In this document: piece after piece, positions 1-64,000 of the stretch
How positions within the stretch are numbered: the first letter of the stretch is position 1
Layout of the letters: each line of letters begins with the position of its first letter
Source of the DNA: Pomphorhynchus laevis
Taxonomy: Eukaryota > Acanthocephala > Palaeacanthocephala > Echinorhynchida > Pomphorhynchidae
DNA: 64,000 nt
Assembly (NCBI GenBank): GCA_012934845.2
Contig: WNNJ02000253.1
Location: forward strand, 62,001 to 126,000
Direction of reading: 5' to 3'
The notes under the pieces: generated by a model
Database searches by the model: none
Seen by the model: only the letters and a program-made list of their open reading frames with translations
What the model was told of the DNA's origin: nothing
Program-made: the position numbers and the translations under genes

Positions 1-45
1 ATTAAAGACAACACGAATATTTGTCTTGCATTAAATTATTTCTAG

Positions 46-3000
46 AACCAATTCAATCTCGATGTGCCATGGTCAGGTTTAGTAAGCCAAATGATGATCA
101 AATTAAAACACGACTAAAAGAAATCGCGGCTATAGAAAAAGTTAGCTACGTAGAAAATGGGCTGGACGCAGTGATATTTACATGCCAAGGTGACTTAAGA
201 CAGGTAAAATCATTGAATTAATTTATTTAAATGAGCATATTTATCTTTGCTTAGATAATATATTCAAATATGAAAAAATGATGTAAAACAATACATTTGT
301 GTACTTCGCACTGCACTTCATTTTTATAAAATATTAAAAAATAACAAATAAAATGTTGTTAAATAAAGAGATTTAATGTCATTAAATAACTAGTAACATA
401 CTAAAATAATAGTTCAATACTTGATTAGTTATTAAAATAACTAATCAAGTATTGCAAAGATAATTCGATAACGATAAGAAGATTTACTTGGCTGATAATA
501 TATAATTTTATATTAATATTTAAATAAATTAAAAAAATTAAATTTGATTAGCATTCTTACAGCACATATCTAAATTATGACGGTTGCTACAACAGTCTAT
601 CTTATTTACTTGTATATAATTATATAGTATTTTTAATTTAATAAAGAAAATTTATTTAATAATTATATTTGATAATTATATTGTATTATAAATTTAATTA
701 AACGAACTGTTTTTATAATAAATTATATAATTTATATAATTATATAAATGTGTGCTTAAAGTTGAAACAAGAGCAGCATAAGAAGTGAGTCCTTTACATA
801 AAGCCATGATAACGCGATAAAACGGACGTAAATTTTAATGTAATAATACGAAATAAATGATAAAATCAGAGTAAAATAAATTTCTCGAAATTTAAAATTC
901 TCTGTTCGAGTCAGAATGAAAATTAATTAAATAATATAGCTTTGCAATGTTACGTAAACTGTAAAAGTTAAAACGATAACAAAAGAAGTAAGTAATGGTA
1001 AATATATGTAAATTGATTAAAATATCCGGATTGATTAAATAATGCAATCATTCCATAAATGCTCATCATTTAATAATAAGATATTGAGGTCTAGGAAATA
1101 TACATTTTTCTATTTCTTCTGTTGCTCTAGTTACACTACGATTTCTAAATTTATTGAAATATTAATATAAAATTATATTATTTTGAATATTTCATTTGAA
1201 TCTTATTGAAAAATTGCTCTAATTTATTTAAAAATCTTTAATTCCGCTTTTGTTTGAAAACACGACAATAATGCCATCAACATCAATACATAAAAGCTTA
1301 ACTGTTGAAATGATTACAAAATAATAAATAAGAGCCTTACAGAAAACATATCAGATAATGGGTAATTTAAATTATCTTTTATTTTTAAAATACCTTTTCC
1401 TATGAAATTTGATAATCATTATAATCATCATAATCGCTTGACAGTGAACGAAAAGTTCTTCTAATTGCCAAACTAGCTCATTTTGCTAGTGCTAACGAAA
1501 TTTCTGTTCGTAGGTATGTTATCTTGTTTTATTGATTGTATTTTTGCTATATATTTTATGATTTTGTCTGATAGTTGGTTAATATTTCCAGTTGCATAAA
1601 GGAATAATGGAATAAACTGTGATGATTTAAACAGAGACACACTCGGCATTTTTGCTCTTTAAGGATTTTTATTACCACATATGCGCGTACACTACGTGCA
1701 TAAAAACGTCCATAAACGTTCGCTCCGTCACTGCACCATAAAGTCCCCTACATTCGATATCAAGTCTTGTGTCTATTTACTTTGATTTCGATGAGTTATA
1801 GAATGCGAAACTATCCAATACTGGTGATAATTGAGGTTCAATTACTACATCATTACTACATATTGTTTGCAGAGTAGAATCAATGATATATTGTATTATC
1901 TTATTTTGAATTTATGGGCACTCCGCCTGATTGACAAGATAAAAAATGTGTAACGCTAGCGTTTTTATTGCAAATATATTTCGGTGATGCTTTTTCGGTT
2001 TCTATTCGTATCTCACATACGTATTGGAATTGTAGTATTCTTAAAGTACGTAGTAGTAAAATGGACAATTAATTCATTTTCTTTGTACTTTTCTATTCGT
2101 ATGTCACATACATATTGGAATTGTAGTATTCTTAAAGTCCGTAGTAGTAGAATGGACAACCCACAGCTTAACCATAATGATACACCTCACCCATTTGTAA
2201 TTTGATTAATTCATTTCCTTTGTACTTCATTCAAATGTTCCATTATCTCGTTCCCTTCATCTCGTTTGTTCGACCATGCTTATCATGCCAAATCTGTCAA
2301 TTGTGACATTCACTATAATCGAATACATATGTTATTTTCTGTGAATATCTATATTCGCCTGACGCATTTCCGCTTGGCTTTCATATCCCTAATTCACAGT
2401 ATTTTATGGGGTAATAGTAATATCATAGTCAATTGGTCGTCAATATTAGTGTTTCTGGTTATCGCTGATAATATTCGCGATGAAATTGCTGTATATTACA
2501 GTTGAACCCAATCAGGTTAGATTGGGCAGGTACGTTTTAAATGAGTCCATTGAAATTGTAAGCATTTCGTTAGAATTGTATTTGGATCTATTAATTGATT
2601 GTGGATCTATTTCAGCTATATCTGTAAGGGTGTATATTTGCCATATATATAAACGTTGCATGTATTCCGAACGCTTCTTTCGATATACCCTGATTATCTA
2701 ATGTGATTTCCGAGTTACCTTAATTCCTTCTGCCCGTATCTGAACAATCCTTAATTTCTAGCGATCCTTAAATAATTATAGTGATTTTATCAGAATTCTT
2801 AAATTCTAGTGTTCCGATCATGTGTATTAATAGATGGACGAGAAGTTTGCACTTTGGATGATATCTTTACAAAGTTGGACAATATCGTCATATGCGCTTA
2901 CACATACACCATCGTCATCATATCAATTATGACTTATGTTTACATTTCAGTTATCTAATCAGGGACATTGATGATTCTGCATCAATGTAGATTGCCATAA

Positions 3001-3712
3001 ACAATAGATCGCCCTGAGAAAACCCTTCTCCCGATTTTAAGATATCACTTTGTTAGAAAAATAATAATTTTTAAATTATTCAATATAATTTATCGCTAAC
3101 AAATATATTTTATTATAATAGCATGACAAAAATAATATATTTCATGGCAATTCAAATGATAATTCATTTGTGGTTAAATAATTTGATTTATTGTACTTTT
3201 GATATAACAAATTTACAACGCATTATTGTAAGACTTTTATAATAAAATATGTAGAGTATAATCTCTACCTGTTCGAATTCGATTTTAGGCTGTTAACAAT
3301 TTACAATCAACATGGACAGGATATGGCCATGTAGATGGCGAAACCGTTTTCAAGGTAATTTTATTACACTTAATTGAGTTAGCATATTATATGTTTGAAG
3401 GTTTGTGATGAGCCACATCCTCTAATGGTTCGTGAAATGATTAAATCATGTCTGCAGCGAGATATAGATAATGCGTATTCTGTTCTTTTGCACCTCTGGT
3501 CAGCTGGATATTCTTGTGAAGATATTCTATCAACAATTTATCGTGTGACTAGCAGATATGCAGCAGAATCTTCTGAGCCTCCAATGAGCGAGCTTACTCG
3601 AATTGAATATCTCAAAAATATAGGATTAGTGCATGTTCGCGTGACTCATGGTCTTTCAACTTTGCTGCAAATGTCCGGATTGTTATCCGGATTCTGTAAA
3701 AATCAGATGTGA
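46..3712 (+). CDS. RFC2: Replication factor C subunit 2 (clamp loader small subunit), 3' part, three exons
   Basis: Exons are 46-203 (enters in phase 1), 3289-3354 and 3401-3712 (stop TGA 3710-3712), all with GT-AG borders and matching phases. The product is a small AAA+ subunit of the clamp loader that opens PCNA at primer-template junctions in the nucleus. The first exon carries the EPIQSRCA stretch typical of RFC2, followed by the helical lid (DDQIKTRLKEIA, then VIFTCQGDLRQ). The second continues with AVNNLQSTW and ends TVFK. The third begins VCDEPHP and holds the C-terminal collar helices (SAGYSCEDILSTIYRV, then LLQMSGLL). The N-terminal ATPase part lies upstream of the window. The first intron is about 3.1 kb and repeat-bearing; the second is only 46 nt. 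Family assignment is by recognised motif order. Confidence 0.94.
415..454. repeat. 40-nt near-perfect palindrome, 2-nt loop
   Basis: The arms 415-433 and 436-454 are exact reverse complements (19 bp) around a 2-nt AA centre. It lies in the large RFC2 intron. No gene or transposon end is visible around it. Confidence 0.8.
2000..2215. repeat. Direct duplication of about 91 bp in the RFC2 intron
   Basis: The block 2000-2069 (TTCTATTCGTATCTCACATA onward) recurs at 2091-2159 with a few substitutions. The short tail after the first copy (AATTCATTTTCTTTGTACTT) recurs near 2205-2228, after about 50 bp of extra sequence. The open frames across 1984-2701 follow these repeats and match nothing I know. 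The rest of this intron (204-1990, 2700-3288) shows only AT-rich sequence. Confidence 0.6.
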
Positions 3713-5171
3713 AATGTGTAGATGTTTTGTGCATTTTTATTTTAAAATAAATAATTCGTTTAGTTTTAGATTTAAATATTTTAAATATTTTAGTTTGAAT
3801 ATTTCTTCAAAATATTTTAATATAATATTTATATATAATATATATTATATTTTATATGAACATAACAAAATACAAATAATTCGTTGAGTACGATATATTT
3901 ATGTACGATATATGTTAGAGTATTTTCTGAGTATTTTATCTTCAAAATTTTTAATAATTAATATTTTTATATATTCTTCATAATATTTTTTATTAATTAT
4001 CAATAGACTTAATTTCATGTGTTGGCTCCGTCCTAACTGATCTTCTTACGGTAGCTACATTCACAAAGTGTCGTAAGTGAGAGCACTACTGTATCGACCG
4101 ACGCTAATTTGTTCTTTACACGCTGACGTAATTTCTGAACAGCAAAGGGTCATTAATGTATTTGTTTCAATGGCTATCCAGAATGGGCAATTAGAAGAAC
4201 CTTTTGACTCTCAGGTTTGATAAGAAGCGGAAACAGACTGGGAGTCACAGTTCAACTGGGCGTCACAATTGAAACCGTCTTCATCGTGGTCTCGCTGCAT
4301 ATACAGATCTAGTTGATGTGCGCATATTTCACAAAAGGCATGCTAATTTAGCTGGTTTGTTTAAACGAAAGCCCAATGTGGATAATTATACCGTTTACAA
4401 GATTTAATTATGACGTTTGCGAACAGTTATACGTCTCGAAAACTTTGTATGTGTATAAAACAACAAAAATGTTGTTTAAGTAGAGGAGACATGAGTTCAG
4501 ATATACGTAATCATGTTATGGATACTAATCCACGATATCAATTGGGACATTGTTGAAAATCTGTTATGAAAACGACTCATCGATGGGAGTCAATAAAGAA
4601 GCAATCGGTATTGCTAACCATACTAACCCAATGTTTGAAAATAAGTCGAACTGGCAGCTAAAACTTGTAATAACTGGCCATATTACAAAAAATTGTTCTT
4701 TGTAATAAGCACTGACGTCACAGGATAATATAACATATTATATTTCTTTCGTAGTCGCTGGTACAAATAGTAGTATTTTTTGTTTTTACTGTTTGCTTGA
4801 AAAAGACACAGTGTGTTGAAAGCTTGCAATAATAAAGAAAACTGCCTATAAAACCATCATTAAGCAATACGAAGAAAGACGAATTCAAGTCTACAAAATA
4901 GAATAATATTAAAACCATAATTAACTGATATTAATTATAAGTATAATTGAAAAAATTATAAGTTAAATTAAAATTGTGAAGAGACCTTCAACGTTGTAGA
5001 TAAGAAGTCGAAAAGATGACATGAACAATAAGAGGTAATAAGAGTTTTTGAGTAAGCGGTTGCATCTGAAACAATTTGTGATTTGTTGGTTTGTGATCTG
5101 ATTTGAAGTTGAAGTCGAATAATAGGGATTATTTGACTAGACGAGATTAGCAAATTGAGGAAATTGGATTA
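3713..5171. other. RFC2 3' flank and AT-rich spacer, no gene recognised
   Basis: The first 300 bp are very AT-rich and probably include the RFC2 3' UTR. Between about 4030 and 4700 the composition is less AT-rich, as in old inserted DNA, but no frame stays open for long on either strand and I recognise no domain. Confidence 0.5.
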
Positions 5172-5558
5172 GTGGAAGTAGAAGGAGACGATATCGATGA
5201 TTGGGACGTAGCCGATGATAAAGACAAATCATATACTTATGGTACAAGATATGCAAAATTGGATTTAAAATCTCCAGCTATATTCAAATATGTAAAGGAG
5301 TTCATTTTAAAAAGTTCATTCTCAAAAACTAGAGATTTTAAGTGTTTATGTAAGATACTGGAGTACGATGACTTTCTCTTAGCACACAAGGAATGCAAAC
5401 TCGGAGTAGCCTTGATCATCCTATCATCCAGTCAAAATGACAAAAGTATTCACAGAAGCCAAGAGGAAATATGCAATCAAAGAACCTCCCACAACCTCTC
5501 CCGCGGAACTCGGTCGAACGCATTCTCCAAATCTACAAAACCCATGCAAACCAGCTGA
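5172..5558 (+). CDS. Unrecognised open frame, 128 codons, doubtful
   Basis: The first 75 or so residues are acidic then lysine-rich (start MEVEGDDIDDWDVADDKDK) and resemble no family I know. The last third overlaps, on the opposite strand, an eroded reverse transcriptase fragment, so at least that part is an antisense shadow. The start and any splicing are unsupported. It may be an exon of a host gene, a gene remnant or chance. Confidence 0.2.
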   Translation: MEVEGDDIDDWDVADDKDKSYTYGTRYAKLDLKSPAIFKYVKEFILKSSFSKTRDFKCLCKILEYDDFLLAHKECKLGVALIILSSSQNDKSIHRSQEEICNQRTSHNLSRGTRSNAFSKSTKPMQTS

Positions 5559-5920
5559 GCAAACTCTCAATACCGTTCAAGGATAGTTGAGAGAGTAAAT
5601 AGCTGATCCGTAGTTCAACGACCTGGACGAAAGCCGCATTGTTTCTCTTGCATCTATCCCTTAACTATAGGTCGTATCCTTAAATCAAGAATCCTAGCAA
5701 ATAGCTTACCACTTTGTCCCCCATAATTGGAACACACTCTTCGATCACCTTTCTTAAAGATCGGTACCACTACCCCAGTTGACAACTCACTAGGAACCTT
5801 GCCCGACTTCAATGCAACAATGAAGATCCGTGCTAGCCACTTCATGCTAACAACGTGGAGAGCCTTTAAAGCTTTAGGTCGAATCTCGTCTAACGAACCC
5901 GATGTCTGAATTTTTGTACC
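5450..5920 (-). pseudogene. Eroded non-LTR reverse transcriptase fragment
   Basis: Read on the minus strand, the fragment shows palm/finger blocks of a LINE reverse transcriptase in order: SGSLDEIRPKALKAL, GVVVPIFKKGDRRVCSNY, then QEKQCGFRPGR and CMGFVDLENAFDRVPRERLW. Stops sit between the blocks and the catalytic FADD region is missing, so it is dead and truncated at both ends. The motif wording differs from the L2-like LINEs at the right of the window, so this is another family. Confidence 0.8.
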
Positions 5921-7846
5921 TCAAAATGTCGTCATTATTTAGTTTGCGTCCTCTACGAAATTTAATGATCTTACTTTGATGTCTGAATATGCGTATCGTC
6001 TCAAACATGAGTTGGGAGATCAGGTATATAGGGAAATAACATAAATGACATTGTATCGCCTTTCGAAACTTTTCTATACTGTATTATTTAGCCTGATATT
6101 TGAGGACCGTTTGCTATTCCAACATAGTTTTTTATAGTATATCATACAATAACTAGAAATGATCTCTTTACTACGTGAACATATGAAAGTTTTTTTAAAA
6201 CTTAAAAATGCTCCAAAAACCTTTTTGTGGACCATACCAAGGATATAAGATATTTCAACATACGGATACTAAGATTTATAATATTAATGTCACTATATAA
6301 TATAATCGATGGACTAATATACTTGTCCATCGATACTTGTCAAGTGTTGCATATCAACAGATGCTCCTAATAAATCTAAGCTTAATATTAACTTCAGTTA
6401 ACGGAAAAGATGCTAAAAATACAAATTCTAAAAGTATTTAAAATGATCTGTAAATAAGGTTTGTGGATAATACAATATTCTTCTTATTCTTTAGCCTTTG
6501 TCCCACTTTAAGGCGGGGTCAGCTCTGTGGTTTATACAATGAATATTGAAATATAATTCCAAGTATCGTAACCATTTTTTTATAATAAATGAAATAAAAT
6601 ATTTTTAATTAAATGTTAAATTAAAAATTCTTAAATTAGAAAAAGTAAATAATTTTATCTTATCGAATATTTATTATTTTAAAATATATTTTTATTTTTA
6701 AATAAATGATTACGAACTTAATATAAAATCACCTTCACATTGCGAGCTGATATACATGTTCACATAATCTCACAGTAATATTTCAATATTAATGAATAAG
6801 TACTCTGTGTGTTTCTTGAAGAAGAAAAAACTGAAAATTTAAGATGCATAAAATTGTTCACAAATTAATTAGCTTTCTTCATTCAAAGCTTGCATAAATT
6901 CCTCTAAATGATGCTGAATCGATCGTACTTTAACTAAATAAATACATTTTGTACACTTAAGTAAGACAGTGCACGCTTACTTAATCTCTCAGCAAGATCT
7001 ACTCTTCGTCCAACTATATTTTCCTTTTTAAATTGCTCATCATTTGACAAATCATCCAGCACATCTCTTAGAATTCTCTCAAGTCGACGAGCTTAAATTT
7101 AAATTTTAATTCGTAATTTGCATCGTATAAGGGTTTTGTCAAGTAATTAACTGCTAGCTAATAAAATCTATAATAAGTTTTTTATATAAATGAAAATATA
7201 ATTATAATTTATTAATTAGTTCATTAGTTAATTAATTAATTAGCTAATTAGTTAATCTAATTATAAATTAGATTAACTTTTAATTAAATACAACTATAGA
7301 TAAATAAAACTATATTTTTATTTACAAAATTAACTTAAAAATTAAAATTAAATATATAAATTATATATTTTAATGTATAAATTAAATTAGCTTTATATTT
7401 TAATTTTATATTATAAAATTTGAACTCATAGGATTATTTATGAGAATTACTCCAACAAATAAGTTATCATAATTACCTTATTCTGAAGGAATATGACTAT
7501 TTAAATCAAACTGGTGATTTGTGGATCCGTTTTAGATTAGTAACTTAATGATATCATGTATGGTGTTGTTTAAACTGCATAGACAAACAGATTCCAGATT
7601 ATTTTATAGCATCGTAAAATTTTAAATATATAGCCAAATATAATATAATTTTAAATATATAGGTTAAGACAAATGATTTATTTATATATCTTGAATTCGT
7701 TTTTGTTTTAATAATTATTTCAATAATCAATATTGAAATAATAGAATGGATATTTTGTAAAAAATCGTAATTGATTTAAAATTCAATATTCTAACTGCTA
7801 TTTTCGTCTTTTAATTTTGTAATTAAAAATAAAGGAATAATAACAC
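5921..7846. other. AT-rich spacer, one possible LINE 3' end
   Basis: There is no gene in this stretch. Around 6478-6535 a GC-richer string (TTAGCCTTTGTCCCACTTTA, then GGCGGGGTCAGC) after a TTC-rich run looks like the 3' end of an RTE-type LINE seen in many animals; that link is a memory-based guess. A compact inverted repeat with 9-bp arms lies near 6306-6335. Confidence 0.4.
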
Positions 7847-8175
7847 TAGATAATCAAATTTTATTAGAGGAAATACGTCATTAGCATGTATTTGGCTCCC
7901 TGTCATGTTGGGTCGATGAATAGTGACCGAAACCCGATAGCATATCAGTTTATCCTGATGACCTACATTCATTATTTAAATACTAATATTTCTTACTTCG
8001 TAGTCAATTTGTTTAAATTGATTTTAATTTTAAATTTTAATAATAAATTTTATCATTATAAAAATATTAATTGTATAAAATTTTATATAATTATTTATTA
8101 TTTATAATTATTTATCATTATTTTTAATTTATAAAAAATATAGAATACGTAGACTCGGTTATCTGATCTGATTTA
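7847..8175 (+). repeat. MITE family R1, copy 1
   Basis: This is one of at least five copies of a family of about 330 bp. Shared blocks in order: TAGATAATCAAAT, GAGGAAATACGTCATTAGCA, GGTCGA.GAATAG, CCGAAACC.GATAGCATA, CAGTT.ATCCTGATGACCT, an AT-rich stretch, then TACGTAGACTC.GTTA and CTGATCTGATC. The best copies have imperfect inverted ends (about 13 bp) next to TA, as in non-autonomous Tc1/mariner-type elements. There is no coding capacity. Confidence 0.75.
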
Positions 8176-8688
8176 TTTGCTAGCTGACAATATTAAAGGA
8201 TATTGTTGATCTCAGCATTTCACTAAAAACAACATTTTATATTAAAGATTCACAAATTAAAGATTTATTTAAATAATAAATAACATATACGGAAGGAACA
8301 ATTTTAAGTTATCCCTTCCGTATTATCACAACTTCCTGTATTTAATGATCAATTCCATCATTAAATACATTTGATGTAATTGTCAAGTGAAATACTTATT
8401 GAATTAGCATTTACCTTCAATGCTTGAAATTTGCAATCTCAAAGCGTTTGCTGTCGTTTCCAGAATTCTGTTAACTCTCCAGAAAAACTCGACTTCCTTG
8501 CAATCTAACTGATACAAAATCTTAACTTAATATACGTATGAAAATACACCTTTCAGCGTACTAAGAAAATACACTCAAAATAAGCATAATAAGCTCTAGA
8601 TGCACAAATCAGTTTAATGTAAAGTCCGCACTTTGAATGAATTTTTATAATTGAATAATTTCATTAATTTTCGCTTACAGAGTATTTC

Positions 8689-8942
8689 ATTATTATAGAC
8701 CCCTATTTGCATTATTATAGACCCCTATTTGCATTATTATAGACCCCTATTTGCATTATTATAGACCCCTATTTGCATTATTATAGACCCCTATTTGCAT
8801 TATTATAGACCCCTATTTGCATTATTATAGAACCCTTTTTGCATTATTATGGACCCCTATTTGCATTATTATAGACCCCTTTTTGCATTATTATAGACCC
8901 CTATTTGCATTATTATAGACCCCTATTTGCATTATTATAGAC
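8689..8942. repeat. Left array, 12 tandem 22-bp units inside the transposon end
   Basis: Unit starts fall at 8689, 8711, 8733 and so on to 8931, each beginning ATTATTATAGACCCC with tail TATTTGC. The seventh and eighth units carry single-base variants. The array sits inside the terminal inverted repeat; repeated transposase binding sites are the likely role, by inference. Confidence 0.95.
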
Positions 8943-8993
8943 CCCTCCTTCAGGTTGCTTTGGTTTATATTTAAATAAAAATTTTACCCAAGA

Positions 8994-9239
8994 ATGAATA
9001 CTCAAAATTCAGAAACCAGCAGAGAACATGAAGAAGAAACACGTAAAAAGAGACAAGTGATTACCAGAAACATTATAGAATGTTTTCTCAATCAGCAGGG
9101 AAAGGACTTAACCTTTAAGGACATGTCTTCTATATTAAACCTATCAAAAAGTACAGTAAAAAGGTTATATAAGAAATATCTCAATGGGGATTTTGTTGAT
9201 TTAACAAATTTTAAAACTGCTGGAGAAAAAAAACAGTGA
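8994..9239 (+). CDS. Transposase N-terminal part (helix-turn-helix DNA binding)
   Basis: The 81 codons contain a homeodomain-like helix-turn-helix (VITRNIIECFLNQQGKDLTF then MSSILNLSKSTVKRLYKKY), as found at the front of Tc1/mariner and IS630 transposases, where it binds the terminal inverted repeats. The start is the first ATG after the left inverted repeat. The frame closes just after a run of eight A at 9226-9233, and the catalytic part follows in another frame. One intact transposase split by a single-base indel in that run is the simplest reading; programmed frameshifting is possible but not shown. Confidence 0.8.
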   Translation: MNTQNSETSREHEEETRKKRQVITRNIIECFLNQQGKDLTFKDMSSILNLSKSTVKRLYKKYLNGDFVDLTNFKTAGEKKQ

Positions 9240-10045
9240 ACTTGAAAAATTTGTCGTTTGAGAAAAGCATTTTATCTACAGAGATAGCTTCTAACCCATA
9301 CGCAAGTCTAAAAACACTGCCATCTACTCTTTCTTCATACAATGCTTTAGGTTCCTATTCCATTTCAACCGTCTCAAGAATCATAAAGAAAATGAATTAC
9401 ACAAGGAAGACGCTGACCTTGGTTCCGATAAATAGAAACAGTAACATCAACAAAACAACAAGGGCCCAATATGGAACAACTATCAATACGATTGCCGATG
9501 ACAGATTGATTTTTCTTGACGAATCTGGGTTTAATCTACATTTGCATCAGAAAATGGGGTATTCGCCAAAAAATACGAAGTGTTTTATTAATGTCCCAAA
9601 TTCGAAAGGTGTAAATGTTTCACTGCTGTGTGCTATAACAACTTCTGGTGTTTTCGCACATAAAACCAAAATCGGAAGTTTTAAATCTATTGATATTATA
9701 GAATTCATTTCTTCAAAGTTTCCACCGTTAGAAAGCAACAACAGGAAATATGTAATAATGGACAACGCATCCATACACAAGACAGCCGAGGTTCGCGAAG
9801 CGTTTAACATGAAAAACTACATACTTATGTTCTTATCTCCGTACTCTCCTCAGCTCAATCCTATTGAGGAATTCTTTGCATGTCTAAAAGCAAGAGTCAA
9901 ACAACGACCCGCATCTACCAATCCTCAAATGCTTATTGGTGTAATTAATGACATAGTTACAAATGATAACTTCATAATGACTGGATACTTTGAACATATG
10001 AGAAGATGGGTTTTACAAGCAATTGTACATGCTGATTTTATTTAA
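9236..10045 (+). CDS. Transposase catalytic part, DD34E of the IS630/Tc1/mariner group
   Basis: The RNase H-like fold carries the acidic triad: first D in RLIFLDESGF, second D in YVIMDNASIH, and E in SPQLNPIEEFF with 34 residues between the second D and the E. The enzyme would cut at the TA-flanked ends and paste elsewhere. The first methionine in this frame is well inside the domain, so translation must come from the upstream frame. Apart from the shift in the A run the 269-codon frame is open to its stop near the right inverted repeat, so the copy is young. Confidence 0.88.
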   Translation: MNLKNLSFEKSILSTEIASNPYASLKTLPSTLSSYNALGSYSISTVSRIIKKMNYTRKTLTLVPINRNSNINKTTRAQYGTTINTIADDRLIFLDESGFNLHLHQKMGYSPKNTKCFINVPNSKGVNVSLLCAITTSGVFAHKTKIGSFKSIDIIEFISSKFPPLESNNRKYVIMDNASIHKTAEVREAFNMKNYILMFLSPYSPQLNPIEEFFACLKARVKQRPASTNPQMLIGVINDIVTNDNFIMTGYFEHMRRWVLQAIVHADFI

Positions 10046-10109
10046 ATTAAATACCTTTTTATATTTTTAGTTTTAAAATTATATTATGGTTATTCGTAAA
10101 AAATAACAT

Positions 10110-10332
10110 GAACCAAAGCAACCTGAAGGAGGAGTCTATAATAATGCAAATAGGGGTCTATAATAATGCAAATAGGGGTCTATAATAATGCAAAAAGGGG
10201 TCTATAATAATGCAAATAGGGGTCCATAATAATGCAAAAAGGGTTCTATAATAATGCACATAGGGGTCTATAATAATGCAAAATGGGGTCTATAATAATG
10301 CAAAAAGGGGTCTATAATAATGAAATACTCTG
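10110..10332. repeat. Right terminal inverted repeat with 9 tandem 22-bp units
   Basis: From 10134 the units read GGGGTCTATAATAATGCAAA in reverse orientation to the left array. Units five to seven carry variants. The inner border AACCAAAGCAACCTGAA mirrors the left element border, and the outer tip ends CTCTG before TA. Confidence 0.93.
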
Positions 10333-10611
10333 TATAATAAAAACAATGCAGTCGTTTTAAATAAACATTGTATTTTATATTGTAATATATTGTATTTATC
10401 TATTTTTAAATCACAAAGAATTATAAATGCAGATTATTAATTTTGGCGTGTAACGTATGACTCTAAAAATGCTGTAAATTTCGTGGGTTGTTTTATTTTC
10501 GAAATCAATAAAAGTAATTAAACATTTATACTTTCGGATCAATAAAACAACAAGTTAATTATAAATTAACTTCTTCTGTATCCTATCGAATTTTCCCGAT
10601 TTATTCTTCAT

Positions 10612-10858
10612 CTATCACAACCTGATAGCATAGTAGTTCATCCTGCTGAACTACTAATCCTTATTCTGATACAATGTATGCTGTTTATTAGTAAATTCAT
10701 AAAATTGACTTTTATTTTAAATTTCAATTTTTAATTTTAACTTGAAATAATTTATATAATTTAAATATAATAAATCACAATCATAATTAAAATCGTATTA
10801 TTTTTAATTTATAAATAATTTAATATACGTAGACTCAGTTACCTGATCTGATCATCTA
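10612..10858 (+). repeat. MITE family R1, copy 2 (5' truncated)
   Basis: It begins at the ACCTGATAGCATAG block and runs to the inverted end CTGATCTGATCATCTA. It follows the transposon after about 280 bp of AT-rich DNA. Confidence 0.7.
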
Positions 10859-10963
10859 AATAAAGTTTGATCATCTAAAAAGTTTAAATAAATTTAAATT
10901 CTTAAGTGAAAAACTTTTATGGATGGATAATAAATAATATAATTTGTATTAGAATAAGATACA

Positions 10964-11470
10964 TTAGATAATCAAATGCCACAAAATAAATACGTTATTA
11001 GCATGCTTTGGCCTCACTACTGTGTTAGGTCGAGTAATAAGGGGTCGAAATCTGATATGATAGCAGTTACTCCTGATGACCTTTAATTCTTATTATTTTA
11101 CAATGTGTTATTTAATAGTAAATTCATAAAAATATTCTATACCCACAATCAACTCCACATTGTTATGTACACAACATGGAATTTATTATTTTTATACAGT
11201 TTATGTTTTTAAATTTCGGTTGAGGAATAGAGGCCCAAGCCTTATAGCATAGCAGTTCCTCCTGATGACGTTTAATCCTTATTCTAATACATAGTATGTT
11301 ATATATTAGTCAATTCATAAAAATACTTTTATTTTAAATTTAAATTTTAAATTTTAACTTGATATAAATTATACAAAATCTTACTTATAAATTAAGATTA
11401 TAAATAATCTTAATTATTTATAATCTTAATTATTTTATACGTAGACTCAGTTATTTGATCTAATCATCTA
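10964..11470 (+). repeat. MITE family R1, copies 3 and 4, broken or overlapping
   Basis: The 5' half (10964-11137) starts TTAGATAATCAAAT and reaches the TTCATAAAAATATTC region. After about 80 unrelated bases a second partial copy starts at the GAGGAATAGAGGCCCAAG block and ends TTTGATCTAATCATCTA at 11470. These could be two truncated copies or one copy with a duplication. Confidence 0.65.
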
Positions 11471-12567
11471 AAGAACCCTCTACCCTGACTCTTTATTGTG
11501 GAAGATTCTTCGAATGATTCTTTGCTCGCCATATTATTTTATGACTGATTTATCTTTCATTTGAGGAAGAAATAATGATTCTGTTCATATAAGTCTTATG
11601 TCTTATAATCAGAATTACACAGAAAAGTATTACTTATTTATATTAATTGCAGAAGCCATATTATCATATATGGCACATATATTATATTTGATATTCAGCG
11701 TGATACTCGGTTAGTGATAAACTGATTCTCTTTAGTTTATAATTTAAAGGAATATAAATGTTATCTTTGCCTTATCAGCTGTAAAAACGTGATCGCAGTT
11801 GGCCTTGAATAGCATCTTAAAGCAATTCAATATGAATTTTATTTTCTTTCTATTTTATTTTAAACTTTATATTGAAAATGCAATATCTGCAAAGCAAATA
11901 AAGGATATAACTGTTGTTGTTCTAACACTAACCATATTAGAAATTTCTTAAAAAATTGATTTATTAATTTTTATTAATTAATTATTTTTTGAAATAATTA
12001 ATATTTCAAAAAATAATATTATAAAAATAAATAGTATTATTTATCATTACACGTAATGTCACCGAATTACAAATGTTACTTTGTGTATGAGATACGCAAC
12101 TAATGTAACCAATTAATTAACTGACAGTAGAAAGTAGGATTACGTTTTACAAATTAGATAAAGTAATTTTAGATGAATACCTCTGTAGTTTTAGAATGAA
12201 GATAACGAAGGTTTTATCAGTACATGTCTATTTTCTCACATCTTTGATATTCTGTTCATTCAATTTATTTATATTTAAAAAAAAGAAGATATCCATTTCG
12301 ATGCCTTGGATAATTGAATAAGTTATCCGTTTTATTCGATATAAATAATAAATAAAGTCATAGTTTTACACGAATATTATATGAACATATAGAACCTCGA
12401 TTTTTAGTATTTTAGATTTAGCCGAATGTATTTATTAAAATAAAATTAATGTTACTGGATAAAGAAACGTTTAACCTAATCGAGATCCATATTTTTAAAA
12501 TATATATTGATGTTTATAATGTTACAACCATCAGGCAATAAGGTAACTTTGACGTATAATTAAATAA
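11471..12567. other. AT-rich spacer, no gene seen
   Basis: I looked on the minus strand for the missing last exons of OPA1 (GTPase effector domain) and found none that I could support. No repeats longer than short AT runs stand out. Confidence 0.4.
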
Positions 12568-12890
12568 ATCAAATCAGCTAACTGAGTTTACGTATTTAAT
12601 ATAATAATGCCAAATCAAAATTTAATAATTAAATAATAAAATAAATAAGTGTTATATAAGATTTTATATAACTTATATCAAGTTAAAATAAAAAATTTAA
12701 ATTAAAAATAAAAATCAATTTTTATGAATTGACTAATAAATAACAGACGTTGTATCAGAATAAGGATAAGAGGTCATCAGAAGGAACCGCTATGTTATCA
12801 GGTTTCGGCCCCTAACTCCTCTATCCAACACAGCAGCGGGGCCAAACACTTGCTAATGATGTATTTCCTCTGATAAAATTTGATTATTTA
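12568..12890 (-). repeat. MITE family R1, copy 5, nearly full length
   Basis: In inverted orientation it shows the full order of R1 blocks, from AATCAAATTTTATCAGAGGA (reading the minus strand from about 12890) to TACGTAAACTCAGTTAGC near 12575. This is one of the best copies for a consensus. Confidence 0.75.
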
Positions 12891-12924
12891 ATATCTTTTT
12901 CCTGAATACAAAGTATATTATTGT

Positions 12925-13165
12925 GCTGATTTATATATATATTACTATTTTCTGCTTGATGTTATTTTTATAGTAACCTAGTTTAAAATATGTATCTATT
13001 AAATTATTTAAATGATTTTGAAGAAAGCCAATATCATTACATATTGTTGCAATTCTTAAAATTTCATTATTTAATGTATTATATTTTATATTATATGGTA
13101 TGCATGAATGCTCATGCAAAATATGTTTCTTGTAAATTTAAATATGTCATCTTTACGATTTAAAT
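12925..13165 (-). pseudogene. Reverse transcriptase scrap, copy of the 20.9-kb fragment
   Basis: The minus strand encodes [18 protein letters not shown] and [17 protein letters not shown], nearly identical to the frame at 20882-21030 on the plus strand. It corresponds to the region after the catalytic core of that RT. It is isolated and truncated. Confidence 0.7.
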
Positions 13166-13169
13166 TAAT

Positions 13170-14441
13170 AGTAATTTTAATTTTTCCTAGGCGTAGAATA
13201 ATTGAATAAATTATCTGCATTATTCAAGATAAAGGCAGCTCAACAATATAAGTAACGACATCTATTATCTCAAAGATAATGCTGGTTTCGATTAATAGAA
13301 ACATCAACTTTATTCATTGCCGAAATTTACGTATTCTTAGTTTTAAAAAATATCCTAAAAAGGATACACTGTTTGAAATGAAATTTCATAATAAATTTTA
13401 TCTATTTTCCACCTATCTCGTTAAATCACATTGAGAATAATAAATGCAAAATATAAACTAAAATAAGTTTTCACATTATTTTTAGGCATTTCACCATTAA
13501 GCAGAAAATTTTTACATTTTAAATGACATGGGCGATATCATTTGAAAATTTACAAACTATCTATACGATATATAAAAATATTAAGAATATTTTTAAGAAT
13601 ATTATAAAAATATACATTATAAAGATATATAAATATATCTATTTTATATATCTTTATATATTTTTATATATTTTAAGAATATTTTTATAATATTCCTATA
13701 AAAATAAGAAAATTGTTCTTAAAACTGTCTTTAATATAATATAAATATATTTAAGAGATAAAAATTTAAGAGATTAAATGTAATACGATACAAAAACTTT
13801 AAAGTCCTCAAATGTAAAGTCCCCAAAAACTTTACATTATATAGTAAAAAAATAAAAAAAAATTGGATTAATTAATAATTGAAATATAAAATATAAAAAT
13901 ATGTCATAATATATTGATATTTTTATAAATAAAACAATTTATTTACAATATAGAATACATTTTAAAAGAGAATGAAATCTTTCGATTATGTGCTCCTTAT
14001 AGTGTGGTGAACAGCTGGCCATCCTATAATATAATTAAAGGATGTAATGTAATATAATATTAGATATTAAATATTATATAATTATAATATATTATTATTG
14101 TATTTAAATATATTAATATAATATTTATAAATTATATAATTATAATGTATTATATTATATAATTATAATGTATAATTATAATTATATTATAATATAAAAT
14201 AATAATATTTAATATCGATAATAATTAATATTGCGAACAAATCGTTATCAATTAAAAAGAAATAATTAATAATTAAAACAAAAATAATAGTTATTTGGTT
14301 AAATAAAATGATTATCGTAAATTAATTATTTAGTAAATAAATTATTTGTCTGGTTAATTTAAGAAATAATTAATGATTTAATGGATAAGCATTTCATATT
14401 AGGATTACGGAAATTAAAATTTAAGTTGATAAGCTACTCAC
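13170..14441. other. Very AT-rich stretch with inverted AT repeats
   Basis: At 13560-13700 and 14040-14210 the sequence is almost only A and T, with repeated TATATAATTATAA-type palindromes. No coding exon was found. If the OPA1 C-terminal exons exist downstream of 14442 they could lie here or further left. Confidence 0.4.
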
Positions 14442-17400
14442 GCCTTGGTCTGTAAAGCCTTTTTGGTAAAATGAAAAGAACTGGTTACATGCATAACATA
14501 TTTGTTGACAGTTTTCAAGAAAAAAGGATCGACAGGCAAGTGGCCACATAGATTGAATCTAAATGAAATAAGTCATTTAAAATAATAGGATTTGTTAATA
14601 ATGTTTTTCAAGAACATTATTAATAATGTAATATTAATATAGTAATCAAGAATACTATATTAGTATTCTTGATGAAATAGATAATGATATTTGTAAATTT
14701 TATTTAATTTAATAATTACTTTTTACGGAAAACAAGAGCGAACATATTTATTGTACTTCTGTTTATTGCACGATAATATCCTCATAGGTATTGGTCCTAT
14801 TTTTGATACAGCAGGACGCTAATAATCAGCCTTTGATTAGTAATAATCCCTGGGATTACTAATCAGCCTGTAACTACTAATCAGCGTGGGATCAGCAGGA
14901 CGCTACTAATCGACCTTATTGTTGAATAAATTGAAAAATGTATACCGCCATGATGCATAATTTGAAAACTTTTATTAAATAGATTTAAATTAGTATCCTT
15001 ATAATTTATATTTAATATTTAGTCAAAAAGTATTGAGACATTCGTTTAATAATATTTTGGAGATAAGCTGAAAAGTATATATTTTGATATAAAAACATAA
15101 AATATTAAGTTGCATTTAAAGACAACGTGCTAAAAGTTGCATTTAAAGACAACGTGCTAAAAGTTGCATTTATAAAATTCAAATTATAAAATACTATATA
15201 TTTAAATTTAAAAAATTACAGTTTAATGTGTAATATATAAAATTTTGAATACTGTCGAATATAGTCGGCATCCTCAAAACAAAATTGCACATTGAAATGA
15301 TCAATGATTACGTTATTCGCAGTAAGTCATATAAAATAGCAACTAATATATTTCATTAAAAAATATAAATATATATTTTAATATATAAAAATAAATATAT
15401 AAATATATAAATATATATTTATATTATTTAATATTTAAAAAATATAAATATATATTTTAATATATACAACTTTTATATTTCATTAAACCAACCTTCTTAT
15501 CAGTAATGTTCGCTTCAATCTCATTGGGTAGCTCCGTCGTTAAATTGTTTTTAACCGTCATTATATCCCCTTCGTAAAGCTTCTGATTGATCGCAAAATT
15601 AATTTGTATTTTCAAAAAATAATACCAATGATAATTTAGATTGTAGCAGCCTTGTGAGTTCGTTGTAAACGCGCCAATTATTAATCTGGTCAGGTGTAGG
15701 TTTAGACTTCCATTTTAACCATTGATCAGTTAAAGAGTGACCGAATGTATCTTTACGCTTTTCTTGTACTTCAAAAAATAATAAAAATCGTGAAGCGAGA
15801 TTTTACCAAAATAATTGAGTAATAAATAAAAGATTATTAATAAATCAAAAATAATTTATTATTTTAAATATTTTTTATTAGCTGCATAAACAATAAATTA
15901 TGATAAATTCAATTATGATACATGAATGCTAGAGATGTTTTATTATCAATCATAGAACCTTTTTAAATATGAGATCTTTAATGCAGCAGGACAATATTTA
16001 TTTCAATTCGTTAACAATAAATTAAAATTTAGCCGTGATTTATCCGCCTTTTAGATTTAATAATAAAGTTGAGCAATTATTTAATATACTTAAATTTTTC
16101 AGATTACACATGCATGATAATTTAAAAGGCATAATTCTAAGGTAAATTAGCTCTTTGTATTTTTTGAATGTGTTTTAGATCGGCGTAATTTACTTATCGG
16201 CTTAATTTACTGTATTTTTGATAAGCGTAATTTACATGGAGACTAAGGTGCTGAGATGGAGGAGTGTAGCTTTTTGCATCAACAATTTGCGCAACGACGA
16301 GATCCGATAGCGGTACGGTGTTGCGCCAACCAACTAAAAATGCGAGAAGGCTGTCTTTGATGGTTCGGCCACGCTATGCGTGCAACTGAAAAATCAATGG
16401 CGACAGCAGTCTGTGCATCCAAATATATGATAAACGTCCGATAAAACGACCAAATCAGCAATCACTCGACACATTACACAATGATTTACAAGCTAATCCA
16501 TTGCACCAGGATCTGGTCCACAACCGTGCAAATGAAGGACGCTTACATAGAAAACTGACCACGCTTACATACGGAATAAACAGCAAAAGAAAAATAAATT
16601 ATAATATATACGATAATTTTGGGTTTGATAATGACAAAAAGGTTCGCTAATTGCAAGCACTATGCTTAGCAAAGGCGCTTCACTAACCCTATTGCTAGGG
16701 CTTTGTCGTTGATAAATGCCGATCCACAATACACTCTAGATATGCGTACTTTTATGTCAATAAGTTTAACTTTTAATTGACAAAGTTAAACTACAAAAAT
16801 GAAATTTAACTGTGAAAATCTTTTTTCTACACATTTAAAGTACTAGGAGTAATTCAATTATGTTAATAATTATAAAGTATTAAAAGAAAAATATGAAAAT
16901 ATGAACTTACATGAAATGTACTCTTGCTTTAATACTGTACTCATAACTTCTAATGCCTTGTCCCATGTGTTTCGGTCGGGAATATTACGATCTTCCAAAA
17001 GACTGATCTGGATTACATGCTAACATGCATAGACAATAAAAAATTAAAATCATTTTCAAAATAGTAGCTGACAAACAAACAGTTTAAAAATGCTAATATT
17101 ATAGCATTTTTGGATGCTAAAATCATTAGATTTTAGCATCTAAAATTAATGTAATTAATTTTGGATGCCACCAATTAATGTAAAATAGATTAAAAAATAA
17201 ATTTAATCTAAAGTGAGCCGCCGGGACTCAGTAGGACATATGGCATACGACCACATTGTGTATACTTAGTTCCACGGAATTCTGATTGTCTAATGGTCTG
17301 GGATTACACATGTCCCAATCCTAAAGCGCCGAGCTGGTCAGCAACTGTGATTAATTCACCAAATGACGTGCCATCTGAAGCCGAACATCACAAGCGCCGC

Positions 17401-20400
17401 AAATACATCGAACTTGACAGCTTTGTATACGAGTGTGTCCCGGTGACGATAAATAATCTCGGTCATTCCGGCGAATCTACAATAGGTTTATTCGCGTCAT
17501 CGGGAATTGATTAGGGTAGATAACTCAAGAGCAACGTGCAGGTAGATGGCTGCTACAGCGCATAAGCCCTGAAATTCAGCAAGGCAACAGCGCGTGAATG
17601 TTGGAAGCCATGTCAACAGACTGCGTCTCGTCCGCTTTGTTCTAAATCACTTGTATTTCTTGTATTACAATTATTTAAATGTTATTTAGAATTATTTTTT
17701 ATTTATAAAAAATAATTATAATTTATGTTTAATAAATTATAAAAACAAAAACTAGAAAAAAAATGCAGCTTGCACGTTAAAATCATATTATGTTGTACGA
17801 TCATAAATCTTTAGTTTTTAACATGACCATTTGTTTATATTAAAGATATAATAATTCGCAAACATATCAATTTAATTTATATTAAAATGTAATTGATTTA
17901 ATTGATTATCTTTTGATTTAATTGATTATCTTACCAAGCTGTTAATAGCTTTTGGCTCCCACTGAAATTGTTCAATAACCCTATCCAATACAGCCTTTTC
18001 AGCTTGATTTGTTATTGAATCATGAGATTTCTTTTTCCATCCATCTTTTACAATATCTACAAAAGAATTAAGTAGCGCTTCTCTAGCTATCTAAACCTTA
18101 AAAATTATTTTTATTGTGTATTCAAATAAAAATTACCTTAACACATTGTCCGGGCAAAATATCGTCTATCGCTCTTGCTAAGTTTATATCAACAGTAGTT
18201 TCAAAGCCTCTTTAGATAAAAATAGTATATACATATAGTTTACTAATAGACGAAATTACGCTTTACTGCCAGATTCGTATGCCTTCATTAGTATGTTATC
18301 TATAAACAAGGTTCGAAGCGAACTCCACATTTGATCCAAAAGTTTTGATTGCCTGAGAAAACAAACTGAAATTCGGAAATTCGACAATAAAAATCACATT
18401 GTATGTCGCGTTAGCTATCAGCAAAATACTAACACATTAAGGCGTTTTCATAACGAATACGCATTTATAGATTTTATCAGATATTCTAGGTCTTCTTATT
18501 TCGATTATTTTTGATTTATTATTTTATTCTTAAAATTTATAAAAGTTGTGCCGATAATGAAATCGGATAATAAAATTTGCAAAAGTAAACCATTAGACAT
18601 AAATCCACGCAGTCTAGCTAATAAAACGAAATCATCTTTAGTAGTTGAATCAGTCACCATTTTTGATTTCAAAAGACGGATGCCTTTTGATTGGCTCAAA
18701 TTGGTCGAAATACCTCTCGAATAGCATTAATATTTAGATTAACAAACTGATGCCAGCATTAGTTTAATGATTTTAAAATAAAATAAAGAAAACGCATTGT
18801 TTATTTTAACTAATTTTTGAAAACTTTACAGAACAATTTTAAATTACCATTGATCAGGATGTATTTCTCCCAGTTTGACAAGTTGATCTAATAGCTCGTA
18901 TCTTGTTCTGTCAAATAAATCATCCTATAAAGAAATTTTTAGACCATAAAGAATCAATTCTACTAATAAATCTGTCAATTTATAAATCTATAAACATTAG
19001 AATTTTTTTGATCTGGTGTTTCTCCTTATGGGGAAATATGACGGATGAATAATAACGCAATTTCTAAACTACGCAAGAAGCTATAATTGGATATAATGAG
19101 GAAAAGGAAATACTTACACATTTTCCTTCATTTGTCCAGTTTAACTCCCTTTTATCCCTTTTACATCATTTAACCACGCTATTTGCCTCCTTAATGTTTC
19201 ATATAATAATACTAATAAATATTAATACTAATATTTATATTAATAATAAATTAATATAATATTAATATTATTGATAATAATATTTAATATTAATATTGTT
19301 AATATTATTATTTTATAATAATTAAAACTATTAAACAATTAAATATATGAATTAGATAAATTATATTTTGCTGTATTAATCAAGTAGAATAAATGACGTA
19401 AAAACATATTTGAATATTTGATGATTTACTATATTTGACTTGCCCAAAATTATTTATTCTGGACGAAAAAAGAGTAAAAATAAAGATCTTTGTATAAATC
19501 ACAAGCTATATGTTTAAAAACGTTTTTATAATAGTTACAAATATTTGACTTTAACTATGACATACTTTGATTTACAATTCCATAAGCTTTTGTATTTTAT
19601 TTATAAAATTAAATCAATACGGAGGATTAGTAACATTCATATTTAGACGAATAAGAATGTTCTAATGGGAAGTTGTAGTAGCCCAATTATAGCTGACTTG
19701 TTTTTAAGCTTTATAGAATATGAATTTGTTCATAACTGTTTAAAAACTAAATCTAATATATGAAATATATGTTTCGATACATTGATGATATATGTGTATT
19801 TAATTCTAGTAATTTTTATTCAATTAGTTATTCAAGTAGCCTTAAATAAAACTAATATTGATGAAACTAATATTATAAAAACAATATAAAACTAATATTA
19901 TTATATTATTAATATTATAAAATTAATATTAAAATAGGTATCATCCGGATATTAACATAAAATCAGCATAAATTAAAACTCTTATTAGATGAAATTATAA
20001 AAATAATAGTAAATAGTTGATAATGATCCGTTATTGATAAAGAATTATTGTAGATGGATCAAAGAAAAGAAATTAAAGAAATAAATTTTCAAAATATAAA
20101 TACATACGATTTTAGTACTCTTTAATACAAATCTAGATTTAGTAGATATTAAAGAAGCGTTAGTAAAATTAATTAATCTTATATTCGGAAAAAGATATAC
20201 ATATATATGTTATAATAATTATAACGCCTATCTAACAAAAATTAAACCATCAAGTAAATATAAATATATGGATAAAATTGAATTAATAGAATCCTTAAAT
20301 ATTTTGATAAATCAAAATTATTTAAAAGTAGGGACATCCATATTTAGACAAGTAAAAGGTGTTCCAATGGGTGGTAATAGTAGCCCAATTATAGCTGACT

Positions 20401-22098
20401 TGTTTTTAAGCTTTACAGGATATGAATTTGTTCATAACTATGTAAAAACTAAATCTAAACAATATAAATATATGAAATATATGTTTCGATACATATTCGA
20501 AAATATATATACATATATATGTTATAATAACTATAACGCATAACTAACAAAAATTAAACCATCAAGTAAATATAAAAATGCACAAATTCATAGATCGAAT
20601 ATCAAGGACTATCAAGGACTAGACAAGTAAAAGATGTTCCAATGGGTGGTAATAGTAGCCTAATTATAGCTGATTTGTTTTTAAGCTTTATAGAATATGA
20701 ATTTGTTCATAACTGTGTAAAAACTAAATCTAAACAATATAAATATATGAAATATATGTTTCGATACATTGATGATATATGTGTATTTAATTCTAATAGT
20801 TTTTATTCAATTAGTGAGCACAAAACTACTATTAATTTATATCGTAAAGATGACATATTTTAATTTACAAGAAACATATTTTTGCATGAGCATTCATGCA
20901 TACCATATAATATAAAATATAATACATTAAATAATGAAATTTTAAGAATTGCAACAATATGTAATGATATTGGCTTTCTTCAAAATTATTTAAATAATTT
21001 AATAGATACATATTTTAAACTAGGTGACTATACAAATCTACATTTAGTAGATATTAAAGAAGCGTTAGTAAAATTAATTAATCTTATATTCGGAAAAAGA
21101 TGTACATATGTTATAATAATTAAAACGCCTATTTCAATAAGCGGACAAATTTATTCAGGTAACCTTATTCTGAAAAACACTAATTTTGAATTAGTGTTTT
21201 AACTATTAGTGAAAACACTAATAGTTTTTAATTAAACACTAATACTAAGTATATGTAATTTAATAATTACATATAAGTAATTATTATAATTATACATTTT
21301 AAGTAATTTAACATAAGTATATGTAATTTTATATGAAAATAAAATTAGCATATTATTAAACTCTTATAAAATTAGAAATTATGACTTTCAATCGATCGAC
21401 CTCCTTTAATGCACTCATCAATCGGTACATAAAAAAGATAAGTTATACAAAATCTTTTTTAAATAGGGCTTTCTTTTATTAAATTTATGTAAAAAAAGTA
21501 AAGTTTATAAAAAAGTTAAGTTATAAAAGTTCTTTTTAAGATTAAGGCTTTCTAAATTTATGTGATCTGATTTGTCTCATTTTATGCTGAAATACAAGAA
21601 TCTACGTTCTTAAAAAAATTGAAATATAACTAAAATGTTAAATTAAATTTAAACTAAATGAAATGTTCGAACTACTCAAAATTATCAAATAAATGTCAAA
21701 AAAATATTAAAATTCTCACTCGATTTTGCTGTCTAAGAGAATGATACATGTTTTTCCATTCAGCTTCAAGATTGTATCTCGTAGCTGAAAGCGTACATAT
21801 TTATTTATTTAAATTTAAGAAAGTAAAACCTGTGTATGTGTCTAACTGATGGACAATCGATTGTCTGACCATATTCCAGAAACAACTGCTAACTGCTAAG
21901 CTTAAATTTCTAGTGGTGATTTGACCAGGTTTGAGAATTCCATCTCTAAAAAATATAAATAATTTGAAGTTACAAAACAAACCATAATATAAAGACGTTT
22001 AACTTTATTTACCGACGTAACTCACTTGACTAGTTTCGAATTATGAAAAAATGTCCGTTCGTGCTTATTAATCGCGTCAATACTATCATGTGGGTTAC
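14442..22098 (-). CDS. OPA1: OPA1 middle-domain exons 13-23
   Basis: Exon 13 ([17 protein letters not shown]) links the GTPase to the stalk. Exon 14 has [20 protein letters not shown], very close to animal OPA1; exon 15 has [10 protein letters not shown] and exon 16 [13 protein letters not shown]. Exon 19 is the longest (52 codons). Exon 23 holds a cysteine pair (CYACNQFF) like the conserved CNLC region. The next exon, starting the effector domain, should follow the donor at 14441 but was not recognised. Introns 14/15 (45 nt), 17/18 (50), 18/19 (46) and 21/22 (43) are tiny. Confidence 0.9.
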
Positions 22099-25000
22099 CT
22101 AATATAGCACAATTTAGTTTCCAATTATCATAATAAGTAAATAATTTAATGAATACATAATTTAATTACAAAAATAGTAAACGCAATTACAAAAGCAATA
22201 AATAAATATATATTATAAAATATAGCATCGCGAAAAATCAAATAATTAGGCAGAGAGCTAATTTTATGTAAACTTTCGGTCCTCTGAGGATCCGCGGCGG
22301 TGCTGTTTCCTTTGTAACTATATTGATCAATTAATGATCTATTTGATGTCTATTACACTGGATGGAATTCACTGCATTGTATTGACTTTGAAAGCGAAAG
22401 CTACGGCATGCAATTAGCATATAGTGAATTCTTTCTGCTTTAATCTATATATAGTATGTTGTTCATGTCTATACATTGTATTGCTGCCACTGATGAGGCT
22501 TCTCAAAGCCGAAACGGTAAGCCGTCTTGCAGTGTAGAAGCATGAAATTCTCTATATACAGAGGCAGATAGGTGTAATAGACAGTTCTGGTTGAATCAAA
22601 CCTCTAATTTATTTATTGATCCTCTGAGGATCCCAGGCAGCGGTACTTCTTTTCTTGTTTATTTTATTGATCAATTAATGATCCCACTGATGTCTATTAC
22701 ATTGAAAAGAATCCACTGAATTGTATTGACTTCGAAAGCGATAGCTACGTCATGCAATTAGCATATAGTGAATTCTTTCTGCTTTAATCTATATATAGTA
22801 TGTTTTTCATGTGTATTCATTATATGTGCTGCAACTGATGAGGTTTCTCAAAGCCGAAACGGTATACCGTCATGAAACATGAAATTATCTATATACATAT
22901 AGGCAGATAGGTGTAATAGACAGTCCTGTGTGAATTACATCTTTAATTTATTTATTGATCCTCTGAGGATCCCATAGTGCGGTGTTTCTTTTGTTGATTA
23001 TATATATTTATTAATCCGTAAGCATACATCTTATACACTGCACTAAGCTAATAGTTTAATACATCTGAATATATCTGCAAAAACATAACATATTTTATTG
23101 TAAAAAAATGATCGTCTTTTACAGAATAAATAAACACATTTTACGAAATCGTATAAAATTCCCGAAATTAAAAATATTAAAAAATAAAATCAAAATCGTT
23201 TAATATTTTAAAGATTAAAAAGGTATGACTCAATGAAAACAAGTAAAATTATTAGCTGAAACATAATATAATATATTTTTTATTTGTACTCGATTTCCTA
23301 GCAATTAAAATGCAATTATTTCAATAAAACTGCCTTCGTTCAAATATATTTTTTAAATAATAATCACTAAGAGATAATTACTGGTAAAGAACACACAAAG
23401 ACGAAATATTTTACAAATACGTTTTAATTTATTTTTCTTACAGAACCGTTTTAAAAAGAACCGTCTCATATTTTTATATACAATATCGAACCGTCTTAAA
23501 TAAGAACCGTCTCATATTTTTATATGCAATATCGAACCGTCTTAAATATCAATATAATATCAATATGCTATATTGATACCGTCTTGTAGGTTACTAAAAA
23601 ATATAGCACAAATACAGAAACATCTTTTACATCAAATAAATAAACATCTTTTACGAAATCATATTAAATTCCAGAAATTAAAAATATCAAAAAATAAAAA
23701 CAAAATCGTGTTATATCTTAAGATATGAAAGACGTAGTAAAATTAATTGGTATAACAGTCAAACCATTTCGTTACTTTTCATTTTTCAGTTTATAAAGAA
23801 CTTTCAAAGTGTTTGACAACGGATGTTAGAAAAAACTACGCTATTTCGTATGGCATTCAGTAAGAATGTCTTAATATTAAATTACATAATTATAATTCAA
23901 ATATTATTGAAGATCTTAAATGTGTACATAGAAGAGTAAAATTCTTTAATATTGGAAAATTATTGTTCGAAAGAGACAAAATTAAATTTCACCTGTTCCG
24001 GTAACGACCGCAAAGTATCCAAGAGCCTTCATAGGAAAAAGCCGTCCCTCAAGAATACTTTTAAGCTATAAATTATTTGTATTATATTTCAAAAATAATC
24101 ATGAAAGCATACACGATCTGGTTTTAAATGATTTTCCTCTGCAGCATCGACTTTTGTTAGAACAAATATAGTGCGCTTCCCTTTCGGATCAATTGAGCTA
24201 ACAAGATCAGTGACATTGCTTCGCTCAGCATCAATGCTTCCGTCTAAAAATTATTAGAAATATACAAATGTTTAACAATTATAATATGCATTAAACCATT
24301 TTCAATTAAAATACCAAGTGCACTTTGTCATGTAGTATTTAATATTGGAAGTGATTTTTAAAAGTCATTACATATCCCTTATATTGTAAAAATAATGACC
24401 AATATGAAAGGGAAGACATTGACATTTTATTTTGTGAATAAAATGGATATATAAGAGCACGAATCATTATAACGATCGTATTTTATAGTGTAAAATACAT
24501 CATTAATAAGGCTTTTCAAGGTTGCAATTATGCGTATATATCGCATTAAATACAAATTCTTTTTTATCGATTTTGTAATAAAAATCAATTACATCCTTCA
24601 AAACCGTATTTGCACCTTGTATACATAGAATAATTGCGTTAGGATTCAACAAATGATTTTTTGCTAGGTTGTATATTGCACGCTTAGTATTCGTTGCCAT
24701 GCCTTGTGTTTCAGTCTAAAAAGAATTAAATAAAACATTTGCGAACGTCTGTAAATAATCAAAATACACTTATTATTCCTGGAAGATCAATAAGAACCAT
24801 TCGTTGCAATCCGGGGCCCTTTACGTTCAGAGAAATAACCTAAACATTATATAAGTGGTGTGATATTCTCTTAAAATATTTTATATTCTCTTGTATTCTC
24901 GCAAACACGTTACAAATCGCTGAAAATAATATTATATTATTTAAACCAAGAATAGTAAAGAATATAGGAAAGAAAATAGTATAAAATTTAAAATCGCCTT

Positions 25001-28000
25001 ACAATTTGATAAATGATAAAATATTATTAGCAAGCGTTTATTTCAAAAATAAATATATTTATTTAACTACAAAATTTTATAATTTTACAATGTGATGCAG
25101 AAAACTAAAAATCACGAAATTAGCGGGCTAACTTAATAACCAAAAATAATTATTAACAAGGTTTTTGTGATTAAATCAAAGATTAATTTTACATTTTTGT
25201 ATGCTAATTTGATTATAAATTTAAAATAAATATTAATATTTATTTATTAATATATAATTTATAATATAAATTATTATGGTTTATTATTTATTAAATAACT
25301 TTTTAATATTAAATATATTCTATATTTTCTGTATATTCTAAATATTCTAAATATGAGCTATATTATATATTATACATTATTTACAAAGCATTAGCTAATT
25401 GACAAAGTAATAACAAAGTTTAAAAAAAATTCTTTTTTTTCGATTCCGATTTTATATTGAAATGAAGAGAAATACAATTGAGGAATAATACAATCGAACT
25501 AAACATATATTTACTTAACTACAGAATTTTTTAAATTAACAGTTCGTTAAAATTACAGTGTGATGCAGAAAACTAAGCATCATAAAATTTAATTCCCCAG
25601 AAAACGGTATTACACTGTTATCTGGGGTCATTCACAAACTTCGTGTATATTCAGTATAAAATTTGAATCAAAAACGAGATTTTTTAAGAGCTTTCGCTAT
25701 TGCGTCGTCAATTGTAGCACACGCTAAAATACAAGACCTTAGATACACTACAACTCAAATAGAGATAACATGGCAACAATCAGATTCCCCGGTAAAAATT
25801 GAAATTTTTATTCAATTTTTTGTTTCATTTTTTATGAAATAATTTTATTTTTTTTTAATTTTCAACTCAGTATTTTTATGAACCAGTTATAGATAATATA
25901 TGGTTATTATAAAGATTAAAGGCCATCAAGAGGAACTGCCATATAATCAGGCTAATAGAAAATACACAATTTTATAGAATTAATGTTTACAAAATATTTA
26001 TTCTTTGAATTAAAATCGATTTTAAAAATAAAAATATCTTGATCATAAAATGCATTTTTATAATCACGTATGTGTATGAATTGAATCATATATATAATAT
26101 ATATATCATGTATTAGAATTAAAATCATTATCATGGTATTAATGCAAAATTCAAAAATAAAAAAAATCGTAATTCTTAAAGAATTTTTATAACCTAGTAT
26201 TTGTAAAAAATACTAATGAAAATGAAAAAATAAAATTTCACAGAGTTTTTAAAATTTTTGAATTTAATAGTATAAATTTAAAAATATATTTTAAAATTTA
26301 GCACAAAAAGAAGAATGCGAAATCAATTTAAGCTTGAAAATTTGATCTTAGTTAGCACAGCGAAATGGTATTAAACTTTAAGATAAAATTGAATAGGCAA
26401 ACAAAGAACATTCAATTTGATAATCAATTGATCAATCACAGCAAGAGTTTAAAAACTAAAGCTCAAATAGAGATTGCATGATGTTGTTCACATTCCCCGT
26501 AAATTGTTAAGAGAAAAAACTGAAATTTCACAAAGTTTTGACAATTTTAAGACAACTTTATAAATATAAAAATATTTTAAAAAAATGTGCAAAAAAAGAG
26601 AAATGCAAAATCAATTTAAGTTTGAAAAGTTGATTTTCGCTAGCGAAATGTAGTAAATAACAAAATACAATTAAGAGGGTAAACAGAGTGCTCAATTTGA
26701 TAATCAATTGTTCAATCGCAGCAAGAGTTCAAAAATAAAGACTCAATTAAACTCAGATAGCGAAAATTTGAGTGTGTCAAGTAAAGTTTCCTCAGAAATC
26801 AATTGCATTTATTTTAGTAATTTTAACAGGTTCTAAATCATCAAGAGTTCTAAAAATTTTATTTTGCCACATTAATTCATAAATTAATTGATAAAAACGA
26901 AAAGCTGAGTTTAACAAAAAATTCGATCCATGCATATTCATCAAAAGCAAGTAACTATATTTATTAGAACAAAAATTTAATTTTTTAATTTTATTAAACA
27001 ACGGCATAATACGTTGAACCAATCGGACGTAAATCAGCAATTACGCAAAAACCGAGCTGCGCTTTTATATCAAAACGACACATTCCACAAAAATTGGCAA
27101 AGATCTGAAAAGCATTTTATCTTCTCAATTGAGGGACTACTTTTCGAATTTTCGAGATTTGAACGCAAACTTGCGAAGACAATTGCTTAGGTTGTCAAAT
27201 GTTAAATGAGCTCATATCTATACGTTCTGATTTTACTGAATGATTCACTTTTCAAATATGTTGTCAGATGTTTACCACGTTGTATAAGTAAAAAATTATT
27301 AAGTTTAAAATACGAGTAAGAAAACGAAATTTTTTCAGAACGATTTTTTGGGCGATTCGATTGGTCAAATCGAATATCAAAAGATATGGAAGGGTGGAAA
27401 AATAAAGCAAGCTAGATAAATAATTAAAGGATTATTATTTGATGAAACTGTCAATTTTCAAGATTACGTGGTCATCCACTAATGTTACAACGTAAACACT
27501 GGTGTAATAAAAGAAGCATTAATTTTGCCGTGCGTGTCATTCCAGCTTGGAACAGTTTACCGGCGGAAGTGGTGAAGCAAACAAACAGACGTGGATTTGT
27601 ATCTACTTTGAAGAAACTGACTAATTTTTAATTAACTTTGTTGTTAGTTTCTTTTTTATATTTTAAATTGTGAAGGTGTCAATTGAGCTACGCTCGCTGA
27701 CATTCTAGTAATAATAATTTTTTTAAATGAAAAAGATTTTATTAATATCAATAAACATAAATTTTCAACTAGTTTCTAACCGTTTGAACGCCTTAAGTTG
27801 TCAGATGTTAAATGAGCTCATATCTATACGTTCTGATTTTACTAAATGATTCACTTTTTAAATATATTGTCAGCCGTTTACCACGTTGTAAAATTAAAAA
27901 ATAATAGATTAATTAATTTGTTTTCGAACGAAAAATGGATTACATATTAGATTATAAGGTTTAATGAAAGAGATTAGACAACGAATACTTGTCTAGGTCG

Positions 28001-31000
28001 TTTTAAAAATAATTTAAATCGTTTCAAAAATTATTTTGATATATTTTTAGATATATATATATAAATCGATTGCTAGATCGATTATACTAATTATACGTAA
28101 TATTAAATAACATTGAAAATTAATGAGAAATATATCGACGAATATTAAATTTTTTAACGATAAAGGATAAGGTTTGTACATTTAAAATTATATATTTACG
28201 TTTATAAATTGAATATGTTTTTATATTATAAAGTTTTAATACATAAATTAATTTTTTAAGTAACCTTTCCGCTAATCGTTTCGCCTGATTTAACTGCCAT
28301 TTTCATTTGTTTTTCAATTTCATCTCGAAGCTCCTTTTGCTATATTGAAAAAGGTTAATAAATTTTATAGTAAATAACATTACTTCTTGCTCGCTTGTCA
28401 GGTCATACTCGCGTGAGCTGTTCTTTAATTGAGCAACATGGTATGGGCCTTGACTAAGTGTTACTTTAACTGGACTACGAGTCATCATTTCACCGGCTCC
28501 TCTAAACTCAAAATTATGCACAAACATACAGTACGAATGGGACTTTGGAATTTAGTGAACTGGAAATGCTAATTTAATAAACATTGAATATCAAACATTG
28601 ATATGTTTAGAATTGATTTATTTATTAATTCAGTAAAATGAATTAATAAATTAATTCAATCAATAAATTTTAATAATTAAACTATTAAATCATTTATTTA
28701 ATTATTTAATTAAAATAAAACAAATTTTATCAAAAAGAATGTCATTTATTTAATTAAATTATTCAATACAGAAAAACAGAAGTAAGTTTTATGTGTAAAA
28801 TTAATAAACAAATTAAATATCAATTAATATAAAAATCAACTATTGCGCGGTAATTGAATTTTGCTGTTAATTTGTAAAACTTTTGAAATTCTGTGATTTA
28901 TGTGAAAATCGAATTAAATTTCTATCAATTGCACAATTTCTACTTAATAAATAATTTTTTGGTAAGTTCTTATCAAAACAAAAAAACGAATTAATATGTT
29001 TTCTTAATTTAATTATTAATTTTAGTTAAACTAACTTATTAACTTGAAATTTATTAACATCTGCGTAGATCGAATTAACTTTACATCAATTATATTAATT
29101 CTTACACAGGTATTTTACTCTTAAAAGAGTAAAATACCTGTGCTATATATCTTTTGGAAATGTTTTATTCTCGTGAAAATCAAATAAAAAATATAAATTT
29201 AAGTATGCAAATGTTCACGATAATATAATTTTTATAACGATACGTATAAACATTAAGATCACTTAAATCACACGAAATATTTTTTGCTATAAATAAAAAA
29301 TATATAAATATTTTGATATAAAAAAAGAAATTATATGTTATTCATAAAGCGATTAATAAATAACATGCAATGTTTGGAATGTAAAGGCAGAATAAACAAA
29401 ACACAAGTTTAGTTTTATATTTCGATAGCTGCTTCTAGCGTCCTAAAAAATATTAAAATAATAGTGTGTATTTGTAAGCATATGCTAAATTTTCAACTGC
29501 ATAGGATTTAGTCAACTGTTTAGGGATTTATAAATAATAACAATAAAGTTTGAAAGCCCTTCATCTCATAACGACCTTGTCTGTACATTTATCAAGTTTT
29601 GTGGTAAAAATATACTTCAATTGCTTTGTCGAAATTGAACTTATTTGGCAAAACAAACCTTGGGAATATTCTTGCTTGAGTGATCATTTCCAAAACACTT
29701 GTCTTTCCGGAACTTTGATCACCAATTACAACAACCTAAATTACAGTTTCAGTTAATTAATTTCAATAATAATTTCAATAAACTTTATTTATATGTGAGA
29801 TAAATATGAAATTAAAGTATTTAATGATATATTACTCGAAATACGCGATGTAAAAAATATCCAAGGTTGATGACAATTAAATAATCATATCATTCACAAT
29901 TTTACAGATTTATTTTTAAATTATAAGATCGTTTTATTATTTTCAATTAAGAAAAAATGAAAAATTTCTGTTTAGATAAAAATTAAAATAGGTATTTATG
30001 CAAAAAAATGTACTCTTGAGTATATTAAAATAAACAAGGTATTTTTGTTTTTTTTTGTAAAAACAATATAATGTAAATACTCGTGTTTGTACCAGAGACA
30101 ATTTTTTGGACAGAAACGATCCTATATATTTTATTTATCTAAGAGTCATCAATCGATCATCAATCATCAATTGAACTGTATCAATTGATCCATTCGAAAT
30201 TTTATTTAATCGAAAAATGTATATTTGTAAAATGATTTTGTTAGAAGAAATCAATTCTTCATTAATCCAAGAATATTAATATTAGAATATTGCATTTATA
30301 AAATTATTATAAAATTAATAATATATAATTAATACAGAGAGCATTTTTTTAACAGCAAAAGAAAAATAGATCAAAATTTGACTGTGATAAGTTTCAATTA
30401 ATAAAACTCAGGGTACGCCGTTTGTTCAGTACCAGCGCTAGCAGGATGGCCCCTCGTTGATCGTGCAGTCCGGAGGCACATTGATGCAGACTTGGCCACA
30501 ACGATGCTTATTTGCGAACGTAATTTTCTTATCAGATCACTATAGGTGTGTAATCCCCTGCCCGCACTTAGTGACGCAATTCTTTTGATCGTCAAGTCCG
30601 CCGATGGTCCAATAGCGCCGTTTTCTGTGATGACAAAAGGTATGAATGATGCTCTTTCACACGGTCACACTCTCTCCTCATACTTGGCCCGCTTTTGACT
30701 CTCGTGATATTGGAAAGGGGTGTTGTTGGGAGCATTTGACGGGGCTAAGTGATTAAATGAGCAAAAGTCCAACATAGACCGCTTCGTCATGCTTTCAAAT
30801 AATCCACGGCATTCCACGTCCAGCCTGGCATCACAATCTATAGTTGTTAATGATCTCTCAAAAATCATATTTTCATCAAGTAGCTGAAGTACTGGCTCGA
30901 TTGCCACAGCAGAGCACACATTGGATAGTTTTTTGCAACAAGGTCCCTTAGAATGTTATGCCTGATTGTTCGCATCCCTCGCGTCTCACAGGAAAGAGTA

Positions 31001-34000
31001 TGAGTAATGCTGAATTCTTCTCCGCATTAACATTTGTGTGGGACTAATGGAGGATATCAGCCGTAGCGTGCTGCCAAGGCATCGCACATTGGATAGTTTT
31101 TTGCAACAAGGTCCCTTAGAATGTTATGCCTGATTGTTCGCATCCCTCGCGTCTCACAGGAAAGAGTATGAGTAATGCTGAATTCTTCTCCGCATTAACA
31201 TTTGTGTGGGACTAATGGAGGATTTCAGCCGTAGCGTGCTGCCAAGGCATCGCGAAATTCAACCAGGCTTAGGTTCATGTTATTGGCGCGAAGAGGTTTG
31301 CAAGACAGCCACGATGATGCACTTTTTACTTTTACAAAACACAGACGCGCGCCGATGGGTCACTGTTACTCGGTACTTGCTGTCTTATTTGGGCATTGAT
31401 TTGTGTCTTCTCATTCTAAAATAAGATTTATTAAGAATGCCATTCCTTTAGCATGATCGAAGTTCTTCTCCTATAAAGCAATATAGTAATGGTTTGCTTA
31501 GTCTCCTAGAACGCTCCTAATCCAATTAGGGACTAGTGGAGGGATCATTGATGCCAAGTCCACCTTCATTTAAAGGCAAGAAACAAACTGACTGCCTTAA
31601 TACATTTAGTTCGATCCCAATAATGGCTGGTATAAAATGTTTTTTAATCTAAGGAGACAGTTCGTCGTAGGCATCATTAGAGGTTAGACATGAACGCCAG
31701 AGGCAAGCCCATTTAAATTGTGACGATTGCGTAAACTCGGCATATGATATCTGGGGTTCCTCCTTTGCAAACTCGACTAGTCTGTTTACCAGTATATTCT
31801 ATTATTTGATTTTCGACTTCACGAATGTGTCAGTCTAGACTATATCAGCAATGACAGACCAAAGTACACGCATTCCTGATGTCATTATGTTGATCTCAGC
31901 GTTTTGGAAAAGATTACTTGCCTAGGATTGGTTACTGCTTCGGGTAACGAGTTAGCACTTTTCTTTGCTTATGAAAAATCCATATTGAGGCACAATTTAA
32001 CAAATTGCCTCGCACACCGCAAGCAAATCATTAGGTGCTCCAAAACAAATTCCGTCATCGGCATACCATCTGTGTACTACTCCTGGACAGACGTGTGAGA
32101 CCCTTAGTAAGCGGTTGAATAGCTGCTGCGAAGGCCAGCATTGCCAAGGGATCTCCTCGAGTAAATACCTCTTTAGATAATATTACTTCATCCTCAACTG
32201 AAAGTGTAGAGTTTGTTCCGTAGATATTACGTAATATCGTCGTTAGCCCCGGAACCGTGAATATTATATTCTCTAGCGCGAGCAGACGGTTTACACGTTT
32301 GAAAGCATTACTAGCGTCAAGTTGAAGAGCACAATATCCAGGGTTGTCTTACAAAAGTCTTCCAACAGAATAATAATTAATAAATAATTATTTATTACTT
32401 AATAATAAATTAATAAATAATTATTTAATTATTTATTTTATTATCATTTGTTTAATAATAAACACAATACTAACCTCCAAAATTATTGCCTGCATTTCTA
32501 AATTTGCAAAGAAAATTGAATTTTAGCGAATCAAATTCATGAATTTTCAAACTTACATAGCATACTAGCTCAAGAAAAAAAGAATACTTGGATGTCCGAC
32601 TAATGTATGCGGAGAGAACGTACGAAACGACCGTGTATCGTAAGGTTGCGTCGAAGCCTATACGCATCCATGCGAAGAGTTACCATAAAGATCGATCAAA
32701 CATAATGCAATATATAATGAGGCCCGAAGAATGATACGTATATGTTCACAGCAAAGCATATTTTAAGAACTCGAAAAATTGCAAAATCAATTCAGAGAGC
32801 CAGGGTACAAGTTCTCAATGATTAGATCACAGATAAACAGGTTAGAAAGATGTCAGGTAACTCATCACTAATGCAAACACTAAATGTAAGCAAGGATAAA
32901 ACTCTAATTATAACAGTTATTCCGTTCCATCCAATACTAAACACGATAGAGACTAAGATTCGTCATATAGCAAACACTTTAGATCAATCTACACAAGTTA
33001 AAGTGCGATTCAAACTGGGTATGAAAATTAGTTAATATTTATCAGATAATTCATGTCGATTAAATGGGTAACAACCGTGCAACGACAAACGATGCAAAAC
33101 TTGCGCCGTCATTGAAAATAGCACGATTGTGAAGAGCATTGTAACTAACGGATTTGAACAGATCAAAGGTATGAGTAGTTAAGAAACTCCAGGTGTAACT
33201 AATGTAGGAACATGCTCGTTATGTGGTAACCAATACGTCAGTAAAAGCAAATTAGGTTTAGCAAGGAGCCTTAATTTTAGACGGTATCGAGCGAATAACA
33301 TAAGTGATGGTGCAATAAAACATGCAATGGAGCATCAGATTATGGACTGCATGAAATATTGCGTAGTTGACTTCAATGTTAGTGATGTGAATCAACACCT
33401 TAAATTAGAAGCGACATTAATAGGTCAGCTACATACAGATACGGACTCGGGTGCAACCCTAATCATCTTTTCAGAGATCCATGAATTACATAGACTATGA
33501 GTCTTGGCGTTTGACCAAGACTGAGTCTTGGTCAAAAGGACTCTTGGACTTCAGAAAATCTTGTTTTAGCAGGATTTTGCCTTTCAATTTTCAATAAATT
33601 ATATATATAGAACTATAAATATAAATCGAACAAAGTCACAATGGTTTATATATAGGAAATTTGAAGTACAAATCGGTAAAAGCAATGATAAGGAACAAGG
33701 AAATAAGAGCGATTAAGATTTGATTAAAAAATTTGATCTGGAGTTATTTCTCAAACGTTTTAAGGCAGATATTTTATGTAGAGGTTATTCTGCACACCAG
33801 ATTAACAGACAGCTTTATGAGGTTAGAAAAATGTATATAGAAAGTAGGAAATAGAAAGTAAAATATGTTAATACGGAACGCCTAATAGTGGATTTTCATG
33901 GACAATTATTTCACATCGGTGGAGATATCAAGCAATCTCACAGTGAACTAGATAGATTGATAAAAAAGATTGTTAAGCTACCGATAATTTTCGAAAGATA

Positions 34001-37000
34001 TATCTTTACGTAATTTGCTGAATAAGACATCACATTTTACCACTATCCAAACAATCGGCAGAAGCACATGATGTGGATACATGAGATATCCAGCTACATA
34101 ATTATTCCTTCGCGAAATCCAATTCCATACAGTCCGACTACTCGTGAATCCGTGCTCGTTAAATCTACAATTATTGCATTACTGCCTAATCTACATTATA
34201 CTAATATTAACATAATATTAACACGTGATGTTAAGATATGACTGATGAAACAAATTTTAGAAGTTCCATAGCTAACCTTAGCTAAAAGGTAAAAGCCGAC
34301 AATGTAAATCTAACAATGTAATATGTACTTGTCGTGAGTGTGGTCTACAATATGTTGGAAAGACCAGCATAATTATTAATTATTATATATAATCATTAAT
34401 TAAAATACAGATATTGGTACTTACTCTAGGTAGTTGATCATGTATGCGATAATTGGAATCAAATTCCGACAGTTCATCGAGAACATCACTGTACATGTCA
34501 ATGAGTGATTTCTAAATACAAGAATAAAAAACGTAATGAAAGCAAATTGAATTCCAAAAAAGTATATTTTTACTTAAATATCTTATCAACAAAATAATAA
34601 ATTTATCTTATAAAAATTATTAGTTCAAATTATTGAAAAATACAAAATATTAGCAAACTGTCAACAAATTCAAAACATATTAACTGACCTTTATAATGTT
34701 AGAGTCTGATTTCATTTTTGATTTAAATAGAAGTACTTGTTTACGCAAGTTATTATTTTCATTTTCCAAACGCTCCACTTCCCTTTGGTATTTTTCTTGA
34801 ACAGAATTCATTTCACATAGAAGCTTATCTGCACGATCCTATTGCAAGCAAAATCAAAAATATTATATATTTTCTTGGACTTACATCTGCCAATGAAATA
34901 TCTAGTTTGGCCATTTCGCTTAAACCTGTTAAGTTTTGAATAAAAAATATTCTTAAATAGAGAAAACAACAAAATTGAATAATTTTACTTTAATTGTTGC
35001 GACCATGATTTAATCAAGTAAGTAAGGTTATAAAGGTCAGGTTTCATCACTTTGGTCACAAAGTGACGAAAGTTTAAAATATACAATGAGAGAAAATTCA
35101 AAATCCGCAAATTAAAATTGAAAATAAACAAATCAAATAAAAAATTAATTTGATTCAATCAATTTAAAAAAGTGATTCAATAAGTACTTCAATCTGAAAT
35201 GAAAACCATCAAAGCCATACAAAATGGAAAACAAAAATTACACTTTAGTAATTATAATTAATAGGAATTCAAGCACATATGACGTCAGGTAATTAATTTT
35301 AATCCCAACATAAGTTTATATCATGACTATTGCAGGTGACCGAGGACTTATAAGTTTTAGGCTTGATAAGTTTAAGTATACACTACTTGTAGTAGACGCA
35401 ATCATTGCGTCCATAATAGCTTTATAAGTATAGCTTTATATATGATAGGGTATAAGAAGTTATCATTGCGCCCATTGTAGTGGAGATGACATAAAAAGTT
35501 TAAGTAGTGTATAAGTATAGCTTTATATATGATAGGGTATAAGAAGCTATGATTGCGCCTATTTTAGTGCAATTTGATATAATGAATCCAATAGAAGTAT
35601 TTTTTATATTTTTATATTAAAATATTATGACTGCAAAAATCTTGTAGATAAAACAGAACTATAACAATTAACACAGGTCTAAATACAGTTACGGTCGCGG
35701 AACTTTCAGTGTGGCACATAGAAAATCTTAATGTTGTAGATTTAGTAACGATGTTGTGGATTTGAGTCATAAAAATTAGTTAAAATCATAAATATTATAA
35801 CTATTCCGAAAATCATTACAAACAATCAGATTAATACAAACAATCGGGTAAATCGGATTGCTCAATGGAGATGACGTGATTCTGAGATAGTGAGATGATT
35901 TTAGTACAAGTGAAGAGAGAATAATGAAGTTAGCTAATAGAACTTTGGAATCATATTATAGTTATCAACACGAAATACATTGGAAAACTGCTTTGCAATA
36001 GTAAAACTATTGATCCGGTTAAGAGATACTTCTTAAGTCATAAATTGTTGTTATGCGGAATACTAATAAGCTTAAAGAATGCAATTAGGAACTAAAAACG
36101 GACAGAGAGCTATCAGAAACAAATATAGAACTTCATGATGATGCCAAACGTTAAGAATTGATACGGATCAATCATCAGATAGAAGAACCGAGTACATATG
36201 TGCAGATTGCGAGTAATCTCAAGTGACTCAAGTTAACAAATAATACAGGAAGTTAGGAATGCGGTGGTGGTATAATCTCATATTTAGACCGAAAATCTTA
36301 CTAGAAACAACTTAGCAAAATCAGTAAGAGCGGATGAAGCATTTTATATACAGAAATTTTAGATATTTTTAAATAACTAAACATTTTAGGTATGAACTTT
36401 TTAGATAAGACTTGTCGTGGAATTGTTATGTCGATTGTGTTGTCAGGAAAACAGCTTATCGACTATTTTTTCTTACGGCGATTAAAGCAGTTGAATTTCA
36501 CACAATTAAAATTCGTTTGTTGATAAAGTATGGCTATTCTGTTCATATTAATATGTATGCACGCAAAATTGTAAGGCTAAATGCAGTGAACAAAGCTGAG
36601 GAGAGAATGTAAGTTGAAAATTTTCTAAACACGTTTTTTTGGAAAATATTTACACAACACGCTAATGAGCGAACATTCGTTTGGCAGCCGGTAGCTTCCT
36701 ACGATATCAGCTGATACACAAATCAATTACTCGGATCAGCTAACTGATCTACGTATTTAATATTCTTAAAAATATAAAATAATTATTATATATAATAAAT
36801 AATTATATGAGATTATACTTTAAATTTATTATTAAAATTAAAAAGTCAATTTTTATCAACTGACTAATAAATAGCATGCGATTTATTCGAATAAGAAACA
36901 GAGGCCATCATGAGGAACTGCTATTTTAAAAGATTTCGGTCCCCATTCCTCGATCAAACATAACAGCGGGGCCAAATACAGTCTAATGACGTACTTCCTC

Positions 37001-40000
37001 TGTTAAAGTTTAATATCTAGTATTTTATTCTAATACAAAATAATTCTTGATTTAAAAAACGAAACAAGAGTTAAACGTACGAATAAAAAATATTAACATT
37101 TCCTGATTAAGGTTTCAAGATTAATCCGAAAAGTCAAATTTGTCAATAAATGCATAATGTTTTGTTGTGCTGAATGACTTTTTTGTGACTGAATCTTGAA
37201 AATGTTTTGTTTCTGATGGCTCAGATAGTAGCCATTTTTCAAATAAATTATTTTCATTTATTTATAAACAATTGCACATGGCATATTAATGAAAATAAAA
37301 ATGAAATTATAAAGAAAATAATTTTAAGATATAAAGCCTCGGTTAATAACGTATTATTTTTATCGAGAAGCAAAAATTTTTATAGGCTTTTATACATGAG
37401 ATATACAAACGTTTAAGATATGTGTTATAAGGTCATGTTTCGTAAGGTTTTTTACATAAAGTTTATCGGTAAAATGTTATTTACTAAAAGGTTTGTTGAA
37501 ACAGTTTCAATTGACAAATAAACAATAATATTCACAGATTTAAAAAATCTTTCAAAACATATCTTACCACTAGATCGTTTTTCGATCAAATCAGCACTAT
37601 TTACAACTTTATCTGATTGCATACTGTTCTAAAATTAATTGAAAATCAAACACGTTTTGATCCAAATTTTGAACTACCAGATTTATTGCAGATATAGATT
37701 TTAAAATACTTGCGTATGAGCTAGAAATTTTATCGGCGATATCTTCGGGGAGTACGTCATTGATCCATGAAATATCTGGTAATGAATCTTTAAACTCATT
37801 GTATTTCTGTTCCAGAAAAAAATGGTTACACAACAAATTTGAACAAAACAAAATCAAATCTAAAAAATTTTCATGTCAGTAAAATATATTGCATTCATAA
37901 AACTCCTATTTAATTTTCTAGTTGCAAAGTTTTTAAATGCAGTATATTAATATTTATTTTTACTTATTTATTTTTATTTATAATTTAAGACATTTGAATA
38001 TTTAGTATCTCATAACGTATCCATATATATCTGATTTTAATATATATATCTGATCTAGTATCAATATTAAATACTATAAAATGTATAATTTATTTTATAT
38101 CTTGTTATTTAATTATTACTTATTTATAATTTACTAATACTATTAAAAAATTTATTTTATATATTATTTAATTTAACATTTTATTAATTTAAAACTAATA
38201 TTTTGATAAATATTTTAATTTTACGTTATCGAGCAAACAGATCAAAAGTAATGTTAATTTGGCAATACTGCCATGTGAATTTATTCTTCATGTAAATATT
38301 TTACCTATTTATTTTGCCTTATCATCAAAAGGCGGAAATATATTTTATACGTGTTATATTTATAGATATATTTATATATTTAACGAGAGCTCTTCAGCAT
38401 CAATTAAGTTATCTTTGAAGGACCTCATGAATTAAAAATGAATGGTTGAAATTATAGGAATTTGAAATATCAAATAGAACATTGACGAACATGTTAGGTT
38501 TAGATCATATGGATAATAAAAATCGATCCATAATTCAGCTCCTATATAAATTAGGTTAAGGAATTCGTAATATTAAGGTGGATAATGAATTAGCATACAT
38601 TATATAATTGGCATACTAAATATTTGAGATTATACAGTTACAGCTTATTCAAAGCTCAGACGGAGTCCTTAATACCATACTGGCACAAGCAATCATGGCA
38701 GGGCTTTATTATGGTTAACGATAAAAACCTAATAATTTCTTAAATACACACGACTTTCATGACGCCTTATTGCATAGGTATGCTTAGAATATAAAGATAT
38801 TTGATTGTAGTTGTGAAATATCCGCGGTTACTACACATGCTCTATCATGTAAAAGAATTTGTTTTAATGTTGATCGCTATGAAATTATATCAGATAGCAT
38901 ATATCAATCACAAAAATAGTGTTGCTGCTGTGTTGATAAAGATCATGTTTTTCAGTCAGTTGAGAATGATGCAGTATTTTATAATCACACAATAACTAGA
39001 GATCGAGAGGAAAGTGCAGATGTCGTTTGCAACGGACTTTATGGTAATGTGTTGGCGCAGTCCTTTACGGATATTTGTTGTTTTAATACTCTTGCACCAT
39101 AATATTCTTCAGGAGGGGTAAATGAACCATTCAAATATTACGGAAACCGGAAAATACAGAGTATGCAGAATGCATCGTGAAGCTAGTAAAAGTGTAATAT
39201 CGCTCAATGATATTTTCAATAGTAGGTGGTATTGGACTATTGCAAAGTGTTTTGAAGAATTATGGAGACAAAAAATTTAGAAAAGTTATTACATTAGAAC
39301 ACTGAAATTCGACATTTCGATAAAAATAGAAAAGGTGGTGTCCTTAAGAAATAAATTAATGAAATAAGCATTTTGAAAACATTTTGATAAGAAAATAAAC
39401 ATAAACTATTTTATGATTGATCTGAAGTTGAATCAATCGTTACAAATATATTTGGATTTTAGGATAAAATAGTGTTTATATTAATAAATATTAATCCATA
39501 ATATATTCAATTTCATTTAATATTAATTCTTGATACTGCTAATAGTCAAGATGTATTAAATTGGAAGTAATGAAGGAAGAATTATGTAGCTGGTTTTCAA
39601 TGCAAAAGTCATCTTGTGTGGCCTAGCAAATATCCAATAGATAAATGCACATCCATCAAACGATCAACAGCCAGATTTAAATCGATCTTCATGATCACCT
39701 AATCTGGTGATGCCTTAATCCAGGCCAGCAACGCCGTAAGTTGCTCTCCTGGATTGTCTAATATTTTGAACATAAAACAGAAAACAGGCAAGACATGCCT
39801 ATATATACTACCGTCTATGATCATCGCATTCTGGTCTAACATTTAGACAAATGAAATGTAACAAACAGCTCGCAGAGACAAACAAAGAAAATATATTATT
39901 ATTTACGTTTCACCCACAAAGGGCTTCTTCAGAATTATTAGGTACTTAACAGTTTAACTGCTATTGTATATTTTATATTATATATTATTATATTATATAT

Positions 40001-42044
40001 AGCTTAATTTATATTTATTATATATCCAAATAAAATAATTAATATATTATAATAAAACATATAATTTATAAAACAAATTTCTTCATATTTACATATTTAC
40101 AATATTCTTCATATTTACATATATTTCTTCACATTTACATATTTACATATTAATACTTCTTTATTAAATCTTGACGGTATTGGGATTGTTGATCCTTTGC
40201 ATGCATATTCGATTGAGTTCAAGAATTCACAAACCCTATGTGACTCTTATTGTTTGAATATCTGTGGCATAGCTCTTCGTCAACATCAGTCGTCGATTTT
40301 GAGGGAAATTTCGTTTATCCGAATGGATGCGTCCAAACGCCGACTTGAAGGCGTAATAAGGCATTTTTTCGGATGTGACAGCTGTTATGGATCACGCTTC
40401 TACCTGTGGTGCGTCTTCATAGTTGAGTGCACTTCCTCTTCGTAGAAAGAATTATCGTTTAATTATCGCTTAATTATCGCTTAATATATTACATATTCTA
40501 ATTATATGAATAATTATATAATCTAATATATTATATAGGATGGTCTTATGTTAAAAAAAAGATTATTAAGATATTAATACTTACGCCCTATAATAATTGT
40601 CAGAATGATAAAATAAGGATCACGAGAAACTGAGCTTATTAATACTTTCGACTTATAATAATTTCTATCAGAAATTGAACTCAACGTGTAGGTTACAAAG
40701 ATATAGTTTTAGATAGTTATACAATGTCAATCGGAGTACCTCAAGGAAGCGCGTTATCGCCGTTTTTATTCGCCGTCTACGTTGACGATTTTTATTCTAT
40801 TCTGCAATCCAGCGTATGTGTGAAATTCGCTGATGATATCTCCATAATTGCAAGTTCGTCGAACTTCTTAAATTCTAATAGAGACGTTAAGCTAGAGTTG
40901 GACAATCTGATTTAATGAACTGATCTAAATCTATTGAACTTAAATAGATCAAAATCAAAAATTATGTATATCAACCTAAAGAGTCGACATAGCCCATTGA
41001 TAGTCGATCATGGGCTGAAACGTCTTAATAGTCTTCGAATACTAGGCGTTAATTTTACCGCCAACCTGTCTTGATCTTTCCATATTGATGAGGTCGTCAG
41101 AAAATGCAGTAGCCGACTTTATCTGCTAAGGCGCATTTCGGCATTAGGAGCCTCTCCCACTCAGTTAGAGGTTGTATATATTGCATTAGTAAGATCATTA
41201 CTAGTTTATGGATATCCCGTTTTTTGTAATGTAGCATCACGAGACCTTCAAAAATGTTAAAAATTCATAGGAATTAAATTCATAAAAATTCGAAGTTTTC
41301 ATCTTCGTTCCTATTCAAAGCTGTTAGATCATTTGAAGAGCAGAGTCGAAAATCCAGAAGGTTGTAAATTGGCAATCTCCACAGCTCAGTAAAACAATTT
41401 TTCTTAAATGATGTTTATCCTAGATGATCCTTATATATTTTTTTATTTTTTATTTTTTTATCGAATTTAAATAAGTTGTACACAAATTAAGCAGTTATTT
41501 GTATTTTATAACATGTTCACTTTTATTTAATAAAGAATCAATCAATATACACTATCATATTAAATTTTTAAACTTTATTTAAAAATAAAAAATATTTTTA
41601 TAAAATTTTTATTTTTATTTTATATAACATATTTTTATATAAACATAATGTGTTTTTGCATATTTTTTATTTAAATAATAAAATAATATTTAAAATATGT
41701 TTTCAAACTAATTAATCATTAATGGATCATACTAATGGATCAAATAAATTAAAGGATCATGCTAAAAAATAAATTAATGAATTGTTAATTCAATCATTTA
41801 ATTGGTTATAATTGATTAATTAATTCTTAAATGGATAAATCCTTTAATGTAATTTTTTAATAGATTATACACCATTAAAGGCTTAAAACTAATAAATTTG
41901 TAATTACGTATATTTTGCGCTTACATTATGTACGGCATATCCACCTCCAACAGCTGATCCAAACAAAAGATAACGCAATTTCAGTAAACGTCCAATTAAA
42001 GGAATACTAGCCATTAGAACATACCTCTCAAATGGATGAGGCAT
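14442..42044 (-). CDS. OPA1: OPA1/Mgm1-type mitochondrial inner-membrane dynamin GTPase, 23 exons, C-terminus not found
   Basis: Exons in transcript order: 41925-42044, 37710-37806, 34885-34925, 34689-34838, 34425-34511, 29659-29735, 28384-28501, 28265-28339, 24768-24839, 24616-24715, 24113-24243, 23993-24065, 22026-22098, 21830-21945, 21720-21784, 18848-18924, 18260-18352, 18137-18209, 17935-18090, 16911-17007, 15626-15768, 15493-15582, 14442-14558. All junctions are GT-AG and in phase, giving 747 codons without a stop. The protein drives mitochondrial inner-membrane fusion and cristae shaping. Order: hydrophobic segment ([13 protein letters not shown]), coiled coil, GTPase, middle domain. 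The effector domain (roughly 100 residues) is missing. The start at 42044 is the first ATG of the exon; an upstream targeting exon is possible. Eight introns are 43-52 nt; the others are large and full of repeats. Confidence 0.92.
14806..14916. repeat. Short clustered repeat (ACTAATCAGC motif)
   Basis: The decamer ACTAATCAGC and variants recur four or five times in about 110 bp, with an inner inverted pair (GATTAGTAATAATCC against GGATTACTAATC) and the string CAGCAGGACGCTA at both ends. It lies just downstream (in plus coordinates) of OPA1 exon 23, inside intron 22. Confidence 0.6.
15107..15170. repeat. 27-bp tandem repeat, 2.4 copies
   Basis: The unit AAGTTGCATTTAAAGACAAC followed by GTGCTAA starts at 15107 and 15134, with a partial third copy from 15161. 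It lies in an OPA1 intron. Confidence 0.85.
16245..16600 (+). pseudogene. LINE C-terminal fragment in an OPA1 intron
   Basis: Frames 1-3 on the plus strand together show the tail seen after the RT core in a widespread LINE family: [52 protein letters not shown], and TYGINSKR. Frames change several times and stops occur, so it is dead. It is in antisense orientation to the host gene. Confidence 0.65.
17215..17640 (+). pseudogene. LINE C-terminal fragment with the WDYTCPN motif
   Basis: The frame 17293-17514 begins [15 protein letters not shown] and continues [27 protein letters not shown]. This matches the C-terminal domain (nuclease-like fold) of LINEs whose RT contains LDASNAF and TQGDPLAM. 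The same family is present at 30.4-32.3 kb on the other strand. It is truncated on both sides. Confidence 0.65.
19660..21165 (+). pseudogene. Rearranged reverse transcriptase fragments, three partial copies in tandem
   Basis: Three partial copies lie head to tail: 19660-19830, about 20125-20540 and 20590-21165. The best gives [39 protein letters not shown] (catalytic YIDD) and later [13 protein letters not shown]. Upstream, [17 protein letters not shown] recurs at both ends of the cluster (20140 and 21050), as if the element was circularly shuffled or duplicated. The RT is not of the L2/CR1 type; a Penelope-related family is possible but unproven. It lies in OPA1 intron 15. Confidence 0.7.
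22483..22533 (+). ncRNA. Type I hammerhead ribozyme, unit 1
   Basis: The core is CTGATGA (22490-22496), stem II GGCTT/AAGCC with a CTCA loop (22497-22510), GAAA (22511-22514), stem III CGG/CCG closed by the A-U pair with a TAAG loop, and the cleavage triplet GTC ending at 22526. Stem I pairs TGC..A before the core with T.GCA after it, one mismatch. All invariant core bases are present. The very short stem III is typical of hammerheads in animal and plant retrozymes and Penelope-like elements, which often act as dimers. Confidence 0.92.
22828..22878 (+). ncRNA. Type I hammerhead ribozyme, unit 2
   Basis: The core is CTGATGA (22835-22841), stem II GGTTT/AAGCC with CTCA loop (one G.U pair), GAAA (22856-22859), stem III CGG/CCG with a TATA loop, and GTC ending at 22871. 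The core is complete, but stem I next to the cleavage site is weaker than in unit 1 (ATGA against GCAA), so this copy may cleave poorly. Confidence 0.87.
23115..23735. repeat. Direct repeats beside the retrozyme
   Basis: A block of about 120 bp at 23115-23235 (TTTTACGAAATC and TTAAAAATAT.AAAAAATAAA) recurs at 23617-23735, roughly 500 bp on. Between them a 47-bp unit (ACCGTCTCATATTTTTATAT) is tandemly doubled at 23461 and 23508. There is no coding content. Confidence 0.6.
23993..29735 (-). CDS. OPA1: OPA1 GTPase-domain exons 6-12
   Basis: Nucleotide-binding motifs are all present: P-loop GDQSSGKTS (exon 6), switch region TRSPVKVTL (exon 7), DLPG (exon 9), and TKVD (exon 11). [10 protein letters not shown] closes exon 10 and [15 protein letters not shown] lies in exon 12. 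Introns 7/8 (44 nt), 9/10 (52 nt) and 11/12 (47 nt) are minimal; intron 8/9 is about 3.4 kb and holds tandem repeats and a LINE tail. Intact motifs and phases argue for a working gene. Confidence 0.93.
25540..26760. repeat. AT-rich repeat of about 282 bp, two clear copies and an eroded third
   Basis: The string CAATTTGATAATCAATTG.TC followed by AATC.CAGCAAGAGTT recurs 282 bp apart (about 26411 and 26693), with the flanking GAAATCAATTTAAG block also repeated. A more eroded version, including CTCAAATAGAGAT and a CATTCCCCG-like block, lies near 25700-25800. An R1 MITE fragment is at 25915-25955. It is in OPA1 intron 8. Confidence 0.55.
27192..27895. repeat. Pair of about 100-bp direct repeats, 606 bp apart
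   Basis: TTGTCAAATGTTAAATGAGC at 27192 and TTGTCAGATGTTAAATGAGC at 27798 each start blocks of about 100 bp with few differences, ending near TTTACCACGTTGTA. They flank a LINE tail. They could be LTRs of an element now replaced, or a plain duplication. Confidence 0.6.
27425..27720 (+). pseudogene. 5'-truncated LINE tail with 3' UTR
   Basis: The frame reads [19 protein letters not shown] then [11 protein letters not shown] and a stop near 27630. This is the usual end of CR1/L2/jockey-type ORF2 (R...W N.LP..VV......F...L). A short UTR with GAGCTACGCTCGCTGACATT and a TAATAATAATTT tail follows. This is a dead-on-arrival insertion in OPA1 intron 8. Confidence 0.7.
29105..29142. repeat. 38-nt perfect palindrome, 2-nt loop
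   Basis: Arms 29105-29122 and 29125-29142 are exact reverse complements of 18 bp around AA, the same centre as the palindrome at 415-454. It is in an OPA1 intron, with no transposon context. Confidence 0.8.
30395..32345 (-). pseudogene. 5'-truncated LINE of the LDASNAF/TQGDPLAM type
   Basis: On the minus strand from 32345: [38 protein letters not shown] (RT core with the first catalytic D), later a degenerate middle. The C-terminal block from 30919 includes EPVLQLLDE, then [37 protein letters not shown] and a closing helix. The order fits a LINE family widespread in invertebrates; the same C-terminal domain occurs at 17.2-17.6 kb. Stops and frame changes make it dead. Its GC content is higher than the surrounding intron. 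Confidence 0.75.
30917..31252. repeat. 168-bp tandem duplication inside the LINE fragment
   Basis: The segment starting CACATTGGATAGTTTTTTGC at 30917 repeats at 31085 with one clear difference (GAGGATATCAGCC against GAGGATTTCAGCC). It is a recent duplication of dead LINE sequence. Confidence 0.9.
32840..33480 (+). pseudogene. Penelope-like element, C-terminal linker and GIY-YIG endonuclease remnant
   Basis: Plus-strand frames show the post-RT linker ([22 protein letters not shown]), the cysteine motif CNDKRCKTC, then [15 protein letters not shown], which fits the start of the GIY-YIG nuclease of Penelope-like retroelements, with a tail ([10 protein letters not shown], then [15 protein letters not shown]). 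Two or three stops interrupt it. Penelope-like elements prime on nicked DNA or telomeric ends using this nuclease. It is in OPA1 intron 5, antisense to the gene. Confidence 0.75.
33900..34375 (+). pseudogene. Second Penelope-like fragment with GIY-YIG start
   Basis: The fragment includes [16 protein letters not shown] at about 33990 and [18 protein letters not shown] at 34320-34375, the latter a clear GIY-YIG first motif. The part between is badly eroded. It ends in AT-rich sequence just before OPA1 exon 5. Confidence 0.65.
34425..42044 (-). CDS. OPA1: OPA1 N-terminal exons 1-5: membrane segment and coiled coil
   Basis: Exon 1 has [19 protein letters not shown], closely like the inner-membrane segment of animal OPA1. 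Exon 2 gives [20 protein letters not shown], matching the conserved stretch just after it. Exons 3 and 4 form a coiled coil ([20 protein letters not shown]). Exon 5 ([14 protein letters not shown]) is the helix just before the GTPase. The 3' border of exon 2 at 37710 is chosen because it alone joins exon 3 in phase. Intron 3/4 is 46 nt. Penelope-like and MITE remains fill the gap 34.9-37.7 kb in part. Confidence 0.88.
35424..35565. repeat. Direct repeat, 87-bp period
   Basis: ATAAGTATAGCTTTATATAT followed by GATAGGGTATAAGAAG and an ATTGCGCC block starts at 35424 and again at 35511. It is in an OPA1 intron. Confidence 0.8.
35566..36714. other. Intronic sequence, nothing recognised
   Basis: This is moderately AT-rich, with short frames only. 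Some wording around 36000-36250 could be eroded retroelement but I cannot place it. Confidence 0.35.
36715..37020 (-). repeat. MITE family R1, copy 6, nearly full length
   Basis: Reading the minus strand from 37020: TAGATATTAAACTTTAACAG, GTACGTCATTAGAC, GGCCCCGCTGTTATG, GGGACCGAAATC, CAGTTCCTCATGATGGCC, AT-rich middle, then TACGTAGATCAGTTAGCTGA. It keeps all family blocks. Confidence 0.72.
37860..40690. other. OPA1 intron 1, mostly unrecognised, with an open frame at 40197-40445
   Basis: AT-rich, with a GC-richer patch at 39590-39930 and another at 40180-40445. The latter has an 82-codon frame (start [20 protein letters not shown]) that I do not recognise. Near 39900-39935 the minus strand reads CTGAAGAAGCCC then GGGTGAAAC, resembling part of a hammerhead core, but no third stem or cleavage site follows. 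Confidence 0.35.
40690..41545 (+). pseudogene. Non-LTR retrotransposon H, 5'-truncated, RT to 3' end
   Basis: The frame from 40724 gives [20 protein letters not shown] then [13 protein letters not shown], the two RT blocks with the catalytic FADD. After two stops come [41 protein letters not shown], and [18 protein letters not shown], the thumb region of jockey/CR1-group elements. The copy ends in an AT-rich tail near 41545, inside OPA1 intron 1, antisense to the gene. Confidence 0.8.
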
Positions 42045-42794
42045 TTAAATATCTGAAATCGATAATAAAAAGTAAATATATACATTTCTAATGACAAATA
42101 GTCAAAAATCTAAGTCTAAATGCTTGCAAATTTTCCATATCTTATTAAATAAAGGATCTTAAACTATGATTTACTACAAATGCGATATTATTGTATACAA
42201 TAAAAGATTGAAGTATTGTAGCAAGATGGTTCATAACATTTAAAATACAGCTTACTGTGATAGGAAACCTACAAGATTTATGTAATCCAAATTGAATATA
42301 AGTTCATATGTTCAATTAAGCATATTTTTCCACCTTTCGAATTATTGAAGATCACATCATTGATGAATACCATAAGGTAACGTAGACCAATTGAAAATAT
42401 CAACTGAAAGTATCCACCTTTTGTGTACTCCACGGTTGAATAAGTTATACAAATCAAAGAACAGCACATCGACGCATATAGAATCTCGAGCATATTTATT
42501 TTTATTAGAGCGTGAATTAGCAAAGTTAGTGTATGTTGACAGACAAGGACGGAACCCGTATTTAGCATGACTAAAATTTCAAATAAAAAGTTTATCTGCC
42601 AAGGCGCATTTCGGCATTAGGAGCCTCTCCCACTCAGTTAGAGGTTGTATATATTGTATTAGTAAGATCATTACTAATGCAATGTAATCATTACATTATC
42701 CACACTTGGGAGTGTGGATAAACAGTGACTTGAGTACCGTCACACATACTGATATATGATTTTCTATTAACTAATCTGTATTGTGTTGTTTTAG

Positions 42795-42855
42795 ATTGAT
42801 TTTGATAAAGCTTATCTTGGAAAGCTCTCTTTTATTACAATTTATCAAAATCAAT
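42795..42855 (+). promoter_or_regulatory. Putative self-priming pair (primer and primer-binding site)
   Basis: LTR bases 42795-42809 (ATTGATTTTGATAAA) are the exact reverse complement of 42841-42855 (TTTATCAAAATCAAT), which begin one base after the LTR, where a primer-binding site belongs. In Tf1 and sushi elements the first bases of the RNA fold onto that site and are cut to make the primer. By analogy transcription should start near 42795. Confidence 0.7.
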
Positions 42856-43606
42856 GGAGAAGTTCTTGAAGCCTCAAATATTTGCAAGCGATCCTGATAG
42901 CAGTTCTTCCTCTCAAGAATGGTCTCATTGGAAGTCAAAATTTCAATCGTTTATTTCTTGTTTGGATAGCCCATCTGATGCGCAACAACTTTCCTTGTTG
43001 GTAAATCTGTTATCGACGCGATTATACTTGCCGATTTCAAAATGTACAACTTTTGTGGAGGCTGTCTTTATACTCGATGGTATACTGCTCCATCCAATCA
43101 ACTTAGTTTTTGCTCGGTATAAACTTCACAGTTCAACACAAACCGACAATCAGACGTTGTCGCAGTATGTTCGTCAATTGGAGGCGCTTGCGGATGAATG
43201 CGATTTCAAAGATGTGGTTGCATTAGAGAATAGAAAACAGCATATTCTTGATTCTTTCATACAGGGCATCCGATCGTCGTACATTCGCCAGCGACTGTTG
43301 GAAAATAAAGCCAACTCGCTCGAAGAAATGTTGACACTTGCATACGCGTTAGAATCCGCACAAGTTCAATCCGATCAATTTCGCACAACTGAAAATCAAA
43401 GCGACATATCGCTAAATCATTCATCGTCGGCATCGATTAACAAAATCGAAACTCGTCCTTCAAACACTAAAGAATCGGTATTACACACGAATCAACTTAA
43501 TTGTTACTTTTGTGGTCGAGCTCGTCATTATCGCACTGCTTGTCCTGCTAAAAATGCTACTTGCTATCAATGTGGAAAAAAAAGGACATTTTGCATCAGT
43601 GTGTAA
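42854..43606 (+). CDS. Gag of the Ty3/gypsy element
   Basis: This is 250 codons. The capsid-like region (WSHWKSKFQSFI, LLVNLLSTRLY, LSQYVRQLEALADECDF, and SLEEMLTLAYALE) has the layout of Ty3/gypsy Gag, followed by a serine-rich linker and a CCHC knuckle (CYFCGRARHYRTAC). A second knuckle starts CYQCG but is cut by a frame change in eight A (43576-43583); the rest lies in the pol frame, so Gag and Pol probably shared one frame as in Tf1. Confidence 0.88.
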   Translation: MEKFLKPQIFASDPDSSSSSQEWSHWKSKFQSFISCLDSPSDAQQLSLLVNLLSTRLYLPISKCTTFVEAVFILDGILLHPINLVFARYKLHSSTQTDNQTLSQYVRQLEALADECDFKDVVALENRKQHILDSFIQGIRSSYIRQRLLENKANSLEEMLTLAYALESAQVQSDQFRTTENQSDISLNHSSSASINKIETRPSNTKESVLHTNQLNCYFCGRARHYRTACPAKNATCYQCGKKRTFCISV

Positions 43607-44534
43607 GTCATCGAAAACTTCGCATATCACTGCGACCCTGGAATGCCTTTCGTCTCGCATCTCTCCACGTTTGTCAAATCAACTGATGAAATGCACTGAG
43701 ACAGTAGAAATTCAATCTCAACAAATTGTGGCACTTATTGATACTGGTAGCACGCACAATTTTATCGATTCTTCGACTGTACACTTATTAAATCTTTCAA
43801 AATTGAAGTGCAATGAACACGTAGTAATGGCTACGAAATCAACAACTAAGCAAATCACCGAATATTGTATCGTAGATATGGTTTTTAATGGAATCTCATA
43901 TAAAACTGTAAAGTTTTTCGCGATGGATAGATTATGTTTTCCGGTAATTATTGGTCTCGATTTTTTGTCAAAATTGAAATCTCTTACTTTAAATTTTAAT
44001 GGACAGTCATCATCGGTGCAAATCAATCACATTCAGTCTGCCAAACTAGAAGCTCCTGACCTATTTCCTAATCTGCCTTCAAATGTAAAACCCATTGCAT
44101 CAAAATCTAGACGTTATAATTATGATGATCTCGGTTTTATACGAAAGGAGATTCAAAATTTGCAAAACGATGGAATAATTGAGCAAAGCAGATCACCGTG
44201 GAGATCTCAAGTACTTGTCGTTCGTTCTCAGCTTCACAAGCCACGAATGGTTATAGATTATTCCCGTACAATCAATTACTATACTCAATTAGACGCATAC
44301 CCCTTACCGAATATTCAAGCGATTATAGACAGGGTATCGACTTTTAAAGTTTTTTCAAGACTTGATTTATCGTCTGCCTATCATCAAGTATCTATTCGAA
44401 AGCAAGATAGACCGTACACAGCCTTTGAAGCCAATGGACGTCTGTGGCAATTTTGTCGATTGCCCTTCGGTATTACTAATGCTGTTCCCTGTTTTCAACG
44501 ACTGATGGATTCAGTTATCGAAGAAAAGAATTAG
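43584..44534 (+). CDS. Pol part 1: protease and reverse transcriptase
   Basis: After the end of the second knuckle comes an aspartic protease with the active-site triplet in VALIDTGSTHNF and a flap/second half ending VIIGLDFL. The RT starts with PRMVIDYSRTIN, then VFSRLDLSSAYHQV (first catalytic D) and FCRLPFGITNA. The frame closes near 44534 just before the YLDD box, which continues in another frame. Confidence 0.9.
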   Translation, partial: GHFASVCKSSKTSHITATLECLSSRISPRLSNQLMKCTETVEIQSQQIVALIDTGSTHNFIDSSTVHLLNLSKLKCNEHVVMATKSTTKQITEYCIVDMVFNGISYKTVKFFAMDRLCFPVIIGLDFLSKLKSLTLNFNGQSSSVQINHIQSAKLEAPDLFPNLPSNVKPIASKSRRYNYDDLGFIRKEIQNLQNDGIIEQSRSPWRSQVLVVRSQLHKPRMVIDYSRTINYYTQLDAYPLPNIQAIIDRVSTFKVFSRLDLSSAYHQVSIRKQDRPYTAFEANGRLWQFCRLPFGITNAVPCFQRLMDSVIEEKN

Positions 44535-46342
44535 ACGGGAACATATCTTATCTAGATGACATTATAATTTGCGGTAATACTGTCGAAGAACATAACGAAC
44601 GTCTAAATCGTTTCATGAAAATTGCCAATTCGCTAAATCTGACAATTTCAAAGCAAAAGTCTGAATACCAATTAGAAACGATTTGTTTTTTGGGCTAGTT
44701 AATTTCGCAAGGCACTATCCGTCCTGACCCGAGCAGAGTTAAACCACTAATGGAGATGCAAAATCCACACGATCAGAAGTCGTTAAAAAGGATGTGTGGA
44801 ATGTTCGCTCATTATGCAAAGTGGATCGAGAACTTTTCACTCAAAATTAAGCCTCTATTAAATGTTATTTTGTTTCCACTCAATGATGAAGTGACATGTG
44901 CGATAAAAAATCTTAAAAACGATATTGCATCTGCATCACTTGCAGCTATTGACCCTTATAAAGAATTTGTCGTTGAGACCGATGCATCGAATTGTGCTAT
45001 TGGTGCTATACTAAGTCAAGATTCTCGACCTGTTGCGTTTTTCTCCCGATCGCTTTCAAACTCACAACGAAAACAATCAGCTATAGAACTAGATGCAATG
45101 GCAGTTGTCGAAAGCGTTCGATATTGGAGACACCATCTCACAAATCGTCCTTTTAAGTTAATAACAGATCAAAGATCTGTTAGCATGATGTTTGGAAATC
45201 ATAAATGCAGCAAAATCAAAGCTGATAAATTTGCACGTTGGAAGATTGAATTGTCACCTTATCGCTTCGACATTATTTACAGACCCGGATCGCAGAATGA
45301 ATGTGCGGACGCCCTGTCACGAGATAATGCAATTTTGTGCAATGCTAATGTCTCCCATTTGTATCAATTACATGATAAACTCTGCCATGCTTGTATAATC
45401 CGTTTGCACCATTACGTTAAAACGATGAATTTACCATATGGAATAGACGATATTCGCGAGATGGTTGGAAAATGTAAAATATGCCGTCGTCTTAAACCTC
45501 GCTTTTATCAACCAGCAGCAATGGGACAGCTAGTCAAGGCCACTAGACCATTTGAAAGGCTGAATATCGATTTCAAAGGTCCTATGCCTTCAAACAATGA
45601 AAACATTTATGCCTTGTGTATCATCGATGAATATTCAAGGTTCCCATTTGTATTTCCCTGCAGAGATATGTCGTCTACCACTGTAATCAAGTGTCTGAAG
45701 TCGCTATTTTGCATGTTCGGTCCACCAGCTTACATACACAGCGATCGTGGAAAATCCTTTATGTCAAACGAACTACGAGAATTTTTGTTTTCACATGGTA
45801 CTGCACAGAGTCATTCGAGTGCTTATCATCCACAGGGAAACGGACTTGTCGAACGATACAATGGGATCATTTGGTCGTCTATAACAGCTTCGTTGGAATC
45901 GTGCAATTTGCCTATAGAAAATTGGCAGGATATGTTACCTCAAGCGCTCAATGCAGTTCGTAGTTTACTCTCGACCAGTACCAATTTTACACCACATGAA
46001 CGAATGTTTGGTTTTCAGCGTCGAATGATAAATATCAATGATTTGCCACATTGGCTTATTCCAAATTCATCTGTTTGGATGAAGAATGATAGAGCTGGCA
46101 AATATGACAATAAAGTTGATGAAGCTATTGTGATAGCATCCAATCCTTATTATAGTCGTGTCTCTAGAGATGATGGAAAGATCGTGACTGTTTCAAATAG
46201 TAAATTAGCACAAGGAGAAGGATCCATCGAAACAAACGAAAATAACCCTGAAGCGTCTATCAACGATTTTTATCGGGATACCAGCAATGTACATTCGCAA
46301 AATTCGATCGACACATGTTCTCAAAATGACGAGTGTACCTAG
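44535..46342 (+). CDS. Pol part 2: RT end, RNase H, integrase
   Basis: The piece starts with NISYLDDIIICG (catalytic DD) and meets an in-frame TAG at 44696-44698; the clear open frame then runs 44750-46342. RNase H has VVETDASNCAIGAIL, AIELDAMAVVESV and ITDQRS. The integrase has an HHCC-type finger (LCHACIIRLHHY, CKICRR) and the DDE triad in LNIDFKGP, IHSDRGKSF and GNGLVERYNG. There is no chromodomain visible at the C-terminus. Confidence 0.9.
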
Positions 46343-46443
46343 AATATAAATCGCTTAGACGACAATCATACAACTTGCAAACCGACGCGACAGAGACGAC
46401 TACCTTCGTATTTACGCGACTACGAAGTTGAGCTACATTCAAT

Positions 46444-46461
46444 AGAAAAAGGCGAGAAGAA
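46444..46461 (+). other. Polypurine tract of the Ty3/gypsy element
   Basis: AGAAAAAGGCGAGAAGAA directly before the 3' LTR, one pyrimidine in 18. It would prime plus-strand synthesis. Confidence 0.75.
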
Positions 46462-47584
46462 TGATATATGATTTTCTATTAACTAATCTGTATTGTGTTG
46501 TTTTAGATTGATTTTGATAAAGCTTATCTTGGAAATCTCTCTTTTATTACACATACTGAACATGCTTGTTCAAATGCGTTGGGGATAATCGGTCAACTTC
46601 GACGCACTTTCATTGCACTCAATCAATTTGCCCTACGTCCGCTAATATTTGCTCATGTGTTGAGCCGTCTTCTATATGCTGCGCCGTGTGTGTATCCCCA
46701 AAATTCAAAAGAACATATTAGTTCAGAGAGGGTACTTCATAGAGCTACCAAGCTAGTACCGCAACTGAAATTTTTGTCGTACCCTGATCGATTAAAAGCA
46801 CTTAGACTTGAGACTGTCACGTGGACCCGCCGGTACATCGATATGAGTATGGTCTGGCAAATTCTTAATGATTTGGATCATCCACTTCGAGATTGTCTTC
46901 ATTTGCGCTCATCCAATATCCTCCGAGGCCATGGTTTAACCCTGCGACGTGAAATGATAAGAAAATCACGAGCTGTCCAATTTGATCGGCGAGTTGTATC
47001 TCTGTGGAATATTCTTGGAGAGTCAACAGTGTGCAGTAGCAATATCAACGAATTCAAAAAGAAATTACGGATGGAGGATGCCATGGGGAAAGCTGCTTTT
47101 CCGTATTTGTGATACTTTTATTATTTTCTTTTTTTCTGCAGTGAACCAGCCAATTAAGCCATGCTTTTATGTGCTGTTGAAACATTAATAATAATTACTA
47201 GTTTATGGATATCCCGTTTTTTTGTAATGTAGCCTCACGAGACCTTAAAAAATGCAGTGATTTTTAAATCACATTGATCTAAAAGACTTATCCAGTATTT
47301 ATTAATTGGTCTCTCATCACAGGATATAGCAAATTTTGTTTCTCACCCAATACTGGAAAGTAAAGTGTTGTATCACTTTCTCATTAACAAAATTAGATTC
47401 AATAAAATCACGAATTCGTATATTTTACAGATGTGAAAATGTACGAAAAGGTAAAAAACAAAGTTCATACATTAAGATAATGTGTTTTACAACAATAAGG
47501 TGTTTTTGCTTTATCGAAGGTGTTTTACAACAATATGATATTTCCATGATTTGACAATGCAGAACTTTTAATAATTTATTTAAA

Positions 47585-48538
47585 GTGGCAAATGCGTACC
47601 AGCTGCACGCTTACAAGTCCACTAACTAACACAAAACTGCAAAATTCATACAGATCAATTTGTTAAATTGGTTAAATTGGATCGAATTTGGCGTATAAAC
47701 ATGGCGTTAAGGTTGATTGGTGTATATGGATGGGCAGATTTTTCCACAATATAAAAACAGCCACAAGGAAGGAGCGAAAGATAAAATAGGAGAGTAGTTT
47801 GGGGCATGTAAAAGAAGAGAATTACATAAACGCAAAGAACAGTAAACAGGACGAGAATTGTCAAGAAAAGGTAGGTTGAGAAATGAAGGGGTAGGAAAAG
47901 TTACAAAGCGGAAAAAGCAATGAGAAGAAGACGAATTTGAACACGACAATAAATTGTAGGCAAATCGAGAGAAGCAAGATGGTAGGATGTATGATCAAAA
48001 CGACGAAGACGGAGGAGAATTCGGACGGCTGCGTTGACGATGCGTTGTTGGGGAATAAGAGTGGATTTAGATGAGTTGGAATATAGACTAAGACAGTAAT
48101 CAAGTTTTGAGAAAAGGAGATAAGATATGAGAGTCATACAAGAAGGGAAATCGATCAATCTACAAATTCGAAGGAGGTTGAGGAGAATCAAGGTAGATGA
48201 GCGTACTTTATCTCTAACGCATTGAGCTAACGGATTGATTTAACGGATTAAACGAATGAAATAAACGGTCGAACTGAACGAACAATATTACCGAATAAAC
48301 TGAATATACACACTGAACTCTTCAGCTAAATTATGTTAGTGGGATTGTAAGCGCGCGGTTGGTACGCATTTGCCACTAAAAAAATAAATTCTATCTTAAA
48401 AAACGAAACGTTTCAGTAAAAGTCGGTTATCGAAATGGAAGCCTAAAAAAACGAGATTAACAACGATAGGAAGAATTGTAGAATTGAATGATACGAAGGG
48501 AGGTTTTAAGCCGAGGCGTCGAGGAAGGATCCATATAA
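47585..48538 (-). pseudogene. L2-like LINE copy F, 5'-truncated, interrupted by a short insert
   Basis: The minus strand encodes the thumb and end of ORF2 (LIDFPSCMTLISYLLFSKLD, IVNAAVRILLRLRRFDHTSY), with frame changes. The part upstream in the element (48402-48538) gives VNLVFLGFHFDNRL. The 3' end with hairpin (47594-47610) is at 47585. A foreign insert fills 48220-48401. The 5' end stops at 48538, where the next LINE copy begins. Confidence 0.8.
48220..48401 (+). mobile_element. SINE-like insert with the 3' tail of the LINE family
   Basis: About 180 bp interrupt copy F; the bases AACG occur on both sides, as expected for a short target duplication. The last part (GTTAGTGGGATTGTAAGCG, hairpin 48351-48367, CATTTGCCACT, A-rich tail) matches the LINE 3' end in plus orientation. 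The first 110 bases match no LINE sequence here; GGTCGAACTG resembles a tRNA B box but no clear A box is seen. This structure suits a SINE mobilised by the LINE. Confidence 0.6.
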
Positions 48539-48755
48539 TAATACTAATTTATTTAACGTGGCAAATACGTGCCAGCTGCACGCTTACAAGTCCACTAACA
48601 AAAAATGAAAAAGTCAAACAGATATATTGTTTAAATGAGATCGGATTTGGCGTTTGAAGCACGGAAGAAAGGTTGATTGGCCTATATGAATGGGCAGATG
48701 ATTCCACGGTAGTGGAGCAGCCACCGGGACGGAGCGAAATTTAAAGGAGGTAGAG

Positions 48756-51489
48756 TAAAAAAACGATTTATTTTAATGTGGCAAATGCGTGCCAGCGCAC
48801 GCTTACATGACCACAACAAAACAAGACTGTGAATCAGGTGTCGAGAAGGTGTGAACGGAGGAGGTGTTTGAATGTGATAAAGGAGGGAGCGCGGCGGACG
48901 TCGAGAGGAAGTTGATTCCAGGCGAGTGAGGCGGCGACGAGGAAGGATCGGAGACCGTAGTTGTTGGAGTAATTAGGAACGTGGAGTAAGAGGGTATGAC
49001 AGGAACGAAGCGATAGCGAGGTGGGGCGAGTATCGTCTAAGAAAGGAAGGTTGATGAACGATGGGGAGCCGACAGCGATGAGACGAAAAGTAACGAGAAG
49101 GCGGAGTTTGATGCGGATGTGGATGGTGGGCCAGGAGAGTTGGGCAAAATATGTGGATGTGTGGTCGAAGCGACGGAGACAAAAGAGCACTCGAACGGCG
49201 GTGTTGATTATTCGTTGTAGGAGTAGGATGATGGATTTTGGAGAATTGGCGGAAAGGCTAAGGCAGTAATCGATTTTAGGGAAAAGAAGCGATGAAAGAA
49301 GAGACATACAAGAACGGAAGTCGATAAGGGGGCGGATACGGCGGATGTCACGGAGAATTAAGTTAGACGAGCGGACCTTGTCACGGACGAAAGGTTTAAG
49401 GGAAAGGTGATCATCGAAATGGAAGCCTAAGAAAGTGAGATTGTGGACTATAGGGATGATCGATGAGGCAAAAGAAACAATGGGAGGAGATATGTTTGGT
49501 TTACGGGGGAGGATCCACATTATTTTGGACTTTTCGGGGTTTAGAACGAGATGGAGATTGGAGAGACGTTTGTAGATAGAAGAAAGACAGTTGGAGGCAG
49601 AAATGCCGATATCGTGTATGCGATGTGCGGGTGCATGAGCATAGATTAGAATGTCATCGGCGTATTGCATGACCTTAAAGGAGTAAGGTTTGATAAACGG
49701 AGATAGATCGCCAAGCAGAAGAGAGAAAAGCATAGGACCTAGGACTGAACCTTGTGAGACCCCGCAAAAAATAGGGATGGGAGGGGAGGATGATGAATTA
49801 GAACAGACGCGAAAGGAACGGTCGGATAGGTATGAGGCGAACCATGCTACGGAGGAGGAAGAAAATCCGTAATCATAACGAAGGCGAGAAAGGAGGACAG
49901 AGTGATCGACAATGTCGAATGCGGAGGAGAGGTCGAGGGAGATGAGAACACTATATAGAGCCTTGTCTCGAGAAATGAGTAAGTCGTTGTACACTTTTAT
50001 GCATGCGATTTCTGTCGAGTGATTAGAGCGGAAAGCGGATTGGAAAGGAGGGTACAGATTGGATGAGGAGAGATAAGCGTTGATTTGTATTAAGATGAGG
50101 CGTTCTAAGAGCTTAGAAAGAGTAGGGAGTAGCGAAATAGGGCGATAGCTATAAGGAAGGGAGGGGTCGAGCGATTGTTTTTTAAGGAGGGGACGAACGA
50201 TTGCGGATTTCCAGTGTGAAGGGAAGATACGACTGCGGATGGACGAGTTAAACAAGGTTGTGAGAAATGGGGATATCGATGAGCATATAGATTTTAATAT
50301 GTGGGTAGGCAGGGGATCGGCGGGTGAGGTTTTGTTGGGCAAGGACATGAGGACAGATGATATTTCTGTAGGTGAGACAGGGAGAAGATGAAAGAGTTCC
50401 GGAAGGATGAGGCTAGGCGGGGCAGAGTGGGATAGGATGGAGACCGGGGTGTGAGAGAGCAGCGTGGATACTTTAGTCTGGAGAAATGACGAATAATCAT
50501 TAGCATTGATGTTGCACGGCGTAGAGGAACGAGCCAGGATTGAGTTAAAAGTATGCCAGAGAGTCTTAGAGTTGAATGAAGTGATGATTTTATGCTGCCA
50601 GAAGGAGTTGCATTTGGTACGTAGTAGGTTGAGATGAGACCGGCGAAGAGCAAGATAGGAATCACGGAAAGACGGAGTGATCGAGTGGAAATCGCGTCTG
50701 AGAGAGCGGTGATAGACTCGAAAAGCATGGCGGAGTCGACGCTTTGAGAGTAGACATTGGATGTCAAACCATGGGGCACGGTGCAAGCGACGGTGTGTGT
50801 GAGATTTGAAGGGCAAGAGAATATCGAGAGTGGATGTGAGTTCAGAGTTGAAAAGAAAGGCGAGATTGTGAGGAGATGAATATGTTATTGTGGGTAATGA
50901 TAGAGACGATTTGAGAAAGGCAGAACGGAAAAGGGAGAGGTCAAGATTTCTCAAAGGGCGACGTAGGATTGTAGGTGTGTGAGGAGGGTTGTGGTTGCGA
51001 GTGAGATCAAGGGTGATAAGAAAGTGATCGGATAGACCAGGATCAGAGATGGACAGTGAGGTGTAGGCAGCAAAATGATCGGGGACAGCGATGATGTCGA
51101 GTGCTTCACCAAGTATATGTGTAAGGGCAGTGGAGATTAGTTTGTAATTGTAGTTGGATAGAATGTTGATGAAGCGGATGGAATCTGTGGAAGAGGGGCG
51201 GTCTAGGCGGATATTGAAGTCGCCTAGAACGAGTGAAGGGATTGAGGACAAAGAACAATGAGAAAGGAGGTCAGCGAGTTCGGTAAAAAATAAGGCTGTG
51301 GGAGCTGATGAACCAGGACGGTATACAATGGCGAGATCTAGAGTGATCGGGTTAGAATAACGACAAGTGAGCAATTCAAAAGAGCAAGGACTGAAAGGGG
51401 GATTGATTTTGCGAAGAGACGCTGGGTGACGCGCGAATGCGACGATGCCGCCATGATTAGAGGATTTAGAAGGGCATGAAAAGGGCATG
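48756..51489 (-). mobile_element. L2-like LINE copy A, young, 5'-truncated, inserted in copy B
   Basis: The copy runs from a hairpin-bearing 3' end (48787-48802) to a 5' break at about 51489. AGAGT on both sides (48750-48754 and 51492-51496) looks like the target duplication. It is nearly identical to the inverted copy C at 54.0-55.5 kb, so both are recent. It lacks ORF1 and the first part of the endonuclease. Confidence 0.88.
48834..51488 (-). CDS. LINE ORF2: AP-endonuclease (partial) and reverse transcriptase, 884 codons open
   Basis: Order from the N-terminus: endonuclease from NHGGIVAFARHPASLRK through SLVLGDFNIRLDRP to the catalytic end DPGLSDHFLITLDL; linker; RT with YSYRPISLLPTLSKLLERL, SLDLSSAFDIVDHSVLLSRL, GVSQGSVLGPMLFSLLLGDL and the catalytic YADDILIYAH; thumb with LTFLGFHFDDHLS; a closing block (LAWNQLPLDVRRAPSF). 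The wording fits the L2/CR1 group. The first methionine lies in flanking sequence, so it has no native start, and about 75 N-terminal residues are missing. No internal stop: the longest open frame in the window. Confidence 0.9.
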   Translation of the reverse strand: MPFSCPSKSSNHGGIVAFARHPASLRKINPPFSPCSFELLTCRYSNPITLDLAIVYRPGSSAPTALFFTELADLLSHCSLSSIPSLVLGDFNIRLDRPSSTDSIRFINILSNYNYKLISTALTHILGEALDIIAVPDHFAAYTSLSISDPGLSDHFLITLDLTRNHNPPHTPTILRRPLRNLDLSLFRSAFLKSSLSLPTITYSSPHNLAFLFNSELTSTLDILLPFKSHTHRRLHRAPWFDIQCLLSKRRLRHAFRVYHRSLRRDFHSITPSFRDSYLALRRSHLNLLRTKCNSFWQHKIITSFNSKTLWHTFNSILARSSTPCNINANDYSSFLQTKVSTLLSHTPVSILSHSAPPSLILPELFHLLPVSPTEISSVLMSLPNKTSPADPLPTHILKSICSSISPFLTTLFNSSIRSRIFPSHWKSAIVRPLLKKQSLDPSLPYSYRPISLLPTLSKLLERLILIQINAYLSSSNLYPPFQSAFRSNHSTEIACIKVYNDLLISRDKALYSVLISLDLSSAFDIVDHSVLLSRLRYDYGFSSSSVAWFASYLSDRSFRVCSNSSSSPPIPIFCGVSQGSVLGPMLFSLLLGDLSPFIKPYSFKVMQYADDILIYAHAPAHRIHDIGISASNCLSSIYKRLSNLHLVLNPEKSKIMWILPRKPNISPPIVSFASSIIPIVHNLTFLGFHFDDHLSLKPFVRDKVRSSNLILRDIRRIRPLIDFRSCMSLLSSLLFPKIDYCLSLSANSPKSIILLLQRIINTAVRVLFCLRRFDHTSTYFAQLSWPTIHIRIKLRLLVTFRLIAVGSPSFINLPFLDDTRPTSLSLRSCHTLLLHVPNYSNNYGLRSFLVAASLAWNQLPLDVRRAPSFITFKHLLRSHLLDT

Positions 51490-54004
51490 AAGAGTTTGAG
51501 AGATGTAAAAGAAGGGAATTACAGTAACGCAAGGAACAGTAAGCAAGACAAGAATTATCAAGAAAAGGAAGGTTGAGAAATGAAGGGGTATGAAAAGTTA
51601 CAAGGCGGAAAGCAACGAGAAGACGAATTTAAACACTAAAATAAATTGTAGGCAAATCGAGAGAAGCAAGATAGTGGGATGTATGATCAAAACGACGAAG
51701 ACGGAGGAGAAGTCGGACAGCTGCGTTGATGATGCGTTGTAGTGGAAGAAGAGTGGATTTGGGTGAGTTGGAAAATATACTAAGACAATAATCGAGTCTA
51801 GAAAAAAGTAGAGAAGATACAAGAGTCATACAAATTGAATTAAAAAAATCCAATACATTTGGATTTATTAGCTTTCAGAGAAATACGAATGAAAAAAGAT
51901 GATTAAAATTGAGGAAAGACAGTTGGAAGCAGAAACACTAAGATCATTAATACGATAAGCAGGTTCATGAGCATAGATGAGAATGTCATCAGCATATTGC
52001 ATAACATAAAAGTTGAATGTATAAGAAATCGAAGACAAGTCACCGAGAAGAATAGAGAAAAGCAAAGGGCCTAATACGGATCCTTGTGAACACCTGACGG
52101 GATTGAAAAATGATGGGAAAGCGAGGAGTTAGAACAGAGTAAAATGTACAGTAATTAGATCGAAAAGAGGCTTGGAAGGAAAAAAATAAGTTTGAGCAAA
52201 ATATATATGCATTAACTTGCTTGAGAATGAGAATTCGGTAGGTTTAGAGAGGGTTGGGAGAAGTGAGATAGAACGGTACGAAGATGGTAGTGAGGGATCG
52301 AGATATTGCTTTTTAAGGCGAGGATGAACAGTGGCGCATTTCTAGTTGGAAGGAAATGTGCAATTACGGATAGACAAGTTGAGCAATGTTGTTATGAAGT
52401 GTGAGATATAATATCAGATATTTTTAAGTAAGTGAGTGGGAATTGGGCTCAAGGAGAGGTTTTATTGGGTAATGGCAGAATGACCGAATAAACTTTGTCA
52501 GACAAAACGGGAAAGTGGGATAGCTCTGGGAGGGAAGTATTTTAAGAGAAGAGAAGATATAAGGGGCATATGGGTAGAAGAGAAAATAAATTAGATAGTT
52601 AGATTGAATATAGGAAGAAAATTTATCTTCAGATTTTCTAATGAGATTTAAAGTTGGAAGAGGACTTGAGTTGATTTCGCGAAAGAAAGTACGTTTAGAA
52701 CGCATATGAATGAAATTGGACAGCGAAGAGAAAGGTAGGAAGCACGGATATTTAGAGTGAGTGAGTTTAGAGAACGTGAAAGAAAGCGATTAATCACACG
52801 ATAAGTGACGGAGTGGAAGCTTAGAAAGACTACAGTCCAAATCGAACCAGGAAACATAACGCAAGCGCAGAAAACGTCAGGGTCGACTAGGCAGAAGCTG
52901 ATTGAGAATAGTTGTAAGTTCAGAATCAAACTAGATGCAGAGATCATCGGGAGAAAGATAGTTATGTGAAAGTGAAAAGAGTGAGAATTGGGTAAGGTTG
53001 CCCAGAAAATGGATATATCGAGAAATTTCCGGGGTTGACTTGGATTAGCTAATGTTAGAGGTGGAGAAGAAGGTTGGAGACGAGTAAGAGTGACAAGGAA
53101 ATGATCGGGCAAACCAGGATCAGTAATTACAAGGAGGTATATGCATTGAAGCGGCTGGTAATATCAATGATGTCGAGATCATCACCGAGGATATGAGTTG
53201 GGCTTGTTGAAAGTAATTCATAGTTAAAATAAAAAGGTTTGTTAGATTGATAGTCAGAGTCGGTCAGGCGATCAAAACAAATGCTAAAGTCACCGAGAAC
53301 AAAAGAAGGATATAAGACAATTATCAGTGAGAAAAAATATCTGCAAGCTCACTAGAGATCATACATGAGGGTGTTAGCTGAGTCTAGACGGTATACAATC
53401 ACGAGTTCGATTGGGAAAGGACTTAATGACCTACATATGAGCAATTCGAACGAAATGGAACGGATGTTAGTATTAAATTTACGTAGAGACGTTGGGTGAC
53501 GAGCAATGGTAACAATATTACCATGATTAGAAGCAGTGGATGTGGAAGAGACAATTGGACGAGCTGATATAACAAGAGAACAACCAGAGCGACATAAACG
53601 ACAAATGGCAATATCTTTAGAGTCAGGGTGCCAGGAATTGGTAATGCGGATAATATCGATAGATAATTGATCAAATATATCAATGTGCAGATTAGCTTTA
53701 TGAAGAACAGAGTGAGTGTTGAAGTATGAAGTGTTGAAAAGTTTGTTTAGGACTAAACGAAAAATATGTTCAGGAGTGATATCGACTAGCAAAGAAGAAC
53801 TTGGGGAGAGACGGGACGCAATTGGATTTTTGATCTCGTGCGTACGATGTAGAATCTTCAAATCTTCGAATCGTTGCTGATTAATAAAATCCTGTCAATA
53901 ATTGGAAATATGAAGAGTACGTTCAAAATCTTCAAATTTTTTCAATGGATTTGCAACCTTAGAGGACGGGTATACACTGTCAACAAGTTTAGCGAACTGG
54001 GGCC

Positions 54005-55484
54005 CGAGTATCTTCCCTTCACACTGGAAATTCGCAATCGTTCGTCCCCTCCTTAAGAAACAATCGCTCGACCCCTCCCTTCCTTCTAGCTATCGCCCCA
54101 TTTCACTACTCCCTACTCTTTCTAAGCTCTTAAAACGCCTCATCTTAATACAAATCCACGCTTATCTCTCCTCATATAATTTGTACCCTCCTTTCCAATC
54201 CGCTTTCCGCTCTAATCACTCGACAGAAATCGCATACATAAAAGTGTACAACGACTTACTCATTTCTCGAGACAAGGCTCTATATAGTGTTCTCATCTCC
54301 CTCGACCTCTCCTCCGCATTCGACATTGTCGACCACTCCGTCCTCCTTTCTCGCCTTCGTTATGATTACGGCTTTTCTTCCTCCTCCGTAGCATGGTTCG
54401 CCTCATATCTATCCGACCGTTCCTTTCGCGTATGTTCTAATTCATCATCCTCCTCTCCCATCCCTATTTTTTTGCGGGGTCCCACAAGGTTCAGTCCTAG
54501 GTCCCCTGCTTTTCTCTCTTCTGCTTGGCGATCTATCTCCATTTATCAAACCTTACTCCTTTAAGGTCATGCAATACGCCGATGACATTCTAATCTATGC
54601 TCATGCACCCGCACATCGCATACACGATATCGGCATTTCTGCCTCCAACTGTCTTTCTTCTATCTACAAACGTCTCTCCAATCTCCATCTCGTTCTAAAC
54701 CCCGAAAAGTCCAAAATAATGTGGATCCTCCCCGTAAACCAAGCATATCTCCTCCCACTGTATATTTTGCCTCATCGATCATCCCCATAGTCCACAATCT
54801 CACTTTCTTAGGCTTCCATTTCGATGATCACATTTCCCTTAAACCCTTCGTCCATGACAAGGTCCGCTCATCTAACTTAATTCTCCGTGACATCCGCCGT
54901 ATCCGCCCCCTTATCGACTTCCGTTCTTGTATGTCTCTTCTTTCATCGCTTCTTTTCCCTAAAATCGATTACTGCCTTAGCCTTTTCGCCAATTCTCCAA
55001 AATCCATCATCCTACTCCTACAACGAATAATCAACACCGCCGTTCGAGTGCTCTTTCGTCTCCGTCGCTTCGACCACACATCCACATATTTTGCCCAACT
55101 ATCCTGGCCCACCATCCACATCCGCATCAAACTCCGCCTTCTCGTTACCTTTCGTCTCATCGCTGTCGGCTCCCCATCGTTCATCAACCTTCCTTTCTTA
55201 GACGATACTCGCCCCACCTCGCTATCGCTTCGTTCTTGTCATACCCTCTTACTCCACGTTCCTAATTACTCCAACAACTACGGTCTCCGATCCTTCCTCG
55301 TCGCCGCCTCACTCGCCTGGAATCAACTCCCTCTCGACGTCCGCCGCGCTCCCTCCTTTATCATATTCAAACACCTCCTCCGTTCACACCTTCTCGACAC
55401 CTGATTCACAGTCTTGTTTTGTTGTGGTCATGTAAGCGTGCGCTGGCACGCATTTGCCACGTTTGCCACGTTAAAATAAAATAA
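54005..55484 (+). pseudogene. L2-like LINE copy C, 5'-truncated, near-identical and inverted to copy A
   Basis: The copy starts in the RT (PSHWK.AIVRP level) and ends with the hairpin (55436-55451) and a short ATAAAATAAAA tail. Frames 54181-54564, 54569-54790 and 54721-55404 are one ORF2 split by an extra T in a run of seven (54467-54473; six in copy A) and a missing C (54730-54733; five in copy A). With copy A it forms an inverted pair 2.5 kb apart. Confidence 0.88.
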
Positions 55485-55599
55485 AAGGAGAAAGTTTCAC
55501 TTACAGATCAAAATGCTTATCGTTGAATTGCAATTCTAAATCACACATAAATAGTTATCATCAATAGTGTGAAATATGAAATAGATAAGATGATAAGGG

Positions 55600-58500
55600 A
55601 ATGGATTTCTTGATTTATTGTAGAAAAGGAGTCACAGTGCAGGAACGTTGACGTCGTTTGAAGAGTAGAAGCGACGATGAATAACAGACGTAAGCTGACA
55701 AAGAATTCAAGGCAAGTGGAGAATTAACGATAAAATAGGGAGACTATTGTTGGTTAAGTGCAGATGGACGTGGATAAGTAGAGAATTACTATATAGTAGA
55801 GCCCAGGAAGCAAAGCGCTTATCATTAAGATAAGCAAGGTGTAAGTAGGATGGTGTGTAACAAAATAAAAGACGAAATGTAACGATACGCAAGCTAAATT
55901 CATTACTAAGGTTAATTATGGACCAAGATGGGACGTAAAGATTATGGGATATATGGTTAAAGCGGCAAAGACGCGAAAGGACACGAGCAGCTAGATTTAT
56001 GAGTCGTTCAAAAGGTGAAAAATCATAATTGGGAGAATTGGCAAGGAGGCTAAGCAATAATCGATTATGGAAAACAGAAACTACTATATAAGAACAAGGC
56101 AAGAACGGAAGTCGATCAGTACGAATGTAACGGATATCATAAAGAAATAAGAACGAAAAACGAACTTTGTAATGAACAAAAGGTTTGAGGGAAAGGAAAT
56201 TTGTCGAAGTGAAAAGCTAAGAATTCAGATTGTCAACGGTTTGGAGACTGATCGAATTAATAGATAAAGTAGGTGCAGTTATTTCGAGGTGATGAGTTAT
56301 GATACACATGATTTTGATATTTTCAGGATTAAGAGCTAGACGAAGGGAGAAAGATAATTTGAGATAGACATAAGGCAAATCGTGGAAGTAGCGAGATCTT
56401 GGATATAAAAATGATACGCGTGAGAGTAGAGAATGATATCATCTTTATATTGCATCAGATGAAAGTTATAGTCACGAGTTATAACAGACAAGTAACAGAG
56501 AAGTGAAAAAGAAAATATAAAACGGAGAATTGTGGATCACCAAGCGAGATGGATGAAGATATAAATAAAGAGGAGTTTGAGTGAACACAAAGAAATCGTT
56601 TGGAGAAATAAAATGTAAACTAGATTGCAGTAGGAACAGAGAAACCATAATGGTGACGATGACTGGAGTAGGATAGAATGATCGACAATGTCAAACGCAG
56701 AAGACACGTCAAGAGAGATTAAGACGCAACATAGTTTCATATCGCAGCCTTGAAGTAGATCACAGAAAACTTTTTACAAGCAAGTTCATTGGAATAATAA
56801 GAACAGAAGACAGACTGAAAAGTGAGTATAAATATGAGGAAACAAGGTATCGATTGACTTGATATATCACAAGTCGATCAAGGAGTTTAGATAAAGTCGG
56901 AAAAAGAGAAATCGGGCGTGATTTATATGACAGCAAAGGATAATGCGACATTTTCTTTAGAAGTTGACGTACAATGACAGTTTTTCGGTTTTATAGAAAA
57001 GTGCAGCTACGGATGAGAGTTGGAAAGGGCAGTAAGGAATTATGATAAATTGGAATGAATAGATTTAAATACATATGCTGGGATAGAGTCGCAGAACCCT
57101 ATCCCATCATATGAAACTTTTCACAACACCTCTATGAATCTACCTATCGGATAGGTTCATAGAGGTGTTGTGAAAATTTATGAGAAAATTAGAGACTTCG
57201 TACGAAAAAGCAGTAATGAAAAGCACAGAAACAGTGCTTTTTCAGTAAAGCATCAGTCATCGTCTTGCTCTGATGAGCAAGACGAGGACTGATGCTTTAC
57301 CTGAATAATGGATATGAACGTAGTAATTTTAGACTGAAAATAAGAGGAGAACTTTTGAGGATCGATGGTATGAACATTTAAAGAACGAGCAAGAAGAAAA
57401 TTAAAGATTTTCCAAATAGACTTTTGATCAGACGAATATGCGATTATATTTTGACATGAAAGTTCAAATTTATCACTTAAAAGAGAGTGGTGGGAGCGTC
57501 GAGAATTAAAGTAATAAACACGATGACTAGAGATATAAGTGTGACCATGTTTAAGAAAACGAAGATGAAATCTAAAAGAATTATGTAGAATGCACTTAGA
57601 AATTCTACAGTTAGAGTCGAACCAAAGTTCAGACGACGAGCATTTAGCAAATCGGGATTGGCGATGTAAAATATAATCGAGGATTATATTTTACATCGTG
57701 GTAATGTTTGTTAGTAAATGGATGCTAAAGTCGGACAGAAGACATTAAGTTTTACGGAATCTCAATCAGAAGAGCGATTTAGACGGATGTTGAAATCACT
57801 AAAGACAATTAAATGTAAAGAAGAAAGTGAACTGTCTGATAGTAGATTGGCCAGTTTATTGAAATATAAGCAAGACGGTACAGATTAACCTGGACGATAG
57901 ATGATTACAAGTTGAATAGAAAAAGTAAATGAAGATTTGCAAAGGAGCAATTCAAATGTAGTATAGGGTAAGGTGAAATCAATTTTTTCAAGAGACAAAC
58001 GGATACGATCGAAGGCAACGATTCCGCCATGATTAGAAGAAGTAGTTGATTTTGTTGAGCCGATGAGGCGAACAAAGTCAATAAGAGAAAATCCGAAGGA
58101 ACAGTGGTTACAGATAGCAAGGTAATCGGAATCAGTATTCCAGAATTAAGTGAGACATAAAAGATCAAGTGGTTATTGTGCGAATAAATCGAGAAGTAAG
58201 TCAGCTTTGTAAAGAATGGAACGGGTGTTTAAAAGTGCAAGACAAAAATAGCGTTTTGTATCATTGTTGACTAGAGGAGATGAAGAGGATAGACACGTTA
58301 TTAACGGATTTTTGGACGTAGGTGCACTACACGAAATTTTCATTTACATTTTTGATGACAAGGGATGACTCGCCATTGACTTCAAGTCGACACTTTTTAA
58401 GACGAGCAGATGAAAGTTGATCGATTTTAGAGGGTGAACGATCGGAAAAATACGACAAGCAGAGGATGGTGACACGAATTTAAACCGTTGAGATAGTATT

Positions 58501-58900
58501 GAGGATTGGGTGCGGTATATACAAGCATACTTTAAATGTGGATGATGATTTGAATCGGAAGCAAAAACGAATTTATTAAGACGATACAATGAAAATGAAG
58601 AGGCATCACTGATGAGATATGAGTAATCGTGACAAGGTATGAGCGGGAAGCGAAAACATCAATATCAAGACGGGCTTGTGGAAAAGAGAAATCAGAGGGC
58701 TGAACATTAGAGATAATAATAAACCTATAGTGATATGGAAAACGATTATGTGAAAATTTATGGGTAACGAGTGTAGTCGGGAGAGGGTTAAATACTCGTG
58801 GATCAGTAGGAGCCGAAGAGATCGATAAAATTATATAGACAAGTGCAACTGGATACAAAGAGAGGTATGCACAGTTGACGAAAATATATAAGCAGAATTG
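55600..58900 (-). pseudogene. L2-like LINE copy D, old, with hairpin insertions
   Basis: Scattered minus-strand frames keep family blocks: VLISLDVSSAFDIVDHSILL at 56.6-56.7 kb, RPISLFPTLSKLLDRLVIYQ at about 56.9 kb, LINLAARVLSRLCRFNHISH at 56.0 kb, and ORF1 traces (LSQRFKFVSPSSACRIFPI, then FIIISNVQPSDFSFPQ) at 58.4-58.8 kb. It covers both ORFs, so it was long, but is heavily eroded. Long perfect hairpins at 57.1-57.7 kb have no counterpart in the other copies. Confidence 0.75.
57118..57698. repeat. Three long tight-loop palindromes in copy D
   Basis: 57118-57138 pairs with 57156-57176 (21 bp, inner CCTAT/ATAGG as well). 57245-57270 pairs with 57275-57300 (26 bp, one mismatch, loop TGAT). 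57662-57678 pairs with 57682-57698 (17 bp, loop GAG). A smaller one (GAAAAGCAC/GTGCTTTTTC) lies at about 57218-57243. Confidence 0.88.
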
Positions 58901-59309
58901 GAAGAGGATAGATTAGAACGATAATTGCGCCGCAAGGGATATGCAATAACGACATTGATTATGCTGGAAGCTAAATTAGTAGATAGAGGATAATATGGTG
59001 CTTGTCACATTAGCGGTGCTGGCAATATGCATAATCGGGATATTTCATTGCACTACTATGCAACGGTATACTTTGAGCATAACGGTTTGATACTAACATC
59101 TAAAGACTTGATAGTCATATCAATAGCTGTTTATTGTAAATTAACGATATTGCAACGTGTAGAAGTTGGAACGACTAAATTATTGTATATATCATATGAG
59201 TGATATTACACTCACATCAAATCCTAATTTGTATAATAATATCATAATTACACCAAATCCTAATATCGTTATTGTTAATATCGTTATAATAATAATAATA
59301 ATACAAATT

Positions 59310-59360
59310 TATTTAATGTGGCAAATGCGTACAAGCTGTACGCTTACAAGTCCACAAACA
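59310..59360 (-). ncRNA. LINE 3'-end hairpin (likely reverse transcriptase recognition element)
   Basis: On the LINE sense strand GCGTAC-AGCTT-GTACGC lies between TTGTAA and ATTTGCCAC, just before the terminal repeat. Equivalent hairpins: 47594-47610 (GCGTGC/GTACGC), 48567-48583 (GCGTGC/GCACGT), 48787-48802 and 55436-55451 (GCGTGC/GCACGC). In UnaL2-type LINEs a 3' hairpin is bound by the RT; the same role is inferred here. It is an RNA element, not a separate gene. Confidence 0.7.
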
Positions 59361-59372
59361 AAAATGAGAAAG

Positions 59373-62285
59373 TCAAGCAGTTAAATTGTTCAGATGGGAT
59401 CGGATTTGTCGTTTGAAGCACTGCAGGGAAGTTGATTGGCGTATATGAATGGGCAGATGATTCCACGATAGAGGAGCAGCCACCAGGAAGGAGCGGAGTC
59501 CAAAGGAGGTAGAGTAGTTTGGGACATGTAAAAGAAGGGAATTACAGGAACGCAAGGAGCAGTAAACAGGACGAGAATTATCAAGAAAAGGAAGGTTGAG
59601 AAATGAAGGGGTATGAAAAGTTACAAGGCGGAAAGCAACGATAAGAAGACGAATTTGAACACGACAATAAATTGTAGGCAAATCGAGAGAAGCAAGATGG
59701 TAGGATGTGTGATCAAAACGACGAAGACGGAGGAGAATTCGGACAGCTGCGTTGACGATGCGTTGTAGGGGAAGAAGAGTGGATTTAGGTGAGTTGGAAA
59801 ATAGACTAAGACAATAATCGAGTCTAGAAAAAAGGAGAGATGATATGAGAGTCATACAAGAAGGGAAATCGATCAATCTACGAACTTGACGGAGGTTGCG
59901 GAGTATCAAGGTAGATGAGCGTACTTTATCTCTAACGAAAGGTTTAAGTGAAAGTCGGTTGTCAAAATGGAAGCCTAGGAAAACGAGATTATCAACGATA
60001 GGAAGAATTTGTAGAATTTAATGATACGGAGGGAGGTTCGAAGCCGAGGCGTCGAGGTAGGATCCACATAATTTTGGATTTATCAGGATTCAGAGAAAGG
60101 CGAAGGGAAGAAAGATGATTGGAAATTGAGACAAGGACAGTCGGAAGCAGAAACACTAAGATCGCGAATACGATAAACAGGTGCATGAGCATAGATGAGA
60201 ATGTCATCAGCATATTGCATAACATGGAAGTTAAATTTATGAGAAATCGAAGACAAATCACCAAGAAGAAGAGAGAAAAGTATAGGGCCTAATACGGAGC
60301 CTTGCGGAACACCGGACGGAATGGACGAAGGATGGGAGAGAGAAGAGTTAGAATATACGCGAAATGTACGGTTTGATAGATATGAAGAAAACCATGATAC
60401 AGTGGGTAAAGAGAAGCCATAATCATGACGAAGGCGATGGAGAAGAATCGAGTGATCGACGATGTCAAAAGCAGACGATAGATCAAGAGAAACTATGACA
60501 CTACATAATTTATGATCGCGCGATATGAGTAAGTCGTTATAAACTTTAAGACATGCAATTTCGGTAGAGTAATTAGAGCGAAAAGCGGCTTGGAAGGGAG
60601 GAAATAAGTTAGAGGAATAGAGATATGTATTAACTTGCTTAAGAACGAGACGCTCAAGGAGTTTAGAGAGGGTTGGGAGAAGTGAGATTGGACGGTACGA
60701 AGATGGTAGTGAAGAGTCGAGAGATTGCTTTTTGATGATAGGACGAACAGTGGCGCATTTCCAGATGGAAGGAAATGTACAGCTACGGATGGACGAGTTG
60801 AACAATGTGGTTAGGAAGGGTAAGATAAAAGTGCAGATATTTTTAAGTAAGTGAGTGGGAATTGGGTCAGAAGGAGATGTTTTATTAGGTAATGACAGCA
60901 GAACCGAAGAAACTTCATCAGACGAAACGGGAAGAAGGTGGAATAGTTCTGGGAGGGAAGTATTTAAAGATAAGAGTGGGTACAAGGGGGCTATGGGTAG
61001 TAGGGAAAGTAAATTAGATAGCTTAGTTTGTAGATAAGAAGAAAATTCATCAGGATTTATATTACAAGGGGTAGATGATCGTGAAAGAATTGAGTTTAAG
61101 ATTTTCCAATGAGATTTCGAGTTGGAAGATGACTCGAGTTGATTTCGCCAAAAGAGAGTACGTTTAGTACGTATAAGAATGAGATGTGAACGGCGTTGAG
61201 AAAAGTAGGAATCACGAAGATTTGGAGGGAGTGAGTTGGGTGAACGTTTAAGAAAGCGTTTATACATACGAAAAGAGTGACGGAGTCGACGCTTAGAAAG
61301 ACTACAGTCAGAATCGAACCAGGGAGCATGGCGCAAGCGCTGGGAACGTCGAAGTCGACTAGGTAGAAGGTTATTGAGGATCGACGTAAGTTCAGAATCA
61401 AACAGAATGCAGAGATCATCGGGAGAGAGATAGTTAAGAGGAAGTGAAAAGAGTGAAGAATTGAGTAAGGCTGTGCAGAGAATAGGGATATCGAGAAGCT
61501 TCCAGGGTCGACTTGGTGTAGATAATGGTAAAGGCGGAGAAGGAGGATGGGGACGAGTAAGAGTAAGAGTGACAAGGAAATGATCGGACAAACCAGGATC
61601 AGTAATTGACAAGGAGGTATAGTCATTGAAGCAGTTAGGAACAGCAATGATGTCGAGAGCACCGCCGAGAATATGAGTTGGGCTTGTTGAAAGTAATTTA
61701 TAGTTAAAATCAGAAAAAAGATTAGTTAAAGTGATAGAGTCAGAGTCAGACGGGCGATCAAGACGAATGTTAAAGTCACCGAGAACAAAAGAAGGAGTAT
61801 AAGACAATGAACAGTGAGACATTAGATCTGCAAGGTCGTTAAAGAAGATACGTGATGGGGCAACTGAACCTGGACGGTATACAATCACAAGTTCCAGAGG
61901 GAAAGGCGTTGATAATCTGCATATGAGTAATTCGAACGAGGTGTAACGGATGTTAACGTTGATTTTACGTAAAGACATTGGGTGACGAGCAATGGCAACA
62001 ATACCGCCATGGTTAGACGCAGTAGATGTATGAGATGTAATTTGACGAGCTGATTCAACTAGAGAACAAACCAGAGCGACATAGACGACGAATAGCAAGA
62101 TCGTTGGAGTCAGTGTGCCAGGATTCGGTAATGCAGAGAATATCGATAGATAATTGATCGAAGATATCGAGAAGCATATCAGCTTTATGAAGAATGGAGC
62201 GAGTATTGAATAGACTAAGACGAAAAGTATGCTTAGGAGCGAGATCGACTAGCGAAGAAGACAAGGGGGAGAGATGGGACGCCAT
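59373..62285 (-). CDS. LINE ORF2 of copy E: AP-endonuclease and reverse transcriptase, two frame changes
   Basis: The start MASHLSPLSSSL at 62285 is followed by the endonuclease (SLFNTRSILHKADMLLDIFD, ILCITESWHTDS, NHGGIVAIARHPMSLRK, FVLGDFNIRLDRP, DPGLSDHFLVTLTL). The RT has SSYRPISLLPTLSKLLERLV, SLDLSSAFDIVDHSILLHRL, GVPQGSVLGPILFSLLLGDL and MQYADDILIYAHAP. The thumb and end are in the frame 59909-59373. One frame change is at about 62070 (an extra T relative to copy B), another at about 60140. Apart from these the protein is complete. Confidence 0.88.
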
Positions 62286-63575
62286 CGAATTTTTGGCCTT
62301 GTGTGAAGAACGTGAAAATTTCCGTTGATTTTACGTATAGATAAGGATGACTCGCCGTTTGTTTCACGTCGATGTTTTTCAATGCGAGCTAAATTGAGCT
62401 GGGCAATATCAGAAGGGGAGCGGTCAGGAAAGATACGGCAAGTAGATGAAGTGGTAAGAAGTTTAAAACGTTGGGAGAGTACCGAAGAGGCATGTGAACT
62501 ATGTCGGAAAACGATTTTTAAGAGTGGAGGACTGAGATGATTTGATTTAGTGGATTTGTTTAAACGAATAAAGGATACAGGAGCGATATTATTGAAGAGT
62601 GATGGGTTATCATCAGGAAGAATGGTTGCTAGGATAGACCTGAAAGCAGATACATCATCATCGAGGCGAGATTGTGGAGAAGCAGATTCGGAAAGCTTTA
62701 AGTTTGATATGATTATACAGCGATCGCGCGAAGGAAAACGATTTCGTGGAAGTGGTGGACGGACAGAGCTGGTTGGAGTCGAGGTAGATGAGCAGATAGA
62801 AGTGGAAATGACAGGGGTGCTTGATAAAGAATTAATATTGGTTGGAGCAAGTGTGACAGGAGCGGGGTGTTGAATCGGTTGATCAGAGATGTGACTGGAT
62901 ATGATTTTAAATGAAGGATGTAACTTATTGGGAAGTGTTACGTGGGAGGTAGAGTAAGGAGAATTAAAATAGGTTGGGGCATGAGTGACAGGAATGGAGT
63001 GTTGAATTAGTTGATCGGAAATGTTACTGGAAATGATTTTGATGGAAGGGTGTAAATTATTGAGAGGTGATACAGGGGGGGGTCGAGTAAGGAGTTCGTG
63101 AGGAGAATAAAGAAGTTTGAGATTTATTTAGATTGGGGGAGGAATAGGAAAGAGGAGGTACGAGATGAAAAGCTTTGCCGTTAGCATTGTTAGAATGAGA
63201 AAGATTAATGGAAGTTTGGTACGTAGTTGAACGAGGAGTGTGTGAGAGAGTAGGTTCAATAATGGGATTATATGATGCGAAGTCAGGTGTTGATGCGAGG
63301 GAAACATCTAAAACAGCATTGGTCTGAGTGGTAGTGTGTGATACAGGAGTAGATGAGCAGGATAACTGTAGTAGTCGTACTGATGTACAAAAACCGCAAG
63401 TGAAATGTTTAAGTTTATACACTGAGTGGTCGGATATTTTAACACGAACAAGTGTCCATACATCGCAATCTTTGGAATCGCATCCAACTTCAAAGCTGGT
63501 ATAACCATCATTGCATTTAGATGTGGAAGATTGTTGATCAGGAACAGGGATCTGAGATCGCGCTTTTTTAGGCAT
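62249..63575 (-). CDS. LINE ORF1: PHD-like zinc finger and CR1-type C-terminal domain
   Basis: It starts MPKKARSQIPVP. A finger-like cysteine series follows (GCDSKDCDVWTLV ... HFTCGFC), resembling the PHD finger found in ORF1 of CR1/L2 elements. Then comes a Ser/Thr/Pro-rich linker, a block with RCIIISNLKLSESASPQSRL, and a C-terminal domain (SQRFKLLTTSSTCRIFPDRS, EKHRRETNGESSLSIRKING) typical of CR1-group ORF1. The frame changes once at eight G (63075-63082, plus strand), after which it stays open to 62249. The linker contains an imperfect internal duplication (about 63050-62940 and 62930-62830). Confidence 0.78.
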
Positions 63576-63600
63576 AACCTTTTATCGATAGATTGAGCTC

Positions 63601-63680
63601 AATATTTATCGTTATTAACAATAACGATAAATATTTATCGCCCAAATATTTATCGTTATTAACAATAACGATAAATATTT
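63601..63680. repeat. Duplicated palindrome at the 5' border of LINE copy E
   Basis: 63601-63616 pairs with 63620-63635 and 63644-63660 pairs with 63664-63680, both with loop AAC and the same arms (AATATTTATCGTTATT). The two palindromes are 8 bases apart. A related string (TATCGTTATTGTTAATA) lies at about 59266, beyond the other end of copy E. Confidence 0.8.
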
Positions 63681-63819
63681 ATGACATCAGTTATTATTAT
63701 TTATTACAAGACTTTGACACATAAAGAGTCATTTTGTCTGATCACAATATTAAGAAAAGGAAAAAAAGAAAGAAAAAAAAGAAAGAAAAAAGTAGTTCAG
63801 CAATAATAAATTGTCACAT

Positions 63820-64000
63820 ATAGTTATATATTTCCTGCAAAGAATCTTCTCTTTTTATCCACATGCTCAGCGCATTCTGGAAAGATTTGTACTGTGCCAT
63901 AGACACGATCGAATTCGGCAATAGGTTCCATAGGTTTACCGCTCTGTGATATAATCGCAAATATCTATGACATTTCCCGTGTGATTGCACAACAACTGAT
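63820..64000 (-). pseudogene. LINE ORF2 C-terminal fragment, cut by the window end
   Basis: The minus strand reads RAVNLWNLLPNSIVSMAQYK then SFQNALSMWIKR before a stop, the usual closing motif of CR1/L2/jockey-type ORF2. The wording differs from the L2-like cluster, so it is another family. The element continues beyond the window. Confidence 0.65.

Follow-up and report, generated by a model that had tools for sequence, protein, structure and literature searches.

We find that a short tandem array in the window (the whole 64,000-nucleotide stretch of Pomphorhynchus laevis DNA analysed here) is very probably a decayed insertion of a non-LTR retrozyme of the metazoan type. Taken alone, this array adds one more family to a known class; on the reading developed below, the same genome would hold canonical and permuted ribozyme repeats side by side.

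The array is outlined by a blastn alignment with a 351-nt family consensus, which places it at 22278-23008 on the plus strand of the window (window positions equal positions in our locus L001 plus 20764). It is 731 nt long and contains 2.1 units arranged head-to-tail; an initial annotation had identified the same array with slightly different bounds, 22265-23000. Two 37-nt hammerhead cores, at 22490-22526 and 22835-22871 (both plus strand), have their core letters intact: each contains CTGATGA, a 5-bp stem II with a CTCA loop, GAAA and GTC, and stem III in both consists of 3 bp and a 4-nt loop, plus an A-U pair. Cleavage of the first is predicted after position 22526, and the predicted cleavage sites of the two cores are spaced 345 nt apart. 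The array thus has a single complete cleavage-site-to-cleavage-site unit (22527-22871, plus strand, 345 nt), together with a 5' partial unit (22278-22526, plus strand, unit positions 96-351) and a 3' partial unit (22874-23008, plus strand, unit positions 11-149) that terminates in a TATATATATT stretch. In hairpin register, the same DNA reads as copies of 340 and 339 nt and one partial. The longest stop-free stretch inside the array is 57 codons, which, together with the core positions, bears out the earlier description of a head-to-tail, non-coding array with two such cores at 345-nt spacing. The GC content is 0.356 for the array and 0.379 for the family consensus.

The array is flanked by coding stretches of OPA1 on the minus strand. 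On one side lies the stretch 21819-21950 (residues 267-310 of 6jtg_A), and on the other a frame at 24089-24250 that includes an OPA1 coding stretch (residues 176-220 of 6jtg_A); a further minus-strand frame, 29592-29735, matches OPA1 residues 29-54 of 6jtg_A. The ribozyme strand is therefore antisense to OPA1 and, as first proposed, the array sits between OPA1 exons on the opposite strand, from which we infer that it lies in an OPA1 intron. Another minus-strand frame in the window, 17926-18090, has no match in the PDB.

The anatomy of the family, its copy number, its core and stems and the pattern of its junctions can all be observed directly in the genome. Used as a DNA query, the window array returns at least 111 matches (39 of 458 candidate regions scored), and a consensus-like unit returns at least 226 in the 249-Mb genome (39 of 479 candidate regions scored); the initial annotation had named a lack of other copies as evidence against its reading, and copies are instead abundant. 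Some matching units are identical between contigs (C2244, C1917, C863), which points to recent spread. We cut 75 complete units from 40 family loci (L001-L008 and L021-L052), two of them counted twice because L005 and L007 overlap: 41 are 351 nt long, 19 are 349 nt and 15 are 342-350 nt. Identity to the 351-nt consensus is at least 0.949 for 65 of the 75 (95-99%), with a full range of 0.864-0.994. Across 38 loci (L007 and L050 are excluded as overlapping or duplicate), 90 of the 121 family cores pass a filter for all three stems, which demands 6 bp in stem I, 4 or more in stem II and 2 or more in stem III.

The window copy is more diverged: its complete unit has an identity of 0.889 to the consensus, against the value of at least 0.949 that holds for most of the family. 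All 8 pairs of stem I form in the family consensus. Among the same first 8 pairs, core 1 has one mismatch (C.U at pair 2) and core 2 is mismatched at pairs 1, 4 and 6, so the "complete hammerhead cores" described at the outset are complete in their core letters and not as whole ribozymes. When the whole window is compared with Rfam at gathering score there is no match. The best hammerhead model for both cores is HH9 (RF02275), at 23.3 and 14.1 bits, and neither core reaches the curated cut-off of 52 that defines the Rfam family; sub-threshold scores for both cores had been listed in advance as an outcome counting against the hammerhead reading, and this is the outcome we obtain. In the 13 loci scanned, HH9 is again the best model, with a top score of 30.6 bits that is also below 52.

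Compared with shuffled sequences, window unit 1 folds better (z -2.41) and window unit 2 does not (z -0.61), and the hammerhead fold is absent from the minimum-energy folds of both units and of the family copy L008. The consensus-like unit reaches -118.6 kcal/mol (z -6.9, with none of 100 shuffles as good). Folded as a circle, the consensus has a best energy of -116.0 in a structure where the 3' strand of stem I is paired with an upstream copy and no hammerhead forms, against a best of -105.3 with the hammerhead enforced, all of these energies ignoring tertiary contacts. The ribozyme may be masked, or the folding model may miss such contacts.

What, then, could the window copy produce? The initial annotation proposed a 345-nt circular RNA. 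The spacing of the predicted cleavage sites agrees with this length, but its release from the window copy is doubtful because a circle needs both cleavage sites and the second ribozyme has a broken stem I. The exact damaged stretch after core 2 occurs in just two places genome-wide, separated by 72.5 kb on the one contig C1440, a pattern suggestive of local copying. Judged by these features, the window copy appears to be old and unlikely to release a circle, and it is probably inert or weak.

Membership of the retrozyme class, as first suggested, is supported by the tandem structure, the core and the many copies elsewhere. Published metazoan retrozymes consist of tandemly repeated units that carry type I hammerheads and yield RNAs of ~170-400 nt (PMC7229834, Cervera and de la Pena 2020). 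We define the class by short tandem repeats of ~150-450 bp present in many copies, a type I hammerhead, non-coding sequence, GC below 50%, the absence of LTRs, primer-binding sites and polypurine tracts, and target-site duplications that, when present, are longer than 4 bp. The family has the unit length, copy number, type I hammerhead, non-coding character and GC content of the class; the window copy has the type I core, with stem I mismatched in both units. In intact members, the type I (CGS) hammerheads would cleave a transcript of the tandem array at every GTC, and a host RNA ligase would close the resulting ~350-nt monomers into circles. A reverse transcriptase supplied from another locus would then travel round such a circle for more than one turn, and the tandem cDNA that it makes would be inserted by it. 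We infer self-cleavage, circles, ligation and the enzyme by analogy with published retrozymes. Insertion would take place preferentially at TA-rich sites, where the target would pair with UA-rich tracts of the RNA.

The junctions of the arrays bear on this last step. Of the 3' ends mapped in the same 38 loci, 33 of 38 fall at unit positions 75-96 or 131-149, adjoining the AT-only tracts 81-95 and 136-149 (two of the four such tracts in the unit), although TA repeats are hard to align and may blur the position of ends at AT-rich tracts. The 5' ends (n=39) are scattered; the five that coincide with position 1, the cut point of the consensus, may be an artefact of that cut. Within 20 nt of the end, a (TA)3 or (AT)3 is present for 18 of 38 3' ends and for 13 of 39 5' ends, compared with 202 of 3919 background 20-mers, and head-to-head inverted arrays occur in 4 of 38 loci. 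Ends that lie inside the unit, with sequence crossing the cleavage site, would fit copying of a circle or multimer and not of a cut linear monomer. Such details (3' ends near AT-only tracts, TA-rich targets, inversions) offer testable detail on how retrozymes insert.

The same junctions also give some room to the view that the family is ordinary satellite DNA, spread by unequal crossing-over with the hammerhead as a passenger. Ends are often at TA repeats, and no clear target-site duplication is found in the 40 loci, where the longest exact repeats across the ends are short or are TA repeats, which confuse the search. One long array exists (L029, 24 pieces), and the two C1440 places that share the damaged stretch of window unit 2 resemble local copying. 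However, short arrays are scattered over many contigs, some with identical units, a dispersal that unequal exchange alone leaves unexplained; some arrays are inverted, and the core and stems are kept in 90 of 121 cores. We therefore regard a pure satellite origin as improbable and prefer the retrozyme reading.

The retrozyme reading calls for a reverse transcriptase from elsewhere, for which the genome offers a candidate. A retroelement that contains an open frame of 908 aa occurs in great number (150 of 12279 first-look candidates were scored). The frame matches no Pfam family even at E 1 and nothing relevant in the PDB, and a homology search returns 14 proteins, one 96% identical and the others 27-37%. 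Among these 14, PF01541 is found in three and PF00078 in three, domains that we take to be GIY-YIG and reverse transcriptase, respectively, and from its motifs we presume the element to be Penelope-like, of the Naiad type. In the window itself, an open fragment at 20100-20543 (plus strand), without a Pfam match, reads as reverse transcriptase of this very abundant Penelope-like family, and two other frames, 43416-44534 and 48834-51518, have a reverse-transcriptase match. Copying of the retrozyme by a retroelement reverse transcriptase is plausible; reverse transcription that starts inside an RNA is described for one Penelope-like element (PMC11167929).

Could the array simply be a piece of such an element, its terminal repeat with its own hammerhead, and not a separate retrozyme? 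The reverse-transcriptase family is very abundant, the window fragment lies ~1.7 kb from the array, and Penelope-like elements occur in tandem and can carry hammerheads (PMC11167929). Nevertheless, we consider this very unlikely: the unit has no significant similarity to 15 element loci (best E 0.48), the repeated end of copy L054 is a different sequence, and the family hammerheads were looked for in the Penelope-like element loci and not found. The repeated end of the element has GAAA and CUGAnGA blocks in another arrangement. Fragments of this end at window 7929 (plus strand), window 12806 (minus strand) and L055:2163 contain GAAA, CUGAnGA and a possible cleavage-site block upstream, and could be read by eye as the order SGC. 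Their putative SGC stem I shows one double change, but stem II is separated from GAAA by two surplus bases, which weighs against this reading.

That the hammerhead letters are a chance match, or that the core serves another role, is an equally slim prospect, for although it would account for the sub-threshold Rfam scores and for minimum-energy folds without a hammerhead, the canonical-order pattern has 1474 matches genome-wide against 0 for the reversed pattern, and these span several different sequence families, some of them tandem.

Some further canonical-order families were observed alongside the retrozyme family. One, with the hammerhead-like core CTGATGAGTCATTGTGATGACGAAACGGCATTCGTC, has 11 cores spaced 299-306 nt apart at C196:243986-247051 and is also found on C19, C22 and other contigs. 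A palindrome in L048, a variant of this family whose core recurs genome-wide, was rejected as a hammerhead because it failed a separate stem filter; it resembles a miRNA model below its cut-off. Another family has cores 368-369 nt apart (C161:92902-93308 and C46:47265-47670), and a 463-nt repeat (in L022) has by eye a canonical-order hammerhead with a tiny stem III and failed that separate filter. The window contains other repeats as well. Tandem repeats of 22 bp at 8683-8946 and 10130-10327, in opposite orientation, flank an ORF (9215-10045) with a DDE_3 endonuclease match, and the whole may be a DNA transposon; a 168-bp repeat at 30917-31253 is present in two copies with 99% matches, and is thus probably recent.

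We now consider the sequences that flank the family copies. Several of these flanks are tandem repeats, with periods of ~360, 364-379, 393-394 and 463 nt, and all except the 463-nt repeat have the block order GAAA, CUGAnGA, cleavage site, a non-circular permutation known as type GCS. This order occurs in families F2, F3, F4, F6 and F7, and in F11 from one sequence; places with such repeats include L008, L046, L049, L032, L067 and L068, among others. Genome-wide, the pattern GAAACGN{14,26}CTGANGAN{14,30}CGTC has 5105 matches (2782 + 2323), compared with 5 for the reversed pattern. Adjacent matches are spaced 357-358 nt (C54), 360 nt (C87) and 363-364 nt (C28) apart, with longer spacings of 390 nt (C35) and 398 nt (C46, C71). 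The two kinds of repeat tend to be found together: the 40 retrozyme-family loci (157497 bases) contain 27 type-GCS matches in 14 loci where 3.22 would be expected at genome density, in a sample where L005 and L007 overlap and L046 and L050 are near-duplicates. A wider type-GCS pattern combined with a stem filter has a match in 19 of 55 loci and none in the window. The order CSG has 13 matches genome-wide (control 3), at least 2 of which are also F3 repeats. The order SGC has 626 (control 5), and because most of the first matches listed belong to one F12-like family or to GCS families that have a CGTC close by, we do not count them as support for type SGC. F12 itself (L066) was tried as type GCS and rejected, since a stem filter gives it 2 bp in stem II and no stem I at all.

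If these blocks form hammerheads, their stems should be kept as sequences diverge. We examined an alignment (A2, made with MAFFT) of 23 sequences from four families and 18 pairs, 7 of them in stem III, the number counted there because a gap is misplaced in this stem. F3 copies with a 16-nt insert are excluded both here and from the larger set of parsed sequences described below. In A2, 92.3% of 414 cells are paired, and sliding one strand by 1-3 columns lowers this to 28.0-50.4%. Changes on both sides are found in 61 cells, where shuffling gives a mean of 22.9, and the covariation score of 0.412 compares with 0.185 after shuffling; none of 500 shuffles reaches either value, though shuffles overstate the case since the rows are related. 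Two other measures are not above the shuffles: 10 pairs show double changes, a count that 130 of 500 shuffles attain, and there are 20 further pair types, attained by 324 of 500.

For six family consensuses, pairing of strands from the same family is 0.97, 1.00 and 0.98 in stems I, II and III, and falls to 0.63, 0.75 and 0.43 across families; of 720 reassignments, 2, 6 and 1 reach the observed totals for the respective stems. In this test the strands are hand-chosen, F11 is one sequence, and F2, F6 and F11 have the same stem II. In a larger set of 44 distinct parsed sequences, all three stems are present in 24 and 20 fail under a filter of at least 3, 5 and 6 bp for stems I, II and III. Of the 44, 20 were hand-picked for variety from 100 listed matches of the 5105, and two F4 rows (L045) are labelled F7 by the label rule, which does not affect the totals. 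Exchanging the outer strands for those of a different family leaves both stems I and II in 156 of 1562 combinations. Taken together, these comparisons of aligned and parsed repeats indicate between-family covariation in the predicted type-GCS stems I, II and III.

The geometry of the stems raises the question of how such a hammerhead would close. Of 13 loci, six have stems II and III directly adjoining (0 nt) and one has 1 nt between them, and stem III in these seven measures 9-15 bp; the remaining six give link values (-5 to 7) that are not meaningful, as mismatches shifted the longest helix. A separate parse of the blocks gives a link of 2 nt, which is set by how the blocks were cut. In the hammerhead structure, stems II and III stack coaxially (PMC10085705), so that their far ends would be distant, and a single unit could hardly close on itself without opening a large part of stem III. 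The CUGAnGA block occupies the apical loop of this stem. From there it could pair with strands at the base of stem III of a neighbouring unit, in which case the far ends of that unit's stems I and II would be bridged by stem III of the first. With this arrangement, tandem transcripts would cut and a single closed circle could not cut itself again, a topological lock. On balance we favour, from the repeats themselves, a large set of retrozyme-like repeats (units of ~357-398 nt) whose type-GCS hammerheads would be completed by the neighbouring unit and whose circle would be locked. A precedent can be found in amphibian retrozymes, which act as dimers for higher cleavage rates (PMC7229834).

How do these repeats compare with known systems? 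The retrozyme family differs in sequence from the metazoan non-LTR retrozymes of PMC7229834. Its junctions favour TA repeats, of which the consulted passages of that paper make no mention; the term "microsatellite" has 0 occurrences in the paper. HH9 (RF02275) is the best Rfam model for the window cores, but the scores are sub-threshold, the sequence is different and the setting here is a tandem repeat. Penelope-like elements code for protein, and in the 15 loci compared they have no sequence in common with the array.

Type GCS was named by Eckert et al. 2023 (PMC10085705) from one bacterial sequence, in Caballeronia peredens, without covariation. Cleavage of this sequence in vitro was incomplete and proceeded at 0.014 per min; the biological relevance of the type was called unclear because a single sequence gave no covariation. 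Within the literature searched, outside of which most subscription papers lie, PMC10085705 is the one source with the term "type-GCS", and no natural example backed by covariation appears. The several diverged families described here provide covariation evidence on the relevance that Eckert et al. 2023 left open. The published type GCS is one bacterial sequence that cleaved, whereas here it is thousands of pattern matches in animal tandem repeats, with covariation, seen at the level of sequence.
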